This document shows positions 1 through 64,000 of a stretch of 64,000 nt of DNA, one piece after another. Within the stretch, counting starts at the first letter, position 1. The number at the start of each line of letters is the position of its first letter. The DNA lies in NCBI RefSeq assembly GCF_000308295.2, contig NZ_HG326652.1, forward strand, positions 2,849,931 to 2,913,930, written 5' to 3'. The DNA is from Afipia birgiae 34632 (GTDB lineage: Bacteria > Pseudomonadota > Alphaproteobacteria > Rhizobiales > Xanthobacteraceae). The translations under genes were made by a program, and so were the position numbers. Below the pieces are notes generated by a model. That model was not told the origin of the DNA, made no database searches, and was given only the letters and a program-made list of their open reading frames with translations.

Positions 1-717
1 GAGCCACTGCGCCACTCCGACCCAGGCGATATGATGGGATATCGGCGACAGCGAAAGCAGCACGGTGTCAGGACCGTGGTTCCAGTCACGAACAAGATCG
101 CGTGCATTCGCAAGCAGCGTATTATCCGAATGCATCACACATTTCGGAGATCCGGTCGTTCCGGACGTAAATGCGAGGTAAGCGATCTTGTCCGGGTCCG
201 AGCAAGGCGGCGTCGCATTCGCAGCAGCGGCTGGAAATCCCTCCGGCGTATACACGACCTTCAGGCTCGGTATACGGACCAGCATCGCGTCGAGATCAAC
301 CTGCGATCGATCCGCACCCCAGCCCGGTTCTGTCAGGAAGGCACGCGCGGACAGCGACGACAACAGTTCCACAACCTCCGCGCACGTGTAAGTCTTGTGG
401 AGCGAAGGGTTGCAGGCCAGGCCCTCACGCGCGCAGGCCAGAAACATGACAATCGATTCTGCGCGGTTGGACATCCAGATCGAAACCCGGTCGCCGCCCA
501 CCAGCCCATATTCCCGAAGATTCGCTGCTGCGCCGTCGACCCATCGCAAAAGTTGCAACCATGACAACTTGCGCTTGCCATCCTGTAATGCAATCGCATC
601 GGGCCGCTGCGCAGCATGCTCGGTCAGCAAACTGTAAAACGTATCGGTGCGCCACAGGCCGCGTTCGTAGTATCGCTTTGTGCTCGCCGGATGATGGATG
701 GTGAGGAACGGTCTCAT
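1..717 (-). CDS. AMP-dependent acyl-CoA synthetase, N-terminal 239 residues (runs off left edge)
   Basis: Reading leftward from an ATG at 717, the frame stays open to the window edge. It should activate a carboxylic acid to its CoA thioester through an acyl-adenylate. The diagnostic P-loop of the ANL superfamily is visible near residue 190 (YLAFTSGTTGSPK). Before it lies the usual N-terminal segment with a GDRVSIWMSNRAE stretch around residue 80. The C-terminal adenylation lid lies outside the window, so the acid used cannot be judged. A consensus sigma-54 promoter lies about 60 bases upstream, and the divergent neighbour is a sigma-54 activator. That suggests this enzyme performs the first step of the catabolic route encoded downstream. 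Confidence 0.9.
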   Translation of the reverse strand, partial: MRPFLTIHHPASTKRYYERGLWRTDTFYSLLTEHAAQRPDAIALQDGKRKLSWLQLLRWVDGAAANLREYGLVGGDRVSIWMSNRAESIVMFLACAREGLACNPSLHKTYTCAEVVELLSSLSARAFLTEPGWGADRSQVDLDAMLVRIPSLKVVYTPEGFPAAAANATPPCSDPDKIAYLAFTSGTTGSPKCVMHSDNTLLANARDLVRDWNHGPDTVLLSLSPISHHIAWVGVAQWL

Positions 718-775
718 AAGCCTCTCGCAATGCAACAAAGTGTCCGCTGCTGAGTGATCGGACGGCATTACAACA

Positions 776-790
776 GCAACAGCTGTGCCA
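776..790 (-). promoter_or_regulatory. Sigma-54 (-24/-12) promoter of the acyl-CoA synthetase gene
   Basis: On the minus strand the site reads TGGCACAGCTGTTGC, an exact TGGCAC-N5-TTGC element with GG and GC ten bases apart. Transcription would start near 764, giving a leader of about 47 bases. Confidence 0.8.
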
Positions 791-916
791 GCTCCAGCTT
801 CACACACCGTTTGAGCGAATTGGGCCGGATTCCCTTTTAAAGCCACGGTATCGAAAATCCTTCGTGTCTTCCGTGGCAACAAATGTCCTTGCGATGACCT
901 CATCGCCATGCTGATG

Positions 917-933
917 TGTCCTCAAAAAGGACA
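917..933. promoter_or_regulatory. Palindrome, candidate activator-binding site
   Basis: TGTCCT-CAAAA-AGGACA is a perfect 6-base inverted repeat. It lies about 140 bases upstream of the leftward sigma-54 promoter and just before the activator start codon. It could serve both as enhancer for the synthetase gene and as an autoregulatory site. The end pattern GTGT..TC...ACAG resembles the palindrome at 3980-4000. The role is inferred. Confidence 0.4.
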
Positions 934-939
934 GAGGAA

Positions 940-2592
940 ATGCCTGCAACAACGAACTTCGCGGTCGCCGGAGTCGTCCTGACCGACGCTACAAATCGCC
1001 CGGTGATGACCGTCGGCATAGGCAGTGATCCGCGTGTCAAGTCACTGGCCACAGACAAGGTGTGGATGGGCGATATCCGCAATCAGCGCCTCACGACCCT
1101 GAATTTGGATCGTAAGGTTTTTACAGTTTTGCTCATTCCCATGGAACAGGGCGAACTCCTTGTCTTCAGCAATGCTCCTGGAGACGCACTCCTTAACTTC
1201 ATCGGGAGTGTGGATTTTGCCTGGGATATTTTTCAGCACCTGCTGACCGATCCGTTTGATGGAATGACGGTCGTGGATAAAAATGCCCACCTCGTCTACG
1301 TTTCCCCCATTCACGAAACATTCTTCGGCCTTAAATCCGGAGACGGAATTGGCCGACCGGTCGAGCAGGTCATCGACAACACCCGGCTGCACGAAGTCGT
1401 TGCTTCCGGAAAAGCAGAAATCGGCTCCATCCAGCGCATGCGCGGATCTGACCGCGTCGTCTCCCGCATCCCAATCAAGCGCGATGGCCAGATAATCGGC
1501 GCCATTGGACGGGTCATGTTCAAAGGACCTCAACAGCTGGAGGCGCTCAGCCTTCGGGTCAAAGCTCTCGAAGGAGAACTTGAGTTCTACAAACGCGAGA
1601 CCGAAACCCTGCGATCCCGCGACTACGGGTTAGAGGCCATCATTGGCGGGAGCACCGCAGTGCAGCGGCTCCGGGCGCAGATCATCAAGGTCGCTCCACT
1701 CGAGATCCCTGTACTTATTCGCGGAGAAAGCGGCACGGGCAAAGAGCTCGTCGCACACGCCCTTCATCACCTCAGCCCGCGCCGCGACCGTTCGATGGTC
1801 AACGTGAATGCTGCCGCTCTTCCTGCCAATCTGGTGGAATCGGAACTGTTCGGTTACGAAGCCGGCGCTTTTACAGGTGCCGACAAAAAAGGACGCAAGG
1901 GCAAGTTCGAACAAGCCGAAGGTGGCACGATCTTCCTGGACGAAATCGGCGACACGCCCCTTGAGGTTCAGGCAAAACTCCTTCGCGTCCTGCAGGATCG
2001 AATTGTGGAGCGCGTCGGCGGAGATCGTCCCCGAGCCGTAGATTTTCGTCTTGTTTCTGCAACCAACAAGGACTTGCAAGCCTCGGTTGAGAGCGGAGTC
2101 TTTCGGCTCGATCTGTTCTACCGCATATCGCCGATTGTCATCGAACTTCCCCCGCTACGCGAACGGATCGAAGACATCCCCTTGCTGGCGACGAAGTTTC
2201 TGCATGACATTGCATACAGGCACGCCAGGCCCGTACCGGATATCAGCGCAGCGGCATTGGCTGAGCTGGCTGAAAGGCCGTGGCCTGGTAACATTCGTCA
2301 GCTTCAGCATGAAATTGAACGCGCCTTTGTTTTTTCAGACGGCGTTACCATCGGCGTAGAGGATCTATCTCAAATGCCCGCTCGCTTGGGCGCGGCGCCG
2401 CCACCCATAGCGCCGCGAGATCTTCCATCCCGCGACCTCAAGAACGTCGTTGCTGAGCTTCAGAACGAGCAAATCAGGGAAGCTATTGCGGCGTGCGGCG
2501 GCAACAAGAAGAAAGCTGCAGCCCTCTTGGGGATTTCGCGTTCATTTCTGTACAAGAAACTCGCTGAAATGGGCGAAATTCACGATGCTTGA
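940..2592 (+). CDS. Sigma-54-dependent activator with PAS sensor domain, Fis family
   Basis: This bacterial enhancer-binding protein remodels the RNA polymerase-sigma-54 closed complex using ATP. Counting from the ATG at 940 there is an N-terminal region with a PAS-like fold (about 95-200), a short coiled linker, then the AAA+ domain. That domain has Walker A GESGTGKE near 262, the sigma-54 contact loop GAFTGA at 309-314 and Walker B IFLDEIGD near 331. A Fis-type helix-turn-helix closes the protein (GGNKKKAAALLGISRSFLYKK). I prefer ATG 940, preceded by AGGA and GAGG, over GTG 916. No receiver domain is present, so the signal is probably a ligand sensed by the PAS part. The -24/-12 promoters around it make it the likely regulator of the 1-15 kb cluster. 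Confidence 0.93.
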   Translation: MPATTNFAVAGVVLTDATNRPVMTVGIGSDPRVKSLATDKVWMGDIRNQRLTTLNLDRKVFTVLLIPMEQGELLVFSNAPGDALLNFIGSVDFAWDIFQHLLTDPFDGMTVVDKNAHLVYVSPIHETFFGLKSGDGIGRPVEQVIDNTRLHEVVASGKAEIGSIQRMRGSDRVVSRIPIKRDGQIIGAIGRVMFKGPQQLEALSLRVKALEGELEFYKRETETLRSRDYGLEAIIGGSTAVQRLRAQIIKVAPLEIPVLIRGESGTGKELVAHALHHLSPRRDRSMVNVNAAALPANLVESELFGYEAGAFTGADKKGRKGKFEQAEGGTIFLDEIGDTPLEVQAKLLRVLQDRIVERVGGDRPRAVDFRLVSATNKDLQASVESGVFRLDLFYRISPIVIELPPLRERIEDIPLLATKFLHDIAYRHARPVPDISAAALAELAERPWPGNIRQLQHEIERAFVFSDGVTIGVEDLSQMPARLGAAPPPIAPRDLPSRDLKNVVAELQNEQIREAIAACGGNKKKAAALLGISRSFLYKKLAEMGEIHDA

Positions 2593-2596
2593 AATC

Positions 2597-2633
2597 ATCG
2601 GGCGGACGAGAGAACATCCCTCCTCCGCCCGAT
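2597..2633. terminator. Stem-loop between convergent genes, probable terminator
   Basis: ATCGGGCGGA at 2597-2606 pairs with TCCGCCCGAT at 2624-2633. It sits between the activator stop codon and the convergent binding-protein gene. The following tract is only moderately T-rich, so termination strength is uncertain. Confidence 0.5.
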
Positions 2634-2639
2634 CGATCC

Positions 2640-3857
2640 TTACTTCTTAATTAGCGGACATTCGCTTTCCGAGAGTGGCCGGAAGGCTTGATCAGCGGGA
2701 ATGGTCGCGATGACGTTCATGAGATCCCATTCCCCTTTCGACTCAGACGGCTTCTTGGCCTGAAGCAAATACATGTCGCGCATCATTCGGCCGTCTTCGC
2801 GGATGCTGCCATTTTTGGTCATAAAGTCATTGACCGGGATGTTTCTCATTTGTGTCATCACGGCCTTTGTCTCGTCCGTACCCGCGGCCTTCACCGCCTT
2901 CAGGTAGTGCATCGCCGCGCTATAGATGCCCGCCTGGAACATCGTTGGCGGCTTGCCCCCGTGGCGCTCAGCGAACCGCTTTGAGAAAGCACGTGTCTCG
3001 TCGTTCTGATCCCAGTAATAGGCCTCCGTGAACAACAGCCCCTGCGCGGCGGTGAGCCCAAGCGTACGAATATCGGTCAACAGAACCAGAAGACCGGCCA
3101 TCTTCTGTCCGCCTGATACGACACCAAAATCCGCCGCAGTCTTGATTGCATTGATGGTGTCTGCGCCGGCGTTCGCAAGCCCGATGACCTGAGCTTTCGA
3201 GGCTTGGGCTTGCAAAATGAAAGACGAGAAGTCGGACGAATTTAGCGGAGCCCTTACGGCCCCGACGACTTTTCCGTTCTTTCGCTTCACGATCGTCGAA
3301 GTTTCCTGTTCGAGCGAGTGGCCGAATGCATAGTCTGCCGTCAGAAAGAACCAGCTATCGCCGCCGCCCTGCTTCATGATTGCACTCGCCGTTCCGTTCG
3401 CGAGCGCATAAGTATCGTAGACCCAGTGAATTCCGGTTGGCGAGCACGCCTTGCCGGTTAGCGCGGTCGATCCGGCTGCTGTCGTGATTGCAATCCGGTT
3501 CTTTTCCTGGGACATGCCTTGCACAGCGAGAGCAACCCCTGAGTTGCCAAGCCCCAAAATGGTATCGACCTTGTCGACATCGTACCAACGACGAGCAATG
3601 GCACTGCCGACGTCGACCTTGTTCTGAAGGTCGCCGGAAACCACTTCGATCGGCTTTCCGTTCACCTTGCCGCCGAAATCCTCGACGGCCATCTTGACCG
3701 CGACAACATCGCCCGGCCCCTGAATGTCGGCATAGGGCCCGGACATATCGTCAAGAACGCCGATCTTGACGACATCATCCGAGTATTGTGCAACGCCGTA
3801 GCTCGACGATGCTACGATCCAAATCGCAGCCGCTGCTGCTGTGGCAAGAAATTTCAT
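2640..3857 (-). CDS. ABC transporter substrate-binding protein, branched-chain amino acid type (solitary)
   Basis: A 405-residue periplasmic type I binding protein of the LivJ/UrtA-like class. An N-terminal signal peptide ends near VAQ at residue 24. It is followed by the family opening IGVLDDMSGPYADIQGPG and the mid-protein segment SDFSSFILQAQ typical of these receptors. No permease or ATPase genes of the family lie nearby, so it either borrows a transporter encoded elsewhere or acts as a sensor or scavenging protein. In alphaproteobacteria such solitary receptors often sit in catabolic clusters for aromatic or fatty acids. It is transcribed from its own sigma-54 promoter 35-50 bases upstream, which links it to the acyl-CoA pathway. 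The ligand is unknown. Confidence 0.9.
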   Translation of the reverse strand: MKFLATAAAAAIWIVASSSYGVAQYSDDVVKIGVLDDMSGPYADIQGPGDVVAVKMAVEDFGGKVNGKPIEVVSGDLQNKVDVGSAIARRWYDVDKVDTILGLGNSGVALAVQGMSQEKNRIAITTAAGSTALTGKACSPTGIHWVYDTYALANGTASAIMKQGGGDSWFFLTADYAFGHSLEQETSTIVKRKNGKVVGAVRAPLNSSDFSSFILQAQASKAQVIGLANAGADTINAIKTAADFGVVSGGQKMAGLLVLLTDIRTLGLTAAQGLLFTEAYYWDQNDETRAFSKRFAERHGGKPPTMFQAGIYSAAMHYLKAVKAAGTDETKAVMTQMRNIPVNDFMTKNGSIREDGRMMRDMYLLQAKKPSESKGEWDLMNVIATIPADQAFRPLSESECPLIKK

Positions 3858-3892
3858 GTGATGACCTCCCGTTTAATCCCATCGGGAGGACA

Positions 3893-3907
3893 GCAAGTTG
3901 AGTGCCA
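3893..3907 (-). promoter_or_regulatory. Sigma-54 promoter of the solitary binding-protein gene
   Basis: The minus strand reads TGGCACTCAACTTGC, a full match to TGGCAC-N5-TTGC. The expected start near 3881 leaves a 24-base leader before the ATG at 3857, which contains a GGGAGG ribosome-binding site. Confidence 0.8.
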
Positions 3908-3979
3908 ATAAGAAAACCTGCAGGAATCCTTGAGGTTTCCAAAGAAACCGCTGGCCTCAATTGGCTTCGCCAAAGACAC

Positions 3980-4000
3980 CTGTGTTTTCCGCCAACACAG
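3980..4000. promoter_or_regulatory. Palindromic candidate activator site between divergent sigma-54 promoters
   Basis: CTGTGTT at 3980-3986 is exactly repeated inverted as AACACAG at 3994-4000, with a 7-base centre TTCCGCC. It lies about 90 bases upstream of the leftward and 160 bases upstream of the rightward sigma-54 promoter, the usual distance for enhancer sites. A closely similar sequence occurs at 13048-13066. Binding by the activator at 940-2592 is inferred. Confidence 0.5.
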
Positions 4001-4144
4001 AAAACGTCGAAGGGCTCGACCATCCATCCGTATTGCGGCAGCGCACCACAGATTCTTTCAGGCCTCATCAGTTCAAGGGCCAGACTCCACCTCAATCGCT
4101 GAACGGCCGGGGCACGCGGCTGCCTGCTCCCGCAAACGTAACCT

Positions 4145-4160
4145 TGGCACAGAGTTTGCT
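4145..4160 (+). promoter_or_regulatory. Sigma-54 promoter of the MaoC gene
   Basis: TGGCACAGAGTTTGCT carries GG and GC ten bases apart and matches the consensus at every conserved position. The predicted start near 4171 lies downstream of the GTG/ATG-type codon at 4166, so translation must begin at 4193. Confidence 0.82.
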
Positions 4161-4192
4161 GCCTGATGCCGACCAATCACAAGGAAACGGAC

Positions 4193-4648
4193 ATGGATCA
4201 GCCTCGCGGGATGTATTTTGAAGACTTCGAGATCGGGAAAGTACTGGTTACCCCAGCCCGAACGATAACATCCACCGACATCGTGAACTTCGCCTGCCTC
4301 TCAGGCGACTTCAACGAAGTGCACACCAATTGCGAGTACTGCAAGTCAACCCAGTTTGGCGAGCCGATTGCTCACGGCCCGTTGATCTATGCGATTGCCG
4401 GTGGCTTGACCTACGCGAGCGGCATTAACGACGGAACTCTTCTGGCGTTACTTGAAATCACGAACTGGCGCATCGTCACGCCCGTCAAACATGGTGATAC
4501 GATCCGCGTATACGCGACGGTGACTGCAACACGCGCTTCGTCGAAGCCGGACCGCGGCTCTGTTACACTGCAACGGAGCATCCGAAACCAGAACGACGTC
4601 GAAGTGCAGCAGATGACCGCAACGCTGCTATATCGCCGACGCCCCTAA
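4193..4648 (+). CDS. MaoC-like (R)-specific enoyl-CoA hydratase/dehydratase
   Basis: A 151-residue single hot-dog-fold protein. The hydratase-2 signature is seen as CLSGDFNEVH near residue 40, with the catalytic Asp and His, followed by the conserved AHG segment (EPIAHGPL) near residue 65. Proteins of this family add water to 2-enoyl-CoA or act on mesaconyl/methacrylyl-type CoA esters. The ATG at 4193 is chosen because it follows AAGGA at good spacing and because the sigma-54 start site lies beyond the longer reading frame. It is a one-gene unit diverging from the binding-protein gene and ends in a clear terminator. The exact substrate is not evident. Confidence 0.88.
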   Translation: MDQPRGMYFEDFEIGKVLVTPARTITSTDIVNFACLSGDFNEVHTNCEYCKSTQFGEPIAHGPLIYAIAGGLTYASGINDGTLLALLEITNWRIVTPVKHGDTIRVYATVTATRASSKPDRGSVTLQRSIRNQNDVEVQQMTATLLYRRRP

Positions 4649-4725
4649 GGAGCAGTTGCTCACGGCTGAGATCGTTCCGCTTGCAGTTCCCAGCAACACG
4701 ATCTGCTTGTATCGAAAACGGAATC

Positions 4726-4761
4726 GGCGACCGGGCAGAAAAGCCGCGGTCGCCATTTTTT
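4726..4761 (+). terminator. Rho-independent terminator after the MaoC gene
   Basis: GGCGACC and GGC arms pair with GCC and GGTCGCC around an AGAAAA loop, followed by ATTTTTT. It stops rightward transcription before the convergent tctC-type gene. Confidence 0.75.
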
Positions 4762-4794
4762 CCATAGCATCCGGATTGATCCGGGAATCCCCGA

Positions 4795-5784
4795 CTATTC
4801 CACCTTGATGCCAGCCTCGCGAATGAGTTTCCCCCAATCATCGGTCTCGGACTTGAGGAATGCGCGTAGTTCTTCAGGGCCACCTGTCATCATGGTTACA
4901 CCGCGCTCGGCAACCTTGGATCGCAACTGAGCGTCTTCGGTCGCAATACGCAAAGCGTTTGCAAGCTTGGTAATGATCGGTTCCGGTGTTCCTTTTGGAA
5001 CGAAGAGGGCTTGCCAGAATACGCCCTGCACACCGGGCAGGGTTTCCGCAACGGGAGGCACGTTCGGCAGAAGCGCCACGCGCTTGTTCGACGTAACTGC
5101 GAGAATCTGACCGGCACCCTGCTCTGAAACGGGAACGGCATCGAGCGGCGTCGCGAAGGTGGCATCAAGCCTGCCGGCCAGAATGTCAATGATGGCGGGC
5201 GCTGCCCCCTTGTAAGGGATATGCATCAATTGCACTCCGGCCCGCCGGCTGACCATTTCGAGAATCAGATGGTTGACCGCCCCGTTTCCGGAACTGGCGA
5301 CGTTGAGCTGGCCAGGCTTTTCCTTCGCATAAGCGAGGAATTCAGCGAACGATCTAGCCGGAATATTTTTACTTGTAAGAAGTACGAACGGCGTCTCGTA
5401 AGCGAGCCCGATCGGATCCAGTTCTGCCATCGGATTGCGCGGCGTCAACGACGGCTGCAGGCTGGGATTGATGGCAAGGCTCGTCGTTCCCATCAACACC
5501 GTGTAGCCGTCAGGTGGCGACTGCACGACAAACGTCGCAGCCAGTGAAGCTGCCGCACCGACCTTGTTTTCGACGACGATCGGCTGACCAAGCTCGCGGC
5601 TCATCCGCTCGCCCAGCATGCGCGTCATCACGTCGGTCAATCCGCCGGCGGCGTATCCTACGATCACCCGGATAGGACGGGTGGGATACTCGGACTGGGC
5701 GAACGCATCAGGCTTTGTAACAACACAGAAGAACAACGCAGCCAGCAACGCAACTCGGCCCAGATCTTTTCTCATCATTCTCAT
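4795..5784 (-). CDS. TctC-family periplasmic solute receptor (Bug protein), copy 1
   Basis: A 329-residue extracytoplasmic receptor of the tripartite tricarboxylate transporter family. The signal peptide ends near FAQ at residue 30, and the family opening YPTRPIRVIVGYAAGG follows, with the ligand-loop region SLAINPSLQP near residue 108. Such receptors bind carboxylates and deliver them to TctA/TctB. It is the last gene of a six-gene leftward set (SDR to tctC), separated from the acyl-CoA dehydrogenase by about 140 bases. It does not adjoin the tctBA genes at 13.3 kb, which already have a second TctC nearby, so the two receptors may widen the substrate range. Start codons at 5784 and 5775 are both possible. 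Confidence 0.9.
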   Translation of the reverse strand: MRMMRKDLGRVALLAALFFCVVTKPDAFAQSEYPTRPIRVIVGYAAGGLTDVMTRMLGERMSRELGQPIVVENKVGAAASLAATFVVQSPPDGYTVLMGTTSLAINPSLQPSLTPRNPMAELDPIGLAYETPFVLLTSKNIPARSFAEFLAYAKEKPGQLNVASSGNGAVNHLILEMVSRRAGVQLMHIPYKGAAPAIIDILAGRLDATFATPLDAVPVSEQGAGQILAVTSNKRVALLPNVPPVAETLPGVQGVFWQALFVPKGTPEPIITKLANALRIATEDAQLRSKVAERGVTMMTGGPEELRAFLKSETDDWGKLIREAGIKVE

Positions 5785-5923
5785 AGGTCATCCCATGTAA
5801 TCGGTCCGCGCTCCGCCCGGCCCAGCCTATTAGACTTACTCGTACCACGTCGGCTTGTTACGCGGCGCTAGGCTCGTATCAGCCCCATACGTGCCTCGTT
5901 GCATCCTGTAGGTAGCGCTTTGG

Positions 5924-7069
5924 TTAGAGCCCCATTTCCTTCGCAACCACATTGCGCAGAATATCGCTGGTTCCTCCACCGATCGGGCCGAGGCGCGCAT
6001 CCCGGAAGATACGCTGCATGTCGCCCTGCACATAGCCGCTGCCGGCAAGAATAGACATCCCGAGATCTGCGACCTTCCAGGCATTTTCTGCGGCGACCGT
6101 TTTGGCTGTGGCAGTTTCCATCACGGCGTTGACACCCGCATCCAGCATATCGGCGGTGTGAAACGTCATTGCGCGCGCGGATTCCGTCAGCATTTGCATC
6201 TCGGCCAGCCGATGTGAAATCACCTGATACTCGGTCAGGGATTTCCCGAAGGCCTTGCGTTCCTTTGCAAACGCCTTTGCGATCTCGATGACCTTGAGCG
6301 CCTGGCCACAGCTCGCGGCGGCGAGCACCAGCCGCTCCATGTTGAGACCTCGCATAAGGAGCTTCCAGCCCTCATTCTCCGCGCCGAGCAGATTGCTCGC
6401 GGGCACGCGCACATCGTCGAAGAACACTTCATTGATCAATGTCGTGCGGCTGCCCAGCGGATCGAGATTGCGAACCTGGATTCCGGCCGACTTCGCATCG
6501 ACAAGGAACATGCTGAGGCCCCGGCGGCCCGCATCCGGATTGGTCTTGGCGCTGACCACCATGAGGTCGGCGACATGCGCATTGGTGATGAAGACTTTCT
6601 GGCCCGTGATGATGTAGTCGTCACCATCACGCACCGCCCGCGTGCGGATGCCGGCCGCATCCGAACCGCTCGATGGCTCCGTGTAGCAGATCGCCATCTG
6701 GATCTTTCCGGCAATGATCTGCGGAATGTAGGTGCTTTTGTGCTCCTCGCTGCCTGCATGACGCAGCGCCGTTCCTCCGTAGATCGTCGGGCCCAGATAG
6801 GCCGTAGACAATCCCTTATGATGATACGCCAGTGCTTCGAGGAGAACCGTGAGATCCTTGTGCGAGCAATTTGCGCCGCCGTACTTTTCCTCGAAGGGAA
6901 ACGCGAACCAACCCGCGCGCGCGAGTTCGGCGTGCGCGTGATGCGGATAAGCCGAACGCACTTCATGATCATGGATGGCTTCGCTCGGGAACACACGTTC
7001 AAGAAGGCGAAGAACATTGTCACGCATCAACACTTGGTCTTCGGTGAACCCGAATGTCTTGTAAGGCAT
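5924..7069 (-). CDS. Acyl-CoA dehydrogenase
   Basis: A 381-residue FAD-dependent dehydrogenase, the normal length for the family. It should oxidise an acyl-CoA to the 2-enoyl-CoA and pass electrons to electron-transfer flavoprotein. Signature 1 is visible as CYTEPSSGSDAAGIRTRA near residue 130 and signature 2 near the end as QRIFRDARLGPIGGGTSDI. The conserved GQKVFITNA segment is also present. It lies 29 bases downstream of the thiolase gene in the leftward operon. The acyl group cannot be told from sequence alone; the combination with a CoA ligase and hydratases indicates beta-oxidation of a short or branched acid. Confidence 0.93.
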   Translation of the reverse strand: MPYKTFGFTEDQVLMRDNVLRLLERVFPSEAIHDHEVRSAYPHHAHAELARAGWFAFPFEEKYGGANCSHKDLTVLLEALAYHHKGLSTAYLGPTIYGGTALRHAGSEEHKSTYIPQIIAGKIQMAICYTEPSSGSDAAGIRTRAVRDGDDYIITGQKVFITNAHVADLMVVSAKTNPDAGRRGLSMFLVDAKSAGIQVRNLDPLGSRTTLINEVFFDDVRVPASNLLGAENEGWKLLMRGLNMERLVLAAASCGQALKVIEIAKAFAKERKAFGKSLTEYQVISHRLAEMQMLTESARAMTFHTADMLDAGVNAVMETATAKTVAAENAWKVADLGMSILAGSGYVQGDMQRIFRDARLGPIGGGTSDILRNVVAKEMGL

Positions 7070-7098
7070 AGCTTGATATCTCCAGAATTTTCGGGTGA

Positions 7099-8271
7099 TC
7101 AGTTGCGATCACGGCCAAGAATCAGCGTGCAGTGCGACGACATGATGCCGCCCTCACTATGCACAAGAGCGACCTCGTGCTTGCTGACCTGACGATTTGA
7201 ACATTCGCCGCGCAGCTGGCGTACGGCTTCTATGACGCCGAACAAGCCTCCCGCTGCTCCTGCATGAGCATGCGACAGCATCCCTCCATGCGTGTTGATG
7301 GGAAGACGCCCGTTGAAAGCGGCATGGCCTCCGGCGAACAAAGCTCCGCCCTCGCCGCGATCGCACAGGCCGAGCTCTTCGGCTTCGATGATCGGCACGA
7401 TGCTGAAGCAATCATAAAGCTCGGCGAAATCTATCTCCTTCGGCCCAAGTCCTGCCATTGCGTACGCAAGACGTCCGGATTCGATTGCGCCGAACTCGGT
7501 CAAACTGGGCGACGCAATCAGATGCTCGTGGGTGTGGTGTTCCCCCACGCCAAGCAGCCATGCCGGCGCTTTTGGCCGGTCGCGCGCAAGGTCCGGATGC
7601 GCGACAACAATCGCGCCACCCGCATCCGATATCAGGCAACAATCCAGCACGCCCAGCGGATCGGCTATTCGCTTTGCATTGAGAACATCATCGACCGAAA
7701 TCGGCGTCCGCATATGGGCATTCGGATGCAGCATCGCGTGCTTTCGCGACTGCACGGCGACGGCCGCCATCTGTTCCGAGGTGGTGCCGTATTCGTGCAT
7801 ATAGCGGTTGGCCACCATCGCGTAGAGAGCCGGAATGAAGGCGCCGTAAGGCGCTTCGAAATACGGATGGCCGACGGCCGCAAGCGCGGTCACGGCCTCG
7901 TCGCGCGACAGGCCCGTGGCGCGGTTCTCTCCAGCGCAAATGAGCACGGCACGGCAACGACCGGCTGCGATCGCAGCCGCGGCGTGACCAATCATCGCCG
8001 CCGGCGAAGCCCCACCGACAATCACCGACGCGCAGAACGTTGGCTTAAGGCCGAGATATTCCGCCAGGACCGAGCCCAGCATGAAATAGGGTTCGGTGAA
8101 GGAGTATGCGGTCAGCAGACCGTCGATGTCGCTCGGCTTGAGCCCGGCGTCGTCGAGCGCGCGTTTTGCAGCCTGCGCGTTCAAGCCGAGGCCGGTCATG
8201 TTGGGCACCTTGCCGATGTCAGATTCACCGACACCGACAACAACTGCGCGATTACGTAGGCCTTCGCTCAT
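7099..8271 (-). CDS. Thiolase family protein of the lipid-transfer (SCPx) type
   Basis: A 390-residue thiolase-like enzyme of the SCPx/acetyl-CoA acetyltransferase subgroup, which cleaves or condenses acyl-CoA units. It shows the family start VVGVGESDIGKVP, a Cys in FCASVIVGGASPAAM near residue 85 and the conserved C-terminal NTHGGMLSHAHAG. In this subgroup activity commonly needs a small DUF35 zinc-ribbon/OB-fold partner, and exactly such a gene lies immediately upstream, overlapping by ATGA. That arrangement supports a heteromeric thiolase as the carbon-carbon-cleaving step of the pathway. The chain length is not known. Confidence 0.9.
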   Translation of the reverse strand: MSEGLRNRAVVVGVGESDIGKVPNMTGLGLNAQAAKRALDDAGLKPSDIDGLLTAYSFTEPYFMLGSVLAEYLGLKPTFCASVIVGGASPAAMIGHAAAAIAAGRCRAVLICAGENRATGLSRDEAVTALAAVGHPYFEAPYGAFIPALYAMVANRYMHEYGTTSEQMAAVAVQSRKHAMLHPNAHMRTPISVDDVLNAKRIADPLGVLDCCLISDAGGAIVVAHPDLARDRPKAPAWLLGVGEHHTHEHLIASPSLTEFGAIESGRLAYAMAGLGPKEIDFAELYDCFSIVPIIEAEELGLCDRGEGGALFAGGHAAFNGRLPINTHGGMLSHAHAGAAGGLFGVIEAVRQLRGECSNRQVSKHEVALVHSEGGIMSSHCTLILGRDRN

Positions 8272-8687
8272 TTTGCGTTCCCCCCGGCGATCCGAAATTG
8301 AGGAACCACGCCGTTTTCACGCACCTCGAAAGTGACTTCCACCGGCTGCCCGATACGAGCCTGCTCCGCGTTGGGCCCAACGATGTTGGTCAGCATCCTC
8401 GGTCCCTCCTCGAGATCAACAAGAGCGACCACGTAAGGGACTTTCTCGCGAAATGCCTGCGATGGCGCGCGCCGGACAGTTGTGACCGCATGAACCGTGC
8501 CCCGGCCGCATGCCTCAACCCACTGTGTCTGGTCGGACCAGCAAGTCGGGCACAAATGACGGGGGAGAAATCGCTTGAGCCCGCACGCTGCGCACTGCTG
8601 CAGCACGAGCTTTCCCTCACGCGCGGCCTGCCAGTAAGGCGCACTGTCCGCATTGCTGGCCGGCATCGGTAAATCAGAACCGCTCAC
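8268..8687 (-). CDS. DUF35 zinc-ribbon/OB-fold protein, thiolase partner
   Basis: About 139 residues. A rubredoxin-like zinc ribbon is visible near residues 30-50 (CAACGLKRFLPRHLCPTC, two CxxC pairs), followed by an OB-fold half. Proteins of this family form complexes with SCPx-type thiolases and are thought to position CoA substrates. I take the GTG at 8687, which overlaps the stop codon of the upstream hydratase (GTGA) and follows AGAAGG; ATG 8666 is the alternative. The 3' end overlaps the thiolase start by ATGA, so translation of the three genes is probably coupled. The longer open frame to 8945 runs inside the hydratase gene and is not credible. Confidence 0.85.
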   Translation of the reverse strand: MSGSDLPMPASNADSAPYWQAAREGKLVLQQCAACGLKRFLPRHLCPTCWSDQTQWVEACGRGTVHAVTTVRRAPSQAFREKVPYVVALVDLEEGPRMLTNIVGPNAEQARIGQPVEVTFEVRENGVVPQFRIAGGNAK

Positions 8688-9526
8688 TTGGCCTTCTTCC
8701 TGGCGCGCGCCGCTTTGACAAAGGTTTCCCGTTCGGACGCCGCCGGGAAGTCCGGCTTCTTCTTGTTCATCAGTCCGTCGAGACCCGCCTGAAATGCCTG
8801 GCTGGTGAATGCAAGCGACTGACCGAGATTTTCGAACGCCATCATATCGTCCACCGAGCTTTCGAATGTTCTGCCCATCAGCCACTTCGCCAGACCCATT
8901 GTCTCCACGGGGCCGCTTGCGAAGGCGTGCGCGCGCTTGAGGCATTCCTCATCAAGGCGGTCATCCGGCACGACGGCGGAAGCCACTCCGTTCTCAACGG
9001 CATCCTTGCCGCTCCATGTCTTGTTCTCGAAGATAAAGGAGCGCGCGCGCGCCAGCCCTATCAGCCGCGGCAGATTGTACATCACGCCAATGTCCGGAAT
9101 CACACCGAGCCGGAAGAATCCGGCCATCATCTGTGCGCTTTCCGCCGCGACGATGGTGTCCCCGATCAAGGATAATCCAAAACCACCGCCAATGGCATAG
9201 CCGTTGACGCCGACCACAACAGGCTTGCGGAAGCGGATCAGCGACGTCAACCACTGCGCTGTTCTATTGAAGCGAACGTGCGTAGACCACGGATCCATCT
9301 CATTCTTCAGCATCGGCAAATCGCCACCAGAACAGAACGACTGTCCGCTGCCGGTGAGGTAGACGGCCCGGCAATCCACGTCCGTTTCCAGTTCATGAAA
9401 CGTTGCGGCGATCGAATTTCGCATGTCCTGAGTCAACGAATTCCGGTTCTCGTCACATGCGAGCCGGACGACAGCGACCGACCCGTCGCGGGTGATCTTG
9501 ATAGGCGATGCTTTTTCTTGATTCAT
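8684..9526 (-). CDS. Enoyl-CoA hydratase/isomerase family protein
   Basis: A 280-residue crotonase-fold enzyme. The oxyanion-hole segment is seen near residue 65 (SGQSFCSGGDLPML) and the conserved helix GVNGYAIGGGFGLSLIGD near residue 105. The family adds water to enoyl-CoA, isomerises it, or hydrolyses branched 3-hydroxyacyl-CoA; the exact chemistry cannot be assigned. A lysine-rich C-terminal tail follows the usual domain. It is the second gene of the leftward operon, 15 bases after the SDR gene, and its stop codon overlaps the DUF35 start. Two different hydratases (this one and MaoC) in one cluster may act on opposite stereochemistry or on different steps. Confidence 0.9.
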   Translation of the reverse strand: MNQEKASPIKITRDGSVAVVRLACDENRNSLTQDMRNSIAATFHELETDVDCRAVYLTGSGQSFCSGGDLPMLKNEMDPWSTHVRFNRTAQWLTSLIRFRKPVVVGVNGYAIGGGFGLSLIGDTIVAAESAQMMAGFFRLGVIPDIGVMYNLPRLIGLARARSFIFENKTWSGKDAVENGVASAVVPDDRLDEECLKRAHAFASGPVETMGLAKWLMGRTFESSVDDMMAFENLGQSLAFTSQAFQAGLDGLMNKKKPDFPAASERETFVKAARARKKAK

Positions 9527-9541
9527 GACGGAGCCTTCGGA

Positions 9542-10357
9542 TTAGGATTTGCGCGAGCGGGATGATGTGGCTTTGAACTGCCGACCACCGTCGACGACAA
9601 GATCAGTGCCATTGACGTAAAGTGCCGCAGGCGACACGAGGTAAGTCACTGCGGCCGCAATTTCATCGACACGACCGAAACGGGCGACCGGCACTCTGTC
9701 GAGTTCGGCTTCGGCGCGGTCGGTCTCTTCGTGAATCTTGCGTGTGCCGACGGTATCGGCAATCGGGCCCGGCGCGACTGTATTCGACAGGATGTTCTTC
9801 GGACCCCACTCCAGCGCGAGTGTGCGTGTAAGGGATTGAATGCCAGCCTTCGCCGCTGCCGCCGGCGCACATCCGGGCCAGCCACCCCAGGCGTAAGCGG
9901 TAATGATACTGACGATGCGGCCGACATGAGGAGAGGCCGATAGATGGGGAAATGCGGCATGACAACAATGGAACGTGCCGTTGAGATCAATATCAACCAC
10001 AGTCTTCCAGCCGTTGGATGAAAGTTCCTCGGTGGGACAGGCAAAATTCCCCGCAGCATTGTTGATGAGAATATCAATACCGCCCCAGTGCGCGACCGTC
10101 TTGGTCATCGCAGCCGCAACCGCGTCATAGTCCCGAACATCCATGACAATGCCGAGCGCTTCACCTCCTGCGCTCTGCAAGCCTTCTGCAGCCGCCATCA
10201 CGACATCCTGCTTTCGGCTGGCAATCACGACGCGCGCACCTAGCCGGGAAAACATCTGCGCGATGCCGAGCCCAATGCCTGTGCCGCCGCCAGTGATGAA
10301 GGCCGTTCGCCCTGCGAGCATTGCAGGGGTGAAGATTGAAGAATTGAGTTCGCTCAT
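9542..10357 (-). CDS. Short-chain dehydrogenase/reductase, 2,4-dienoyl-CoA reductase-like
   Basis: A 271-residue classical SDR. The cofactor motif TGGGTGIG is near residue 23, the NNAAGNF motif near residue 100 (the NNAG equivalent) and a C-terminal VDGG segment is present. At the active site the usual Tyr-x-x-x-Lys is seen as AAAAKAG-type sequence instead of a clear YxxxK, a pattern also found in peroxisomal-type 2,4-dienoyl-CoA reductases, so it may reduce a dienoyl-CoA rather than oxidise a 3-hydroxyacyl-CoA. The start at 10357 is chosen because a sigma-54 promoter at 10393-10407 lies upstream of it; the longer open frame crosses that promoter. It is the first gene of a six-gene leftward operon. 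Confidence 0.87.
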   Translation of the reverse strand: MSELNSSIFTPAMLAGRTAFITGGGTGIGLGIAQMFSRLGARVVIASRKQDVVMAAAEGLQSAGGEALGIVMDVRDYDAVAAAMTKTVAHWGGIDILINNAAGNFACPTEELSSNGWKTVVDIDLNGTFHCCHAAFPHLSASPHVGRIVSIITAYAWGGWPGCAPAAAAKAGIQSLTRTLALEWGPKNILSNTVAPGPIADTVGTRKIHEETDRAEAELDRVPVARFGRVDEIAAAVTYLVSPAALYVNGTDLVVDGGRQFKATSSRSRKS

Positions 10358-10392
10358 CGATGTCTCGCTGTGGGTAATGCCCACGTCGCTGT

Positions 10393-10407
10393 GCAAGGCG
10401 CATACCA
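10393..10407 (-). promoter_or_regulatory. Sigma-54 promoter of the six-gene leftward operon
   Basis: The minus strand reads TGGTATGCGCCTTGC; the GG and GC dinucleotides are intact and ten bases apart, with TAT replacing CAC. The expected start near 10381 gives a 24-base leader. Confidence 0.7.
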
Positions 10408-10464
10408 TGAGAGCGAAGCCTGTCAGCGCTGACCAAATGCAGCAACAGAAGCAGTACTTATGTC

Positions 10465-10510
10465 CTGTCCGCGTACAGCGCGGTGTGCGCTCTGTCTGCG
10501 TCGCGGACAG
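10465..10510. promoter_or_regulatory. Inverted repeats, candidate activator site between divergent promoters
   Basis: CTGTCCGCG at 10465-10473 is repeated inverted as CGCGGACAG at 10502-10510. The inner 19-mer CTGTCTGCGTCGCGGACAG (10492-10510) is itself a near-perfect palindrome. The centre lies about 100 bases from the leftward and 65 bases from the rightward sigma-54 promoter. Function as an enhancer is inferred from position. Confidence 0.45.
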
Positions 10511-10559
10511 CGTGCGCTGCAACAAATATCTTACGCATTAGCTGCACTCAATCACCGCA

Positions 10560-10575
10560 TGGCACATATTTTGCC
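10560..10575 (+). promoter_or_regulatory. Sigma-54 promoter of the CoA-transferase gene
   Basis: TGGCACATATTTTGCC matches TGGCAC-N5-TTGC exactly. Transcription would begin near 10586, downstream of the first codon of the longer open frame at 10460, which supports the start at 10640. Confidence 0.8.
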
Positions 10576-10639
10576 AACGGCAAAACGACGTCATCAGTCT
10601 TCAAGTCACCGATCTCAAATCCAAGGCAGGCGAGCCACC

Positions 10640-11851
10640 ATGAGCAGCGCATTCAAGACGCAACACGGGCCTCTTCACGGCATCAAGATCGTTGATCTGA
10701 CGGCCGTCATCATGGGTCCCTATGCAATGCAAGTGATGGCCGACTTCGGAGCCGACGTGATCAAGATTGAATCTCCTGACGGAGACATTATGCGTCATGT
10801 CGGCAAGAACGGCGGCCACGCCATGGGCCCCATCCATCTAACACTGAACCGCGGCAAGCGCCTTGTTGCACTCGACTTGAAGAAGCTCGAGGCTCGCGAC
10901 GTGCTAATGAAAATTATCGGCGGGGCAGATGCGTTCGTGCATGCGATGCGACCAAAGGCGATTGAGCGGCTCGGGCTCGACTACGCGAGTGTGAAGACGA
11001 TCAAACCAGACATCGTTTATTGCGGCGCTTATGGGTATGCAGCAAATGGCCCCTATGGCGATGAGCCGGCTTACGACGACATGATTCAAGGGTTGTGTGG
11101 AATTGCAGATATTGCATCGCAGCTGGCCGGCGAGCCGCGCTTCTTTCCAACAGTCATCGCGGACAAGGTCTGCGGGCTGACGCTCGCATACGCACTTCTT
11201 GCCGCGCTGCTTCACAAGCAGCGCACTGGAGAGGGCCAACAGATCGAAGTTCCGATGTTTGAAACGATGGTGCAGTTTCTGATGGTCGAACACCTGGGCG
11301 ATTGCACCTTCGGGCGCGACCAGGAGATTGGATATGCGCGTGTGCTGTCGCAACTCCGAAAGCCACACCGCACCACCGATGGATACGTTTGCGCACTGCC
11401 CTACAACGACAAGAATTGGCGCGACTTTTTCAGAATAGTTGATCGTCCGGATCTTGCAGCCGACCCTCGCTTCTCGAGCCAGACAGCGCGAAGCCAGAAC
11501 TACGAAGTCCTGTACAGCCTGCTCGGCAAGATCCTCGCTGAGAAGTCGACGGGCTACTGGCTGGAGAAACTGCGAGCCGCCAGCATTCCGGTTGCGCCCG
11601 TACTCGGTCTCAAGGCGCTGCTGGACGATCAACACCTCAACGCGGTGGGCCTGTTCCAGACAGTCCAGCATCCGAGCGAGGGGCAGATCACAGCAATTCG
11701 CTCCCCGATCACGTTCTCAGCGACCCCCGCTCAAATGGGGAAGCCTGCGGGCGCTATCGGCGCAGATACGCTCGATGTTTTGCAAGGATTCGGATACTCG
11801 CCAGGCGAGATCGACGGGTTGGTTGCAAAGGGGGCGATCCTGAGCGGATAG
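10640..11851 (+). CDS. Class III CoA-transferase (CaiB/BaiF family)
   Basis: A 403-residue family III CoA-transferase, which moves CoA between carboxylic acids through an aspartyl-CoA thioester. The opening GIKIVDLTAVIMGPYA and ADFGADVIKIE are the typical N-terminal signatures. The likely catalytic Asp is in PAYDDMIQG near residue 155. The gene starts at ATG 10640 after AGGCGAG and has its own sigma-54 promoter. It gives the cluster a second way to make the CoA thioester besides the ligase at the left edge, perhaps using a pathway intermediate such as succinyl-CoA as donor; this is inferred. It converges on a tctC-type gene. Confidence 0.92.
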   Translation: MSSAFKTQHGPLHGIKIVDLTAVIMGPYAMQVMADFGADVIKIESPDGDIMRHVGKNGGHAMGPIHLTLNRGKRLVALDLKKLEARDVLMKIIGGADAFVHAMRPKAIERLGLDYASVKTIKPDIVYCGAYGYAANGPYGDEPAYDDMIQGLCGIADIASQLAGEPRFFPTVIADKVCGLTLAYALLAALLHKQRTGEGQQIEVPMFETMVQFLMVEHLGDCTFGRDQEIGYARVLSQLRKPHRTTDGYVCALPYNDKNWRDFFRIVDRPDLAADPRFSSQTARSQNYEVLYSLLGKILAEKSTGYWLEKLRAASIPVAPVLGLKALLDDQHLNAVGLFQTVQHPSEGQITAIRSPITFSATPAQMGKPAGAIGADTLDVLQGFGYSPGEIDGLVAKGAILSG

Positions 11852-11899
11852 GCTCGTCCCCCCAAGCATGATCAAACTGAGCTGAGCTCGCGCTCGCCG

Positions 11900-12871
11900 T
11901 TAATCGAGCTTGGCGCCCGACTTCTCCACAACGCCCTTCCAGCGAACCGACTCTTCCTGAGCGATTTTTGCCATCTGAGCCCCATTCAAGGTCTGAGGCT
12001 CGATTCCAAGCGTAGCGAACCGTTCAAGCAACTTGGGATCGGACATCGCCTTGGTCGACGCGGCGTAAATCTGCGCAACAACAGCGTCCGGCGTTGAGGC
12101 CGGGACTACGATGCCATACCACGCTTGGTTCGTGATCTGCGGAAAACCCTGCTCGGCCGCGGTCGGGACACCTGGAAGCTGCTTCAAGGGCGTCGGAGAA
12201 GTGACGGCGAGAACCTTGATCGCTCCCTTTTGATGTTGCGCGATCATGGCCGGGATACCATCGATCAGCGTATCGACTTCTCCACCGATGAGAGCCTGAA
12301 GAGCCGGCCCGTTGCCACGGTATGGCACATGAATGGAACTAACGCCGACATCGCTCTTAAGCAGTTCTATCATCAGATGTCCGGTCGTCCCGACGCCAGG
12401 AGACCCGGTCCGAATGTTCGAGCGGGTCTTCATGAGTGCAACCAGCTCTTTCAGATTGCTGACCGGAACGCTCGGATGAACCGCAACACCACTGGGCATC
12501 AAACCAACCACCGAGACCATCTTGAAGTCCTTGTCTGGATCGAAGCCCTGAGACTTGTACAACCAGCGATTGATCGAAAGTATGCCCGGTGTAACCATCA
12601 GGATGGTTTGCCCGTCTCCCGCAGCCTGAGCTGCAATAGCGGCGCCCACATTGCCGCCTGCCCCGCTCTTGTTTTCGACCACGACGGCTTCGTTGATAAC
12701 GCCACGCAATGCTTCGCTGTAGGCCCGTCCCAACAGATCGGTCTGACCAGCAGCTGGGAATGGTATGATGAGACGCACTGGCCCCTTCGGCCAGGTTTGT
12801 GCGGATGCTACACCCGCAAAGAATGTCAGCGCCAGACACGTGGCAACAATTCGCTTCAGCTGATGAATCAC
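11900..12871 (-). CDS. TctC-family periplasmic solute receptor (Bug protein), copy 2
   Basis: A receptor of about 323 residues for the tripartite tricarboxylate transporter. It has a signal peptide ending near ASAQ and the family opening TWPKGPVRLIIPFPAAGQTD. The start is the GTG at 12871, preceded by GGAGGG; the frame continues upstream to 13009, but a consensus sigma-54 promoter at 12960-12974 lies within that extension, so the longer form is excluded. It diverges from tctBA at 13.3 kb, sharing the intergenic control region, and is therefore the more likely cognate receptor of that transporter. The ligand is unknown. Confidence 0.9.
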   Translation of the reverse strand: MIHQLKRIVATCLALTFFAGVASAQTWPKGPVRLIIPFPAAGQTDLLGRAYSEALRGVINEAVVVENKSGAGGNVGAAIAAQAAGDGQTILMVTPGILSINRWLYKSQGFDPDKDFKMVSVVGLMPSGVAVHPSVPVSNLKELVALMKTRSNIRTGSPGVGTTGHLMIELLKSDVGVSSIHVPYRGNGPALQALIGGEVDTLIDGIPAMIAQHQKGAIKVLAVTSPTPLKQLPGVPTAAEQGFPQITNQAWYGIVVPASTPDAVVAQIYAASTKAMSDPKLLERFATLGIEPQTLNGAQMAKIAQEESVRWKGVVEKSGAKLD

Positions 12872-12959
12872 AAACTTTCCCTCCAATGGCTTTGCTTCCG
12901 ATGGCCTTATTGAGCGCAACTCGCGTCGGCGAGCGGCGCCAGGCGGCTCCATCGCCACA

Positions 12960-12974
12960 GCAATTGCTGTGCCA
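12960..12974 (-). promoter_or_regulatory. Sigma-54 promoter of tctC copy 2
   Basis: The minus strand reads TGGCACAGCAATTGC, a full consensus match. It shares the first eight bases with the promoters at 776-790 and 4145-4160. The predicted leader is about 77 bases. Confidence 0.8.
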
Positions 12975-13047
12975 TGCGGAAAACTTGCCTTCTCGGCTGC
13001 TGCCGGCACCGGCCAACCGGCTCTATGGGACTCTCAATGCGGGCCGG

Positions 13048-13066
13048 GTGTGTGCGCCGAAAACAC
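13048..13066. promoter_or_regulatory. Palindromic candidate activator site between tctC and tctBA
   Basis: GTGTGTGCGCCGAAAACAC has inverted ends, and its reverse complement GTGTTTTCGGCGCACACAC closely matches the site at 3982-4000. It lies about 90 bases from the leftward and 170 bases from the rightward promoter, the same spacing as in the 3.9-4.1 kb region. Confidence 0.5.
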
Positions 13067-13222
13067 TATGTCCTCACCAGCATCAGCTTGGCGGAGGCTT
13101 CTCACGCGAATGCAGTGACAATCTTCTCGCTACTGCGTAACGGCGGCCTCGAAAGGAGTTTAAGCGCTTAGGACGGGGCGCAATGTGCGAGCGGACCGCT
13201 ATTGGCGCAGAAGACACACATG

Positions 13223-13238
13223 CGGCATGGAAATTGCT
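13223..13238 (+). promoter_or_regulatory. Probable sigma-54 promoter of tctBA
   Basis: CGGCATGGAAATTGCT keeps the GG and GC ten bases apart and the TTGCT block, with CAT for CAC. It is weaker than the other sites. The start would be near 13249, about 70 bases before the tctB ATG. Confidence 0.6.
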
Positions 13239-13317
13239 GACTGACGGTTAGCGGGGATATGGCCAAGAAAACAACCTGTTCTCGCCAATTGAGAAGCGCT
13301 TGGGGGATTTTCGTCAG

Positions 13318-13767
13318 ATGAGGCTTTCACCAATCAACGATGTGGACGTGTTGAGCGGTTTGATCTTCGCCGGCCTCGGGGCTGGAGTTGTATATGTTTC
13401 CGCCAGCTACGACTTTGGATCGATCGCTCGCATGGGTCCGGGCTTTTTCCCCCGCGTACTTGGCGTTCTTCTCACTGGTCTCGGCATCGTTATAGCAGCG
13501 CGAGGCTTCATGACGCCGCGCGGGAAACTGACGATCGAAAGGCTAAGACCCATCTTTGCTATCGGCGGATCGCTCGTTGCTTTCGGCTGGATCCTTCCGC
13601 GCTTTGGTTTTGTGCCGGCTTTGATTGCGTCCTGTCTATTGGCAATGGCTGCGATTCAGCGATCGTCCTTGAAGGAGATGGTTTTGCTACCACTCCTGCT
13701 GTGCGGCTTCTGCTCCATTGTTTTCATATACGGGCTCGGTTTGGCTATCCCCCTCGCGAAGTGGTGA
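13318..13767 (+). CDS. TctB-family small membrane subunit of tripartite tricarboxylate transporter
   Basis: A 149-residue protein with four predicted membrane segments: about 12-30, 44-62, 78-98 and 112-145. This is the normal build of the small TctB subunit. The segment MGPGFFPRVLGVLL near residue 40 is characteristic of the family. I use ATG 13318, which follows a GGGGGA stretch; a TTG six codons earlier is possible. The gene is followed after six bases by tctA, so the two are co-transcribed. Together with a periplasmic TctC receptor they import a carboxylate using the ion gradient. Confidence 0.88.
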   Translation: MRLSPINDVDVLSGLIFAGLGAGVVYVSASYDFGSIARMGPGFFPRVLGVLLTGLGIVIAARGFMTPRGKLTIERLRPIFAIGGSLVAFGWILPRFGFVPALIASCLLAMAAIQRSSLKEMVLLPLLLCGFCSIVFIYGLGLAIPLAKW

Positions 13768-13773
13768 ACGCGA

Positions 13774-15267
13774 ATGCTTGACAATCTCGCTCTTGGATTT
13801 TCGGTTGCGACAACTCCGGCAAATCTTGCATTTGCTTTTCTTGGTTGCCTTCTCGGAACGCTGATAGGTGTCCTTCCCGGCATTGGTCCTGTTGCGACCA
13901 TGGCGATGTTGTTGCCGATAACCTACAGCCTGTCGCCGATCGCCGCGCTCATCATGCTTGCTGGCATTTACTACGGTTCGCAGTATGGCGGCTCAACAAC
14001 CGCTATCCTGCTTAATCTTCCGGGCGAATCGAGCTCGGTTGTGACTGCGCTCGACGGTCACGCCATGGCGCGCGATGGCCGCGGGGGCATCGCCCTGGCC
14101 ATCGCGGCCATCGGCTCCTTCGTTGCGGGTAGCTTTGGAACGCTGGCACTCGCCGCCATTGGACCAATGCTCGCAGGCGTCGCGCAGAATTTCGGCGCTC
14201 CTGAATATTTCTCTCTGATGCTGTTCGGACTTGTTTGCGCAACGCTCCTGGCAGCCGGTGATTTTCTGAAAGCGATCGCGATGGTTGTCGCCGGACTGCT
14301 GATGGGAATCGTCGGGACCGATGTCAATTCGGGGGCTTCTCGATTTACCTTCGGTACAGTCAACCTGTCCGAGGGAATTGAATTCGTCATCGTGGCGCTC
14401 GCCTTCTTCGGGCTCGCCGAAGTAATCGGAAATCTTGTTCAACAGAGCCATCGACACGGCACAATTAGCAAGGTCGGACGGCTCATGCCCAACCGTACCG
14501 AACTGCGCGAATCCGCCCCCGCCATAGCGCGCGGCACGATCTTGGGCAGCATCCTCGGCCTATTGCCAGGCGGTGGCGCCGTGTTGAGCTCCTTTGCTTC
14601 CTATATGTTCGAAAAGCGCATCTCCAAAAACCCTGAGCGCTTTGGCCGCGGCGCGATTGAAGGAGTCGCAGGGCCGGAATCCGCAAACAATGCCGGTGCA
14701 CAAACCTCGTTTATTCCTCTGCTCACCCTCGGAATCCCGTCGAATGCCGTCATGGCGCTCATGATGGGAGCAATGATGATTCAGGGCATCGCACCGGGTT
14801 CAGCTGTGATGACAACCAATTCGTCGCTCTTCTGGGGAATGGTCGCCAGCATGTGGGTCGGAAATCTCATGCTTCTCATTATTAACCTGCCGCTGGTCGG
14901 CTTGTGGGTAAAGCTGCTGAGCGTACCTTATCGCGTTCTCTATCCCTGTATCGTCGTGTTCTGTTGCATCGGGGTTTACAGCTTGAACTCAAGCTCTTTC
15001 GACGTCTACCTTGCGAGCGCCTTGTCGGTCTGCGGATATTTGCTTGTTAGACTTGGCTGCGAGGGAGCGCCGTTGATCCTTGGTTTCATTCTCGGTCCGT
15101 TGCTGGAAGAAAATCTGCGCAGGTCCTTGCTGCTGTCACAAGGGAATCCGAGCATCTTTGTCGAGCGCCCAATAAGCGCAACGTTTCTTGCTCTCATCCT
15201 TGTCATGCTCGCACTTTTCCTGCTTCCTTCTGCACGCAAGCAGCGCGAAGAGGCTTTTCAGGAATAA
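13774..15267 (+). CDS. TctA-family large permease subunit of tripartite tricarboxylate transporter
   Basis: A 497-residue permease with about twelve membrane segments. It carries the family signatures LIGVLPGIGPVATMAMLLP near residue 30 and YYGSQYGGSTTAILLNLPGE near residue 68. The repeated loop GLLPGGGAVLSSF and GVAGPESANNAGAQTSFIPLL lie in the second half. These two regions form the substrate path in the family. It follows tctB directly and is the last gene of the sigma-54-controlled catabolic region. The transported compound is probably the acid degraded by the neighbouring acyl-CoA genes; that is inference from gene context. Confidence 0.94.
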   Translation: MLDNLALGFSVATTPANLAFAFLGCLLGTLIGVLPGIGPVATMAMLLPITYSLSPIAALIMLAGIYYGSQYGGSTTAILLNLPGESSSVVTALDGHAMARDGRGGIALAIAAIGSFVAGSFGTLALAAIGPMLAGVAQNFGAPEYFSLMLFGLVCATLLAAGDFLKAIAMVVAGLLMGIVGTDVNSGASRFTFGTVNLSEGIEFVIVALAFFGLAEVIGNLVQQSHRHGTISKVGRLMPNRTELRESAPAIARGTILGSILGLLPGGGAVLSSFASYMFEKRISKNPERFGRGAIEGVAGPESANNAGAQTSFIPLLTLGIPSNAVMALMMGAMMIQGIAPGSAVMTTNSSLFWGMVASMWVGNLMLLIINLPLVGLWVKLLSVPYRVLYPCIVVFCCIGVYSLNSSSFDVYLASALSVCGYLLVRLGCEGAPLILGFILGPLLEENLRRSLLLSQGNPSIFVERPISATFLALILVMLALFLLPSARKQREEAFQE

Positions 15268-15555
15268 GAGTAACCACCTCAGAGCTCAATGCGGGAGTCG
15301 CACATTGCTGTCGTGCTTGGTGCTGACGCACGGCTTGTGTGAGCCAATCCTGGAAATGAATCGCGCCGAGGCGCGGCTAGCTGACCTAACCTTTGAGGAT
15401 CGTTGACGGATCGGTTTTCCTCAGACCTCTTCGAACAAGCATCACGCCAAATGTCGTCGCGGGCGCCCCGCAGTTCACTGTACACACCAAGGATTCGCAG
15501 GACACTCGCGACACTTCGAATGCGAGCAGCATTGCCTGCAGCACCGCAAGGGCGC

Positions 15556-15775
15556 TCAAATCGGGGCGAGCAGTTCGAAGTGTGCGGCGAGATCGTCAGC
15601 CGAGCGCCAGTTCTCGTAGACGCACCACAGTTCGGGATCTTCCGTCGAGCGATGCAGATCGTAGTTGATGCATCCCTGCTCTGCGCGTGACGGCGCGAAC
15701 GAGAGCGAGGAGGCGTTTGTCCAACTCCCCCGACCTGCCGGATTTTGCGCGAATATGGGAGATCACAGCATGCGC
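15556..15775 (-). pseudogene. Broken antibiotic-biosynthesis-monooxygenase-type (ABM) gene
   Basis: On the minus strand one frame gives HIRAKSGRSGELDKRLLALV, and after a one-base shift the next frame gives CINYDLHRSTEDPELW followed by VYENWRSADDLAAHFE. Joined, they match the ABM/quinol-monooxygenase fold in which CI-Y-LH-S and YE-W-s are conserved. The frame ends early at TGA (15556-15558), before the usual C-terminus. The gene therefore carries a frameshift and a truncated tail. It sits in the gene-poor stretch between tctA and the asparaginase, a zone of decay beside the island boundary. Confidence 0.6.
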
Positions 15776-16043
15776 ACGATCCCGATAATCGCTTCCATTG
15801 TCTTTGTTACCGCTGCTCAAGCCGAATGATGCCGGCTTGGCGACAACCGGCCTGCAATCGACACGATTGCCCCGCAACATTACACCCGGTGGAACAGTCA
15901 TCACTTGCGAGCAGAAGACGATCGCATTGCGGACGCCGTCGGGCGGTCAGCACGATGTGGACATTTCAGAAGGCGAAATGACGCTGAGACGCCACAAGCC
16001 AACGCGAATTCTTACGTTGACTTTCAAAGAGCGCGCTCGTTGA
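15770..16043 (+). pseudogene. Frameshifted small secreted protein
   Basis: An ATG at 15770 opens a clear signal peptide (MRTIPIIASIVFVTAAQA) that stops after 19 codons. The frame shifted by one base continues as DAGLATTGLQSTRLPR and RILTLTFKERAR to a stop at 16043, a sensible small periplasmic protein of about 90 residues. I do not recognise the family. The simplest reading is a single-base frameshift near 15820. The first part overlaps the antisense ABM remnant, so one of the two is certainly non-functional. Confidence 0.4.
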
Positions 16044-16114
16044 AGGCGTGCAGCGGATGCATGCACGCCTTCCCCCTTAACACGCTTGATTGTCAGTCAA
16101 CCAACCACGCAACA

Positions 16115-17164
16115 TCAGCGGTTAAATGCCGCCTGCAAGTCGCTCTGGCTGCTTACGCCATTTTGCAAAGACAGCATCAACAAGATACGCGCCTTTGCCG
16201 GCTTCAAATCGTCAGCCATGACTGCACCCGCATCAAATGAAGTTTTTCCGCCGCCTTCAAAACCGTAGTTAGGCAAAACGCGACCGTTGTGCACGCGTGT
16301 CGAGACCACAACTGCGACATTTTTGGAGATCGCGTATTTAACTGCATTGAACATCGCAACATTCATGTTGCCCATGCCCAACGCCTGCACCACGACACCC
16401 TTGACGCCGCGGTCAACAGCATTACGCAAGGCTTCGCCATCTGCACCACCATACATCGCCACGATTTCCACCTCAGGCATTTTCTCTGCCCGGATGGGAA
16501 TGTACTGACGACGCAGTTGCACGTAAGAGAAGTTCACGCGATCAGGATAAACCTCACCCAGGAAGCCGTAGTCACCTGATTTGAATGTCTCTACATTGGC
16601 TGTATGGGTTTTCGTCACGTAACGTGCGGCATTGATCTGGTTGTTCATTGCCAGCATCGCGCCTTTATCCTTCGCCTGCGGATCAACAGCAATACGGACT
16701 GCATTCAGCAGATTGCGCGGGCCGTCAAAATCGGACACCGAGGCATTGCGCTGCGCGCCGATAAGAACAACGGGTTTGCTAGATTTAACGGTCAGATCAA
16801 GCCAATACGCTGTTTCTTCCAGGGTATCCGTACCGTGTGAAACGATAACGCCAGACACCTCATTGCGATCCAATGCTGTCTGGACTGCTTTCGTCAAAAC
16901 AACCCAACGCGCCGGATCCATATAATCCGACGGCACATTGGAAAGATTGTTGACTTCGATGGTGGCGTACTTGGCCACATCAGGAACGGTTGCCAGCAAG
17001 TCATCGCCAGAAATGGCAGGGACCGGTGCATTTTTCACCGGATCGATCTTCATCGCGATCGTGCCGCCGGTCGCGATGAATTGCACAACCGGCTTGTCTT
17101 GCGCAAAGGCAGGTGTGGCGGCCAACATAAGCAGGCTAAGAGCAGCATTTTTGCAAAGTGTCAT
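16115..17164 (-). CDS. L-asparaginase, periplasmic type II
   Basis: A 349-residue secreted asparaginase that hydrolyses L-asparagine (and often glutamine) to the acid and ammonia. A signal peptide ends at AFAQ near residue 23. The first active-site motif ATGGTIA is near residue 32 and the second, SHGTDTLEETAYW, near residue 112; both catalytic threonines and the following Asp are intact. The length and the C-terminal QNGVSSQSDLQ agree with the family. ATG 17164 follows AGGGGA at good spacing; the open frame continues upstream only through an integrase remnant. It looks complete, but it sits alone between decayed genes and a tRNA att site, so it may have arrived with an earlier element. Confidence 0.93.
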   Translation of the reverse strand: MTLCKNAALSLLMLAATPAFAQDKPVVQFIATGGTIAMKIDPVKNAPVPAISGDDLLATVPDVAKYATIEVNNLSNVPSDYMDPARWVVLTKAVQTALDRNEVSGVIVSHGTDTLEETAYWLDLTVKSSKPVVLIGAQRNASVSDFDGPRNLLNAVRIAVDPQAKDKGAMLAMNNQINAARYVTKTHTANVETFKSGDYGFLGEVYPDRVNFSYVQLRRQYIPIRAEKMPEVEIVAMYGGADGEALRNAVDRGVKGVVVQALGMGNMNVAMFNAVKYAISKNVAVVVSTRVHNGRVLPNYGFEGGGKTSFDAGAVMADDLKPAKARILLMLSLQNGVSSQSDLQAAFNR

Positions 17165-17480
17165 GATGTATCCCCTGAGTGTGATGCGTTCTATCAGATC
17201 GACAAGAAGCGGCGTCAATGAAGAAGGCGAATCTTCTTGTGAAGTCGACAAGATCACCGATTCAGGGTCTTCCGCAGCTTTCACGCTCAGCATCCACGAG
17301 GCGACTTTGGCGGCCCTCACGACCGCCGTCCTGTAGTCGGCGGTGCGAAGACTGATCCGAATGCTGACCCCGATTTCGGAGAGAGGCAAGCCGGCAGCGC
17401 GCTCTAAACAGGTATCTTCCCTCGCGGCGGGAAATGAAAGCTGACCGTGACAACGCGTGCTCCAACTGTGTCCAAACCAT
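17165..17480 (-). pseudogene. Remnant of a tyrosine recombinase N-terminus (DUF6538-like)
   Basis: Two overlapping minus-strand frames give REGRYLFRAR and then SEIGVSIRISLRTADYRTA with VVRAAKVASWML. Joined, this resembles the arm-binding N-terminal domain of phage-type integrases (RYxFRxRxP...IxxSLxTxDxxxA). The catalytic domain is absent: the asparaginase gene begins where it should continue. The fragment lies beside the 3' end of the tRNA-Met piece at 17569, the usual position for an integrase, which points to an earlier element at the same site. Confidence 0.5.
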
Positions 17481-17568
17481 GAGACACAGGTCACACTGCC
17501 TTTAACGAGCAAGGCCAATTTCGTTAAATTTATTGAAGAATTTCGGCAGTTGGGAGCTGCAAGGTCAG

Positions 17569-17613
17569 TGGTAGCGAGAGAGGGACTCGAACCCCCGACC
17601 CCAGGATTATGAT
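17569..17613 (-). other. 3' half of a tRNA-Met (CAT) gene, probable attachment site
   Basis: On the minus strand the sequence runs TCATAATCCTGG, then a T-arm (GGGGGTTCGAGTCCC) and the acceptor end with an encoded CCA. The 5' half of the tRNA is missing: upstream bases cannot form the anticodon 5' stem. Such 3' tRNA fragments are the att repeats left by integration. Its orientation implies that the element lies to the right, with the intact tRNA at the far end, which I do not find in this window. Confidence 0.7.
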
Positions 17614-17781
17614 GACCCGCCTTTTATGGTCTAGGAGCCTCACTGGCTCACTTCGCGGCGTTTTTTCTCAAAAAATGGTGGAGACCCCATTCCTTGGGGC
17701 TGGAATCCGGTCCGATTCCTCGGTTTCGTTGGCACGAGCGTGGTACGATTGCCGCGAAATTCCAATTTCAAGGATTCAATT

Positions 17782-19296
17782 GTGGCCGCTAACAAGTTTT
17801 CCACGAGGTGCGACCTCACCGCCAAGGTCGTCGAGGAAGCCATTGCACTGGCGATCGCAGGCAAGACCCCGCGATTCGACTATTGCGACAACAGCCAGCC
17901 CTACTTCGTGCTGAGGGTTCGGGCTCACTCCCTCTCCTGGCTGGTCAAGACCCGGGAGAACAGCATCAAGATCGGCAACGCCATGCCGCCGGAGAAGCGC
18001 AAACGCCTGCCTGAACGTCGCATGCGGGCAAGCAAGGTGGGCGATGAGGATCTCGGGCTCCGTGAGGCCCGCCAGAGGGCCAAGCTCGAATGGGCCAAGC
18101 TGGGCAACGAGGTCGCCGCGCCAGAAGAGAAGCCGTGCTGGACTTGGGACCAGCTCGTCGAAGCGTACAAGACCCACATCTCAGGCATGCGCGAGGACGC
18201 CCGCGGCCAGCCCATCTACCCATCGAAAGAGACCCACAGCGATGTCCGGTTGATCTTCGCTCGTCTGGGGGTGGCCAAACACGCGAACAGACTTCTCAAC
18301 GACCTGGACGAACACTGGTTCGAGGACGTCCAAGAGGCTGTCCACGAGGCGAGCGGATTTGACGCGTACCGAAAGTTTCGCAGCTACGGACGGGCGGCAT
18401 TGAATTGGGCGCAGAAGTTCAAACGAAAGGAGAGCGGCCTGGACGGCCGGCAATGGTGGAAACTGGCTGAGGAGCGGAGGCGCACCTCGAAGGAAGTCGA
18501 AAAGAAGCTCGTCCGGACCAAGGAGCTCAAGAAGAAGAAGTCCGACTTCAGGGTCGAGCATCTCGGCAAGCTTCTGGCCCAGCATGAGCGCTTCTGTCTT
18601 GCACGCGTCGGCAATGAGCGCATTTCGCCCGGTGTGCGATGGGGCTTATGGTGGGACTGCCTGACCGGACATCGGCGGGGATCCGGTACGTGGATTGCTT
18701 ACGACGATATCGTCTTCGAGGACCCTCGCCTTCCGAAAGGCTGGGGACTGGCGACCTGGCAGCCGGAAGTCATGAAAACACAGAACGCCTTTACTCTTCC
18801 GATCCCACCGCTCGGACTTCATATCATCCGCTGCTGCCGACGGGATGTCGATACGGCGACCGCTCGCATCGTCAAGAACCTCAAAAGTCCCTGGATCTTC
18901 ACTTCGAGGGTGCTTCAATCCGATGCCGGCATCATCCCCGCTTCAGGCTCCGGCCTAGCGAACCACATTCGAAACATGCGCGGTCAGCGTGCTAAACATG
19001 GCGGCAATCATCGGGATACTCTCAAGGGCATCCCGCCATTCAGCATGCACATTATCCGCTCCACGATGGGAAATTATATCCTTGATGAAACGGATCTCCC
19101 TCGAGGCGTGGCCTCGCTCATAATCGCCCATGAAATTGCGGGCGACCACAGGTCAGAAATGGACCGCGTCGGCGATACGGGAAAGCGCTGGTACTTCCAG
19201 GCGCAGCGCATCCCCGAAAAGACCAAAGGAATGGAGCTGTGGTCGAAAGCCCTTCTAGAGGCTTTCGATAACGCAGGAGGCATCTATCCGACGTGA
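17782..19296 (+). CDS. Tyrosine recombinase (phage-type integrase) of a genomic island
   Basis: A site-specific recombinase of about 504 residues adjacent to the tRNA-Met fragment. The C-terminal catalytic domain shows the first Arg in LTGHRRGSGTW near residue 294, the HxxR box in SMHIIRSTMG near residue 423 and the nucleophilic Tyr in KRWYFQAQ near residue 471. Residues 20-110 form an arm/SAM-like part and a charged KKK-rich linker lies near residue 250. It is longer than most integrases (350-420 residues). I use the GTG at 17782, preceded by AAGGA; an in-frame GTG lies 14 codons earlier. It probably mobilised the island that begins here. Confidence 0.88.
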   Translation: MAANKFSTRCDLTAKVVEEAIALAIAGKTPRFDYCDNSQPYFVLRVRAHSLSWLVKTRENSIKIGNAMPPEKRKRLPERRMRASKVGDEDLGLREARQRAKLEWAKLGNEVAAPEEKPCWTWDQLVEAYKTHISGMREDARGQPIYPSKETHSDVRLIFARLGVAKHANRLLNDLDEHWFEDVQEAVHEASGFDAYRKFRSYGRAALNWAQKFKRKESGLDGRQWWKLAEERRRTSKEVEKKLVRTKELKKKKSDFRVEHLGKLLAQHERFCLARVGNERISPGVRWGLWWDCLTGHRRGSGTWIAYDDIVFEDPRLPKGWGLATWQPEVMKTQNAFTLPIPPLGLHIIRCCRRDVDTATARIVKNLKSPWIFTSRVLQSDAGIIPASGSGLANHIRNMRGQRAKHGGNHRDTLKGIPPFSMHIIRSTMGNYILDETDLPRGVASLIIAHEIAGDHRSEMDRVGDTGKRWYFQAQRIPEKTKGMELWSKALLEAFDNAGGIYPT

Positions 19297-19380
19297 CCGT
19301 TCGCCGCGTGTCTGACGTTAAGTGGAAGCCTAGATAGCAACATCACTTTGGTCGGACCGAGCGCATTCATCAATATATAG

Positions 19381-19417
19381 CTATACGTCAAAGCGTATTA
19401 TACGCCATAACGTATAG
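19381..19417. promoter_or_regulatory. Array of CGTATA half-sites, operator before the first XRE gene
   Basis: CTATACG (19381-19387) and CGTATAG (19411-19417) form the outer inverted repeat, and GCGTATTATACGC (19393-19405) an inner perfect palindrome. The array overlaps the expected promoter of the XRE gene at 19452. The same TATACG unit recurs at 20309-20330. Confidence 0.6.
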
Positions 19418-19451
19418 AAAGTCTCTTGCCCGCGATGCTTGATCGCGGCGG

Positions 19452-19685
19452 ATGGCCAAGGAACCAAGAAATTCGCCACGTAGCGTTCTGGCACGTAACG
19501 TCAGACGGCTTCGGCTTGAGCGCGGCTATTCCCAGGAGGAACTCGCTGCCGAGGCCAAGACAAGGCAGGCTCTCGTAAGCAAGGTCGAAGTCAGCGACGC
19601 AAATCCCACGCTCGATTCGCTCGCACGTCTGGCACGGGCTCTGGGCGTGGACTTAGCCGAACTTTTCGATGCGTCCCGCAAGTGA
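19452..19685 (+). CDS. XRE-family transcriptional regulator, island copy 1
   Basis: A 77-residue protein that is almost only a helix-turn-helix of the Cro/CI type: LARNVRRLRLERGYSQEELAAEAKTRQALVSKVE, then NPTLDSLARLARALGVDLAELF. It resembles small controller proteins and antitoxin-type repressors. It is close in sequence to the second XRE protein 270 bases downstream, so the pair arose by duplication. The CGTATA operators just upstream suggest autoregulation. It lies between the integrase and the AAA-protease module; whether it controls excision or the module is not shown. Confidence 0.85.
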   Translation: MAKEPRNSPRSVLARNVRRLRLERGYSQEELAAEAKTRQALVSKVEVSDANPTLDSLARLARALGVDLAELFDASRK

Positions 19686-19960
19686 GCGGAGCAGATGAAA
19701 CGCCGGCGTTGTGGGCGAGCGCGCCGACTACTTCCGATTTGCATCAGCCGCGAGACTTATGCACCTCCAAAGGTCACGAGCCACAAGCAGCGCGCACCAC
19801 ATTACATAGGCCACCGATCTGCGCGTAGCTGCGTTGATCACCCCCGCGCGAATCCTTGCCTCCATCGGGGGTAGCGGGAGCTTTTGAAGCATGCCAAGGT
19901 TGATGTGGCATGCTCCTACGTCGACTTCTCCGAAGACGCGTCAAGGATTCGACAGGAGCC

Positions 19961-20215
19961 ATGCCCAAACCTAAGTCCTTTCCGATGCGAAAAGCAGTCG
20001 ATGATATCGTCAAGGATACTTTCGGCCGAAAGGTAAGAGAACTTCGGCTTTCCTTGAGCATGTCACAGGCAGACTTGGCGGATAGGACGGAGACCCGTCA
20101 GGCGCTCATCAGTGAGATTGAGCGGGGAGAAGCCAACCCGACGCTCGATTCGATCCTGCGGATCGCAACAGCCTTGGGAGTCGAGGTGGTCGAGCTTTTT
20201 GACTCACGTCAATGA
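19961..20215 (+). CDS. XRE-family transcriptional regulator, island copy 2
   Basis: An 84-residue helix-turn-helix protein with a basic N-terminal extension of about 18 residues. The core VRELRLSLSMSQADLADRTETRQALISEIERG and NPTLDSILRIATALGVEVVELF is clearly paralogous to the XRE protein at 19452. The start at 19961 follows AGGAG; the frame extends 17 codons upstream but without a ribosome-binding site. About 95 bases after it lies a second TATACG-type palindrome in front of the TnsA-like and AAA-protease genes. The two regulators may act on these operators with different strength. Confidence 0.85.
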   Translation: MPKPKSFPMRKAVDDIVKDTFGRKVRELRLSLSMSQADLADRTETRQALISEIERGEANPTLDSILRIATALGVEVVELFDSRQ

Positions 20216-20308
20216 TGAAGCTGGATTGATAGTAGGCGGAGCCCGTCTCCGCCGAGCCGACCTAAATCCGTCCCAAAACTTTTAGCGCCATATCTTTGAC
20301 GTACTTTT

Positions 20309-20330
20309 GTTATACGTTATAGAGTATAAC
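20309..20330. promoter_or_regulatory. Palindromic operator before the TnsA-like/AAA-protease genes
   Basis: GTTATAC at 20309-20315 is repeated inverted as GTATAAC at 20324-20330 with an 8-base centre. It shares the TATACG/GTATA element with 19381-19417 and so probably binds one of the two XRE proteins. The stretch 20331-20586 after it has no convincing gene and may be a long leader. Confidence 0.55.
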
Positions 20331-20586
20331 GAGACTGCGAATTACGACGCATTTGATGCGGCTGACGATTTGACCCGGATTTGTCTTCGTCCTGATCACT
20401 GCAGAGGCGCCGCCTTTCGAATCCGATGTTCGGATTGTCGAAACGGCTGGACTCGTTAGTCCGAAACGCCACGGGCCTTTCCGGCCACCCTGATGGACGG
20501 CATCAGAACCGCCATTCTCACCTTTCAATCCCAGATCGATACGGACCCTTGAGCGTTCGAACTCCATGAAAGAAAGGATTACGCCG

Positions 20587-20847
20587 ATGTCCAGCAAACA
20601 CCCCCGCCCTGACGACATCTTCCGTGATCCGCAACTTCTTCAGGACATTGATCAATGCGCATCTCTCAACTTCGCCGTCAGACTGTCGTCCCGTCCTTCT
20701 TCGCGAGCTCCAAATGCAAGGTTGCGATTCCCCTACGCAACGTCCTTCTCCGCGACGCGCTCCAGCAAGCGAGCCTTGAGTCTTCGGTTCGGGCGATCAG
20801 CTATCGGAAGGCTACGGACTTACAAGGCCCGCCGGTCGCGCTTATAG
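20587..20847 (+). CDS. Uncertain small ORF overlapping the TnsA-like gene
   Basis: An 86-codon frame beginning MSSKHPRPDDIFRDPQ after AAAGGA. The first 22 residues look like a real N-terminus, but from about 20655 on the sequence is arginine/serine-rich and overlaps the better-supported TnsA-like frame. It may be a short leader peptide, or the true N-terminus of the next gene separated by a frameshift. I do not recognise it. Confidence 0.25.
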   Translation: MSSKHPRPDDIFRDPQLLQDIDQCASLNFAVRLSSRPSSRAPNARLRFPYATSFSATRSSKRALSLRFGRSAIGRLRTYKARRSRL

Positions 20848-21248
20848 GCGTGGTGATAGAAAGAGTGGACGGGAATTTTTTCCTCGCGGTTTGCGAGACG
20901 CGACCGAAGCGTAGCGACGAGGAACTCGCTCGCCTGGCAGAAGCGCTCGAAAGCAGCGGACTACGCTTGCTCGAACGGGACGCTCACGATATCAGACGCG
21001 AACCCTTGTTCTCCAACGCGCGCGCAGTCTGGTCGTATGAGCGCTATCATGTCCCACTCAAGGACAGGCTAAGGATAGCGGCCGCGCTCGCCGATGGTGG
21101 ACCGCAATCGTTCCTCGAGCTCGAAGATCGTGCTCGTCCATCGGGCGATATTATAGCGGCTGTGTGCGCTCTAGCCTGCGAAGACCTTGTGGAACTCAAC
21201 ATTCACGACTCTTATTTAGGTCCACGCACAATTGTGCGTGGACCTTGA
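20655..21248 (+). CDS. TnsA-like (degenerate nuclease fold) plus winged-helix protein
   Basis: A 197-residue protein. Residues 60-130 (VALIGVVIERVDGNFFLAVC...REPLFSNARAVW) resemble the TnsA-type PD-(D/E)XK fold, but the catalytic Asp and the QxK motif are not visible (ETRPKR is found there), so a nuclease would be inactive. Residues 135-185 (VPLKDRLRIAAALADGG...IIAAVCALACEDLVEL) read as a winged helix and match the C-terminal part of TnsA-type proteins. It precedes the AAA+ protease gene by 158 bases and follows the XRE operator. I infer an adaptor or DNA-binding role; the family call is tentative. Confidence 0.5.
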   Translation: MRISQLRRQTVVPSFFASSKCKVAIPLRNVLLRDALQQASLESSVRAISYRKATDLQGPPVALIGVVIERVDGNFFLAVCETRPKRSDEELARLAEALESSGLRLLERDAHDIRREPLFSNARAVWSYERYHVPLKDRLRIAAALADGGPQSFLELEDRARPSGDIIAAVCALACEDLVELNIHDSYLGPRTIVRGP

Positions 21249-21406
21249 GCAGGTTGGACCGGCTTCGCGAAATCTTGATGTGGATGTGAGGTTGGTGATG
21301 ACGCCGTCGATTGCAAGTTTGCGGCCAGGTGGAGGAAGCATTTCAGCCTGAGAGGCGAAAGTCGGCTTCACCCTTCCACCCTCGACCTTAATGAGGGGTA
21401 CCTCCC

Positions 21407-23869
21407 ATGGCACGTTTTCGCTGCCGCGCCTGCGGCGAAGAAAGCACTTTCGTCTACGATGGTCGCAAGGACTGCCCGAACTGCGGTGCTACCGACGTGC
21501 AGATCAAAGTGCACCTCTGGATCCTATCGGATCTGCATCTGGAATTGACCCGGGGCTGGGATCTGCCGTCCGGGGACACGCGTCCGAACTTCGACTTCAT
21601 GATCGTCGCAGGCGATCTGATTCCCCGCATGGAGCGCGGCGTTCGCTATTGCCTGCATGATCCAGCCCATCGCTCAATATCCAAAATTTTCTGGTCCGAA
21701 TGCCTGCTATCGCCGAGGAAAGCGGAGCCATTCGCTATCCACTTCGATCTGTTCGCGACGGACGTCGGTGGAGTAAGCTCGATGAATTCGCAAGTATCGG
21801 CTCCTCGCGATCTTCTCGCACGGGCCTACCTGGATATGTTGGCCTCCGAGGCTGGCACAAACAGCAGTCCACTCCTACGTAGCGGTAATCTTGACGATCC
21901 GATCGAGCGACTAATTGACGATTTGTCGAGGCCCCCAGAGTCTGAAGGTCGGACGTCGATCCGAGCTGACCTCGCAGCTGCTGCAGTGTTGGTCGCCCGC
22001 GCGATCGAGTCAGTAAGCGGACTCACCCGCGATCTGCGCCGAGGCTGTCCTGTCGTGTCGCTTGCCACCCATAGAGCCGAGGTAGTTTCCTTAGTTGAGC
22101 AGGTTCTAAAAGCCTGCGCTTTTGGCGCTGAAGCGACAGTGCTCAATGAACGAACCTTCAAAAGCGTCCACACCCATCCCGTGTTGCTGCTGGCCAGAGA
22201 CGGCACCTCCAAGGAGGACAAAGCGGAACGAGGAAATCACACTGTTGCAAGCGCGCTGCACGCCCGCGCACCCATCTTCGGCATCGCACCTGATCCGAAT
22301 CGTCATTTGGCGCGCGATCTCCTTCGGGCGGCGGAACACCATCTTTCCCTGAGTCAGCTCGATGCCTCCGCCATCGCGCTGGTGATCGAAGCCGTCACAG
22401 GGAGGCCTCCCAGCGTAACGGTGGACGAACAACTCGTTCGGGCCGTCGATATTTCAGACCTTGCCCTGTCGGTTCGATCAGATCGAACGGCAGATGATTG
22501 TATCAAACGACTCGAAAGGATCGTTTCGACGAAGTCTTTCTTTGACCATCGTGGTCCAAGCTTAGAAGAGCTTGCCGGCTACGGCGAGGCGCGCGAATGG
22601 GGTCTCAATCTTGTTTCCGATCTGCGTGAATACCGAGCGGGCCGCCTTGATTGGGAATCTATGGAAAAAGGCTTGCTCTTGGCTGGCGCCCCTGGCGTAG
22701 GCAAGACACAATTTGCCCGAGCGGTAGCGAAGTCTGCAAATGTGCCCTTGATAGCGACGTCTGTCGCCGATTGGAATGCATCTGCCTATCTTTCGGGTAC
22801 ATTGGTCGCAATCAAAGAGTCGTTCTCGCGGGCGCGACAGCTCGCGCCCTGCATATTATTCATCGACGAACTGGATGGGATATCTGATCGAGCAACTCTG
22901 ACCTCCGACTACAGGGAGTATTGGACACAGATCGTCAATCTTCTTTTGGAGCAATTAGCTGGGGTCGAAGATCGTCCCGGCGTGGTCGTGATCGGAGCAA
23001 CCAATCACCCCGACCATATCGATCCTGCGATACGGCGCGCAGGACGTCTCGATCGCACGATCGAGATCGGGCTACCTGATGCCGAGAACCTGACGGCCAT
23101 CTTCCGCTTTCACCTCGGTGGAGATGTCCTGCCCAGAGTCGATTTGATGCCGGCCGCCCTCGCAGCGTTAGGTAAGACCGGTGCAGATGTCGAGGCGTGG
23201 GTCCGACGGGCGAAGTCACGTGCCCGCCGCGCCAAGCAAGACCTCGTATTCGACGATCTACTTTACGAGATCCGGTCCGGGCGGGAAGGATTGCCGGAAA
23301 GCCTCAGGCGGATCTGTTCAGTCCACGAAGCCGGACACCTCGTCGTAGGCGTCGCTTTGGCTGTGTTCGAGCCTCAGGCGCTGACGATTCTCGATGATGG
23401 CGGCGCCACCCGCGCTGAACTTTCGCGAGCCAATTCGCAAACTCAGAGCGGCATTGAAAACTTCATCACCGCACTTCTTAGCGGGCGGGCCTCCGAAGAA
23501 ATCATCCTCGGCTCTTCGCAGGCAACTGCAGGAGCAGGCGTTGGGGAGCATAGCGATTCTTCGCGAGCCACCACTGCGGCGATCGACCTAGAGCTATGTT
23601 TTGGCTTCGGAGCGATTGGCGTGGCGCGGTTTTCAGATCGTGCCACAGAGATGTTATTGCATGATGCCTCAATTGTTGGCCTGATCACGAAACGCTTAGC
23701 TCGCTGCCATGCGCGAGCACGCGAACTCATCGCGGCGAACCGGCAGTCAGTCGAAGCCGTGGCACGCCTTTTGGAACAGACGGGGTATCTGGATCGAGCC
23801 GCCATTGACGAACTCTTGAAAAGGTATCCGGTGCGAAATGTGGCGGCAGATGATGGGGCGCTCAAATGA
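21407..23869 (+). CDS. FtsH-like AAA+ M41 metalloprotease with N-terminal zinc ribbon and truncated metallophosphoesterase
   Basis: An 820-residue protein. Residues 6-26 hold a zinc ribbon (C6, C9, C23, C26). Residues 38-75 are the start of a calcineurin-like phosphoesterase (ILSDLHLEL, VAGDL) that breaks off before the GNHE motif. From about 126 a helical region follows, then an AAA+ domain with Walker A GAPGVGKT near 426, Walker B CILFIDELDG near 481 and the RAGRLDR arginine-finger region, and an M41 peptidase domain with the zinc motif HEAGH at 640-644 and the family segment GRASEEIILG. No FtsH-type transmembrane helices are visible, so it is probably cytosolic. A Met at 126 (base 21782) with GGAG upstream may be the ancestral start, the first part being an in-frame fusion from a deletion. 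It should unfold and degrade proteins. Confidence 0.82.
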   Translation: MARFRCRACGEESTFVYDGRKDCPNCGATDVQIKVHLWILSDLHLELTRGWDLPSGDTRPNFDFMIVAGDLIPRMERGVRYCLHDPAHRSISKIFWSECLLSPRKAEPFAIHFDLFATDVGGVSSMNSQVSAPRDLLARAYLDMLASEAGTNSSPLLRSGNLDDPIERLIDDLSRPPESEGRTSIRADLAAAAVLVARAIESVSGLTRDLRRGCPVVSLATHRAEVVSLVEQVLKACAFGAEATVLNERTFKSVHTHPVLLLARDGTSKEDKAERGNHTVASALHARAPIFGIAPDPNRHLARDLLRAAEHHLSLSQLDASAIALVIEAVTGRPPSVTVDEQLVRAVDISDLALSVRSDRTADDCIKRLERIVSTKSFFDHRGPSLEELAGYGEAREWGLNLVSDLREYRAGRLDWESMEKGLLLAGAPGVGKTQFARAVAKSANVPLIATSVADWNASAYLSGTLVAIKESFSRARQLAPCILFIDELDGISDRATLTSDYREYWTQIVNLLLEQLAGVEDRPGVVVIGATNHPDHIDPAIRRAGRLDRTIEIGLPDAENLTAIFRFHLGGDVLPRVDLMPAALAALGKTGADVEAWVRRAKSRARRAKQDLVFDDLLYEIRSGREGLPESLRRICSVHEAGHLVVGVALAVFEPQALTILDDGGATRAELSRANSQTQSGIENFITALLSGRASEEIILGSSQATAGAGVGEHSDSSRATTAAIDLELCFGFGAIGVARFSDRATEMLLHDASIVGLITKRLARCHARARELIAANRQSVEAVARLLEQTGYLDRAAIDELLKRYPVRNVAADDGALK

Positions 23870-24138
23870 TCAAAGTGACGATCGAAATCATCCCCGGCGG
23901 TTACGCCGAGGCCCGACGCACGATCGGGCTCATGCATGTCGCCAACATCTCTAATCTTGCGCGGCGGAGCGATTACCGGGTCGATCTTACGGAAGGAGAG
24001 AATCCCCTAGCCGGTACGAAGTCGTTCACCTGCACCGTTTACGTGCGCGATCATGACCGTAACCAGAGCGTCTGGTCGCTAATTGAGAAAGCCATCGCCG
24101 CGGCAAAGGGCGCGGAGTTCGACCGCGGCTCGGGATAA
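23866..24138 (+). CDS. Small protein coupled to the AAA+ protease
   Basis: A 90-residue soluble protein beginning MIKVTIEIIPGG; its ATG overlaps the protease stop codon (ATGA), so translation is coupled. The pattern of alternating strands (RVDLTEGENP, KSFTCTVYVRDHDR) with a C-terminal helix (SLIEKAIAAAKGA) suggests a compact alpha/beta fold. I do not recognise a family. Tight coupling suggests it works with the protease as an adaptor, inhibitor or substrate. Confidence 0.75.
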   Translation: MIKVTIEIIPGGYAEARRTIGLMHVANISNLARRSDYRVDLTEGENPLAGTKSFTCTVYVRDHDRNQSVWSLIEKAIAAAKGAEFDRGSG

Positions 24139-24337
24139 GTAATTCTCTAGTGCTGAATAATCAGACCAGACCGTTTCGGCCATTTCTTTAGCACGCAACA
24201 CCCTAGCGCGGTTTTGCCTCCCGTAGGATTCTCGGTTTCTCTCAGGAACGCATGCCTGCGACTTCGCGGTGCTGTATGCTGGTCTCCGATCAAGCCCTCA
24301 GGTTCTGGGGTGCTATGCTGTTCGAACAGGGGTACGA

Positions 24338-24508
24338 ATGTCCGCCGAAAAGCAGGGTAAGCTCAGGCTGATTGAGGGAGGCGCTGGAGAAGTCAAACCT
24401 CCAGTGGAGCAGCAACCCATGCCGAGGTGGCAATGGGTCGTCCTCTGGATCGGAAGCATAGCGATCTGGTTTTTGCTTTTCTATTATTTTTGGCTGGTAA
24501 TACGATAA
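24338..24508 (+). CDS. Small single-pass membrane protein
   Basis: A 56-residue protein: an N-terminal charged part (MSAEKQGKLRLIEGG), a Pro-rich linker and one strong C-terminal membrane helix (WVVLWIGSIAIWFLLFYYFW). ATG 24338 follows AGGGG. It resembles small orphan membrane proteins common in Bradyrhizobium-type genomes but I cannot name a family. About 200 bases separate it from the protease module, so co-expression is uncertain. Confidence 0.55.
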   Translation: MSAEKQGKLRLIEGGAGEVKPPVEQQPMPRWQWVVLWIGSIAIWFLLFYYFWLVIR

Positions 24509-24641
24509 TTAGCCCGGTAGCTCGCAGTCAAGCCTGACGCCCTCTGTCAGAGGTCTATTTCAACAGCGGCGCACCCAGACTTCTGCGAAGCAATAGTTTT
24601 TCTGTTTTACTAATTTCTATCTCAAATAAGAGGCTGGCTCC

Positions 24642-25169
24642 GTGTCGAACGATCAAGGACCGCGCCTGTCTGAAGCAGCAAAAGTGCTTCCGCGCCTCGG
24701 CAAGTCACGCTTTGCGCCGGCCAACCGACGGCGGCTCAGCGCCCCTGCTTTGCGTACTTTCCTCGCCATTGCGGATCTATGGGGGTTGACTGGCGAGCAA
24801 CGTCTCTTGATCCTCGGCTATCCGTCTCGATCCACATATCACAAGTGGTGCAAGCAGGCTCGAGAGCACGGCGACTTTACTCTCGATGTCGACGTCCTCA
24901 CACGAATTTCCACAGTACTCGGGATCCATCAGGGTCTCGGAATTCTGTTCCCAACGGAGCAACTTGGCGTCGAGTGGCTGCGAACCCCGCACAACGCCAT
25001 CATCTTCGGCAGGCGACCGCCCATACATCTGGCGACCAGCGGTTCACAGGACGGATTGCTCACGGTGCGGCGCTTCCTCGACGGCGCCCTAGGCGGTCTC
25101 TACATGCAGCCGAACACTATTGACGAGGCGTTTATGCCGTACGACGACGCGGAAATCGTCTTCCGGTAA
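24642..25169 (+). CDS. Antitoxin of the Xre/MbcA/ParS type (DUF2384), toxin partner not seen
   Basis: A 175-residue protein. Residues 30-75 form an Xre-like helical DNA-binding domain (RTFLAIADLWGLTGEQRLLILGYPSRSTYHKW) and residues 100-150 the toxin-binding domain with the family features WLRTPHNAIIFGRRPPIHLA and the final MRRFL-type helix. In this class the gene downstream normally encodes a RES-domain toxin that consumes NAD+. Here the following 370 bases show no RES reading frame, so the antitoxin is either an orphan or the toxin has been lost. A C-terminal tail of about 20 residues extends past the usual end. The start is a GTG after AGAGG. Confidence 0.75.
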   Translation: MSNDQGPRLSEAAKVLPRLGKSRFAPANRRRLSAPALRTFLAIADLWGLTGEQRLLILGYPSRSTYHKWCKQAREHGDFTLDVDVLTRISTVLGIHQGLGILFPTEQLGVEWLRTPHNAIIFGRRPPIHLATSGSQDGLLTVRRFLDGALGGLYMQPNTIDEAFMPYDDAEIVFR

Positions 25170-25542
25170 CGAGCGCTTTCACACCCTCGCCACGTCGCCT
25201 GCCCCCGTCGCAGCGGGGACGGCTGCGACTGCAACAGGCAAGAACTGGAGTTGGCAGATCAGCGCCGAGCGTGACGTCTGAGCGGTCCTGATTCGAACCG
25301 CCGACACTGATGGGACCGAATACCTGATCGCCGCCGATCAACACAGGATGAAATAAGCTCGCGTTCCAGTTTTCGGCATCGCCCTCACGCGGGAATGCGA
25401 GAGCGGTGGGCGCGGCATTTGTTCGCGTTGCGATTTGCTCGATGCCATCACAGCCCACCCCTTCAACTATAGACCAATCCAGAAGGATTGAATGAGCGAA
25501 CGCCCGCTTGTATGATCTCATGGGCAACGGGGAAGTGGGCTG
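25170..25542. other. Stretch without a convincing gene after the antitoxin
   Basis: No frame with a known family or a good ribosome-binding site is visible. A leftward frame (25132-25527) with a segment TALAFPREGDAENWNASLF looks partly protein-like but has no recognisable family and runs into the antitoxin gene. The region is where a RES toxin would be expected and could hold its remains. Confidence 0.35.
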
Positions 25543-26711
25543 ATGAAACGCTGGAGCATCGCAGCGATTGTAGGGCTGTGTTTTTTTGGCTGTTGGAACG
25601 ACTTAGCGAACGCTCAATCCAAACTGAATTTCGATGAGAAAATTGCCGCGCTTGACGCGTGGACCATTGGTTATAACCGTGCGAGCAGCAGTTGTTTGAC
25701 AACCGCCACTTACGGCGATGAAACCACGGTTTGGATTGGTCTGGACGATGATGAAGTTTATTTAGCACTAACGAACCCCAACTGGCAGTCCATTCAGGAA
25801 GGCAAGCAGTACCGCATCCGTATCGCGTCGCTTGCTGGCACCCGATGGCAGGGCAATTTCGATGGTATCAGTCGAGGCCAAGAAAAGGGTGTGATTTCGG
25901 GTGGTCTTAAGGAGAATTTCGTCAAAGAACTAATCCGAACCCCCGGAATTGCGGTCTACCTCGGATCGACCCTTATAGCGAAACTCAATCTCGATGGATC
26001 GCCAGCCGCATTTGGCGCGATGTGGACTGTCATTCGAGTCGAAACCCTGGCTCGTCGCAAAAGGCAGGTAGGAGCGTTGGCAAGGTCGTCAGCAGCGGCA
26101 CCGGCTTTATTGTTTCCCAGCAAGGCCACATCCTTACCAACAACCATGTCGTTGAATCCTGTGGCGACTTAGAGATCGAACAAGCTGGGCAACCCAGAGT
26201 TCGCGGAACTGCCCTCGCTAGAGACAAGGTGAATGATCTGGCGGTTCTCAAAACCAGCCTCGAACCAAAAAATGTCACCGCCCTAAGGACCGGTTTGCGG
26301 GTTGGGGAGAATATTGCAGTTTATGGTTTCCCTTTATCCAACCGGTTGGCAGCCACAGGCAACTTCACAGTCGGATACGTGAGCGCCCTCGCCGGATTAG
26401 GCGACGACAGTTCAAAGATTCAAATCTCGGCACCAATCCAACCAGGCAATAGCGGTGGTCCTGTGCTTGACCACTATGGAAACGCGGTTGGCGTGATCGT
26501 TTCTACTGCCACATCTGCGATAATTGCCGACCGCTCAGGCGTCGCTCCTCAGAATATCAACTTCGCAATAAAGGCGAACATCGTAAGGAGCTTTCTTGAT
26601 GCAAACGGCATTCAGGCCGACAGCCCACCCCAAACCACTAAAATCTATGAATTCGCGGATTTGGCAGAGAGAGCAAGGCTAACCACCGTTAAAATTCTTT
26701 GTGAAAAATAG
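25543..26711 (+). pseudogene. Trypsin-like (S1C) secreted serine protease split by a frameshift
   Basis: The first frame (25543 to about 26020) encodes a signal peptide (ending NDLANAQ) and a domain of about 150 residues with IASLAGTRWQGNF. A second frame, shifted near 26020, encodes the protease domain: the active His in LTNNHVVE, Asp in KVNDLAVLK and Ser in QPGNSGGPVLD, ending at 26711. Joined, they give a periplasmic protein of about 390 residues. The catalytic triad is intact, so loss is recent, or the base is an assembly error. The second frame alone lacks a signal peptide. Confidence 0.7.
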
Positions 26712-26720
26712 GAGGTCTCT

Positions 26721-27041
26721 TTGACAATAAGGAATGTTGTTTCGATTTTCGCGATCGTTGCGCTATGTGCGATTCTTCCGATAAACCGGGCGTGGGCCGG
26801 GTCGCGCGATGGAGCCTTCGCCGCAGGTATGATTGGCGCGGCCATTGGCACCGCCATTTTGATGCAGGGCAGCAGGGGCGGTCCAGCTTACTATCACCAT
26901 CAGCGCGGACACCGTAAACCGGCTCGATCCAGTCGATCTAGATCGGTAGCTCCAAAAGAAGCAAAGGCGTCTAAAGATCCATTCGCCGGGGCGGCAGCAC
27001 CCGCTGATTACGCAAAACCCGTCAAAGCAAGCGGTCAATAA
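26721..27041 (+). CDS. Small secreted protein with a glycine-rich hydrophobic segment
   Basis: A 106-residue protein. The start is TTG at 26721, well supported by GGAGG six bases upstream. A signal peptide ends near AWAG (residue 24), followed by FAAGMIGAAIGTAIL, a glycine-zipper-like segment, then a basic His/Arg/Ser-rich stretch and an Ala/Pro/Lys-rich tail. It lies nine bases after the protease frame, so the two were probably one operon. No family is recognised beyond resemblance to short glycine-zipper periplasmic proteins. Confidence 0.6.
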   Translation: MTIRNVVSIFAIVALCAILPINRAWAGSRDGAFAAGMIGAAIGTAILMQGSRGGPAYYHHQRGHRKPARSSRSRSVAPKEAKASKDPFAGAAAPADYAKPVKASGQ

Positions 27042-27699
27042 CCTACGGCGCATCCAGAGAGTCCTGCGTGATCCGCACTGCCGCAGTGCTTCTCCACGCT
27101 ATTCGTCCCGAACGTAACCACGCGATCGACAATCTGTGATCAGCGCTTCATCGGCGGAATGAAACAGTCCAAGGCGGTTATGGACTTGACGTTGTCCCCG
27201 CTTTGGACCGTGCGACTCTTACTCTAACTATTCAAAGTCCCGTTCCAAGCGCGCAAGCTGTGACTTCTTTGTCCGGGCGCAAAGACGACTACCATGACGA
27301 GGCTTATGCATGGCAAGGTCAAGCACGGAAAAATTGCAATGCGATTGTTCGAGCGGTTACGTCTGAGTTTCGGATTCTTGCCGGTCAAAACTCAGAAGGA
27401 TTCAACAGAGACGGGTGATCTGACCGATGTAACCGTTGCGACACCCTATGTTCCCGCCGCGGCTGAGGCCACGTGTTGTGGCCATTGTTCCGGAAACGCG
27501 GCAGGACACATTCCGGAACTGCCCACGCAAACGGCAGGGAAGTTCCGAGGCAAGTTCGAGCCGCGAGATTGAATTTCAAAGCACTGCGAGCTTGATGCCG
27601 CGGTTCGCCAAGGACCGCCGCACACCAGCGATGAATTGCCGCAACTGCTGAAGTCCTCGCTATCGACGAGGCCGTGGAGCATTCGTTCGTATTTTCGTC
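27042..27699. other. Gene-poor stretch
   Basis: Only short frames are present. One of 92 codons (27294-27572) ending in a Cys-rich patch (TCCGHCSGN) has no supporting ribosome-binding site or family. I see no RNA gene or repeat. It probably marks the right margin of the accessory segment. Confidence 0.4.
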
Positions 27700-27896
27700 G
27701 GTGATCAACCGGTCAAGACAAATTAAGAAACCGAGAAATGCCGCCCCAGCCGAACGCGGATTCAACAGAAGCACAACGGCACAGAGCGCGGCGATCAACG
27801 ACCAACCGCCAACGTCCGAGACGCGCACTCCCGTGAGAGCGAGCGCCGCCCCGGCAAGCAAAGCCACCGGGGCCGACAATCCGCTCTGTTCACCAT
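27700..27896 (-). pseudogene. Possible remnant of a membrane transporter C-terminus
   Basis: The minus strand encodes two hydrophobic helices (APVALLAGAALALTGV and WSLIAALCAVVLLLNPR) in an otherwise unstructured frame. The pattern resembles the end of chromate-type (ChrA) permeases, but it is too short to be sure. It is not preceded by any start signal and continues without break into the pseudoazurin gene's antisense frame. Confidence 0.3.
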
Positions 27897-28352
27897 CTAC
27901 TTCGCCGCAGCGGCCTGAGTTGAAAGCTTGTCGAACAAACCCGAAAAAACCTGTTTTGCCTTGCCCGTTTGAGGGACTGCTTTGGCTTCCGCGAGATTGC
28001 CCGGCGTCCCTACCACGATCAGCGCGACCATACCCATTCCGTAGTGTGGCAGGCATTTCACGCCGTACACCCCGGGCTTGTCAAAGGTGACCTTGACGTC
28101 CTCGCCGAGCTTACCAACAAACGGCGTGGAATCGGCCGGAAACATATCCTTGATCGATTCGGCATTGTGACCCTTGTCAGTCGCCACGAATTTGATTGTA
28201 TCCCCGGGCTCGATCTTCACCAGCGCCGGTTCGAACACCATCACTCCGTCGGTTCCCCTGTTAAGCATCTTGACCTGGATTTCGGCGGCCATCGCTGGGC
28301 CGGCGAGACCCACAAAAACCGCGATCGTTGCCAGCGTCATTGTCTTGCGCAT
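27897..28352 (-). CDS. Pseudoazurin, periplasmic blue copper protein
   Basis: A 151-residue cupredoxin with a signal peptide ending at AMAA. The copper ligands are visible: His in DKGHNAES near residue 62, then Cys, His and Met in KCLPHYGMGM near residue 100. The length and the opening IQVKMLNRGTDGVMVFEP match pseudoazurins. These carry electrons from the cytochrome bc1 branch to copper nitrite reductase and to nitrous oxide reductase. The nos genes lie 6 kb away. An FNR-type box lies 78-91 bases upstream of the start, suggesting anaerobic induction. Confidence 0.95.
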   Translation of the reverse strand: MRKTMTLATIAVFVGLAGPAMAAEIQVKMLNRGTDGVMVFEPALVKIEPGDTIKFVATDKGHNAESIKDMFPADSTPFVGKLGEDVKVTFDKPGVYGVKCLPHYGMGMVALIVVGTPGNLAEAKAVPQTGKAKQVFSGLFDKLSTQAAAAK

Positions 28353-28429
28353 TATCGTTCTCCATTGATCATCCGCGACCCGAGCGGACCGTTTCGGCTG
28401 TCATTTAGGAGGGCTACCACGTGATGATG

Positions 28430-28443
28430 TTGAGCCAGCGCAA
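28430..28443. promoter_or_regulatory. FNR/NNR-type box upstream of pseudoazurin
   Basis: TTGAGCCAGCGCAA fits TTG-N8-CAA with a 5-4-5 layout, like the boxes at 34501 and 29692. The centre lies about 84 bases before the pseudoazurin ATG, allowing activation from -41.5. Confidence 0.6.
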
Positions 28444-28559
28444 ACTCAAACTGATTGCCTGATACAGCGGCGTCTCATTCATGAGACGCGGAAAATTCTC
28501 GTTCGGGCGCCGTCCCAAACGCTGCAGATCCGGAAATTTCACAGCGTCAGCGCGCGCAA

Positions 28560-28800
28560 GCCGAACGACAATCCAGACCCGCCGTCTCTATCGCTGGTTT
28601 GATCCCAAAGTCCTTCGGGATTAAATCCGCCAGCTAAGGCGCAGTCGCGCGAACGACGTCGCCTGGCTTGTCGGGCGCTTTACCGGCGCGGTCGCGGGGT
28701 GCCTTGAGAAAGCCCGCCCCTGTGAGTTGGTTGGCAACCTTCATAAGATGCGCGCGCGTGGTTCGTGCTCGTCGTACAATGGCCGAAGGCATCTCGGTGA
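28560..28800 (-). pseudogene. Decayed second copy of an nsrR-like Rrf2 regulator
   Basis: The minus strand retains the recognition-helix region TRAHLMKVANQLTGAGFLK with VVRATAP, and in another frame the C-terminal end LADLIPKDFGIKPAI. Both match the intact NsrR at 53472-53900 (RAHLMKVANQLTRAGYLK and LADLILSPKDFGIKPAV). The cysteine region and start are lost and frames are shifted. A regulatory gene has therefore been duplicated, and this copy is dead. Confidence 0.7.
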
Positions 28801-28873
28801 GCGTTTGGCAATGGCAAATGCCGAGACAATCGTCACGGTAGCACAAGTCAGGTTTGCTTGAGGCGGCGTAGCG

Positions 28874-29602
28874 CTATCTCGGACCCGGTTTGGCGGACGG
28901 GGCTTCGTGTCCTTCGGTCAGGCCGAAGAGCGCATTGGGATCGCGCAGCACGATCCGCTGACGTCCCCCCTCGACCAAACCGCGCTGCTCCCAGGAACTG
29001 AGGATGCGGCTGACCGTATGCAGGGTCGTACCGGTCATCTCGGCTATATCCTGGCGGCTGATCGGAAAGTCAATCTCAATGCCCTCGCCGACCTTCTTGC
29101 CGGCCTGCTTCGCCAGTCGCAGAAGCACGTGCGCGACGCGCTGCTCAACTTGCTCGTTCGAGATCTCCATGATCCTGGCCTGTGTGTCCTGCAACCGGCT
29201 GCCCACGATTTGCAGCGCGCTGCTGGCTAGGCTCGGAAATCGGGCGAGAAGACGAGACCAGGAGGACGATGGCCAGACGAGGGCAATGCTGTCGACCGCA
29301 GCGACCGCGGTCGCCGGATAATGCTTGAGGTTCATCGCCTGCGCGACGCCGAACAATTCCCCGGCCGACACGTACCGGACGACGGTTTGCTGTCCTTGAG
29401 GCGACGTCTTCTCGACCCGCAGATGGCCGTGCAGCAGAACGAAGAACCGGTCGGCGTCGGCGCCCTGATCGAACACCGCGGTGTCCTTCGGATATCGCAC
29501 CGAGCGAGCTTCCCTCAGCAGTTCCTCCTGCTCCACGGGCGTCAGGCCGGCGAACATCGGAAGAGCGGCGACCAGCGAGCGGTCGATAGAGGCCATCGTC
29601 AT
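28874..29602 (-). CDS. Crp/Fnr-family regulator of the NNR/DNR type, copy 1
   Basis: A 242-residue regulator: an N-terminal effector-binding beta-barrel (about 20-130), dimerisation helix and a winged helix with the recognition segment TTLHTVSRILSSWEQRG near residue 190, the E/T-x3-R pattern of the FNR-NNR line. No N-terminal cysteine cluster is present, so it is not an Fe-S FNR; members of this group sense NO, possibly via haem. A TTGCG-N4-CGCAA palindrome 90 bases upstream suggests regulation by itself or by FnrN. It may control denitrification genes such as pseudoazurin and nos. ATG 29596 is an alternative start. Confidence 0.88.
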   Translation of the reverse strand: MTMASIDRSLVAALPMFAGLTPVEQEELLREARSVRYPKDTAVFDQGADADRFFVLLHGHLRVEKTSPQGQQTVVRYVSAGELFGVAQAMNLKHYPATAVAAVDSIALVWPSSSWSRLLARFPSLASSALQIVGSRLQDTQARIMEISNEQVEQRVAHVLLRLAKQAGKKVGEGIEIDFPISRQDIAEMTGTTLHTVSRILSSWEQRGLVEGGRQRIVLRDPNALFGLTEGHEAPSAKPGPR

Positions 29603-29691
29603 TCTCTCTTTCGGTGGCGGACATTAAATCCTGTGCACGTAAACGGCAACTTTTCGTCGGGAAAACAAATATCCACGCATTCGCCTGAAAC

Positions 29692-29705
29692 CTTGCGCTG
29701 GCGCA
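29692..29705. promoter_or_regulatory. FNR-type palindrome upstream of the NNR-type regulator
   Basis: TTGCGCTGGCGCAA is a perfect inverted repeat with the 5-4-5 layout of FNR/FixK sites. It lies about 95 bases before the regulator start. The same half-site TTGCG occurs at 34501-34514. Confidence 0.65.
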
Positions 29706-30180
29706 AACCGGAACCCGGGACGGGAGATACTGATGGGGTAGGTTGATGATGCGACCGCGGTGGCACCGCGGGAGTGGCGCTCCCTTCCCGGCTAGGCGCT
29801 GCCGGATCGTCGCGACCGGCGGCCAACGGGACGGTAGGCAAAGAGTCGGCGCGGATCGGTCGGCTTGCTTAGGCGGCGGCGCTAGAGGGAGGTCAGTCTG
29901 CTTCGGACTCGGCGGAACAGCAAGAACAGCAGCCACACGTCCAAGGGCGACCATACAAGTATCGGCTCCAACGATGTGGGGGCGGTGGCAGTTTCACCCA
30001 GTCGTTCGAATGTCCGCATATCTCGTCTCCGGTTCCGCTGCTGCTGTCTAGCCGATGGCATGCTGGCAGTCCTTGCTCTCGGAGCAACCGACAGGCCCAC
30101 CCGGAATTTGTGCCGCGACAAAGAACCAACGGCCACGACGACTATCGTACGGACAACAACGAGGATACGTCGTGGCGATA
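29706..30180. other. Intergenic stretch between regulator and membrane-protein genes
   Basis: No confident gene. A leftward frame of 45 codons (29882-30019, MRTFERLGETA with a short hydrophobic PLDVWLLFLLF) follows a GGAG and could be a tiny membrane protein, but nothing else supports it. The rightward frames are arginine-rich shadows. Confidence 0.3.
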
Positions 30181-30323
30181 ATGCACAAGCGGAAGGCCTA
30201 TCCGGATCCCGCGATCTTCTCTCGCGGATTCAGGCCCTTCTTCTTTTTTCGGCGCGATCTCTCCTTGCCTGCCGACCGCGTTCGCCCTGCGGAGCGCCTC
30301 CTGCGCGCGCCGCGCGCGGAGTG
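30181..30323 (+). pseudogene. Remnant of an nnrS gene (N-terminal start only)
   Basis: From ATG 30181 the frame gives MHKRKAYPDPAIFSRGFRPFFFF, the typical beginning of NnrS membrane proteins (compare SYGFRPFFLLGA in the intact NnrS at 51749-52936), and then decays into non-protein sequence and stops at about 30323. The rest of the gene is gone. It shows deletion of an nnrS gene here, leaving the next membrane-protein gene in place. Confidence 0.55.
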
Positions 30324-30332
30324 AGGATGGCG

Positions 30333-31679
30333 ATGATGGGTGGTAATCTTTCCAGGTGGACCATCAGCTACTTCGCGGTTGCGATCGCGTGGTTGCTGGC
30401 CGCCGAAGTCCTGATGGTTGTCGGATTCGGAGCGCCGAGCGCCGACGTCGCGTCTCCCGACACGCTCGTGTTGGTACATGTAGTCTGCATCGGTTGGTTG
30501 AGTATGGCACTGTGCGGCGCCCTGTTCCAGTTCGTGCCGGTGCTCATCGCCAAACCGCTCTTCTCTGAACGATGGACCCTACCGGCGTTACTGCTTTTGA
30601 ACGCAGGGTTGATGGCGCTGCTGGCGGGATTTCTGGCGTTGGGCGGTCGCATCCCTTGGTCGGTCTCCCTGCTTCCTGTTGGGGCCATTGTGCTTGTCGC
30701 AGGGTTCGCCGCGGTTTCAATCAATCTCGGCCTGACGCTCTGGCGGGCCCGGCCGCTTCCGGCGCCCGCGCGGTTCGTTGCGGTGGGCGTTGCCTGCGTC
30801 TGCGCGACGGCGGCGATCGGCACCGTATTCGCGCTCGCCCGTTCGGGGCGCATCGCCGAGCCGCTCGGCGCGGATGCGCTTGCGTCAGGCGTCTCGATTC
30901 ACGCGATCGCGGGTCTGGGGGGGTGGCTGACGCTCACCGCAATGGGTGTGAGCTACCGGCTGCTGGCGATGTTCATGCTGGCTCCGGACGCGGATGCAAG
31001 GAAGATACGTGCGACACTCTTAGCGGGTGCGGGAACCATGGCCATCGCGATCGCGGGAGGTGTCTTCGCGGTCGTCGCAGAAGGCGGCATCGACGCTGTA
31101 CTTGCCCTTGCCGCGGTTGCAGGATTGATGACCCTCGGCCTCTATGGGCGCGACGTGATCGCGTTGTTCCGCGGACGTAAGCGTCGCTCCCTCGAACTGA
31201 ATATCCGCATGACGGTCTTATCTCTGGTCAGTTTGGCCGCGGTCGTTCTGCTCGGCGGGCTGCTCGCTGCCACGGGTTCGTTCGTTCGACACATCGGAGC
31301 GTTCGCCTTCCTGGTCGCCTTCGGTTGGCTGTCGGGACTGATCCTCGCAAAACTCTACAAGATCGTCGCCTTCCTCACTTGGCTTGAGGTCTACGGACCA
31401 GTGATGGGACGAACGGCGACGCCGCGCGTGCAGGATCTCGTCGTCGAACGACGAGCCTCGAAATGGTTCTTCATATACTTCCTGGCTGTCTGGGCCGCGA
31501 CCGCCATGTTGCTCGTCGATGCGACGCTTGCGTTCCGCACTGCCGCGCTGGCCATGACGATCGCAACCGCCGGTATCGTCCATGAGCTCGCAAGGGCCAG
31601 ACGTCTCCTCGATGTCGCCGGCGCGCTGCGTCTGCCAGCGGGCGCAATTGCCCCGCGGCTGATGTCTTCCCGTACTTAA
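30333..31679 (+). CDS. Polytopic membrane protein of denitrification clusters (oxidase subunit I-like)
   Basis: A 448-residue protein with about twelve membrane helices. Conserved-looking histidines stand in helices at LVLVHVVCIGWLSM (near residue 52) and GVSIHAIAGLGGWL (near 190), and a further one in FVRHIGAFAFLVAFGW. This recalls haem-copper oxidase/NnrS-like membrane proteins often found beside nos, nor and DUF2249 genes; I cannot assign a function. I use the ATG at 30333 after GAGG; an in-frame ATG at 30327 is possible and the open frame extends much further upstream only through non-protein sequence. DUF2249 and DUF59 genes follow within 17 bases, so the three form an operon. Confidence 0.75.
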   Translation: MMGGNLSRWTISYFAVAIAWLLAAEVLMVVGFGAPSADVASPDTLVLVHVVCIGWLSMALCGALFQFVPVLIAKPLFSERWTLPALLLLNAGLMALLAGFLALGGRIPWSVSLLPVGAIVLVAGFAAVSINLGLTLWRARPLPAPARFVAVGVACVCATAAIGTVFALARSGRIAEPLGADALASGVSIHAIAGLGGWLTLTAMGVSYRLLAMFMLAPDADARKIRATLLAGAGTMAIAIAGGVFAVVAEGGIDAVLALAAVAGLMTLGLYGRDVIALFRGRKRRSLELNIRMTVLSLVSLAAVVLLGGLLAATGSFVRHIGAFAFLVAFGWLSGLILAKLYKIVAFLTWLEVYGPVMGRTATPRVQDLVVERRASKWFFIYFLAVWAATAMLLVDATLAFRTAALAMTIATAGIVHELARARRLLDVAGALRLPAGAIAPRLMSSRT

Positions 31680-31696
31680 CCGAAAGGAGCAAGAAC

Positions 31697-32194
31697 ATGA
31701 ACGAATTCATCGACGTGGATGTCCGGCCGATCCTCCGCGCTGGCGGCGAGCCGTTCTCGACCATTATGGCGGCCCTCGCCTCACTTCAACCCGGCCAGGG
31801 CCTGCGACTTTTCGCGACCTTCAAGCCGATCCCGTTGTTCGGCGTCATGGTGGATAAGGGCTTTGCGCATGAGGAAACCGAACTCCAGGACGGGGAGTGG
31901 GAAGTTCTGTTCCGTCCCGTAGACGCGCCGGCGCGGGCGCGGGCGGCGCCTTCCGTGGACGAATGGCCCGATCCCATCGTCCGTCTCGACAATCGCGATC
32001 TCGATCCGCCGGAACCCATGGTGCGAATCCTGGCGGCGGTCGAAACGCTAAGTCCCGGCCAGATCATGTCGGCACAGCTGCGCCGCGAGCCGGTCTTTCT
32101 ATTTCCCGAACTTGAGAAGCGCGGGCATTCATGGCGGGGTGGTTTCACGCCTGACGGTACCGCGTACGAGCTGACCGTAAGGATAGCGGGATGA
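31697..32194 (+). CDS. Tandem DUF2249 protein
   Basis: A 165-residue protein with two DUF2249 units: residues 5-75 (DVRPILRAGGEPFSTIMAAL, LRLFATFKPIPLF) and 92-163 (LDNRDLDPPEPMVRILAAV, FLFPELEKRGHSW). The family has a TusA/SirA-like fold and is found near NO-reductase, nitrite-reductase and hemerythrin-type genes, where it may handle sulfur or metal centres. The usual CPxP of TusA is absent. It overlaps the DUF59 gene start by four bases. A single-domain relative is encoded at 53068-53313 beside nnrS. Confidence 0.85.
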   Translation: MNEFIDVDVRPILRAGGEPFSTIMAALASLQPGQGLRLFATFKPIPLFGVMVDKGFAHEETELQDGEWEVLFRPVDAPARARAAPSVDEWPDPIVRLDNRDLDPPEPMVRILAAVETLSPGQIMSAQLRREPVFLFPELEKRGHSWRGGFTPDGTAYELTVRIAG

Positions 32195-32508
32195 CGGGCG
32201 TCGACTCCATGCTGGCCGCCCAGGTCAGGGACGCGCTGCGCGTCGTCATCGATCCGGAGCTAGGTCTCAACGTCGTTGATCTCGGATTCGTGTATGGCGT
32301 TTCGGTCGAGGATGGAGCGGCGTGGATAGTCATGACGGCAACGACACTCGGTTGCCCCGCCACCGGGTTTCTCAAGGAAGGCGTGTCCAACAGCGCCCTT
32401 CGGGTCCCAGGCGTGAAATCGGTCGACGTCACGATGACGTTCGACCCGCCATGGACGCCTGCGCTGATGACGGCCGACGCGAGGGCAGAACTCGGCTTCC
32501 GGAATTGA
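32191..32508 (+). CDS. DUF59/MIP18-family iron-sulfur assembly factor
   Basis: A 105-residue protein of the SufT/PaaD family. The conserved IDPELGLNVVDLGFVYGV near residue 22 and TTLGCPAT near residue 52 (the reactive Cys) are both present. Such proteins help deliver or mature Fe-S clusters. In a denitrification context it could repair clusters damaged by nitric oxide or serve NosR and regulators. It is the last gene of the three-gene unit and converges with the ferritin-like gene at 32595. Confidence 0.9.
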   Translation: MTGVDSMLAAQVRDALRVVIDPELGLNVVDLGFVYGVSVEDGAAWIVMTATTLGCPATGFLKEGVSNSALRVPGVKSVDVTMTFDPPWTPALMTADARAELGFRN

Positions 32509-32594
32509 ACTTCGTACGAACTAGGTGGCATGGTTGCTCCGACCGGCCCGGGCGCCCTCGCCCACAACTGTCGACGTCGTGAACCAGAATTTGC

Positions 32595-33461
32595 TCACGT
32601 CAATGCCCGCAGCCAGGCGAGGCGAGCGATCGCGTACCCCGCGAGCGCCTGCATGGATTCAAGGCGACCGGGATCGACGGAATTCTCGGCACCCTCGAGG
32701 TAGGCATCAGCCAGCGCCTCGGCGATAGTTTGCGCGTCGCATTGCTCAAGGTTCGCGGGAAATCGGCCTATCCCGGCGGCTTGAGCCGACATGCGCGTCG
32801 TTTCCTGAAGAAGCTCGCGCGCCCGATTGGCCGCTTCGCCTTCGACGCGACGCTTCAGGTCGGCGAGCTGCCCTGCCAGACGACGTTCCAGCGCCGCCGC
32901 ATCAACTTGGCCGACATTGCCCTGCTCGACTGCGCGCATCTTGTTGTCCTCGCCATGATATGCGCGCCGCCGCTCCTTTCGCAATGTGGCGACATGGCCC
33001 AATTCCTCCCGCGCCATGGCTTCGGCGGTCTGTTTGATCTCGGGATCTTCCGCAAATCCAGCTACATATGACCAGAACGCGAAAGCGCGCTCCTCATTGC
33101 GCACTGCCATGGACAGCGCACGGTAGGGTGTCATCAGTCTAGAGGTCATGATTTCCGCGGCTGTCTCGCGATCGAACGTTTCGGGCGCCTCCCAGCGCAC
33201 GAGCGCGGGATCGGGCGCTCTGCCGATACGGGATTGCGACCAGCGCGCCACACTGTCGACATGTTCGCGCTCTGCCGCGGCAAGTTGCGCGAAGACGGCG
33301 GCGAGATCCGGCTTATTCTGACGTTGCATGTCTGCCGCGAGATCGTCGTACTTGCTGGCGGACTCCTGCTCCATTGCATTCGCAAGCGCAAACAGCTCGT
33401 CGAGCGACTGCAGACTTCCTGCGGGCTCTCCTTTCAACAACAAGGTTCGTGACAGCAGCAT
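32595..33461 (-). CDS. Ferritin-like (rubrerythrin-related) di-iron protein
   Basis: A 288-residue protein. Residues 25-170 form a four-helix bundle with di-iron ligand patterns: ANAMEQESASKYDDLA, then AAEREHVDSVARW, RNEERAFAFWSYVA and AREELGHVATLRKERRRAYH. The remaining C-terminal 110 residues are helical and charged, without known domain. Such proteins detoxify peroxide or store or repair iron; beside DUF59 and DUF2249 genes a role in NO or peroxide damage is plausible. ATG 33461 is chosen because an FNR-type box at 33522 would place the start of transcription near 33487, after the alternative ATG at 33503. Confidence 0.8.
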   Translation of the reverse strand: MLLSRTLLLKGEPAGSLQSLDELFALANAMEQESASKYDDLAADMQRQNKPDLAAVFAQLAAAEREHVDSVARWSQSRIGRAPDPALVRWEAPETFDRETAAEIMTSRLMTPYRALSMAVRNEERAFAFWSYVAGFAEDPEIKQTAEAMAREELGHVATLRKERRRAYHGEDNKMRAVEQGNVGQVDAAALERRLAGQLADLKRRVEGEAANRARELLQETTRMSAQAAGIGRFPANLEQCDAQTIAEALADAYLEGAENSVDPGRLESMQALAGYAIARLAWLRALT

Positions 33462-33521
33462 GCTTCGATCCGGCACAACGTGATTTGGCAGTGAATATAG
33501 CATGCATAGTCGGAAACGGGT

Positions 33522-33535
33522 TTGACCTGGCTCAA
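33522..33535. promoter_or_regulatory. FNR-type box upstream of the ferritin-like gene
   Basis: TTGACCTGGCTCAA keeps the TTGA-N6-TCAA core of FNR sites. The position fits activation of the leftward ferritin-like gene. Confidence 0.55.
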
Positions 33536-33663
33536 GGGCGGCTTCCGCCGCCGCATCGAGCGACAGACGAGCGTTCCTGCAACCAATGTGTGACCTGCCC
33601 TTCGGTTGCGTTGGAATAGTCCGAAACCGAACTGCGATCTTTTTCTAGGTCTCGGCCAAGCTG

Positions 33664-34374
33664 TTAGCTGACGATCACTTCTGCGATCGCGCGAAGATCC
33701 TTGAGCTTGGTCACGGTCAGCGATTGATCGCGCGTGAACAGCAACCCACGCTTTTCCCAATTCGTAAGAGCACGGCTCACGGAATAGAGCGTGGTCCCCG
33801 CGATGTCAGCAATATCCTTGCGCCGCAGGGAAAGACCTATGGTCGTTCCAAACGACTCCTCTCTGCCGAATTGCCGGACCAGGCGAAGTATCGTGTGAGC
33901 TACACGTCTTTCGACGGATTGCGTGGAGACTTCCCGGAGGCGATTTTGCAGCTCAGCAAGACGTCTCCCCATGATTCTAAGAGCATTCAGCGCAACCTGA
34001 GGATGGCGGTGTATCAACCTGATCAGATCTGCTTCACTCCAGCTTACCACGACGGACGCCGCCATTGTATCGGCATCCGCGGGATATCGATGGTCAGTAA
34101 AGGCAGCCGCGACTCCAAATATTTCGCCGACCCCAATGAATCTGATGACTATTTGCGCTCCATCGCTACCCGATTGTGAGATGCGCACGATTCCTTTCAG
34201 GAGCGCGTGCGCTCGAACCCGAGTATCACCCTGATCGAATACCCTGGCGTCTTTTGAAAAAATGAGGCGCCGAGCCGATTTGCGTGCCTCATCGAGAGCC
34301 GCCGCCGAAACTCCTCGAAACAGCTCGATGCTGGCAAGTTCTCGCCGGGATATTGGCGGATCGGAATCGGCCAT
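33664..34374 (-). CDS. Crp/Fnr-family regulator of the NNR/DNR type, copy 2
   Basis: A 236-residue regulator built like the one at 28874-29602: effector barrel (VFDQGDTRVRAHALLKGIVR), long dimer helix and winged helix with TTLYSVSRALTNWEKRG near residue 190. It has no N-terminal cysteine cluster. It diverges from nosR, with a perfect TTGCG-N4-CGCAA site between them, so it is the likeliest direct regulator of the nos operon, probably in response to NO. Sequence difference from copy 1 is large enough that they may respond to different signals. Confidence 0.9.
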   Translation of the reverse strand: MADSDPPISRRELASIELFRGVSAAALDEARKSARRLIFSKDARVFDQGDTRVRAHALLKGIVRISQSGSDGAQIVIRFIGVGEIFGVAAAFTDHRYPADADTMAASVVVSWSEADLIRLIHRHPQVALNALRIMGRRLAELQNRLREVSTQSVERRVAHTILRLVRQFGREESFGTTIGLSLRRKDIADIAGTTLYSVSRALTNWEKRGLLFTRDQSLTVTKLKDLRAIAEVIVS

Positions 34375-34500
34375 TTTGCTTCACTTAGTCCCGTGAATTC
34401 CGATCATCGCAGTAAATTGCAATGCGGACGCTTGTTGAGGGTCGCAATTGTAAATCGATGATTAGTTCCTCTCTTTAGCCGGAACCGTGGGGTGTCGAGT

Positions 34501-34514
34501 TTGCGCCAGCGCAA
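34501..34514. promoter_or_regulatory. FNR/NNR-type palindrome between the regulator and nosR
   Basis: TTGCGCCAGCGCAA is a perfect 5-4-5 inverted repeat. Counting -41.5, rightward transcription would start near 34549, leaving a leader of about 150 bases before nosR. It could also serve the leftward regulator gene. Confidence 0.7.
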
Positions 34515-34697
34515 ATCGAACCGCTTTCATTGTTGATAGATTACGGGTGGTCTCCATGAGCGGAAGCGCACCTTTATGATGGAAATACTCGCAAGCCCCT
34601 CCAGGCCGTCCGCAGCGACAGGCTGTCTCCAGAGCGCGCCGGCGAGCCGATCACGCAAAACTACGTCTGCGTGCGCTCTACGCTCGAAAGGTTTTGC

Positions 34698-36998
34698 GTG
34701 AATCCGAAAGCTTGTTTGACCGTGTTCGCTGCCGCCGCTGTCATGGTGTTGGCGGCGTTGGCTTCGTGCACCGCGTTCGCGGCCAACAATCTCGCGACTT
34801 ATTTGTCAAAAGCCGCGCCGTCGCATTTCTTTCCTAGCGCCGACCGTTTCGGTCCTGTCCAAGGCGATCCGCCAATCGCGCCGGTCTATCAAAGCGATAA
34901 GCTGCTGGGCTTCGTTTATCTCAACTCCGATTTCGCCAATGCGGTCGGCTATTCCGGTAAGCCGATACACACCCTCGTCGGAATAGATCCCAAGGGAATC
35001 CTGACGGGCCTCAAGCTAGTCGAGCACAAGGAACCCATCGTGCTGGTGGGCATTCCCGAAAAGCGCATTCTGGAGGCCGTCAACAAGTTGATCGGCGCCG
35101 ACTTGGGAAGCGTGGCGCGAGGTGCCGCGCCGGCCCCGCAGGTCGATATCGTCAGCGGCGCGACCGTCACCGTTCTGGTGATCGGCGACAGCATCGTTCG
35201 GTCCGCCACCAAGCTGATCAGGAGCGGTCGTCTGGGCGCCCAAGCCAATCCAGCCGCCAGCACGGTGCCACGAGTTTCGAGGACGATCGATCCAGCAAAA
35301 AGCGAAATCCGAGATTGGCAGAGCCTCGTCGGCGACGGATCCGTCAAGAGGTTGCTCCTTTCGGTCGCGGACGTGAACAAGGCTTTCGAGAAAACCGGCA
35401 ACGCCGCCGCGGCGGCGCGTCCGGAAGAAGGCGATCCGGACGAAACCTTCATTGATCTATATGTGGCTGATGTCGCCGTGCCGACGATCGGCCGCAGTCT
35501 GCTCGGAGACGACGGTTACAATCGTCTGGTCGGCCGGTTGAAACCGGGACAACAGACGCTCGTCGTCGCCGGATCCGGCCGCTACTCGTTCAAGGGAGCC
35601 GCCTACGTCCGAGGAGGGATTTTCGATCGCGTCGAATTGATCCAGGAGACTAACAGCGTCCGCTTCCGCGACCGCGATCACACGCGCTTGGGCAATCTTG
35701 TTGCCGAAGGCGCGCCCGACTTCCCGGAAATCGCGTTGTTTACGGTGCCGCCCGAGCTCCCGCTCGATCCGACCGAACCATGGGTGCTGCAACTACTGAT
35801 GCAGCGCGTCGTCGGCGCGCGGGACAAGGCTCTAGTTACCTTCGATCTCGGCTATACGCTTCCGGAAACGTACCTCAAGCGCGAAGCGCCGCTTCAGCCC
35901 CCCGCCACCGCAGCGGCACCGCTCGCCAAGTCGGCGCCCTTGGCTGCTGAGAGGCGTGAAGCCGGTACGCCGCCGCCCGCGACCGACGAAGAGCCGCTTT
36001 GGATGCGCATCTGGCGCGGCGACGTCGTCAAGATCGGAATGACCGTCGCCGCGTTGGGCGCGCTTACGCTGATTTTCTTTTTTCAGAACTTCCTGGTCCG
36101 TCGCCCGGCGATATACGTCTGGGTTCGTCGGAGCTACCTACTCTTCATCCTGGTCTGGCTGGGTTGGTATGCGAATGCTCAACTCTCCGTCGTGAACGTC
36201 CTGACCTTCGTCAACTCGTTGCTGACCGGCTTCAGTTGGGAGTATTTCCTCGCCGCCCCGCTCATCTTCATTCTTTGGGCATCGATCGCGGCTGGGCTGT
36301 TGTTCTGGGGACGCGGACCGTTCTGCGGCTGGTTATGCCCCTTTGGAGCCCTGCAGGAGTTGCTCAACAACGTCGCCCAAGCGCTTAAGGTCCCCCAGTT
36401 CAACGTGCCTTGGGGGCTGCATGAGCGGCTCTGGCCGATCAAGTACATCATCTTTCTCGGCCTGTTCGGCATGTCACTGTACTCGACCGCGTTCGCCGAG
36501 CAACTCGCCGAAGTCGAACCCTTCAAGACCTCCATCATCCTGAAATTTGCGCGCGAATGGCCGTTTGTCCTCTATGCGCTGACGCTGCTCGCGGCGGGCC
36601 TGTTCGTCGAGCGATTCTTCTGCCGCTACATGTGTCCGCTCGGTGCTGCACTCGCGATTCCGGGCCGCATCCGGATGTTCGAGTGGCTCAGGCGCTGGCC
36701 GGAATGCGGCTCGCCTTGCCAGCGCTGCGCCAAGGAATGTCCGGTGCAAGCGATTCATCCCGACGGGCACATCAACGTCAACGAGTGCATCTACTGCATG
36801 CACTGTCAGGAATTGTATTTCGATGACCATCGCTGCCCGCACATGATCCAGGTTCGGCTGAAGCGCGAGAAGCGCGAGGCTCTGTCTTCGCCCTCCATGC
36901 GCAGCGGCAAGGGTCCGAATACCGTCATCACTGCCGGAGGCAAGCCCGTCGGCTCGCAGCCTGCTGTGCCATCACACCACCCGCAACCTGAAGCCTAG
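34698..36998 (+). CDS. nosR: NosR, membrane flavo-iron-sulfur protein for nitrous oxide reduction
   Basis: A protein of about 766 residues. After a signal peptide (ending CTAFAA) comes a periplasmic FMN-binding domain with the covalent attachment motif SGATVT at 153-158. Then follow membrane helices carrying two C-x3-CP motifs (CGWLCPFG, CRYMCPLG) and a cytoplasmic pair of 4Fe-4S clusters (CQRCAKECP, CIYCMHC). NosR is needed for nosZ expression and for electron supply to nitrous oxide reductase from the quinol pool. GTG 34698 after GAAAGG is preferred over GTG 34671. Only ten bases separate it from nosZ. Confidence 0.96.
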   Translation: MNPKACLTVFAAAAVMVLAALASCTAFAANNLATYLSKAAPSHFFPSADRFGPVQGDPPIAPVYQSDKLLGFVYLNSDFANAVGYSGKPIHTLVGIDPKGILTGLKLVEHKEPIVLVGIPEKRILEAVNKLIGADLGSVARGAAPAPQVDIVSGATVTVLVIGDSIVRSATKLIRSGRLGAQANPAASTVPRVSRTIDPAKSEIRDWQSLVGDGSVKRLLLSVADVNKAFEKTGNAAAAARPEEGDPDETFIDLYVADVAVPTIGRSLLGDDGYNRLVGRLKPGQQTLVVAGSGRYSFKGAAYVRGGIFDRVELIQETNSVRFRDRDHTRLGNLVAEGAPDFPEIALFTVPPELPLDPTEPWVLQLLMQRVVGARDKALVTFDLGYTLPETYLKREAPLQPPATAAAPLAKSAPLAAERREAGTPPPATDEEPLWMRIWRGDVVKIGMTVAALGALTLIFFFQNFLVRRPAIYVWVRRSYLLFILVWLGWYANAQLSVVNVLTFVNSLLTGFSWEYFLAAPLIFILWASIAAGLLFWGRGPFCGWLCPFGALQELLNNVAQALKVPQFNVPWGLHERLWPIKYIIFLGLFGMSLYSTAFAEQLAEVEPFKTSIILKFAREWPFVLYALTLLAAGLFVERFFCRYMCPLGAALAIPGRIRMFEWLRRWPECGSPCQRCAKECPVQAIHPDGHINVNECIYCMHCQELYFDDHRCPHMIQVRLKREKREALSSPSMRSGKGPNTVITAGGKPVGSQPAVPSHHPQPEA

Positions 36999-37007
36999 GA
37001 GACTATT

Positions 37008-38957
37008 ATGAGCGAAAATGAAAACGCAAAGGGCGTGAGCCGACGCAAATTGCTTGGAACGACTGCAGCAGCTGCGGGCGTGAGCCTCGTGGGCGGCGTT
37101 GCGCTCAAGACCGACGGCGTAATCACAGCTGCTGACGCGCAGACCAAGACGGCCCCCGCGAAGGCGGCGCCCGCAGCGCGGCCCGCGGTTCTGAAGGCCG
37201 AAGTGCATCCCGGCGAGTTGGATGAATACTATACCTTTTTCTCGAGCGGCCAGTCCGGTGAATTGCGTATCGTTGGATTGCCGTCGATGCGTGAGTTAAT
37301 GCGGGTACCAGTGTTCAATCGCTGCAGCGCCACAGGCTGGGGCCAGACCAATGAAAGTCTGAAAATACTGACCGAGGGGCTGTTGCCCGAGACCCGCGAG
37401 TTCCTCAAGACCCGCGGCGGCACCTACATGAATGGCGACCTACATCACCCGCACATCTCCTTCACCGACGGCACCTATGACGGCCGCTACGCCTTCATGA
37501 ACGACAAGTCCAACACCCGCGTCGCGCGGGTGCGTCTCGACGTAATGAAGTGCGACAAGATCATCCAGCTTCCGAACCAGCACACGGTGCACGGCCTGCG
37601 CGTGCAGAAATACCCCCGTACCGGCTATGTGTTCGCCAACGGCGAGGATGGCGTGCCGATGCCGAACGACGGCAAGATACTCGACGATCCAAAGCAGTAT
37701 CGCTCGATCTTCAGCGCGATTGACGGCGACACCATGAAGGTGGCCTGGCAGGTGATCGTCAGCGGCAATCTCGATAACGTCGATGCCGACTACCAGGGCA
37801 AGTACGCCTTCTCCACCTGCTACAATTCGGAAGAGGGCGTCACCCTCGCCGATATGACCGCCAAGGAGCAGGACTGGGTCACGATCTTCAACATCAAGCG
37901 CATCGAAGAAGCGGTGAAGAAGGGGGACTTCAAGGAAATCAACGGCGTGCCTGTCATCGACGGTCGCAAGGGCTCGCCCTATACCCGCTATGTCCCAGTT
38001 TCCAACAGCCCGCACGGCATGAACACCGCGCCGGATGGCATCCATATCGTAGCGGCGGGCAAGCTCTCGCCTACGGTCACGGTGATGGATGTGCGGCTGT
38101 TCGACCAGTTGTTCGACGACAAGATCCAGCCGCGCGACGTCGTGGTCGCGGAGCCAGAGCTCGGCCTCGGACCCTTGCACACGGCCTATGACGGCAAAGG
38201 CAACGCCTACACGACGCTCTTTCTCGACAGTCAGGTCTGCAAGTGGAGCATCGATCTTGCCAGGCGCGCGTTCAAGGGCGAGAAGGTCGATCCTATCCTT
38301 CAGAAGCTCGATGTGCACTATCAGCCCGGCCACAACCATACCTCGATGGGACAGACCAAGGAAGCCGACGGAAAGTGGCTGATCTCGCTCAATAAGTTCT
38401 CAAAGGACCGCTTCCTCAATGTCGGGCCGCTTAAGCCCGAGAACGACCAACTGATCGATATCTCCGGCGACAAGATGAAACTGGTCCATGATGGTCCGAG
38501 CTTTGCCGAACCTCATGACGCCACCATCGTTCACCGCTCCAAGATCAATCCGGTTTCGATCTGGGATCGTGCCGATCCGTTCTTTGCCGATGCCGTCAAG
38601 CAGGCCAAGGCCGACGGAATCGATCTCGAGGCCGACTCCAAGGTGATCCGGGACGGTAACAAGGTCCGTGTTTACATGACATCGACCGCGCCGGCGTTCG
38701 GACTCGAGCAATTCCAGATCAAACAGGGCGATGAGGTCACCGTCTACGTCACCAATATCGACTCGGTGGAAGACCTGACGCACGGTTTCTGCATCGTGAA
38801 CTATGGGATCAACATGGAAGTAGCGCCCATGGCGACGGCCTCGGTGACGTTCACGGCGGATAAGGCCGGCGTCTTCTGGTACTATTGTTCGTGGTTCTGC
38901 CACGCCATGCACATGGAGATGAAGGGCCGCATGATGGTCGAACCCAAGTCGGTTTGA
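37008..38957 (+). CDS. nosZ: NosZ, nitrous oxide reductase (clade I, Tat-exported)
   Basis: A 649-residue periplasmic multicopper enzyme that reduces N2O to N2. The N-terminus has a twin-arginine signal ([14 protein letters not shown]), placing it in the Tat-dependent clade I. The seven-bladed propeller with the CuZ histidines follows (for example DLHHPH near 145, GHNHTSMG near 445), and the C-terminal cupredoxin domain shows the CuA site [15 protein letters not shown] near 630. Electrons probably arrive from the pseudoazurin (27897-28352) or the cytochrome c at 43717. All parts look intact. Confidence 0.98.
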
Positions 38958-38971
38958 GGCGGGATCGGCAC

Positions 38972-40333
38972 ATGCTCTTCTTTTTGCGAATTCTTCCGGC
39001 GGCGATCATCGCCGTCGGAATCCCGGGCTTTGCGGTTGCGGAGACGCTGAGGGCTGTTCCGGAGCAGCCGTTGCAGGCCGTGCTGGACCGGGCCCAGGAC
39101 GGCGACGTCATCGAACTCTCAGCGGGTGAGTACAAGGGTGCGATCAGGATCGAGCGGCGCGTGGTATTGAGCGGATGGCCGGGCGCCGTGCTCGATGGCG
39201 GCGGTGCCGGCAACGTCGTCACCGTGACGTCGCCTGATGTCACGGTTCGCGGCGTGACCATCCGGGGATCGGGCTACGATCTGGAGAAAATGGATTCCGG
39301 TGTGTTTCTCGCGAAGACCGCGCAACGTGCCCTAGTCGAAAACAACCGCTTCGAAGGCAACCTTTACGGTATTTACGTCCATGGTGCGACGGGGTCACGC
39401 GTACAGCGAAATATCATCGAGGGCATGCAGGACAGGCGCCTCAACGAGCGCGGCAACGGCGTATCGGTCTGGAATGCGCCCGATGTCACCATCGCCGAGA
39501 ATACGTTCCGCTACGGCCGCGACGGCGTCTTCACGATTTCCAGCCGCAAGGACCGCTTCATCAACAACCGCTTCGACCAAGTGCGGTTCGCGGTGCATTA
39601 CATGTACACCAACGACAGCGAAGTCAGCGGCAACATTTCCATCGGCAATCACGTTGGCTACGCTATCATGTATTCGAACCGGCTAATGATCCGCAACAAC
39701 ATCTCGGACCGCGACCGCGACTACGGACTGCTGTTCAACTACGCTAATTACGCCGAGATCGACGGCAATTGGGTTAACGGTGGCTCGCTCGATAATATTG
39801 CAAGCAGGAAGGACGAAGGTCCGGTCGAAGAACGCGGCATGCTGCCGGAATCGAAACCCGAACCGGGCCTGCGCAGCGGACCGGGGAAATGCGTCTTCAT
39901 CTACAACACCAACCACAACAAGTTTCGTAACAACTGGTTCGAGCGTTGCGGCATCGGGGTTCATTTCACTGCCGGCTCCGAGGGTAACGAGATCACCGGC
40001 AACGCTTTTGTCGGTAACCGAAACCAAGTGAAGTATGTCGGCACCCGCGACCTCGACTGGTCTAAGGGCGGCCGCGGCAACTACTGGAGCGACAATCCGG
40101 CGTTCGATCTCAATGGCGACGGCATCGCCGACACCGCCTACCGCCCCAACGATCTCGTCGACCGGGTGCTGTGGACCGCGCCGTCTGCGAAAGTGCTGAT
40201 CAACAGCCCCGCGGTGCAGGTGCTGCGCTGGGCGCAGGCGCAGTTTCCCGCGCTTTATCCCGGCGGCGTCGTCGACACCCATCCTTTGATCGCGCCACCG
40301 CCGAAACCATCAACCAGTCGGAGGCTGCGATGA
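38972..40333 (+). CDS. nosD: NosD, periplasmic copper-chaperone-like beta-helix protein
   Basis: A 453-residue protein with a signal peptide ending near FAVA and repeated parallel beta-helix rungs (LVENNRFEGNLYGIYVHG and GNISIGNHVGYAIMYSNRL type). This is the carbohydrate-binding/CASH fold of the NosD family. With NosF and NosY it helps assemble the CuZ sulfide centre of NosZ. ATG 38972 lies 14 bases after nosZ. Its stop codon overlaps the nosF start. Confidence 0.95.
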   Translation: MLFFLRILPAAIIAVGIPGFAVAETLRAVPEQPLQAVLDRAQDGDVIELSAGEYKGAIRIERRVVLSGWPGAVLDGGGAGNVVTVTSPDVTVRGVTIRGSGYDLEKMDSGVFLAKTAQRALVENNRFEGNLYGIYVHGATGSRVQRNIIEGMQDRRLNERGNGVSVWNAPDVTIAENTFRYGRDGVFTISSRKDRFINNRFDQVRFAVHYMYTNDSEVSGNISIGNHVGYAIMYSNRLMIRNNISDRDRDYGLLFNYANYAEIDGNWVNGGSLDNIASRKDEGPVEERGMLPESKPEPGLRSGPGKCVFIYNTNHNKFRNNWFERCGIGVHFTAGSEGNEITGNAFVGNRNQVKYVGTRDLDWSKGGRGNYWSDNPAFDLNGDGIADTAYRPNDLVDRVLWTAPSAKVLINSPAVQVLRWAQAQFPALYPGGVVDTHPLIAPPPKPSTSRRLR

Positions 40334-41232
40334 CCATCACTGTCGCCGTCAACGGCGTGGAGAAGAGGTACGGCGCGGTCAAGGCGCTGCGCAATGTCTC
40401 GTTCGACCTCGGTTCGGGACGGCTGAACGCGCTGGTCGGCCACAACGGTGCCGGCAAGACCACGCTGATCAAGCTGATGCTCGGCCTCATTCATGCCGAG
40501 CGCGGCGCGGTCCGCGTGCTCGACGAGGATCCGGCGGCCGGCCAATTCTCGGCGCGCCGGCAGCTCGGCTATCTGCCGGAGAATGTCGCGTTCAACGCCG
40601 CTTTGACCGGGCGCGAAACGCTGGCGTTCTACGCGCGGCTGAAGCAGATAGAGCCCGCTTCGGCCTGGCCGCTGCTCGACCGCGTCGGCCTGATGCATGC
40701 CGCCGATCGCAGGGTCGGGACTTATTCCAAGGGCATGCGCCAGCGCCTCGGCCTGGCCCAGGCGCTGCTGGGGCGGCCGCGCGTCCTGCTACTGGACGAG
40801 CCGACCACGGGGCTAGACCCTGCGCTGCGTCAGACCTTCTACGAGATCCTTGGTGAATTGCGCGACGACGGCGCCACCGTCCTGATCTCCTCGCACGCGC
40901 TCACCGAACTTGAGGATCGCGCGGAGCATGTGTTGATCATGAACCACGGGCTACTGGTCGCGCAGGGCACGCTGGCGGAACTGCGCTCGATCTCGCAACT
41001 GCCAATCCGGGTTTCGCTCGATATTGCGCCCGGGGCCACCGTCCCGCCGGGATGGATAAACGGGACGAGTGTCGCAACTCCGCATGGCCGCATCCTGCTG
41101 GTGCCCGATGAGGCCAGCAAGATGGAGCTGCTGCGCGTCGCGGCCGGCGACCCCTGCGTCACCAATATCGAGATCGCGGCTCCGACGCTCGACGATCTCT
41201 ACGCCCATTTTCTGCGGGGGAATGCCGCATGA
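40330..41232 (+). CDS. nosF: NosF, ATP-binding subunit of the Cu-centre maturation ABC system
   Basis: A 300-residue ABC ATPase with Walker A GHNGAGKTT near residue 37, the signature YSKGMRQR near 135 and Walker B VLLLDEPTTGLD near 154, followed by the switch His (SSHALTELE). In the family, NosF drives NosDFY, which supplies sulfur for CuZ. ATG overlaps the nosD stop codon and its own 3' end overlaps nosY by four bases, so the genes are coupled. Confidence 0.96.
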   Translation: MTITVAVNGVEKRYGAVKALRNVSFDLGSGRLNALVGHNGAGKTTLIKLMLGLIHAERGAVRVLDEDPAAGQFSARRQLGYLPENVAFNAALTGRETLAFYARLKQIEPASAWPLLDRVGLMHAADRRVGTYSKGMRQRLGLAQALLGRPRVLLLDEPTTGLDPALRQTFYEILGELRDDGATVLISSHALTELEDRAEHVLIMNHGLLVAQGTLAELRSISQLPIRVSLDIAPGATVPPGWINGTSVATPHGRILLVPDEASKMELLRVAAGDPCVTNIEIAAPTLDDLYAHFLRGNAA

Positions 41233-42056
41233 GAAACATCGTCATCATCGCGGCGAAGGAAATCAAGGAAGGCTTGCGCAACCGCTGGGTTCTGGCGACT
41301 ACATTGCTCTTGGCCGCGCTGTCGCTGTCCTTGACATTCCTCGGCAGCGCACCGACTGGCAATGTCGGCGCCGGCGCGCTTGACGTCGTGGTCGTCAGCC
41401 TGTCCAGCCTCACCATCTTTCTGCTACCGCTGATCGCCCTTTTGATCTCACATGACGCGGTGGTCGGCGAGATGGAGCGGGGCACCATGATCCTGCTGCT
41501 CAGCTATCCTGTCGGCCGCTATCAGGTTATCCTTGGGAAATTCTGCGGGCATGTGTTGATCCTCGCCTTCGCCACCGTGATCGGCTATGGCGCGGCGGCC
41601 GCAGCACTTGCCATCACCGGCGCCTCAGTGCTGGCCTCGAGCTGGTACGCCTTCGCTTCGATGCTCGGGACATCGATCCTGCTCGGTGCGGTGTTTGTTG
41701 CGATGGGATATCTGATCAGCAGCCTTGTGCGCGATCGCGGTACCGCAGCGGGCATTTCCGTGGGCGTCTGGCTGTTGATGGTGCTGGTGTTCGACATGGC
41801 GCTGCTCGGCATCCTGGTGGTCGATCAGGGGCGCATCGTCTCGGCGCCCGTGCTCGAGGCGCTGCTGTTCCTCAACCCGACTGATCTTTATCGGCTGACC
41901 AATCTGACCGGGTTCAACGTTAGCCAGTTTTCCGGCATGGCCGGACTGGCCGGAACCGCGAGCACGGGCATCGTTGCACTGCTGATGGGTCTGGTGGTCT
42001 GGATAGCCGCGCCGCTCGGACTTGCGACCGCATTCTTTGCGCGGAGGGAATTATGA
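41229..42056 (+). CDS. nosY: NosY, membrane permease of the NosDFY system
   Basis: A 275-residue ABC-2-type permease with six membrane helices: near 18-38, 54-74, 105-130, 140-165, 175-195 and 245-268. The N-terminal KEIKEGLRNRWVL is the typical coupling helix start. It pairs with NosF for maturation of the NosZ copper-sulfur centre. Overlapping start and stop codons join it to nosF and nosL. Confidence 0.95.
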   Translation: MRNIVIIAAKEIKEGLRNRWVLATTLLLAALSLSLTFLGSAPTGNVGAGALDVVVVSLSSLTIFLLPLIALLISHDAVVGEMERGTMILLLSYPVGRYQVILGKFCGHVLILAFATVIGYGAAAAALAITGASVLASSWYAFASMLGTSILLGAVFVAMGYLISSLVRDRGTAAGISVGVWLLMVLVFDMALLGILVVDQGRIVSAPVLEALLFLNPTDLYRLTNLTGFNVSQFSGMAGLAGTASTGIVALLMGLVVWIAAPLGLATAFFARREL

Positions 42057-42610
42057 GTTTGCGAACCTTGCGAATCCTGGCCGCCGTTCTCGCCGCGATC
42101 TTGCTCGCGGGATGCAATCAGGATGCAGCCAATTCGGTGGTGCCGCCGCCGGTGGCGCTCAACAGCGACGCCATGGGCGTGTTCTGCGGCATGAATCTGC
42201 TCGAACATCCCGGACCGAAAGGCCAGATTATTACGGCCGGCCGGATCGACCCATTCTGGTTCTCGTCGGTCCGCGACACCGTGGCCTTCACCTTGATGCC
42301 CGACCAGCCCCGCGACATCCGGGCGATCTATGTTTCGGACATGGCGCGGGCGACAAGCTGGGATAATCCGGGCCCAACAAACTGGGTCGATGCGCGCAAG
42401 GCATTTTTCGTGATCGAAAGCCGCAAACAGGGCGGCATGGGAGCAGCCGAGGCGGTGCCGTTCGGAAATCGCGAGGCCGCCGAAGCGTTTGCCAACGACA
42501 ATGCCGGCCGGGTGGTGACATTCGAGCAAATCCCAAGTGCATACGTGCTCGGCAGCGACGTGCCGATCGACCAGAGCCAGCACAGTCGTCCGGACGTGCG
42601 GGTCAACTGA
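42053..42610 (+). CDS. nosL: NosL, copper-binding lipoprotein
   Basis: A 185-residue lipoprotein; the lipobox LLAGC puts the acylated Cys at about residue 21. The Cu(I)-binding region is visible as CGMNLLEHPGPKGQI near residue 43 and a Met-containing segment MARATSWDNPG follows. NosL delivers copper to apo-NosZ. It overlaps nosY by four bases and precedes nosX by 13. Confidence 0.95.
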   Translation: MSLRTLRILAAVLAAILLAGCNQDAANSVVPPPVALNSDAMGVFCGMNLLEHPGPKGQIITAGRIDPFWFSSVRDTVAFTLMPDQPRDIRAIYVSDMARATSWDNPGPTNWVDARKAFFVIESRKQGGMGAAEAVPFGNREAAEAFANDNAGRVVTFEQIPSAYVLGSDVPIDQSQHSRPDVRVN

Positions 42611-42623
42611 CGAGGAACAGCCG

Positions 42624-43622
42624 ATGCTCAAACAAGAACTCACCCGTCGGCGCATGATCGTCATTGCTGCGAGCGCCGCCGGATCGACATTTCTGACTGG
42701 CGGCCGAGTGGCCGCGACGGACGAATCTGTGCGCTGGCGCGGATCAGCGCTCGGGGCGCAGGTGTCGATCGATATCCATCACTCAGACCGCGCAGAGGCC
42801 CAACGGCTGGTTTACAGATGTGTCCTAGATGTACGGCGGCTGGAGCAGCAGTTCAGCCTGTACCGGACCGATTCAGCGATCTCAAAGCTCAATCGCACCG
42901 GCATCCTCGTTTCTCCCAGCACTGAGATGGTCGCACTGTTGAAGTCCGCGTTGCGGTTCGCGAGTGTGACCGACGGCGCGTTCGATCCGACGGTCCAGCC
43001 GCTTTGGCAGCTTTACGCCGAACACTTCTCTTCGGACGAACCGCACCCCGCCGGCCCGTCGGCGCAAAAGCTGGCTGAGACGCTCGCGAAGGTTGGCCAT
43101 AGCGGCTTGTTGGTTAGTGACGACCGCGTGGCGCTCGTCAAGCCCGGCGCCGCGATCACGCTGAACGGCATCGCACAAGGATACGCCACTGACCGCGTTG
43201 TGGATATTTTGCGCGGATCGGGGTTATCAACGACGCTCGTCAATATGGGCGAGATACGCGCGATCGCAGCTAGACCGGATGGGACACCATGGCGCGTCGG
43301 ACTAGCCGATCCGGACGAGGCCGGTGCGCTCACGGAAACCATCGATCTTGTCGATCGCGCGGTTGCGACCACCGCCGGAGCGGGTTTCCGTTTCGACACG
43401 GCGGGTCGGTTCAATCATCTGTTCAACCCAAGGACTGGACGCAGTCCCGCCCTGTACCGCACGGTCAGCGTGATCGCTCCGACCGCAACCGAAGCCGACG
43501 CGCTTTCGACGGCTTTCAGCCTGATGCCGGCATCTCGGATCGCCGACGTTGTTGCGGTTCGGTCGGGTACGCAAGCTCGGCTGATCACTGCAGACGGACG
43601 TTCGTGCGTGTACGGCGCATGA
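42624..43622 (+). CDS. nosX: NosX, ApbE-type FMN transferase
   Basis: A 332-residue periplasmic flavin transferase with a twin-arginine-like signal (TRRRMIVIAASAAGS). It has the ApbE features SLYRTDSAISKLN near residue 80, DPTVQPLW near 115, ITLNGIAQGYATDRVVD near 175 and NHLFNPRTG near 260. It attaches FMN covalently to the Thr of the SGATVT motif of NosR. ATG 42624 follows GAGGAA. It closes the nosRZDFYLX set. Confidence 0.95.
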   Translation: MLKQELTRRRMIVIAASAAGSTFLTGGRVAATDESVRWRGSALGAQVSIDIHHSDRAEAQRLVYRCVLDVRRLEQQFSLYRTDSAISKLNRTGILVSPSTEMVALLKSALRFASVTDGAFDPTVQPLWQLYAEHFSSDEPHPAGPSAQKLAETLAKVGHSGLLVSDDRVALVKPGAAITLNGIAQGYATDRVVDILRGSGLSTTLVNMGEIRAIAARPDGTPWRVGLADPDEAGALTETIDLVDRAVATTAGAGFRFDTAGRFNHLFNPRTGRSPALYRTVSVIAPTATEADALSTAFSLMPASRIADVVAVRSGTQARLITADGRSCVYGA

Positions 43623-43716
43623 CGACGGTCGCCCGACATCTGAACTCAAAGTCGGATATGAACTAAACGCGAAGTGTTGAGTTTTTGAATGGCGAACGTG
43701 AAAAGAGGAGAATGGA

Positions 43717-44100
43717 ATGCGAGAATTGTTGTTCATTGCGCTGTTGGCAGTTGTGTGCTCGGGTGAAGTAAGGGCTCAGGACGCCGCCGCGGGCGAGAAG
43801 ATTTTCGCCGTCTGCAAAGCCTGTCACCAGATCGGTGAGAACGCGAAGAACGTCGTCGGACCGACTCTCAACGGCCTCATAGGCCGCAAAGCTGGCAGCG
43901 TGCCGGGCTACGCATATTCTATCGCGAACAAGGACTCCGGTACCACTTGGGACGAGTCGACCTTCCGCGAATACATCAAGGATCCCAAGGCCAAGATTCC
44001 GGGCACAAAGATGATCTACGCCGGATTGAAGGATGAACAAAGAACCACTGACTTGATCGCGTTCCTGAAGCAGTTCGACGCCGACGGCAAAAAGAAGTAG
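43717..44100 (+). CDS. Periplasmic class I cytochrome c (cytochrome c2/c550-like)
   Basis: A 127-residue monohaem cytochrome with signal peptide ending VRAQ. The haem motif CKACH lies near residue 33 and the distal Met ligand in GTKMIYAGL near 96. It follows nosX after 94 bases, with its own AGAGGAG ribosome-binding site, and is followed by a hairpin. It probably donates electrons to NosZ or to the cbb3 oxidase encoded on the other strand next door. Confidence 0.93.
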   Translation: MRELLFIALLAVVCSGEVRAQDAAAGEKIFAVCKACHQIGENAKNVVGPTLNGLIGRKAGSVPGYAYSIANKDSGTTWDESTFREYIKDPKAKIPGTKMIYAGLKDEQRTTDLIAFLKQFDADGKKK

Positions 44101-44144
44101 TGGCTGTTCTAAAATGTAGTTTCTTTAATTTGTAACCGAAAGGA

Positions 44145-44184
44145 GACTCGGGCCCGAAAAGACAAGCTTTCCAGGCCCCGAGTC
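44145..44184. terminator. Hairpin after the cytochrome c gene
   Basis: GACTCGGG pairs with CCCCGAGTC around a 23-base loop that contains a further GGCC/GGCC pairing possibility. There is no long T tract. It lies between the nos operon and the convergent fix cluster and could act in both directions. Confidence 0.5.
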
Positions 44185-44186
44185 AT

Positions 44187-44670
44187 TTAGGAGATGTAAA
44201 CGAGTTCACAGACGAAAGCGTAGGAATCGGAATTTGTAACTGAGAGCTTGAGAAACTCCTGCGGAACGGGCTTTCCTTCAGAACCGAAGGACCAGCGAAT
44301 TCTGCAACTCCACGGATGGTCTCGTTCGGCAGAGCAAAGTCGCACGCGCGCGCCCAATAGCGCCGTAGCGGGCGGACGACTTTTGCGTCGCAACCGGTAA
44401 TTCCCGGTGGAGGTAAAGGCAAACTGAAACATCACGTCAGTTGCGAGGCCACGATCGGACTTTATTTTGTAAACGAGAATCTCAGAAACGCACTCAGAAC
44501 AAGGCTTCCTGTGACTCGCTTGTTAGACGAAATTTGCAACTTTGATCTTGCGCAGCCCGCCAGAGAAGTCGCTCTGCAGACTATCTGAGACAGACAAAAC
44601 GGCCCGCGCCTGCGTGTGAAAAGGAGCGTCGTGAAACTACACTGTGTCCGTGTGCTGATCGATAGGTTAA
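44187..44670. other. Gene-poor stretch with two degenerate related segments
   Basis: On the minus strand two short pieces, GKPVPQEFLKLSVTN (about 44230-44280) and GSLVLSAFLRFSFTK (about 44465-44515), align with each other at DNA level (TTTGTAA..GAGA..T.AGAAAC). They look like the decayed 3' ends of two copies of one small gene. No intact frame is present. Confidence 0.35.
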
Positions 44671-44679
44671 CGAAACCGA

Positions 44680-44835
44680 TCAACTCAGCGGTTCGTCCTC
44701 TTCCTGATGAAGAATGCGCTCCGCCGCGCCATCGAGATCTTCGTATTGCCCGCTTCCAAGCGACCATATGAAGGCCAAGAGGCCCGTGAGCCCGAGAGCG
44801 ATCGCAATCGGTATGAGATAGTAGTAGTCGGTCAT
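44680..44835 (-). CDS. fixS: FixS/CcoS, small cbb3-oxidase assembly protein
   Basis: A 51-residue protein, MTDYYYLIPIAIALGLTGL onward, with one membrane helix and an acidic tail ending HQEEDEPLS. That is the standard form of CcoS, needed to insert haem and copper into cbb3 oxidase subunit I. The helix is followed by the family segment WSLGSGQYEDLDGAAERIL. Its ATG overlaps the fixI stop codon (ATGA). It is the last gene of the leftward fix cluster. Confidence 0.93.
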   Translation of the reverse strand: MTDYYYLIPIAIALGLTGLLAFIWSLGSGQYEDLDGAAERILHQEEDEPLS

Positions 44836-47081
44836 TCGGCTGCCTCGACGAGGCGAACGGCCTGTGCGGTTTCCTTCTTGGGCGATGCTCGTCCCGCGAT
44901 TCCGGAAAGACGGAGCGCGTTCAGAACAACAAGAATGGAGGAGCCGGACATCGCAACCGCGGCGACCAACGGGGTTACGTAACCCGCCACGGCCACCGGC
45001 ACCGCAATGACATTGTATGCGACCGCCAGCATCAGATTCTCATGTACGAGTCGCTTCGACCGTCGCGCAATTCGCACGGCCAGCGGAACCGCGATCAAGC
45101 TCTCCTGAAGAAACACGACGTCCGCGGCCTGCCGTCCGACATCCGCGGCAGACGATGGCGCGATGGAAGCATGAGCCGCGGCAAGGGCCGGAGCGTCGTT
45201 CAAGCCGTCTCCGACCATCAATACCTTGCGGCCAGCGGCACGCAGGTCGATGATCCGCGCCACCTTGTCACTCGGCATCAATTCCGCAGTCGCGTCGATT
45301 CCAAGGAGTCGGCCGAGCCGCTGAACCCGCGCCTCACTGTCTCCCGAAACGATTTCCACATCCAGTCCTTCGCTGGTCAGCGCCCCGACCGCGTCTTCCG
45401 CGCCCGGGCGCATCCGGTCGTGAAAATCGAAAGTAGCGATGATGCGGCCTGCCCTGGACAGGACGACGGACGATTCTTCGGCGGCATCCTGCTGCGAAGC
45501 CCAGGACGGCCGCCCCAGCTTGATCACGTCAGCGCCAAAACGCGCCTCCAGCCCCAATCCCGGGCGCTCGATAATCCCATCGAGCGATAGCGCTCCGTCA
45601 GGGACCAAAGCCTGCGCGATCGCGCGTGAATACGGATGAGATGAACGAGATGCGAGCGCCGCCGCGATGGATAGCGCCTGCTGATCGCCGGTGCGGACAA
45701 CCAGTTGCGGATCTCCCGCCGTGAGCGTCCCCGTCTTGTCGAGCAGGACCGTGTCGATCTCAGCGAGCTTCTCCAGCGCACCGCCGTCCTTCACCATCAC
45801 ACCCGCTTCGAACAGGCGCCGCGACGCCACGACCTGAACCATCGGCACGGCCAGACCAAGCGCGCAGGGGCAAGTGATGATCAGCACAGCGATCGCAATC
45901 GTGATCGCGCGATGGAAATCCCCGGTCGCAAACCACCAGCCGGCAAAAGCTGCAAGAGCCGTAAGATGCACCACGGGCGCATACATCGCCGCCGCACGGT
46001 CCGCGATCCGGCGGTATGCCGAGCGCCCCTGCTCCGCAGCCTCCATCAACCGCACCATTTCCGCGAGGAATGAGTCGCTCGCGTTTGCATTGGCCACGAC
46101 CGTCAGCGGTCCCGTCAGGTTCAGCGAGCCGGCGCGAAGAAGCGAGCCGATTTCCGCCGCCTGCGGCCCACTTTCCCCCGAGACAATGGAAACATCGATA
46201 TCGGAAACGCCCTGTTTCACCGTGGCGTCGACCGGAACGCGGTCTCCGGCCGCGACAAGCAGCAACATTCCCGGCCTGACCTCGGCAACAGGGATAAACG
46301 TATGACCTCCGTCGTCGCCCGCGAGCCGGGCGACGCGCGCGCCGAGCCGCGCCAGCCCCGTGACAGCGCTACGCGCCCGTTCCCGCATCATGTGATCGAG
46401 CGTGCGGCCGATCAGCAGAAAGAAGAGCAGCGATATTGCCGCATCGAAATAGGCGTGCGGCCCGCGAACGACCGTCTCGTACAGGCTGAGGGCGAAAGCC
46501 AGCAGGACGCCGATCGAGATCGGAACATCCATGTTGGTGCGTCCATGCCGCAAACTCCGCCAGGCCGAGCGGAAGAAGACGCAGCCTGAATAGGCGAGCG
46601 CGGGAAGTGCAATGAACGCGGACAACAAGTGAAAGAGATTACGGGACTCGGCATCTGCGCCCGACCATATCGATACCGACAACAGCATGATGTTGCTTGA
46701 CGCGAAACCGCTGACGGCGAGTGCCTTGATCAACTCGGAGAAGACCGGATCGCCTTGCGAGGATTCCACATCGAACAGATGCGCGTCGAAACCTGCGCCC
46801 TTCAACGTCTCGATGAACGCCGGAACCGGCTCGGAGCCACGCCAGCGGACAGTCACCCGCTTCGTCGAAAGATTGACGCGGGCATGCTCCACACCCGGCA
46901 GATTAGAGAGTTCACGCTCGATCGTCGCCATGCACGCGCCGCAGTAAACGCCGGGTACCGACAGATCCGTCTGCCGTAACCCGCCGCCCGCGTCGCGGCT
47001 CGCCAGCCGAATCTCTTCTCCGATCGCACCGGATCCGGCGGCTATCGCAGCAACCACCAGACCTGTGTCGCAACAACTCAT
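44832..47081 (-). CDS. fixI: FixI/CcoI, copper-transporting P1B-type ATPase for cbb3 oxidase
   Basis: A 749-residue P-type ATPase. An N-terminal heavy-metal domain has GVYCGACMATIE near 45. The membrane CPC motif is in TCPCALGLAVP near 420, the phosphorylation site in DKTGTLT near 462 and the hinge in GDGLNDAPAL near 650. The family moves Cu+ to the periplasm for cbb3 oxidase assembly. ATG 47081 (MSCCDTG) is preferred to the longer frame at 47144. It follows the DUF2189 gene by 13 bases and is coupled to fixS. Confidence 0.95.
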   Translation of the reverse strand: MSCCDTGLVVAAIAAGSGAIGEEIRLASRDAGGGLRQTDLSVPGVYCGACMATIERELSNLPGVEHARVNLSTKRVTVRWRGSEPVPAFIETLKGAGFDAHLFDVESSQGDPVFSELIKALAVSGFASSNIMLLSVSIWSGADAESRNLFHLLSAFIALPALAYSGCVFFRSAWRSLRHGRTNMDVPISIGVLLAFALSLYETVVRGPHAYFDAAISLLFFLLIGRTLDHMMRERARSAVTGLARLGARVARLAGDDGGHTFIPVAEVRPGMLLLVAAGDRVPVDATVKQGVSDIDVSIVSGESGPQAAEIGSLLRAGSLNLTGPLTVVANANASDSFLAEMVRLMEAAEQGRSAYRRIADRAAAMYAPVVHLTALAAFAGWWFATGDFHRAITIAIAVLIITCPCALGLAVPMVQVVASRRLFEAGVMVKDGGALEKLAEIDTVLLDKTGTLTAGDPQLVVRTGDQQALSIAAALASRSSHPYSRAIAQALVPDGALSLDGIIERPGLGLEARFGADVIKLGRPSWASQQDAAEESSVVLSRAGRIIATFDFHDRMRPGAEDAVGALTSEGLDVEIVSGDSEARVQRLGRLLGIDATAELMPSDKVARIIDLRAAGRKVLMVGDGLNDAPALAAAHASIAPSSAADVGRQAADVVFLQESLIAVPLAVRIARRSKRLVHENLMLAVAYNVIAVPVAVAGYVTPLVAAVAMSGSSILVVLNALRLSGIAGRASPKKETAQAVRLVEAAE

Positions 47082-47094
47082 GGCGCTCCTCCGA

Positions 47095-47889
47095 TCAGAC
47101 CGGATGCTCTCCACACATTGTGCGGTAGGAATGCCAGGTCGCATGACCGAGCACGGGAAAGACGACGATCATTCCCAGCAGTCCCGTCGCAAGACCCAAA
47201 ACGATAAGAGCCAGCATGATCGCTGCCCATGTCAGCATCACGGGCAGATTGTGCCACACCAGCGCCATGCTCGTCCCCATCGCCGTCAAGGCATCGACCC
47301 GTTGGTCGAGCAGCATCGGTATCGAAAATGCGCTGACAGCAAACGCGAAGGCCGAGAACAGGCCTCCCACCGCGCTGCCGACAAGCAGCATGGCGTAGCC
47401 GGTTCCGGTCGTCAGCAGCATCGCTACGATGTGATCGAGGCCAGGAAATGGCCGCACGCCGAAGAACAGCGCATAGATGATGACAGCAGCCCGCATCCAC
47501 ACTAGCGTCAGCATGACCAGCAATGCGCCGGCAAACAGCACTTGCCCGCCGGACTTCGGCTTGACCAGCATCATGTTGAGTAGGCTCACAGGCCGTCCTT
47601 CGGAAATCCGCTTGCTCTTCTCATAGAGTCCGATGCCGAGGATCGGCCCCATCACCATGAAGCCGGCGAACGCCGGAAACAGAATGTAGTCCCAGCCAAA
47701 GACGAACAGGCCGACGGTGGTGATCACCGACACGAGATAAACCAGCAAGCCGTATCCGAGACTTGCTCCAGGGTTGACCTTGAAGTCCTTCCAGCCGGCC
47801 GACAGCCATTGCAGCGCCGCCGCATTCGGGACATCGCGCTTCCAGGGCTTCGCTCGGGGCAGCGGTGGAACCAGAACAGGGATAGCCAT
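47095..47889 (-). CDS. DUF2189 membrane protein in the cbb3 cluster
   Basis: A 264-residue protein with about six membrane helices. Family-like features are AALQWLSAGWKDFKVNPGASLGYGLL near residue 25 (split here by the reading) and GPILGIGLYEKSKRISEGRP near 90. DUF2189 proteins are frequent near cytochrome oxidase genes but their function is unknown. ATG 47889 follows GAGG. It occupies the place where fixG and fixH stand in typical fixGHIS operons. Confidence 0.88.
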   Translation of the reverse strand: MAIPVLVPPLPRAKPWKRDVPNAAALQWLSAGWKDFKVNPGASLGYGLLVYLVSVITTVGLFVFGWDYILFPAFAGFMVMGPILGIGLYEKSKRISEGRPVSLLNMMLVKPKSGGQVLFAGALLVMLTLVWMRAAVIIYALFFGVRPFPGLDHIVAMLLTTGTGYAMLLVGSAVGGLFSAFAFAVSAFSIPMLLDQRVDALTAMGTSMALVWHNLPVMLTWAAIMLALIVLGLATGLLGMIVVFPVLGHATWHSYRTMCGEHPV

Positions 47890-47899
47890 GATCTCGGCC

Positions 47900-48112
47900 T
47901 CAACGTGTTTGCGGATTGCACGACGAGCGCGCGGCTCCGAATCGCGCCTGGTCCGGCGCAGTTTCACCGGGGCGCACATGAGCGACGCATTCCGGCTGCG
48001 ACATGATCGCGACATAGACCAGATGCGCGTTGGCCCCGATCACCAGAAGCAACCCGGCACAGACCGCGAGCCAGAGGACAGCCTTCGGTGATCGGAGCGT
48101 GATCCGGTTCAT
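47900..48112 (-). CDS. Small membrane protein after fixP
   Basis: A 70-residue protein with one N-terminal membrane helix (VLWLAVCAGLLLVIGANAHLVYVAI) and a short periplasmic-looking tail with two cysteines (PECVAHVR, SSCNPQ). The ATG overlaps the fixP stop codon (ATGA). Its position is where fixH might be expected, and it may be a very shortened functional analogue; no similarity to FixH can be claimed. Confidence 0.75.
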   Translation of the reverse strand: MNRITLRSPKAVLWLAVCAGLLLVIGANAHLVYVAIMSQPECVAHVRPGETAPDQARFGAARSSCNPQTR

Positions 48113-48990
48113 CGCGCGGCCCTCGGCAGGTCGGTCAGATAAAGCGCCAGAATCTTGCGATCGAGAGCGGACAGGCGCTCCTCCCAGGTCGGCATCTTTC
48201 CCTGCCGCCCGCTCCAGACCGTCGAAGAGACCGATTGCAGATCGCCACCGTAAATCCAGAAGTGGTCGGTGAGGTCCGGCGCGCCCATCTCGGTCTTTCC
48301 CTTGCCGTCGTCGCCGTGACAGGCGGCGCAATTCGCTGCGAACACCGCCTTGCCGGCATCGAGTCTGGGCGCCGGCGTATTTTGCGCGACCTCCAGATCG
48401 GACAGGCTCCGCACATAATCGACGACGTCATCGACTTCCTTCGGCTTCAGAATTCCATCGCGGCCGAAAGCCATCATCTGCGAGGCGCGGCTGTCCTTGT
48501 GCGACGAATTAATCCCGACGCGGATCGTCTCCGCCACCGTCGCCGGATCGCCACCCCACAGCCACGACGCCGTCGTCAGGCTTGGATATCCTTTTGAGCC
48601 TTGCGCGGTCGAACCGTGACAGGCCGCGCAATTGTCGCGGAACAACGTCTGACCTGTCTGCCGAACGATCCGCATCAGCTTGGGATCCTTCCGGATGTCA
48701 TCATAGCTCTTCGCCTCGATCTGGTCGCTCCACACCTTTCGTTCCGCTGCGGTCTCCCGCAGATCGGCTTCGAGGCTGGTGCGCTGGTCGATGCCAAGCA
48801 ACCCTTTCGTGAACGTCACCCCGATCGGCCAGGCTGGCATCAGAATCCAGTACCCGACGCTGAATAGCGCTGTCGCAATCAGGAACAGGTAGACCGCGCG
48901 CGGGACGGGCGTGTTGAGTTCCTTGATCCCGCTCCACTCGTGACCGGTCGTCAGATATCCCGTGTGCGGGTCGCGTTCCTCTACCGCCAT
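48109..48990 (-). CDS. fixP: FixP/CcoP, dihaem cytochrome c subunit of cbb3 oxidase
   Basis: A 293-residue subunit with one N-terminal membrane helix (AVYLFLIATALFSVGYWIL) and two c-type haem domains: CAACHG near residue 118 and CAACHG near 212, each with a downstream Met. The opening DPHTGYLTTGHEWSGIKELNTP is the CcoP hallmark. It passes electrons from bc1 or soluble cytochromes to FixO and FixN. It overlaps fixQ by ten bases. Confidence 0.96.
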   Translation of the reverse strand: MAVEERDPHTGYLTTGHEWSGIKELNTPVPRAVYLFLIATALFSVGYWILMPAWPIGVTFTKGLLGIDQRTSLEADLRETAAERKVWSDQIEAKSYDDIRKDPKLMRIVRQTGQTLFRDNCAACHGSTAQGSKGYPSLTTASWLWGGDPATVAETIRVGINSSHKDSRASQMMAFGRDGILKPKEVDDVVDYVRSLSDLEVAQNTPAPRLDAGKAVFAANCAACHGDDGKGKTEMGAPDLTDHFWIYGGDLQSVSSTVWSGRQGKMPTWEERLSALDRKILALYLTDLPRAAR

Positions 48991-49169
48991 GATTCATCCT
49001 TCGACGGCTTGTCCTCGTTGCCGAGGATCGATTGCGCAGCCGCGTCGAACTGCTTGCGGTTTGAGGGCCAATACGCATAGGCGACAATCACCGCCGACAT
49101 TGCGATCAGATAAAACAAACCGAAGGACTTTGAGAACCAAACCGTGAAATCGTGATCAATCGGCATCAT
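48981..49169 (-). CDS. fixQ: FixQ/CcoQ, small subunit of cbb3 oxidase
   Basis: A 62-residue protein with a single membrane helix (GLFYLIAMSAVIVAYAYW) and a charged tail, the standard CcoQ form that stabilises the oxidase complex. Its ATG overlaps the fixO stop codon and its end overlaps fixP, as in other fixNOQP operons. Confidence 0.92.
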   Translation of the reverse strand: MMPIDHDFTVWFSKSFGLFYLIAMSAVIVAYAYWPSNRKQFDAAAQSILGNEDKPSKDESWR

Positions 49170-49903
49170 TGTGCTCCCGAGGCTGCGGTCTTGTGCGCGG
49201 CATCCGTCAGCTTTCCGAGAATCTGCAGATAGGCGACAAGCGCGTCCATCTCCGTCAATTCACCGGGGCGGCCATCGAAGGCGCGGACGTTCGTGGCCTC
49301 GCCGTATCGCTTGACTACGCCCTCGGCTCGTGGGGAATCCGGAGCAGCCTGGCCGTATGCATCTGCAGCCGCGTTGGCGATCATCTCGTCCGTGTACGGA
49401 ACTCCAACCTTGCGAAGCGCCGCAAGATGTTTGCCGAGATCCTCGTTGCGCAGGGAATTGCGCCCAAGCCATGAGTAATGGGGCATGACCGACTCCGGCA
49501 CGACGTCGCGAGGATTGTTGAGATGCGCCACATGCCACTCATCCGAATACTTTCCACCCAGACGCGCGATATCCGGGCCCGTTCGTTTCGAGCCCCAAAG
49601 CATCGGGTGATCGTACTTGGACTCGACCGCAAGCGAGTACGGTCCATAGCGTTCGACTTCGTCACGAAGCGTGCGGATCATCTGGGAGTGGCAGGCGTAG
49701 CACCCCTCCCGAATGTAGATGTTGCGCCCGGCGACCTCGAGCGGCGTGTAGACGCGCATGTTCGGTGCCTCCTCCACTGTCTGATGGATCGTAAAGAGCG
49801 GCGCGATCTCAACGGCGCCGCCAATGCTTGCGACGCCGATGATCGCAAGGACGAGGCCGATGGCTTTCTTCTCGAGATTGTAGTGCAGACCAAAGAAACT
49901 CAT
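49166..49903 (-). CDS. fixO: FixO/CcoO, monohaem cytochrome c subunit of cbb3 oxidase
   Basis: A 245-residue membrane-anchored cytochrome. After an N-terminal helix (IGLVLAIIGVASIGGAVEI) come the family segments PLEVAGRNIYIREGCYACHSQM, containing the CxxCH haem site near residue 70, and LWGSKRTGPDIARLGGKYSD. It follows fixN by only a few bases. Confidence 0.96.
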   Translation of the reverse strand: MSFFGLHYNLEKKAIGLVLAIIGVASIGGAVEIAPLFTIHQTVEEAPNMRVYTPLEVAGRNIYIREGCYACHSQMIRTLRDEVERYGPYSLAVESKYDHPMLWGSKRTGPDIARLGGKYSDEWHVAHLNNPRDVVPESVMPHYSWLGRNSLRNEDLGKHLAALRKVGVPYTDEMIANAAADAYGQAAPDSPRAEGVVKRYGEATNVRAFDGRPGELTEMDALVAYLQILGKLTDAAHKTAASGAQ

Positions 49904-49904
49904 G

Positions 49905-51563
49905 TCATTCTCCTGGCTGCAGAACCGGAGTGGCCACGGGACGCGGCACCGGACGATCCATGGCGCGCTCCTCCTCCGGCTGATCCGCCGTGCGAATGGT
50001 CATCCAGATGTTGTAGCTGCCGATCAACGCACCGATCAAAAACATGAGGCCGCCGATCGCGCGCGCGATGTAATAGGGATGCATCGCCGTGACTGTTTCA
50101 GTGAACGAATAGGCGAGCGTGCCGCTGTCATTGTAGGTCCGCCACATCAACCCTTGGATGATGCCGGAATTCCACATCGCAAAGACGTAGACGAGCGTTC
50201 CGCCAAGCGCGAGCCAGAAGTGCGCCTCGACCAGCCGTGACGAATACATCTGTTGCCGCTTCCATAGCCACGGCACGGAGGCATAGATCGATCCGAACGT
50301 GATCATCGCGACCCAGCCAAGCGCGCCCGCATGCACGTGCCCGACGGTCCAGTCCGTATAGTGCGACAGCGAGTTCACCGAGCGGATCGCCATGAACGAG
50401 CCTTCAAACGTGGAGAGCCCGTAGAACACCGCCGCCATCATCATGAAACGCAGCGTTGCGTCGTCGCGCACCTTCTGCCAGGCGCCGTTCAGCGTCAGCA
50501 ACGCATTCCCTGCGGACGCCCACGACGGAACGAGGAGCATCACCGAGAAGGTCACGCCGAGCGTCTGAACCCAGTGCGGCAACGCCGTATAGTGCAAGTG
50601 GTGCGAACCCGCCCACATGTACATAAAGGTGATGCCCCAGAAACTGATGATGGACAGGCGGTAGGAAAAAATCGGGCGCCCGGCGCGGATCGGCAAGTAG
50701 TAGTACATCATGCCCAGAAAGCCGGACGTCAGGAAGAAAGCCACGGCGTTGTGGCCGTACCACCACTGCGTCATCGCATCCTGAACACCGGAAAAAGCCG
50801 AATAGCTCTTGGCGTGTCCGAGCGACACGGGCACGGCGAGGTTATTGACGATGTGCAGGATGGCGACGACTAGGATGAAGGCCATGTAGTACCAGTTGGA
50901 GACGTAGATGTGCGGCTCCTTGCGGCGGGCCAGCGTGCGTAGGTAGATCACGAAGTAGACGACCCAAACGATCACCAGCCAGATGTCCGCATACCACTCC
51001 GGCTCCGCGTATTCCTTCGACTGCGTGACACCCATGAGGTAGCCGGACGCAGCGATCACGCAGAACAAGTTGTATCCAAGCAGAACGAACCAGGGGCTTA
51101 TCTGATCGGGCAATCGCGCCCGCGAGGTCCGCTGGAGAACGTAGAACGAGGTCGCGATCAGGGCGTTGCCGCCAAAGCCGAAAATCACACCCGATGTGTG
51201 GACGGGGCGCAGCCGCCCGAAGCTCGACCACGCGGCATCGAATGTCAGGTCGGGATAGGCGAGCTGCCAGGCGACCCAGTCGCCGACGAACATGCCGACG
51301 ACGGCCCACACCATCGCAAGTACAATTCCGACCTTGGTGGGATCGTCGTAGTAGCGCTCGAGCCGATCCAATGACGGCTCCGGATCGTAATAACGCGAAA
51401 TGACGAGAAAGATGCCTGCCAGCGCAGCGATCATGACGATGGCGCCATGAACGCCCAATGGATCATCGTGTCCGACGACTGCCATAGCGAGGCCGCCCAC
51501 TGCCAAAAGCAGAAACAGAACGAGGGCGTTCTGACGCTCGGACTTTGTTAGCTGGGCAATCAT
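49905..51563 (-). CDS. fixN: FixN/CcoN, catalytic subunit I of cbb3-type cytochrome c oxidase
   Basis: A 552-residue haem-copper oxidase subunit with about twelve to fourteen membrane helices. Metal ligands are visible in RPVHTSGVIFGFGGNAL near 120, TQWWYGHNAVAFFLT near 270 and AGSHHLHYTALP near 325, plus TVGHVHAGALGW near 408. This high-affinity oxidase reduces oxygen at low tension and pumps protons. An FNR/FixK-type site lies about 75-87 bases upstream of the start, as expected for microaerobic induction. Confidence 0.97.
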   Translation of the reverse strand: MIAQLTKSERQNALVLFLLLAVGGLAMAVVGHDDPLGVHGAIVMIAALAGIFLVISRYYDPEPSLDRLERYYDDPTKVGIVLAMVWAVVGMFVGDWVAWQLAYPDLTFDAAWSSFGRLRPVHTSGVIFGFGGNALIATSFYVLQRTSRARLPDQISPWFVLLGYNLFCVIAASGYLMGVTQSKEYAEPEWYADIWLVIVWVVYFVIYLRTLARRKEPHIYVSNWYYMAFILVVAILHIVNNLAVPVSLGHAKSYSAFSGVQDAMTQWWYGHNAVAFFLTSGFLGMMYYYLPIRAGRPIFSYRLSIISFWGITFMYMWAGSHHLHYTALPHWVQTLGVTFSVMLLVPSWASAGNALLTLNGAWQKVRDDATLRFMMMAAVFYGLSTFEGSFMAIRSVNSLSHYTDWTVGHVHAGALGWVAMITFGSIYASVPWLWKRQQMYSSRLVEAHFWLALGGTLVYVFAMWNSGIIQGLMWRTYNDSGTLAYSFTETVTAMHPYYIARAIGGLMFLIGALIGSYNIWMTIRTADQPEEERAMDRPVPRPVATPVLQPGE

Positions 51564-51636
51564 CTATCTATCCTGATCATGAGGAAGCGGAATCGTCGCG
51601 GCGAAGACGGGATACCGGAAACAAAGCAGCTGCCTT

Positions 51637-51650
51637 TTGCTTAAACGCAA
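51637..51650. promoter_or_regulatory. FNR/FixK-type box upstream of fixN
   Basis: TTGCTTAAACGCAA has the TTG-N8-CAA core with a near-palindromic 5-4-5 layout. It lies about 80 bases before fixN, within the gap between nnrS and fixN, and allows a separate fixN promoter. Confidence 0.6.
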
Positions 51651-51748
51651 CGAACCAAACGGCGCAACTGGAGAAGTGCTGATCTGTCATCTCCCACTCG
51701 TTCCTGCGCATTGCGGACCAGCAGCAGGACATATCTCTGCGCGCGCTG

Positions 51749-52936
51749 TCACTTCGCCGCACTCATAAGCGCGCGGCCGAAGTAAACTACGAAGCCGAGA
51801 AATGCCGTCGCCCATGCAAAGGCGGCTAGATGCAGCAACTGGCCGCTCCAGGCTGGGACCATGACCGCGCAGATGCGAGCAAGCGCCGCAATCACAATAG
51901 CGGCATAAATTCCCTGCGTTGAGAGCGAGGCCGTCAGCCGCTGGCCGGTATGACCAAGGCTTGCACGTGTCATCACCGCCAATGTCATGACTCCGGCGGC
52001 TCCCGCCATCCACGCGTGGATGCCAGCACTTGCGGGAACGAAACTGAAGGCAGATGCCGCAGACAGTAAAAAGCCAGCCGGAATGAAAGCGTATCCGACG
52101 TGTAGGACGAGGACGAGGCGCTCCCGGGAAGTGCGGTCACCAGCCCATCGGCCGAGACGAATGACGTGCAGGACTCCTATCAGGGCAAGCAGGATGCCCA
52201 TCCAGAAGCCATCTTGACAGAAAACCCACGCCAGCAGTGCCGCCGCGCTCAGGATGACGATCGCCACGTCGAACCTGGCGAAGGGAGACGGCAAGCGTCC
52301 GGGATTTTCGCGCACCAGCCAGTTGCGTGTGAAACTTGGAATGATTCGGCCACCGATCAGCAGGATCAGCAGGACGACAACGGCAATACCGGCACGAATG
52401 CCGTAATCCGCCGTACCGGCGAAATGTGCCTCTAGGTGGAAAGCGATGTTGCCGAGGAGGAGAAGCGCGACCAGCGCGACAACCTTGAGGTTGCGCCAGT
52501 TTCGTCCGACGAGAATTTCACGTCCGATGGCGGCCGTGATCAGCGCAAGGAAGCTGATATCGATCAGCATGGCTGCGAACCAGCCGATCCCCGCCGAGCA
52601 TGTCACGGCAAGCCGTCCGATGATCCAAACGATGACCAGCGCGAGCAACGGCATACCCTGAATAGGCAACCGTCCGGTCCAGTTCGGAATTGCCGTGAAC
52701 AGAAAGCCGGTGATGACCGCCGGCAAATAGCCGTACAGCATTTCGTGCACATGCCAGTCGCGCGGAGCGAAAGTTGTCTGCAGCGTCAACTCCCCCAGAA
52801 ACACCGGCAGCCAGGCCAGAACGGCAAGTCCCGCATAAGCCGCGCCGAGCAGGAAAAATGGCCTGAACCCGTAGGATAAAACCGCAGGCCCCTGATAGAG
52901 CCGCAGCCGCGGCACCGGAGTATTTTGGGTTGTCAT
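51749..52936 (-). CDS. nnrS: NnrS family haem- and copper-containing membrane protein
   Basis: A 395-residue protein with about twelve membrane helices. The NnrS beginning VLSYGFRPFFLLGAAYAGLA is near residue 20, WHVHEMLYGY near 62 and the conserved GGRIIPSFTRNW near 195. NnrS proteins help bacteria cope with nitric oxide and are controlled by NO-responsive regulators. ATG 52936 lies 130 bases after the DUF2249 gene; both are preceded by an NsrR-like operator. A truncated nnrS start occurs at 30181. Confidence 0.94.
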   Translation of the reverse strand: MTTQNTPVPRLRLYQGPAVLSYGFRPFFLLGAAYAGLAVLAWLPVFLGELTLQTTFAPRDWHVHEMLYGYLPAVITGFLFTAIPNWTGRLPIQGMPLLALVIVWIIGRLAVTCSAGIGWFAAMLIDISFLALITAAIGREILVGRNWRNLKVVALVALLLLGNIAFHLEAHFAGTADYGIRAGIAVVVLLILLIGGRIIPSFTRNWLVRENPGRLPSPFARFDVAIVILSAAALLAWVFCQDGFWMGILLALIGVLHVIRLGRWAGDRTSRERLVLVLHVGYAFIPAGFLLSAASAFSFVPASAGIHAWMAGAAGVMTLAVMTRASLGHTGQRLTASLSTQGIYAAIVIAALARICAVMVPAWSGQLLHLAAFAWATAFLGFVVYFGRALMSAAK

Positions 52937-53067
52937 GTGCTCAACCGCTCCTCGACACCGGATCAGCACGTCTTACATCGCTTCGGTACCCGCGCAATCC
53001 GACGAACCGAGCATCAACCTGTATGCGACCGATGGCGTCACTAACAAATCTCACGCCGTAAAATTTC

Positions 53068-53313
53068 CTAGCCTTGCTGAAGCCGAATTCGCCAAACATC
53101 CGGACCCTGAACGAGGTATGTCCATCGGCAGCGCGCTCCATGTTTTGCTTCGAGCTGAAGACGCAGGGGCCTTGGATCATGATCTACCACCAGTTGAAGA
53201 CTGCTATCCGAACCAAGTTGTTCGAATAACTGGAAGATGATCCTGTGACGATGACGCGGATCAATATCCCGCACATTGATCACTCTCTCTGAGGCATGAA
53301 CGTCTTCAGACAT
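53068..53313 (-). CDS. DUF2249 single-domain protein beside nnrS
   Basis: An 81-residue protein with the DUF2249 features ERVINVRDIDPRHRHRIIFQLFEQL and LQLVVDHDPRPLRLQLEAKHG, ending in a tryptophan-containing strand (DVWRIRL). ATG 53313 is chosen because AAGGA stands seven bases before it; the GTG at 53361 lacks such a site. The family is typical of NO and denitrification loci. An NsrR-like operator 70-90 bases upstream suggests NO induction together with nnrS. Confidence 0.82.
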   Translation of the reverse strand: MSEDVHASERVINVRDIDPRHRHRIIFQLFEQLGSDSSLQLVVDHDPRPLRLQLEAKHGARCRWTYLVQGPDVWRIRLQQG

Positions 53314-53382
53314 CGCCAATTCCTTCGCTTCACCGATCTGCAAGTCGGTCAAATTGAGCACTACTTCACCAACTGGCTCAAA

Positions 53383-53405
53383 AAGATATACTATAAATGA
53401 CTCTT
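53383..53405. promoter_or_regulatory. NsrR-like operator upstream of DUF2249-nnrS
   Basis: AAGATATAC, five bases, then ATGACTCTT: 23 bases in the layout of the known NsrR site (AAGATGYATTT-N-AAATRCATCTT), matching at about 18 of 23 positions. The nsrR gene is the next gene upstream. Confidence 0.55.
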
Positions 53406-53471
53406 ATAAGAATTGTCAGCTTATGCAAGTGCCTTCCCGGAAATGGACGATAAATGATGAACAAATATCGA

Positions 53472-53900
53472 TCAGACCGCGGGTTTGATCCCGAAATCCT
53501 TAGGGCTAAGAATCAGATCGGCCAGCGTATAACCGTCCAACGTTCCGACGAAGGCAGCGAGCGCTTCGTGGAGAGCACCGCGTAGCCGACAGCGTGGCGT
53601 GATCAGACATCGGTTGTCGGCTGTGAAACACTCGACCAAGGCAAAATCCGGCTCCGTGGCCCGTAGGACATCGCCGAGGCGGATCGAATCCGGACGTTTG
53701 GCCAATGCAAGACCGCCCGATCTCCCCCTAATGGCTTTCAGGTAGCCAGCCCGGGTGAGTTGGTTTGCGACTTTCATGAGATGTGCTCGGGAAATTCCGT
53801 ACAACCCGGCCGTTTCCTCAATGGTGATCAAGTTTTCACCACGCATGGCCGCGTACATTAGTACGCGGAGCGCGTAGTCCGAGAAATGTGTCAATCGCAT
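53472..53900 (-). CDS. nsrR: NsrR, Rrf2-family nitric-oxide-sensing repressor
   Basis: A 142-residue Rrf2 regulator with an N-terminal winged helix (LTHFSDYALRVLMYAA, GISRAHLMKVANQLTRAGYLK) and the three cysteines that bind the Fe-S cluster in ECFTADNRCLITPRCRLRG near residues 90-105. The spacing C-x8-C-x5-C is that of NsrR. Nitric oxide destroys the cluster and releases repression. It stands beside two NsrR-like boxes (53383, 54547). A dead copy lies at 28560-28800. Confidence 0.93.
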   Translation of the reverse strand: MRLTHFSDYALRVLMYAAMRGENLITIEETAGLYGISRAHLMKVANQLTRAGYLKAIRGRSGGLALAKRPDSIRLGDVLRATEPDFALVECFTADNRCLITPRCRLRGALHEALAAFVGTLDGYTLADLILSPKDFGIKPAV

Positions 53901-54052
53901 CGCAGATTCCGAGAGTTGCAGGCCATCCAGGACATCTCGAAGAATCCTTCATCCCCCAAAAGATGCACAGACATCATCTTTTGCAAGCTCGCGCCGAAAT
54001 CATGCTGCCGCGCCTACTCAACTTGTGACCTCTCAGCGAGAGTGCTCGCGCA

Positions 54053-54520
54053 TCAAAAAGGTCGCGCACACGGACGCTGAAGCCGCCGCGTCATATCGAT
54101 GCTCACAACAATCAGCGCACCGAGCGTGGCAAGCTCGAGCAGAATATAGAGACTGTGCCGGTTCGAGGCTGGCGGCTGCTGCCCCGCGATGATCAATCCG
54201 ACGCGCTGATCCAACAGCGGCAACAACCAGAACGTCTCCACGGCAACCACGAGGCAAACCGCGATGACCATCATGGCGCTTAATCGCGCACGCGCCCCGA
54301 ATACCATCAGGAGCACCGTCGCAGCAAGCAGCCACTCCAACTTGTTGAAAACCGCAAACGTATGTCGACCGACATCAAGCGCCACGCTCAGCGAAAGACT
54401 GGGCGCCAGAAATTTTGCAGGGGTGGCGAGAAACGACACGCCGAGCAGCAAACCAGCCCATACAGCTGCGACGGCGAAAAGGCCGACTGCCCATCTCCAC
54501 CCGTCTGCGGCCCCATCCAT
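54053..54520 (-). CDS. Four-helix membrane protein (DUF4149/TMEM205-like)
   Basis: A 155-residue protein with four membrane helices: about 10-32, 55-75, 80-100 and 130-148. The segment FLATPAKFLAPSLSLSVALDVGRHTFAVFNKLEW resembles DUF4149-like proteins (shown here only as a description of residues 28-62). ATG 54520 is preferred over the frame start at 54586 because the NsrR-like operator lies at 54547-54569. Function unknown; probably part of the NO response. Confidence 0.65.
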   Translation of the reverse strand: MDGAADGWRWAVGLFAVAAVWAGLLLGVSFLATPAKFLAPSLSLSVALDVGRHTFAVFNKLEWLLAATVLLMVFGARARLSAMMVIAVCLVVAVETFWLLPLLDQRVGLIIAGQQPPASNRHSLYILLELATLGALIVVSIDMTRRLQRPCARPF

Positions 54521-54546
54521 ATCGCGGTTCTCCGTGGTTGAACCAT

Positions 54547-54569
54547 AAGATACATCCACTATATATCTA
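54547..54569. promoter_or_regulatory. NsrR-like operator between divergent genes
   Basis: AAGATACAT, five bases, then ATATATCTA: arms related by inversion at 7 of 9 positions and spaced as in NsrR sites. It lies 27 bases from the leftward and 32 bases from the rightward start codon, a position suited to repression of both. Confidence 0.55.
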
Positions 54570-54600
54570 TAACGTTCAAGCAGCAAGAGAGCGTGTAATC

Positions 54601-55008
54601 ATGCGAAGCAATCCTGGGAACGTCGCCCTTCCGACGCCGCCAAACGACCACCGTTCTGCCTCGAATGACGTTCCGGTGGAAACTCGCAGCTCCCATGAAC
54701 AATCCAACGACAGATCCGCCAGCAGCCATCACATCGAAATCGAAGACGGCGCCTTTTGTGTCGACAGTTCAACGCTGGGTGGTCTTCTTCATATTCACCC
54801 TGCTGACATCCCCGAACTTATGCGGAAGCGCGCCATTACAACTGCGTGCGAACGCGGTATCGACGATCATGAGGGGCAGTTTCGCTTGAGCTTTTTTTAC
54901 GGCAACCGGCGCGGCCGGCTAAGCGTCGATGAATCGGGCCGTATCCTGCAACGCTCGGTCGTTGATTTTGGCGAACGACCGCCGGTCATGCACAAACCAC
55001 AAAGCTGA
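54601..55008 (+). CDS. DUF6522-like protein
   Basis: A 135-residue soluble protein. The first 45 residues are low-complexity; the second part (IEIEDGAFCVDSSTLGGLL, then GQFRLSFFYGNRRGRLSVDE) matches the short DUF6522 type found in denitrification and NO-response regions of alphaproteobacteria. ATG 54601 lies just after the NsrR-like site. The role is unknown. Confidence 0.7.
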   Translation: MRSNPGNVALPTPPNDHRSASNDVPVETRSSHEQSNDRSASSHHIEIEDGAFCVDSSTLGGLLHIHPADIPELMRKRAITTACERGIDDHEGQFRLSFFYGNRRGRLSVDESGRILQRSVVDFGERPPVMHKPQS

Positions 55009-55012
55009 GCGA

Positions 55013-55147
55013 ATGAAATTCGTGCTCCTTGACGGTGAAGTGCGTGCCTCGCGAAGAGAGAATACCGTCGTCATTGGTCACTCAAGACTATGGTCAGCGG
55101 TCATGGCGGCAATGATGCTCGTCGCGGTAACGAGCCGACTCGCATAG
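55013..55147 (+). CDS. Possible small membrane peptide
   Basis: A 44-codon frame five bases after the DUF6522 gene, MKFVLLDGEVRASRREN followed by a hydrophobic stretch (WSAVMAAMMLVAVTSRL). It overlaps the 3' end of the convergent MarR gene. No good ribosome-binding site is seen, so it is doubtful. Confidence 0.3.
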   Translation: MKFVLLDGEVRASRRENTVVIGHSRLWSAVMAAMMLVAVTSRLA

Positions 55148-55628
55148 CCGCTTGGTCGCCACAGGGCACAAGACGTTCCATCATCGACGACAGTTGCTGA
55201 AACTCGACGGCGCTCAGACAATCAAAAAGCGCGTCGTTAACAGGGGCTTGTACACTAACGAGATCGTCGAGCAACCGCCTTCCTTTTGGCGTCACCGTCA
55301 GCAGAACGCGACGCCTGTCATTCCTGTTGATTCGCTTTTTGACAAGATCCGCCTCAACGAGCTTCGATACTTCGATCGTGACGAAAGCACCCGATAGATG
55401 AAGGTGCTCGGCAATACGGCTGACGCCTACCCCCCTCTCTCCCTGTAGGTAAGCGATCGATATCAGCGTCGTATAGGCGATACCCGAAATTCCCAACCGT
55501 TCGCTAAAACCCGCGCGGCACTGGCTCACGCGCGCGCTGAATGCCAGAAAATCAAGAATACATTTGCGAAAGAGCGCGTCGCTTCCTCCCGGCATCAGTT
55601 CTGGTTTTGTCACCGTCAGTCGCGGCAC
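55101..55628 (-). CDS. MarR-family transcriptional regulator
   Basis: A 175-residue winged-helix regulator. The helix-turn-helix is in VSRIAEHLHLSGAFVTIEVSKLVEADLVKK near residue 70, and the beta-wing in RNDRRRVLLTVTPKGRRLLDD with the conserved DxR near 100. The start is a GTG with GGGGAG upstream. The target is unknown; its place between the NsrR and FnrN loci suggests a role in the nitrogen-oxide response or in an adjacent catabolic gene outside the window. Confidence 0.88.
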   Translation of the reverse strand: MPRLTVTKPELMPGGSDALFRKCILDFLAFSARVSQCRAGFSERLGISGIAYTTLISIAYLQGERGVGVSRIAEHLHLSGAFVTIEVSKLVEADLVKKRINRNDRRRVLLTVTPKGRRLLDDLVSVQAPVNDALFDCLSAVEFQQLSSMMERLVPCGDQAAMRVGSLPRRASLPP

Positions 55629-55827
55629 AGCCGTTAACTCCCCAAGCTGTAATTCGCATTCTGTTTGACATTGAAGAATGCTGCCGTCTTTCCGACAATG
55701 CGCAATCGCGCTCGCCGTCGACCGGCATGAAAACCTCGTCTCGTCAAGCGGCAGTATGCCGGATCAGGATGCGAGGTCTTTGAGCGGAATCAATCTCTTC
55801 TCAAAATTTCCGATGTCGGACAATTCA

Positions 55828-56580
55828 TCACGTCCATGCCAGAGCTTCTGCGCGCGCCAGATTCAGCAAGCGAAATCCCTTCGGAACGTTGGTGATAACT
55901 TTCTCCCGCTCAAGCTGGGTGAATGTGCGGCTCACCGTTTCAATTGTCAGGCCAAGAAAGTCCGCAATGTCCCGGCGCTTCATGGGCAATGGCAAGGTTT
56001 TCGGCTCCTCCCCAAGCCGTGCGAGCCGGTCGCGCCAGCCAATGAGAAACAACGCTACCTTCTGCTCCGCCGAACGGCTACTGAGCAGAAGCATCTGGTT
56101 ACGGGCCAGATGAAGCTCACGCACCTCGAACTCATTCATTCGGCGCAACATATTTGGTTTGGCTTCAGCGAAGCGCGAGAACCCTTCCTTGGAAAACCGG
56201 CAGGCGACAATCGGTGTAATCGCATCGGCCGAGAAACTGTAGCGACCGGAAAGTGTCGTTCCCAAAAAGTCTCCGGGCAATGCAAACCCGACGATATGGC
56301 GTCGTCCGTCGGGCAACAGTCTATACAAACGCGCGACGCCTTGCGTGAGGCTATAGACCCTGCTGGCGCTCTCATCTTCCGAAAACAAGGACTCCTTCGA
56401 TGCGAAGCGGGTCTCCTTACCTAGCTTTTCAAGATCGTGAAGTTCGACTGAGTCGAGCGCTGCGCACAAGCTGAGCGCGCGCGCCCGGCAATGCAAACAC
56501 CGGCGCGGAAAGTCACCGGACAATCGCGGAAGGGCCGACTGCGGCATGAGGCTGTTCCAGGATGGATGCTTGACCCGCAT
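55828..56580 (-). CDS. fnrN: FnrN, oxygen-sensing Fe-S Crp/Fnr regulator
   Basis: A 250-residue regulator with an N-terminal cysteine cluster (CLHCRARALSLC near residue 29) and a further Cys in PIVACRFSKEG near 133, the ligands for an oxygen-labile 4Fe-4S cluster. The recognition helix ETVSRTFTQLER near 215 carries the E-x3-R that reads TTGAT sites. A perfect TTGAT-N4-ATCAA box 93 bases upstream indicates autoregulation. It is the probable master switch for fixNOQP and the nitrogen-oxide genes here. Confidence 0.93.
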   Translation of the reverse strand: MRVKHPSWNSLMPQSALPRLSGDFPRRCLHCRARALSLCAALDSVELHDLEKLGKETRFASKESLFSEDESASRVYSLTQGVARLYRLLPDGRRHIVGFALPGDFLGTTLSGRYSFSADAITPIVACRFSKEGFSRFAEAKPNMLRRMNEFEVRELHLARNQMLLLSSRSAEQKVALFLIGWRDRLARLGEEPKTLPLPMKRRDIADFLGLTIETVSRTFTQLEREKVITNVPKGFRLLNLARAEALAWT

Positions 56581-56672
56581 TCCGGCACTCCCCCAGTTCC
56601 CCTAACCAACAGCTAACTATACCTAAGACAAGACTGGATTGTCGCATTATCTGTGAATTCTCAGTCTCTTAA

Positions 56673-56686
56673 TTGATCCAGATCAA
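56673..56686. promoter_or_regulatory. Perfect FNR box upstream of fnrN
   Basis: TTGATCCAGATCAA is an exact match to the FNR/FixK consensus TTGAT-N4-ATCAA. Located 93 bases before fnrN and between the divergent genes. Confidence 0.8.
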
Positions 56687-56750
56687 TCCATATGACATCA
56701 CGGTGCGATACTCGCGTGCGAAATTCTCCGCGATTTTCTGACATTCTAGT

Positions 56751-56764
56751 TTGCGCCAAATCAA
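56751..56764. promoter_or_regulatory. Second FNR-type box, before the DUF6455 gene
   Basis: TTGCGCCAAATCAA combines the TTGCG and ATCAA half-sites. Its centre is 58 bases before the DUF6455 start, so rightward transcription from about 56799 fits class II activation. Confidence 0.65.
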
Positions 56765-56815
56765 AGTTCGTAAGTCCTTTGCATGCCATAGTTATACGAA
56801 ACTGGAGGATGGCCA

Positions 56816-57244
56816 ATGGCTTATGATTTCGCTGAGACTCTGAGGCGGCGGCTTTCCCGTTGGATAGCTGTGCGTGAGCTTAGATCCCTCGATAGGATTC
56901 AGCGGGGCGAGTTGGCGCGGGATATTGGGCTACCCGAAGATGTCTTGGGGCGACTTATTGCACGCGGCGGCCGTACCGACGATCAATCACGACGTCTTAT
57001 GTATGCGCTTGAACTCGATATGAATAAAGTCAGATCATTTGATAGCGGCGTGGCTCGCGACATAAATGTCGTTTGTTCCGAATGCTTGGTGACAAGCCAA
57101 TGCCAACGTGAACTTGCCGCAGGCACTGCGCGAAAGAACTATCAGGAGTATTGTCCCAATGCCGAGACATTCGATGCTCTTCGGCAGGAGTTAGGGCGCA
57201 GCCGGAGACAGGATCGAACAACCGGAACCAATCAGTCAATTTGA
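56816..57244 (+). CDS. DUF6455 protein, 3' end cut by an insertion sequence
   Basis: A 142-residue protein. The first part is helical and regulator-like (LDRIQRGELARDIGLPEDVLGRLI near 25-50); the second has four cysteines in a DUF6455 pattern (VCSECLVTSQCQREL and YCPNAETF). Such proteins occur near FnrN-controlled genes. The stop codon TGA at 57242-57244 belongs to the left end of the inserted IS: without the IS the frame would read three codons further (RSA) and stop. So the protein is nearly intact. GGAGG precedes ATG 56816. Confidence 0.8.
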   Translation: MAYDFAETLRRRLSRWIAVRELRSLDRIQRGELARDIGLPEDVLGRLIARGGRTDDQSRRLMYALELDMNKVRSFDSGVARDINVVCSECLVTSQCQRELAAGTARKNYQEYCPNAETFDALRQELGRSRRQDRTTGTNQSI

Positions 57245-57277
57245 CCTGACGGATATTTTGGACCAGCTGGATAGAGA

Positions 57278-58114
57278 CTACTGCATCGCTGCGCTCCGAT
57301 CCAGATGCTGCAGTGTCGGCGCCGATGTTTGCGGTGCCGGCGGCCGGTAGCTCAGAGATGAGTGCGGTCGGATCGTGTTGAAGTGCTTGCGCCATTGCTC
57401 GATGACGACGGTAGCCTCCTTTAGGCTGTAAAAGATTTCACCGTTCAGGCATTCGTCGCGCAGTTTGCCGTTGAAGGACTCGCAGTAGCCGTTTTCCCAT
57501 GGGCTGCCGGGCGCAATGTAGAGCGTCTTTGCTCCGAGCTTTCCGAACCAGCTGCGCACGATCTTGGCCGTCATCTCCGCGCCGTTGTCCGACCGGATGT
57601 GCTCAGGGACGCCTTTAGCAAGCATCACATCGGCCATGGTGTCGATGACGCCGAAGCTGTTGATGCGACGTGCAACCCTGATCGCCAGGCATTCCCTGGT
57701 AAACTCGTCGATCAGCGTCATGAGCCGGAGCTTACGGCCATCATGGGTCTGCGCCTCGACGAAGTCGTAGCTCCAGACATGGTTACGATGCTGCGGCCGC
57801 AAACGGATGCAGGATCCGTCGTTGAGCCACAGCCGGCCGCGCGGTCGCTGTTTGCTGGGTACTTTTAGCCCCTCACGGCGCCAGATCCGCTGGACCCGAT
57901 CACACCCGACCTGCCAGCCGGCATCGACCAGCAGCGACGTGATCCGACGATAGCCATATCGCCCATATTGGGACGCAAGAGAGATAATCGCTCTCGTCAA
58001 CGCATCCTCATCAGATCGAACGATGGTGGTGTATCGCTGTGTTCCGCGGTGCTGGCCGACGATCCGGCAGGCTTGGCGTTCCGAGAGACCATACTTCCCT
58101 CGAATGCCCTCCAC
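57278..58114 (-). CDS. IS3-family transposase, catalytic part (OrfB)
   Basis: A 278-residue rve-type integrase domain. The DDE residues are visible: Asp in [15 protein letters not shown] near 120, Asp in [13 protein letters not shown] near 175 and Glu in [14 protein letters not shown] near 212. The start shown is the first ATG of the frame; in this family the true protein is an OrfAB fusion made by a -1 frameshift from the upstream frame. All catalytic residues are kept, so it may be active. Confidence 0.92.
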
Positions 58115-58137
58115 CGCCTGCCGTCGCCGCTCAGGGC

Positions 58138-58422
58138 TTATAAGTTTCCCGAGGCAACGTCCTTGAGCACCTGCTTCTCAAGCGACACATCGGCGACGAG
58201 ACGCTTGAGGCGGACATTCTCCCGCTCCAGATCCTTCATCCGCTTCGCCTGATCGAGCTCAAGGCCACCGTATTCCTTCCGCCAGCGATAATAACTCTGC
58301 TGCGAAATTCCGGCTTCCCGACAGGCCACCGGCGCTGCCTTGCCCTGCGACATCAATACTTCAATCTGGCGCAGCAGCACCACGATCTGCTCCGCATTAA
58401 ACCTCTTCTTCGGCATGACCAA
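58138..58422 (-). CDS. IS3-family transposase, DNA-binding part (OrfA)
   Basis: A 94-residue helix-turn-helix protein ([40 protein letters not shown]) followed by a leucine-zipper-like coiled coil ([22 protein letters not shown]). This is the OrfA of the IS407 group, which binds the inverted repeats. It precedes OrfB in the usual way. Confidence 0.92.
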
Positions 58423-58574
58423 AGCTCCTTTCCAAGCTCAGTTTCTCACAAAGCTTGGTCCAAAAAAGCCCGGTCAGGTCAAATTCGCTCCGCTTGATAT
58501 CGGAACAAGGGCAATCTGCAAAAAGCAAATGCCGGTTCTGTGAGTTGGTATGTGCACAACCATGACGGAACTCT

Positions 58575-59126
58575 CTAATAGAGTTCTCGAAGCCATTTTC
58601 GTATTTCATCAGCATTTTCCGAAAGCTCGGCCGAAAATTCGCCGGCAAAATTTCTCCAGGCATCTAGGTTGCGCGCAGGCACTCCGATAATGGCCGGGAT
58701 GCCGCGCTCAAGCGCTTTCGCCATCAGACCGCACATCCCCCCGCCATCAGCTTCCACCTTGCCGAATTTGTTAAGCACAAGCAGGGCAGGACCATTATCG
58801 AGGCTTCTTTCGACCTTCATGGAGGCATCGATCAGAGCCGCCACATCAAGACGGCATCCCCTCGCACCTGCGCCGCGGTCGTCAAAAAGCGGAGTGCGGT
58901 AACCGCTGGCGAGATCTTCGAGCAGCACATCGCAGCGCCGATCGGATCCCTCGCATACCGGGTGTTGCAGAACTCCTGAGAGAACCAGATTGCGCGAACG
59001 GCATTCGCTGACGATCCACTTGAATATCGCATCCGGATACTCGTCGTTCGCGTAGACAATCGCGGCAAGGCTCGGTTCGTGCTGCCGCGTCAAATCAGGC
59101 GCCGGGCCGGAATGCAATGCAAACAT
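58575..59126 (-). CDS. DUF2478 protein of molybdenum/nitrate-reductase loci
   Basis: A 183-residue protein with the DUF2478 features IVYANDEYPDAIFKWIV near residue 25, CDVLLEDLASGYRTPLFDDRG near 65 and LLVLNKFGKVEADGGGM near 115. The fold resembles small nucleoside-triphosphatases. The family is found next to molybdate transport and molybdoenzyme genes, so a link to molybdenum cofactor supply is likely but unproved. It overlaps mogA by 32 bases and is the last gene of the leftward nar cluster. Confidence 0.82.
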   Translation of the reverse strand: MFALHSGPAPDLTRQHEPSLAAIVYANDEYPDAIFKWIVSECRSRNLVLSGVLQHPVCEGSDRRCDVLLEDLASGYRTPLFDDRGAGARGCRLDVAALIDASMKVERSLDNGPALLVLNKFGKVEADGGGMCGLMAKALERGIPAIIGVPARNLDAWRNFAGEFSAELSENADEIRKWLRELY

Positions 59127-59667
59127 CGGAATTGACCTCGATTGGACGCGCCCCGATTAGCTCAAGACAATACGGGATCGCAGGGAAGATCGCGTTCAGG
59201 CAGACGTCGATGGCTGCAGGGCGACCGGGCAGATTGACGATCAGGGAATGATTGCGTGTACCGGCGATTTGACGTGACAAAATGGCCGTTGGAACGTCGT
59301 CCAAACTGACTCGCCGCATCAATTCACCGAAACCAACCAGCTCGCGTCCGATGACCATGCGCGTTCCCTCGGGCGTGAGATCGCGTGGAGCAGGTCCGGT
59401 CCCGCCTGTCGTCAGAACAAGATCGCAACCTTCGCGATCCGACAATTCGATCAGTGCATTGGCAACGCTTTCCGCACCGTCAGGAATAATCTTGAAGATA
59501 ACGATCCAGTTCGACCGAATGACCTTTCCTAGGAAGGAATTAATAGCCTTCCCGCTCTTGTCGTCGTAGAGACCCTGGCTCGCGCGATCAGAGACAACAA
59601 GGATGCCGATCCGTGCGAGCGGCTTGGATTCCGTAAGATTGGTTGGGTTATCGCGTCCGAGACTCAT
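59095..59667 (-). CDS. MogA/MoaB-type molybdopterin adenylyltransferase
   Basis: A 190-residue MoCF-domain protein that adenylates molybdopterin before molybdenum insertion. The conserved GILVVSDRASQGLYDDKSG is near 20 and LVLTTGGTGPAPRDLTPEG near 80. The C-terminal NLPGRPAAIDVCL fits the family. ATG 59667 overlaps the stop of the preceding gene. Its place in the nar cluster provides cofactor for NarG. Confidence 0.9.
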   Translation of the reverse strand: MSLGRDNPTNLTESKPLARIGILVVSDRASQGLYDDKSGKAINSFLGKVIRSNWIVIFKIIPDGAESVANALIELSDREGCDLVLTTGGTGPAPRDLTPEGTRMVIGRELVGFGELMRRVSLDDVPTAILSRQIAGTRNHSLIVNLPGRPAAIDVCLNAIFPAIPYCLELIGARPIEVNSDVCIAFRPGA

Positions 59668-60020
59668 GAACAGCCTCCGCTTCCTCCACACGTGCATCCC
59701 GCATGAGCATGGTCCATATCGTTGTGAGAAGCCGGCGGGGCTTCGTCCTGCTGCAGCGACCAGGTGATCATGTACGTCAGACAACCTGCCCCCGGATCGG
59801 TGGTACGTTCCAGAGCATTCATAAGGCCTAGCCAGTCTTCGCTGCCGGCAAGGTTTGCAAAACGTCGCACGGCCCCCGATGCATATTCGCCGACGCTTTC
59901 CCCGAACCGGCTCGTCATGGCATCGACACGCGCCAGCAGTACGATGTCGCCGCAGGCAATCAGCGCTTCCGCCGCATGGACCTCGTCGTCAAAGCCACGG
60001 ATAATTTCACCGAGTTGCAT
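59664..60020 (-). CDS. Small protein of the nar cluster with cysteine-rich tail
   Basis: A 118-residue protein: a helical body (IIRGFDDEVHAAEALIACGDIVLLARV) and a tail CTCGGSGGCS preceded by HNDMDHAHAGC, which looks metal-binding. I do not know a family name. Genes of this kind often sit between the parvulin gene and mogA in alphaproteobacterial nar operons. It may handle molybdenum, iron or copper during nitrate reductase maturation. Confidence 0.7.
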   Translation of the reverse strand: MQLGEIIRGFDDEVHAAEALIACGDIVLLARVDAMTSRFGESVGEYASGAVRRFANLAGSEDWLGLMNALERTTDPGAGCLTYMITWSLQQDEAPPASHNDMDHAHAGCTCGGSGGCS

Positions 60021-60033
60021 GCGGCGTTCCTTT

Positions 60034-60858
60034 CTACTGGACTAGTGGTGTGTCCGCGGCCGCGAGCGAAATGCCGGTAATCTCGGCCCGGCCCGCAAGG
60101 ATCGAGATGTATTGCGCGAGCGCCCGATGTTCGACGCTGAATGCTAGATAGTCGGCGATCCGCTCCCGTGCGATCTCGAAAGGCAACATCTGCCCTTCCG
60201 CGCGACGATCAAGACGCACAACATGAAAGCCATAACGGGTTTCGACGATCGCAATATCGCCTGGCTTCATCCGCTCCAGCGCTGCCTCGAATTCCGGCAC
60301 GGTTTGTCCGTGAGTGATCTGGCCGAGATATCCACCTTCCAATGCCGACGTCGTGCAAGCAGAATGATTGGTGGCAAGATCCGCGAAAGCAGCGTGGTCC
60401 GATTTCACGGCCGCAAGGATCGTATCGGCAGTCGCCCGCGCCTCGCCACGCGCAGCCACGTCGCAACGCGGGGCGGCGACAAGAATGTGAGCTGCCTCAT
60501 AAATATCTCCCGATCGAAACCGCTGGCGGTTCTGTTCGTAAAACCGTCGGCAGGCCGCTTCGTCCGGTTCGGGTGTGATGACTTCACGCTCGACCAGCGT
60601 CCGCATCGCAGCCTCGTCCGCTGTCTCGGTGCGGCCATCGGGATCGCTGAGGGGCTCCGCTTCGACGCCAAGCCGCGCGGTTTCCTGGAATAACAGTTCC
60701 CGCACGACCAAGGCACGAGCCGCCGCCTGCCACGCCAGAATTGGCCTTTCGGCAGGATGGTTCTGGACTTCCCTAGCGATGGCCTCCCGGGGAATAAGCA
60801 CCCCGTTCACACTGATCGTCTTCGGCTTCGGCAAGACATTCGAAACTGAGCAATCCAT
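60034..60858 (-). CDS. Parvulin-type peptidyl-prolyl isomerase of the nar cluster
   Basis: A 274-residue PpiC/NifM-like protein. Residues 1-110 are helical; the parvulin domain follows with YEAAHILVAA near 128, GGYLGQITHGQTVPEFEAAL near 185 and RYGFHVVRLDRR near 222. There is no signal peptide, so it should act in the cytoplasm, probably helping to fold NarGH before membrane attachment. It is found in the same place in other nar operons of the group. It follows narI by four bases. Confidence 0.88.
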   Translation of the reverse strand: MDCSVSNVLPKPKTISVNGVLIPREAIAREVQNHPAERPILAWQAAARALVVRELLFQETARLGVEAEPLSDPDGRTETADEAAMRTLVEREVITPEPDEAACRRFYEQNRQRFRSGDIYEAAHILVAAPRCDVAARGEARATADTILAAVKSDHAAFADLATNHSACTTSALEGGYLGQITHGQTVPEFEAALERMKPGDIAIVETRYGFHVVRLDRRAEGQMLPFEIARERIADYLAFSVEHRALAQYISILAGRAEITGISLAAADTPLVQ

Positions 60859-60862
60859 GAAT

Positions 60863-61588
60863 TTACTCCGCGGGTTGGACCGGCGGCGAGGCAGCTCGGC
60901 CTCCGCTCCGGCTGCGCACCACCTGATAGCCCCGGCGGCCGAGATACCAAACCGGAGCGCTCCAGACGTGGACCAGACGGGTGAAAGGAAAAACGAGAAA
61001 GATCGTCATGCCCAGCATCAGATGTGCTTTGAAGATCGGGTGCACGTCGAGAACATAGTGAGCGGCGTCCGGCTGCAGCGTGACGATGGCCTGCGCCCAG
61101 TTCATGAATTTCACCATCTCATGACCATCGAGATGGCCGGCCGACAGCGGAATAGTGGCAAGACCGAGCAGCAGCTGCACGAACAGAATCAGCAGGATCG
61201 CGGTATCACCGAACGACGAATTGACGCGGATGCGCGGATCGAACAATCGGCGATGGGTCAGCAGGGAAATGCCGACAAGGCACATCAGGCCCGCTACGCC
61301 GCCGGCAACCATCGCCAGTATCTGCTTAAAGCCGTGCGAGATGCCCATCATGTCGAACACCCAGATCGGCGTCAGCAGGCCGACGAAATGGCCGCCGAAG
61401 ATCACCAGGATGCCAACGTGGAAAAGGTTCGAACCCCACATCAGCTGACGACGTCGCAGCAACTGGCTCGATCCGGTGCGCCACGTATACTGCTCGCGAT
61501 CGAACCGAAAGAGACTCCCGAGCAGAAACACCGTGAAGCAAAGGTAGGGATACCAGCCGAAGACGATAGAGTTGAGCGATTGCATCAT
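60863..61588 (-). CDS. narI: NarI, cytochrome b subunit of respiratory nitrate reductase
   Basis: A 241-residue membrane subunit with five helices. Haem-b histidines are visible in SNLFHVGILVIFGGHFVGLL near 55-65 and in HPIFKAHLMLGMTIF near 190-205. It oxidises quinol and passes electrons to NarH. The ATG at 61588 is preceded by GGGAGG, making the longer frame unlikely. Confidence 0.95.
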   Translation of the reverse strand: MMQSLNSIVFGWYPYLCFTVFLLGSLFRFDREQYTWRTGSSQLLRRRQLMWGSNLFHVGILVIFGGHFVGLLTPIWVFDMMGISHGFKQILAMVAGGVAGLMCLVGISLLTHRRLFDPRIRVNSSFGDTAILLILFVQLLLGLATIPLSAGHLDGHEMVKFMNWAQAIVTLQPDAAHYVLDVHPIFKAHLMLGMTIFLVFPFTRLVHVWSAPVWYLGRRGYQVVRSRSGGRAASPPVQPAE

Positions 61589-61598
61589 TGTTGCCTCC

Positions 61599-62306
61599 CT
61601 AGACGGCTGACGGCGCGGGTTTGACCGCGCGCGTGGCATGACGAAGGCGGGCGGCAAGGCTTTCATGCCCGCACGCACTCTGACCTTGCGTGCCCGGGCC
61701 AAACCTGACCTCCTCTTCTTCCCACGCTGCATCGAGCGCAGCGAAATCCATTGGATCCGGATCGGGGCCTTTCAAAAGTTCATCGACCATCTCTCGTTGC
61801 GGCGCTTCGGCAATGATCGCCACAAGCGTGTCGAAGATGGCTCTGTAGCTGGATTTGCGCCGGCCGAGCCGCTCGGCCATTGCGGCCATAATATGTGCCG
61901 GCTGAGCGAGCAGATCACGCGCCGCCGCCACTGGCTGCGTCGACAGGAATTCGAGAAACAACGGCACAAAGTCCGGCAGTTCGTTGGCGGTAATGGAGAA
62001 GCTGGCATCCTCATAAAGCTTCTTCAGATCGACCATGGCCTGGCCCCGGTCGCGGCTTTCACCGTGAACGTGTTCGAACAGATGCAGGGCAAGCGTACGG
62101 CTCCGGTCGAACAACAGACCGTAATCCTCCTGAAGGTCGTAAAGCTCCCCAGTCGCGATTTGCTCGATAAGAATATCAAGCGCGCGCCGCTGGACGGCAG
62201 GCACGAGGTTCTCCGAATCCAGAACCGCTCTGAATTCTGGAGCCGCCATAATCAGATCCTGGGAGGGATAGGTGAGAAGTGCCGAAAGGATTTTGAACGT
62301 CTTCAT
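61599..62306 (-). CDS. narJ: NarJ, nitrate reductase assembly chaperone
   Basis: A 235-residue TorD/NarJ-type chaperone. FKILSALLTYPSQDL at the start and RTLALHLFEHVHGESRDRGQAMVDL near 75 are typical. It holds NarG for molybdenum cofactor insertion. Its ATG overlaps the narH stop codon. Ends in a short basic Ala-rich tail. Confidence 0.94.
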   Translation of the reverse strand: MKTFKILSALLTYPSQDLIMAAPEFRAVLDSENLVPAVQRRALDILIEQIATGELYDLQEDYGLLFDRSRTLALHLFEHVHGESRDRGQAMVDLKKLYEDASFSITANELPDFVPLFLEFLSTQPVAAARDLLAQPAHIMAAMAERLGRRKSSYRAIFDTLVAIIAEAPQREMVDELLKGPDPDPMDFAALDAAWEEEEVRFGPGTQGQSACGHESLAARLRHATRAVKPAPSAV

Positions 62307-63826
62307 CACATGACCTCCATCGGCGTTTTGTCCTTGCGCGGCGAGCCGAACAGATTGACTTCGGTTTCGCCACCCGAGCATCCGTTACCGAACGTGAAGC
62401 CGCAGGAACCGCGCATATCGTAGGCGTCGGCGCCCACTTCGCGATGGGCTGTCGGAATGACAAACCTGTCTTCGTAGTTTGCGATCGCCATGATCTTGTA
62501 CATTTCATCGATCTCTTCGGCTTTCAGTCCGACCCGCCGTGCAATCGCTTCATCGACGACCCCGTCGATCGTCTTGGCCCGCATGAAGGCGCGCATCGCA
62601 AGCATACGTTCGAGCGCGAGCGTCACCGGCTTCTCGTCCCCTGCTGTCAGCAAGTTGGCGAGATACCTCATTGGAATGCGCAGCGACTTGACGTCGGGCA
62701 TTTCACCGTCGGAGCCGATCTTGCCGGCCGACGCGGCTGAGGTGATGGGCGACAGCGGCGGCACGTACCACACCATTGGCAATGTGCGGTATTCAGGATG
62801 CAGCGGGAACGCCACCTTCCATTCCATCGCCATTTTCCAGATCGGCGATATCTTAGCGGCTTCCAGCCATGCATGGGGAATGCCCTGCCGTTCTGCCTCC
62901 GCGATCACGGCCGGATCGTTGGGATTCAGGAAAACGTCGAGTTGAGCCTGATACAGGTCGCGCTCGTCAGGTGTGCTGGCCGCTTCAGCAATCCGATCGG
63001 CATCGTAGAGCACCACGCCGAGATAGCGGATGCGGCCGACGCAGGTTTCGGAACACACGGTCGGTTGACCGGCCTCGATCCGCGGATAGCAAAAGATGCA
63101 CTTCTCCGACTTTCCCGAAGACCAGTTGTAATAGATCTTCTTGTAGGGACATCCCGAGACGCACATGCGCCAACCGCGGCATTTGTCCTGATCGATCAGG
63201 ACGATGCCATCTTCCTCGCGCTTATAGATCGCGCCCGAAGGACACGCCGCAACGCAGGTCGGATTCAGGCAGTGCTCGCACAGCCGCGGCAGGTACATCA
63301 TGAAGGTGTTTTCGAACTGACCGTAGATCTCCTTCTGCACGCCGTCGAAATTTGCATCTTTCGAACGCTTTGCGAATTCTCCGCCGAGAATTTCTTCCCA
63401 GTTCGGACCCCATTCAATCTTTTCCATGCGTTCGCCGGAAATAAGTGAGCGCGGGCGAGCGGTCGGCATCGCCGCCATCTCCGGGGCCTTCTGCAGATGT
63501 TCATAGTCGTAGGTGAACGGCTCGTAGTAGTCATCGATCTCCGGCAAATCGGGATTTGCGAAAATATTCGCCAGCACGCGCCACTTGCCGCCGATCCGCG
63601 GCGCTATCGAGCCGTTACGCTTGCGCGTCCAGCCGCCCTTCCAGCGTGCCTGATTTTCCCAATCCTTTGGATAACCGATGCCGGGTTTGGTTTCGACGTT
63701 GTTGAACCACGCGTACTCCATGCCTTCGCGGCTGGTCCAGACGTTCTTACATGTTACGCTGCAGGTGTGACATCCGATACACTTATCGAGATTCAGCACC
63801 ATCGCGATTTGGGCACGAATTTTCAT
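62306..63826 (-). CDS. narH: NarH, iron-sulfur subunit of respiratory nitrate reductase
   Basis: A 506-residue electron-transfer subunit with four cluster-binding groups: CIGCHTCSVTCKNVW near 16, CEHCLNPTCVAACP near 184, CRGWRMCVSGCPYKK near 217 (the Trp-containing 3Fe-4S type) and CIFCYPR with CSETCVGR near 244-265. Length and order match NarH. It overlaps both narG and narJ by four bases. Confidence 0.97.
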   Translation of the reverse strand: MKIRAQIAMVLNLDKCIGCHTCSVTCKNVWTSREGMEYAWFNNVETKPGIGYPKDWENQARWKGGWTRKRNGSIAPRIGGKWRVLANIFANPDLPEIDDYYEPFTYDYEHLQKAPEMAAMPTARPRSLISGERMEKIEWGPNWEEILGGEFAKRSKDANFDGVQKEIYGQFENTFMMYLPRLCEHCLNPTCVAACPSGAIYKREEDGIVLIDQDKCRGWRMCVSGCPYKKIYYNWSSGKSEKCIFCYPRIEAGQPTVCSETCVGRIRYLGVVLYDADRIAEAASTPDERDLYQAQLDVFLNPNDPAVIAEAERQGIPHAWLEAAKISPIWKMAMEWKVAFPLHPEYRTLPMVWYVPPLSPITSAASAGKIGSDGEMPDVKSLRIPMRYLANLLTAGDEKPVTLALERMLAMRAFMRAKTIDGVVDEAIARRVGLKAEEIDEMYKIMAIANYEDRFVIPTAHREVGADAYDMRGSCGFTFGNGCSGGETEVNLFGSPRKDKTPMEVM

Positions 63827-64000
63827 TCTGCAGCCTCCAGGCCGGGTGTGGTTGCGTCGAGCGGCGTATCGAGCCAGTCGATGTTTGCCATCTTGCGAAC
63901 GGCGACGAATTCATCGCGGTTCGAGCCGACGGTGCCGTAGTAGTTGAAGCCGTACGCCTGCTGGACGTATCCGCCGATCATGTGCGTTGGTTTGAGCACG
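63823..64000 (-). CDS. narG: NarG, C-terminal 58 residues of the catalytic subunit (runs off right edge)
   Basis: The minus-strand frame ends with THMIGGYVQQAYGFNYYG and VGSNRDEFVAVRKM, the typical NarG C-terminus. The stop codon overlaps the narH start (ATGA). The rest of the molybdoenzyme lies beyond the window. Confidence 0.95.
   Translation of the reverse strand, partial: VLKPTHMIGGYVQQAYGFNYYGTVGSNRDEFVAVRKMANIDWLDTPLDATTPGLEAAE

Follow-up and report, generated by a model that had tools for sequence, protein, structure and literature searches.

A gene cluster in the 64,000-nucleotide stretch of Afipia birgiae 34632 DNA analysed here (the window) encodes two XRE regulators, a TnsA-derived protein that has lost its nuclease triad (tAl, a "dead" TnsA), a soluble AAA+ M41 protease and a 90-residue protein (p90). 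We read it, at a probability of about 0.42, as a portable module for proteolysis, carried along with Tn7-like transposons, in which the dead TnsA would feed Tn7-like proteins to the protease. The observed base is the genes themselves, homology to TnsA, loss of the nuclease residues, intact ATPase and protease motifs, a fixed place beside tns operons and selection. No paper searched describes this gene set or its constant position next to tns; the mechanism is what we infer.

The five genes follow one another on the plus strand at the place where an earlier note had put them, next to the integrase it had named, and the ATG of p90 overlaps the TGA of the protease gene as that note had described (Table 1). 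The island adjoins a 45-bp stretch that exactly matches a tRNA-Met(CAT) gene which this genome has on contig C4; ARAGORN found no tRNA within the window, and sister island L115 has the same junction by eye. The integrase had no match in Pfam, NCBIfam, PADLOC or PHROGs, and is assigned by what we take to be its His-Arg and Tyr motifs, located by eye. It is 94% and 90% identical in the sister islands, with a dN/dS of 0.11–0.17. The regulatory claims, a tight pair of XRE genes sharing operators, were borne out: three 20-bp palindromes with at most three mismatches, of which 100 shuffles produced none, lie before xre1 (twice) and before the TnsA-like gene. All three are conserved in position in the sister islands L115 and L116, in which xre1 is 100% and 98.7% identical, respectively, and weaker sites are found in L119 and L260. 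The start of the second XRE gene is uncertain (candidate ATG at 19961); contig C4 has a copy with 70% identity to its product over 64 residues. Two loosely associated downstream genes have copies in a paralogous locus of the same genome (L010), the small protein at 68% identity over 57 residues and the antitoxin-like regulator (Pfam Xre-like-HTH 2.8e-7, Xre_MbcA_ParS_C 1.1e-6) at 83%.

Table 1. Features of the module and its surroundings in the window.
Feature	Position	Strand	Remarks
3' part of tRNA-Met	17569..17613	-	attachment-site side of integrase island
Putative tyrosine-type integrase, 518 aa	17740..19296	+	
Two overlapping 20-bp operator-like palindromes	19381..19417 (19381-19400 and 19398-19417)		before xre1
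XRE regulator 1 (xre1), 77 aa	19452..19685	+	Pfam HTH_3 2.4e-14
XRE regulator 2, ORF 101 aa	19910..20215	+	Pfam HTH_3 5.3e-14
Third operator-like palindrome, 20 bp	20310..20329		before TnsA-like gene
tAl (TnsA-derived protein lacking the nuclease triad), 197 aa	20655..21248	+	
Remnant: zinc-ribbon-like stretch and first ~45 aa of metallophosphoesterase	21407..21649	+	
Soluble AAA+ M41 protease, 695 aa	21782..23869	+	full ORF 21407-23869
90-residue protein (p90)	23866..24138	+	start overlaps protease stop
Small protein, hydrophobic C-terminus	24338..24508	+	loosely associated
Xre/MbcA/ParS-type antitoxin-like regulator	24642..25169	+	loosely associated

The degenerate TnsA-like character proposed for tAl holds over both domains of TnsA. 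Homology was detected by HMM (E 1.6e-8) and by profile-profile comparison with hhalign (98.2%, E 4e-14, about 180 columns), using a TnsA comparison set that itself matched the Tn7 TnsA structures 1f1z and 1t0f. In place of the catalytic E, D and K, tAl has L, G and C, and the triad is complete in none of 35 dead TnsA copies. The C-terminal domain is better kept than the nuclease domain in 83% of tAl pairs vs 43% in TnsA (five partial rows left out). In a quick TnsA tree the dead copies are set apart by a branch (one change, support 74), and they form two subfamilies, often in tandem; fresh decay of a local TnsA is therefore rejected. Searched against the PDB, the tAl profile gave nothing credible, and its structure model had a pLDDT of 34. 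Neither tAl nor p90 had a match in Pfam or NCBIfam, in PADLOC at E ≤0.1 or in PHROGs at E ≤0.01.

The protease ORF matched Pfam AAA (1.5e-31) and Peptidase_M41 (3.5e-9). The most probable start of its gene is not 21407 but 21782, which is preceded by GGAG and is where the alignment with the paralogue begins. The 125 codons before this start are leftovers: a zinc-ribbon-like stretch, residues 1–45 of a metallophosphoesterase (67–69% identical to the full-length protein of L010) and 44 further, unassigned codons. The metallophosphoesterase is a full-length 262-aa gene in L115 and L116, and about 1.6 kb is missing from the window at the remnant compared with these sister islands. Six aligned proteases all keep Walker A and B, the GRLDR region, HEAGH and the distal Asp unchanged, and dN/dS for the protease is 0.12. 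The earlier description as an FtsH-type protease lacking a membrane anchor is also supported: the 19-residue hydropathy scan showed no N-terminal anchor, with a maximum of 1.70 at residue 511, beside HEAGH, vs 2.68 at residue 7 in the housekeeping FtsH of the same genome. The N-domain model was middling (pLDDT 62) and had no Foldseek match at E ≤0.001; its best PDB neighbours were AAA+ domains (Z ≤6.8), only a hint that it may be a degenerate AAA+ domain.

Like FtsH, the protease fuses an AAA+ motor to an M41 zinc protease with active-site motifs present, and the FtsH model TIGR01241 matched residues 420–795 of the 820-aa frame (E 2.8e-50). However, it scored 171.7 bits against a cut-off of 600, has an N-terminal stretch of its own of about 260 residues, and shares about 29–31% identity with the housekeeping FtsH, a separate gene. 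The dead TnsA, tAl, resembles TnsA into its C-terminal half but is encoded beside a protease, outside the tns operon. IetAS combines an AAA+ ATPase with protease activity and uses a separate subtilisin-like IetS. The window AAA domain matches IetA (E 4e-25, its nearest PADLOC model), whereas its M41 domain lies in the same chain, and no subtilisin-like IetS partner was found among ten genes scanned (17.7–26.7 kb). The trypsin-type gene at 26022 falls into families other than that of IetS. In the titles and abstract openings searched, no paper described a module of Tn7-like TnsA and an FtsH-type protease, and none was found on DUF6634; by term search, PMC8649781 does not contain the module terms and PMC10293859 mentions protease only as a reagent. 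The statement that the system matches none with a name is upheld within these searches, with the addition of a frequent partner, the Tn7-like tns operon.

Recurrence outside this genome, named beforehand as the test, was found. Of 69 loci selected by their protease, a set from which rows G366, G567 and G525 were omitted (seen later as L266, L256 and L251), 25 have a Tn7-like tns operon beside the module. A Pfam TnsA scan, independent of the protease, gave 15 matches; ten TnsABC loci were assessable because three have their start no more than 0.3 kb from the end of a contig (G344, G345, G370) and two show no TnsB (G377, and G337 on a 3.9-kb contig). The protease lies just upstream of tnsA in eight of these ten. 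In a TnsB scan, biased because its profile (A5) was built from protease-linked TnsB, the protease was adjacent in 21 of 31 loci (including L133 with a split protease, L247 cut by a contig end and G476 placed by coordinates only), with one remnant and one at 11 kb in addition. Protease and tnsA are codirectional in 33 of 36 loci (P 2e-7), all but two of these with gaps of 147–1935 bp, measured between stop-to-stop frames, while genes further upstream vary in the seven loci mapped. Where tns loci carry a dead TnsA, the operon's own TnsA is also present. The metallophosphoesterase and DUF6634 proteins are further usual members, and a second dead TnsA is frequent. Of the three proteins whose co-occurrence was to be checked, protease and TnsA-like protein do recur together; p90 is limited to 7 of the 69 loci, with homologues in L010, L115–L118 and L150 and further ones in L240 and L242–L244, and had no plasmid match at E 1e-5. 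Only the best few candidates per genome were scored in the genome profile search, and TnsA-like row G374 was left out of the rows examined. A contig scan listed at least 28 genome loci, L013 and L014 being clear full-family relatives; a viral scan gave at least 39, most of them matches to the ATPase domain, though the match of L156 extends far into the protease domain.

Mantel tests (L249, L132, L252, L095 and short fragments dropped, and L010 in the first run) separated two blocks. Protease, dead TnsA and p90 diverge together (dead TnsA vs protease, rho 0.55–0.70), as do TnsA, TnsB, TnsC and TniQ among themselves (rho 0.70–0.82). Between the blocks there is little sign of tuned pairing, because the protease barely co-diverges with TnsB (rho 0.07, P 0.13), TnsC (0.11, P 0.08) or TniQ (0.09, P 0.15); with TnsA the correlation is weak (0.15, P 0.01). 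Full independence is countered by the 16 loci that carry dead TnsA, protease and TnsB together, where protease vs TnsB gives a rho of 0.34 (P 0.006), and by values of 0.43 and 0.28 (P 0.01) for dead TnsA vs TnsA and TnsC. A core transposition subunit co-evolving with TnsB is unsupported: the first-run rho of 0.75 for dead TnsA vs TnsB (n=8) became 0.20 (P 0.03) with 17 loci. The metallophosphoesterase is a loose member, since its rho with the protease is low (0.19; -0.04 within tns loci). Two co-diverging blocks with a weak link therefore point to a portable cassette repeatedly placed beside tns operons.

According to sections of PMC11406308, a Tn7-like element contains TnsB and TnsC plus TnsA and/or TniQ. 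The window locus is not such a transposon: HMMs over the whole window found no TnsC, TniQ or operon-type TnsA, the dead copy is the sole TnsA-family gene, and one weak TnsB-like match (57281–58177, E 6e-5) lies 33 kb from the module. Nevertheless, this tRNA-Met island copy is under purifying selection despite the absence of tnsABC. The L010 module is succeeded by consecutive genes for TnsA (also matched by Pfam PF08722), TnsB (with, by eye, an IS3-type insertion inside it) and TnsC, the Tn7-like composition. Terminal inverted repeats sought in four elements gave nothing convincing. The TniQ-side end of L108 lies directly after the gyrB stop in an empty-site comparison, and both L108 and L111 have two 12-bp repeats, 20 bp apart, at this end. 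Residence of the module inside such transposons is likely, not proven, because the comparison at gyrB did not locate the far end of L108.

In the mechanism we favour, the XRE pair and its shared operators would hold the module off until needed. The dead TnsA may retain a partner-binding side of TnsA and serve as adaptor or decoy, binding TnsA, TnsB or TnsC, either singly or assembled on DNA, as well as the protease. The latter, presumably a hexamer, would unfold and cut whatever is brought to it. Within a Tn7-like transposon it might dismantle the post-insertion complex, as has been proposed for host ClpX, or keep transposition low; on an integrase island such as that of the window, incoming Tn7-like elements might be shut out. 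ClpX acts on the MuA transposition complex. By analogy, the proposed job would be that of an AAA+ unfoldase dismantling a transposition complex. PMC12326709 reports that a Tn7-like transposase depends on ClpX when working in E. coli. ClpX differs in being a host protein, whereas the module's motor is mobile, of M41 type and paired with a transposase-derived partner. The TnsA homology, the loss of the triad in all 35 copies, the better kept C-terminal domain, the TnsA and TnsB scans, the shared direction with tnsA, the co-divergence of dead TnsA with protease and TnsA, the invariant protease motifs and the ClpX precedent count for this reading. Against it count the scant co-divergence of the protease with the Tns proteins and TniQ, 34 of the 69 protease loci where the stretch read shows no TnsB and no dead TnsA, 8 of the 31 TnsB loci without protease, 16 of 36 loci with TnsB and protease that lack a dead TnsA, the absence of TnsB at all 11 protease loci outside the host's order, the window and sister islands without tnsABC, and some loci adjoining defence genes. 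In addition, passages of PMC11406308 state that the TnsC region contacting TnsA in Tn7 is missing in many Tn7-like elements.

The main rival, which we consider possible, is anti-phage or anti-plasmid defence cargo: sensors would switch on a protease, with death of the cell or destruction of invader proteins as the result, the dead TnsA being a DNA or protein sensor, the metallophosphoesterase a nucleotide or nucleic-acid enzyme, and tns operons merely a favoured slot. The neighbourhoods in question are those of L114 (a protease relative near a CD-NTase-like protein, by eye), L009 (an annotated KwaB-like protein and an S8 peptidase/ATP-binding pair resembling IetAS), L007 (a TIR protein) and L122 (a DEDDh exonuclease and, by eye, an adjacent integrase and dusA-like gene). 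The affinity to IetA, the cargo-like swapping between transposons and the same 34 loci also favour defence. However, the fixed codirectional place by tnsA amid varying upstream genes argues against a mere slot, a TnsA-derived protein is hard to account for as a phage sensor, and no PADLOC model fits dead TnsA, p90 or the DUF6634 proteins tested. Element maintenance or addiction, with the protease degrading a labile regulator or antitoxin (XRE or Xre/MbcA/ParS) and so controlling excision or post-segregational killing, is improbable: it would suit the operator-sharing XRE pair and the nearby antitoxin-like gene, but that gene occurs in just 9 of the 69 loci (window, L005, L010, L014, L115–L118, L150), no toxin family exceeded the cut-off in ten window genes scanned, and the dead TnsA is left without a role. 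Least probable is a general stress protease hitch-hiking on mobile elements beside a relic dead TnsA, which the 34 loci and the TnsB-free loci outside the order would allow; against it, selection acts on protease and dead TnsA (dN/dS 0.24–0.29) on an island without tnsABC, and the dead TnsA is no fresh relic because of its one-sided branch and co-divergence with the protease.

To our knowledge, the dismantling of Tn7-like complexes and the mutual exclusion of such elements are open questions. It is possible, though less likely than not, that mobile elements of this alphaproteobacterial group (probably Hyphomicrobiales) carry a dedicated transposition-policing protease, to which a nuclease-dead TnsA would deliver Tn7-like transposition proteins for unfolding, acting as remodeller and copy-number brake in Tn7-like transposons and as an exclusion system against them on tRNA integrase islands. 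According to PMC12326709, CRISPR-associated transposases need host ClpX, which is toxic in human cells, and this limits their use as tools. If the preferred reading is true, the module would provide a natural factor dedicated to dismantling such complexes: an unfoldase-protease that is linked to the transposon and paired with a transposase-derived protein.

All five genes proposed in the earlier note, encoding two XRE regulators, a TnsA-like protein, an AAA+ M41 protease and a 90-aa protein (p90), were recovered at the stated coordinates in a common direction, with HTH_3 domains in both regulators and AAA and Peptidase_M41 domains in the protease. No Pfam, NCBIfam, PADLOC or PHROGs model matched the 197-aa TnsA-like protein or p90 at the limits used. 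The proposed start-stop coupling was confirmed, the p90 start codon overlapping the protease stop, as were the shared operators, a 20-bp palindrome with two overlapping sites 5' of xre1 and one 5' of the TnsA-like gene. The palindrome was found in 0 of 100 shuffles and occupies the same three positions in sister islands L115 and L116; weaker sites lie next to XRE and TnsA-like genes at surveyed loci L119 and L260.

Coordinates of module genes, related copies and repeats (window positions unless a locus or contig is named)
Feature	Location	Coordinates	Remark
xre1	window	19452-19685	+
xre2	window	19910-20215	+; start uncertain
TnsA-like gene	window	20655-21248	+
Protease gene	window	21782-23869	+
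p90	window	23866-24138	+
Block collinear with L115	window	17569-21237	91%
Block collinear with L115	window	21808-24137	90%
Weak TnsB HMM match	window	57281-58177	E 6e-5
Second copy (L010)	contig C1	1352000-1371000	
TnsB interrupted by an IS3-type insertion	L010	14042-17744	insertion read by eye
Decayed third copy	L011 (contig C4)	8000-10000	
12-bp repeat pairs	L108	880-930	
12-bp repeat pairs	L111	1290-1335	
AAA and M41 parts annotated as two genes	L006	4879-7436	

The TnsA-like protein proved to be a true homologue of TnsA, while its nuclease site is missing. A profile of TnsA proteins adjacent to Tn7-like transposition (tns) genes matched it at 1.6e-8 among 8724 ORFs, and a related TnsA alignment matched both the Tn7 TnsA structures 1f1z and 1t0f (4e-7) and the TnsA-like set (profile-profile, 98.2%, 4e-14, 179 columns). 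Catalytic E, D and K are present in 35, 39 and 35 of 45 TnsA rows, compared with 2, 11 and 1 of 35 TnsA-like rows, none of which holds all three. Comparing pairs of these dead copies, conservation of the C-terminal domain exceeds that of the nuclease domain in 83%, versus 43% in TnsA; in the tree, all of them fall on one side of a single branch (support 74). They comprise two subfamilies, often in tandem 5' of the protease, the window copy being of the upstream type. Most TnsA-like matches in 276 family genomes adjoin a protease (one row left out), with solitary relics at L261, L263 and L265. Having lost cutting and kept its C-terminal domain, dead TnsA is most plausibly interpreted as a binding component.

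Because loci had been chosen by protease, the link to Tn7-like operons was also tested from the tns side. A TnsB profile identified 31 loci (E <= 7e-80, 292 genomes), with the protease adjacent in 21 (at G476 placed by coordinates), a remnant in one, 11 kb away in one and absent from eight; two of these eight (L239 and L246) carry DUF6634 and HTH genes nearby in the opposite direction. As this profile was derived from protease-linked TnsB, a Pfam TnsA (PF08722) scan of 288 genomes served as an independent test. Its 15 matches included 10 assessable TnsABC loci, and in 8 of these the protease lies directly upstream of tnsA, in some with p90 or dead TnsA between. TnsB and protease occur together at 36 loci, of which 33 are codirectional (P 2e-7); protease and tnsA frames are separated by 147-1935 bp, except at L005 (3.3 kb) and L249 (10.3 kb); genes farther upstream vary among the seven loci mapped gene by gene. 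In other orders, TnsB was found in 0 of 11 protease loci. Catalytic E and K, and in some D, are also lost from the operon TnsA of the clade L106, L137, L139, L141, L149 and L235, so these transposons may use the replicative route. At L108 and L111, paired 12-bp repeats (A[AC]TGAGT[CG]TA[CT][AG], 20 bp apart) directly follow the gyrB stop and mark the TniQ-side end of a Tn7-like element, for which gyrB seems to be the landing site.

Protease matches (E <= 1e-100, own genome counted) occurred in 16 of 297 order genomes and 42 of 296 family genomes. Of 29 genomes from the genus, 25 gave matches at 1e-50, but only in 6 did any match clearly exceed the housekeeping-FtsH level. The module thus has the patchy distribution expected of mobile genes. 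Label-free clustering of 69 loci (60 stretches, the window and eight earlier loci) recovered metallophosphoesterase (34), a divergent small HTH gene (29), a 180-aa family without Pfam match (27), DUF6634 (25), TnsA-like (19) and p90 (7), together with TnsB (25), TnsC (22), TnsA (19, plus 7 in a second cluster) and TniQ (19). Pfam named TniQ, TniB, Metallophos and DUF6634 among the members tested, Mu-transpos_C falling slightly below the cut-off. Neither TnsB nor dead TnsA was present in the stretch read at 34 of 69 loci, a figure that includes stretches cut at contig or stretch ends, the TnsB of L142 and L148 lying just beyond. A Bosea plasmid carries consecutively protease, small protein, metallophosphoesterase, DUF6634, Xre/MbcA/ParS, TnsA, Mu-type transposase and AAA ATPase genes. 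L122-L131 form a different group, mostly with HTH, 180-aa-family, metallophosphoesterase and protease genes and often an exonuclease-like gene; L122 adjoins an integrase and a dusA-like gene. At L006 and in plasmid relatives H9, H20, H21, H23, H24, H28 and H29, separate genes are annotated for the AAA and M41 parts.

Rank correlations of distances were high among tns genes (TnsA-TnsB 0.70, TnsB-TnsC 0.82, TnsB-TniQ 0.79) and within the cassette (dead TnsA-protease 0.55, or 0.70 in tns loci; p90-protease 0.48), and low between protease and TnsB (0.07, P 0.13), TnsC (0.11, P 0.08) or TnsA (0.15, P 0.01). At L117 and L118, the proteases are 89% and the TnsB proteins 38% identical. Co-divergence within each block and its weakness between them thus indicate that the cassette has been exchanged among different Tn7-like transposons, yet settles in the same place. 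Against a clean two-block split stand dead TnsA-TnsA (0.43), dead TnsA-TnsB (0.20, P 0.03) and, in 16 loci with dead TnsA, protease and TnsB, protease-TnsB (0.34, P 0.006), and some shared history with tns is left.

The window copy lies on a tRNA island, since at its upstream junction the 3' part of a tRNA-Met gene (intact copy on contig C4) is followed by a putative 518-aa integrase. Across the 64-kb window, TnsC and TniQ HMMs gave no match and TnsA-type HMMs matched dead TnsA alone; a weak TnsB match 33 kb from the module is probably another integrase-core transposase. No tnsABC was found in the stretches read of the window and sister islands, nor any TnsB match at 1e-60 in sister genomes G483 and G556. 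The window's own genome has a tns operon with broken tnsB at L010, where regulators, a small 180-aa-family gene, full-length metallophosphoesterase, protease (74%), p90 (47%) and TnsA-like (33%) genes precede TnsA, TnsB (with an IS3-type insertion within) and TnsC. Because its TnsB is interrupted, this transposon is probably immobile. The decayed third copy retains XRE, the last ~100 protease residues and two p90 stretches. Between window and sister islands, dN/dS was 0.12 for the protease, 0.24-0.29 for dead TnsA, ~0.4 for p90 and 0-0.07 for xre1; on islands without tnsABC, these low values indicate that dead TnsA is kept under selection without a tns operon of its own.

An 820-codon frame was rejected as the protease gene, as the paralogue alignment begins at 21782, where an ATG is preceded by GGAG. 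The 125 codons 5' of this position comprise a zinc-ribbon-like stretch, metallophosphoesterase residues 1-45 and 44 unassigned codons, and the window has ~1.6 kb less than L115 between the two collinear blocks. The protease lacks a visible membrane anchor, as first noticed (top hydropathy 1.70, versus 2.68 in housekeeping FtsH). Six aligned proteases show no variation in Walker A, Walker B, the GRLDR region, HEAGH or the distal Asp, so the enzyme is predicted to be active and ATP-driven; its N-terminal domain may, on weaker grounds, be a degenerate AAA+ domain.

In the literature searched, which left most subscription papers outside, neither listings nor passages connected an M41 or FtsH-type protease to Tn7-like elements, and no paper mentioned DUF6634. 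In one report, clpX deletion reduced propagation of phage with a Tn7-like TnsB variant ~200-fold during phage-assisted selection in E. coli, and ClpX was proposed to remove the post-transposition complex (PMC12326709). Given this precedent and the reading of dead TnsA as a binding part, we favour a role in which the cassette would deliver transposition proteins of Tn7-like elements to a protease that unfolds them. The main rival is that the cassette is plain defence cargo, which is also compatible with the weak protease-TnsB co-divergence and the tns-free islands. For the favoured delivery of transposition proteins, these same two observations fit a general action, on proteins of other elements included, better than a fine-tuned pairing.
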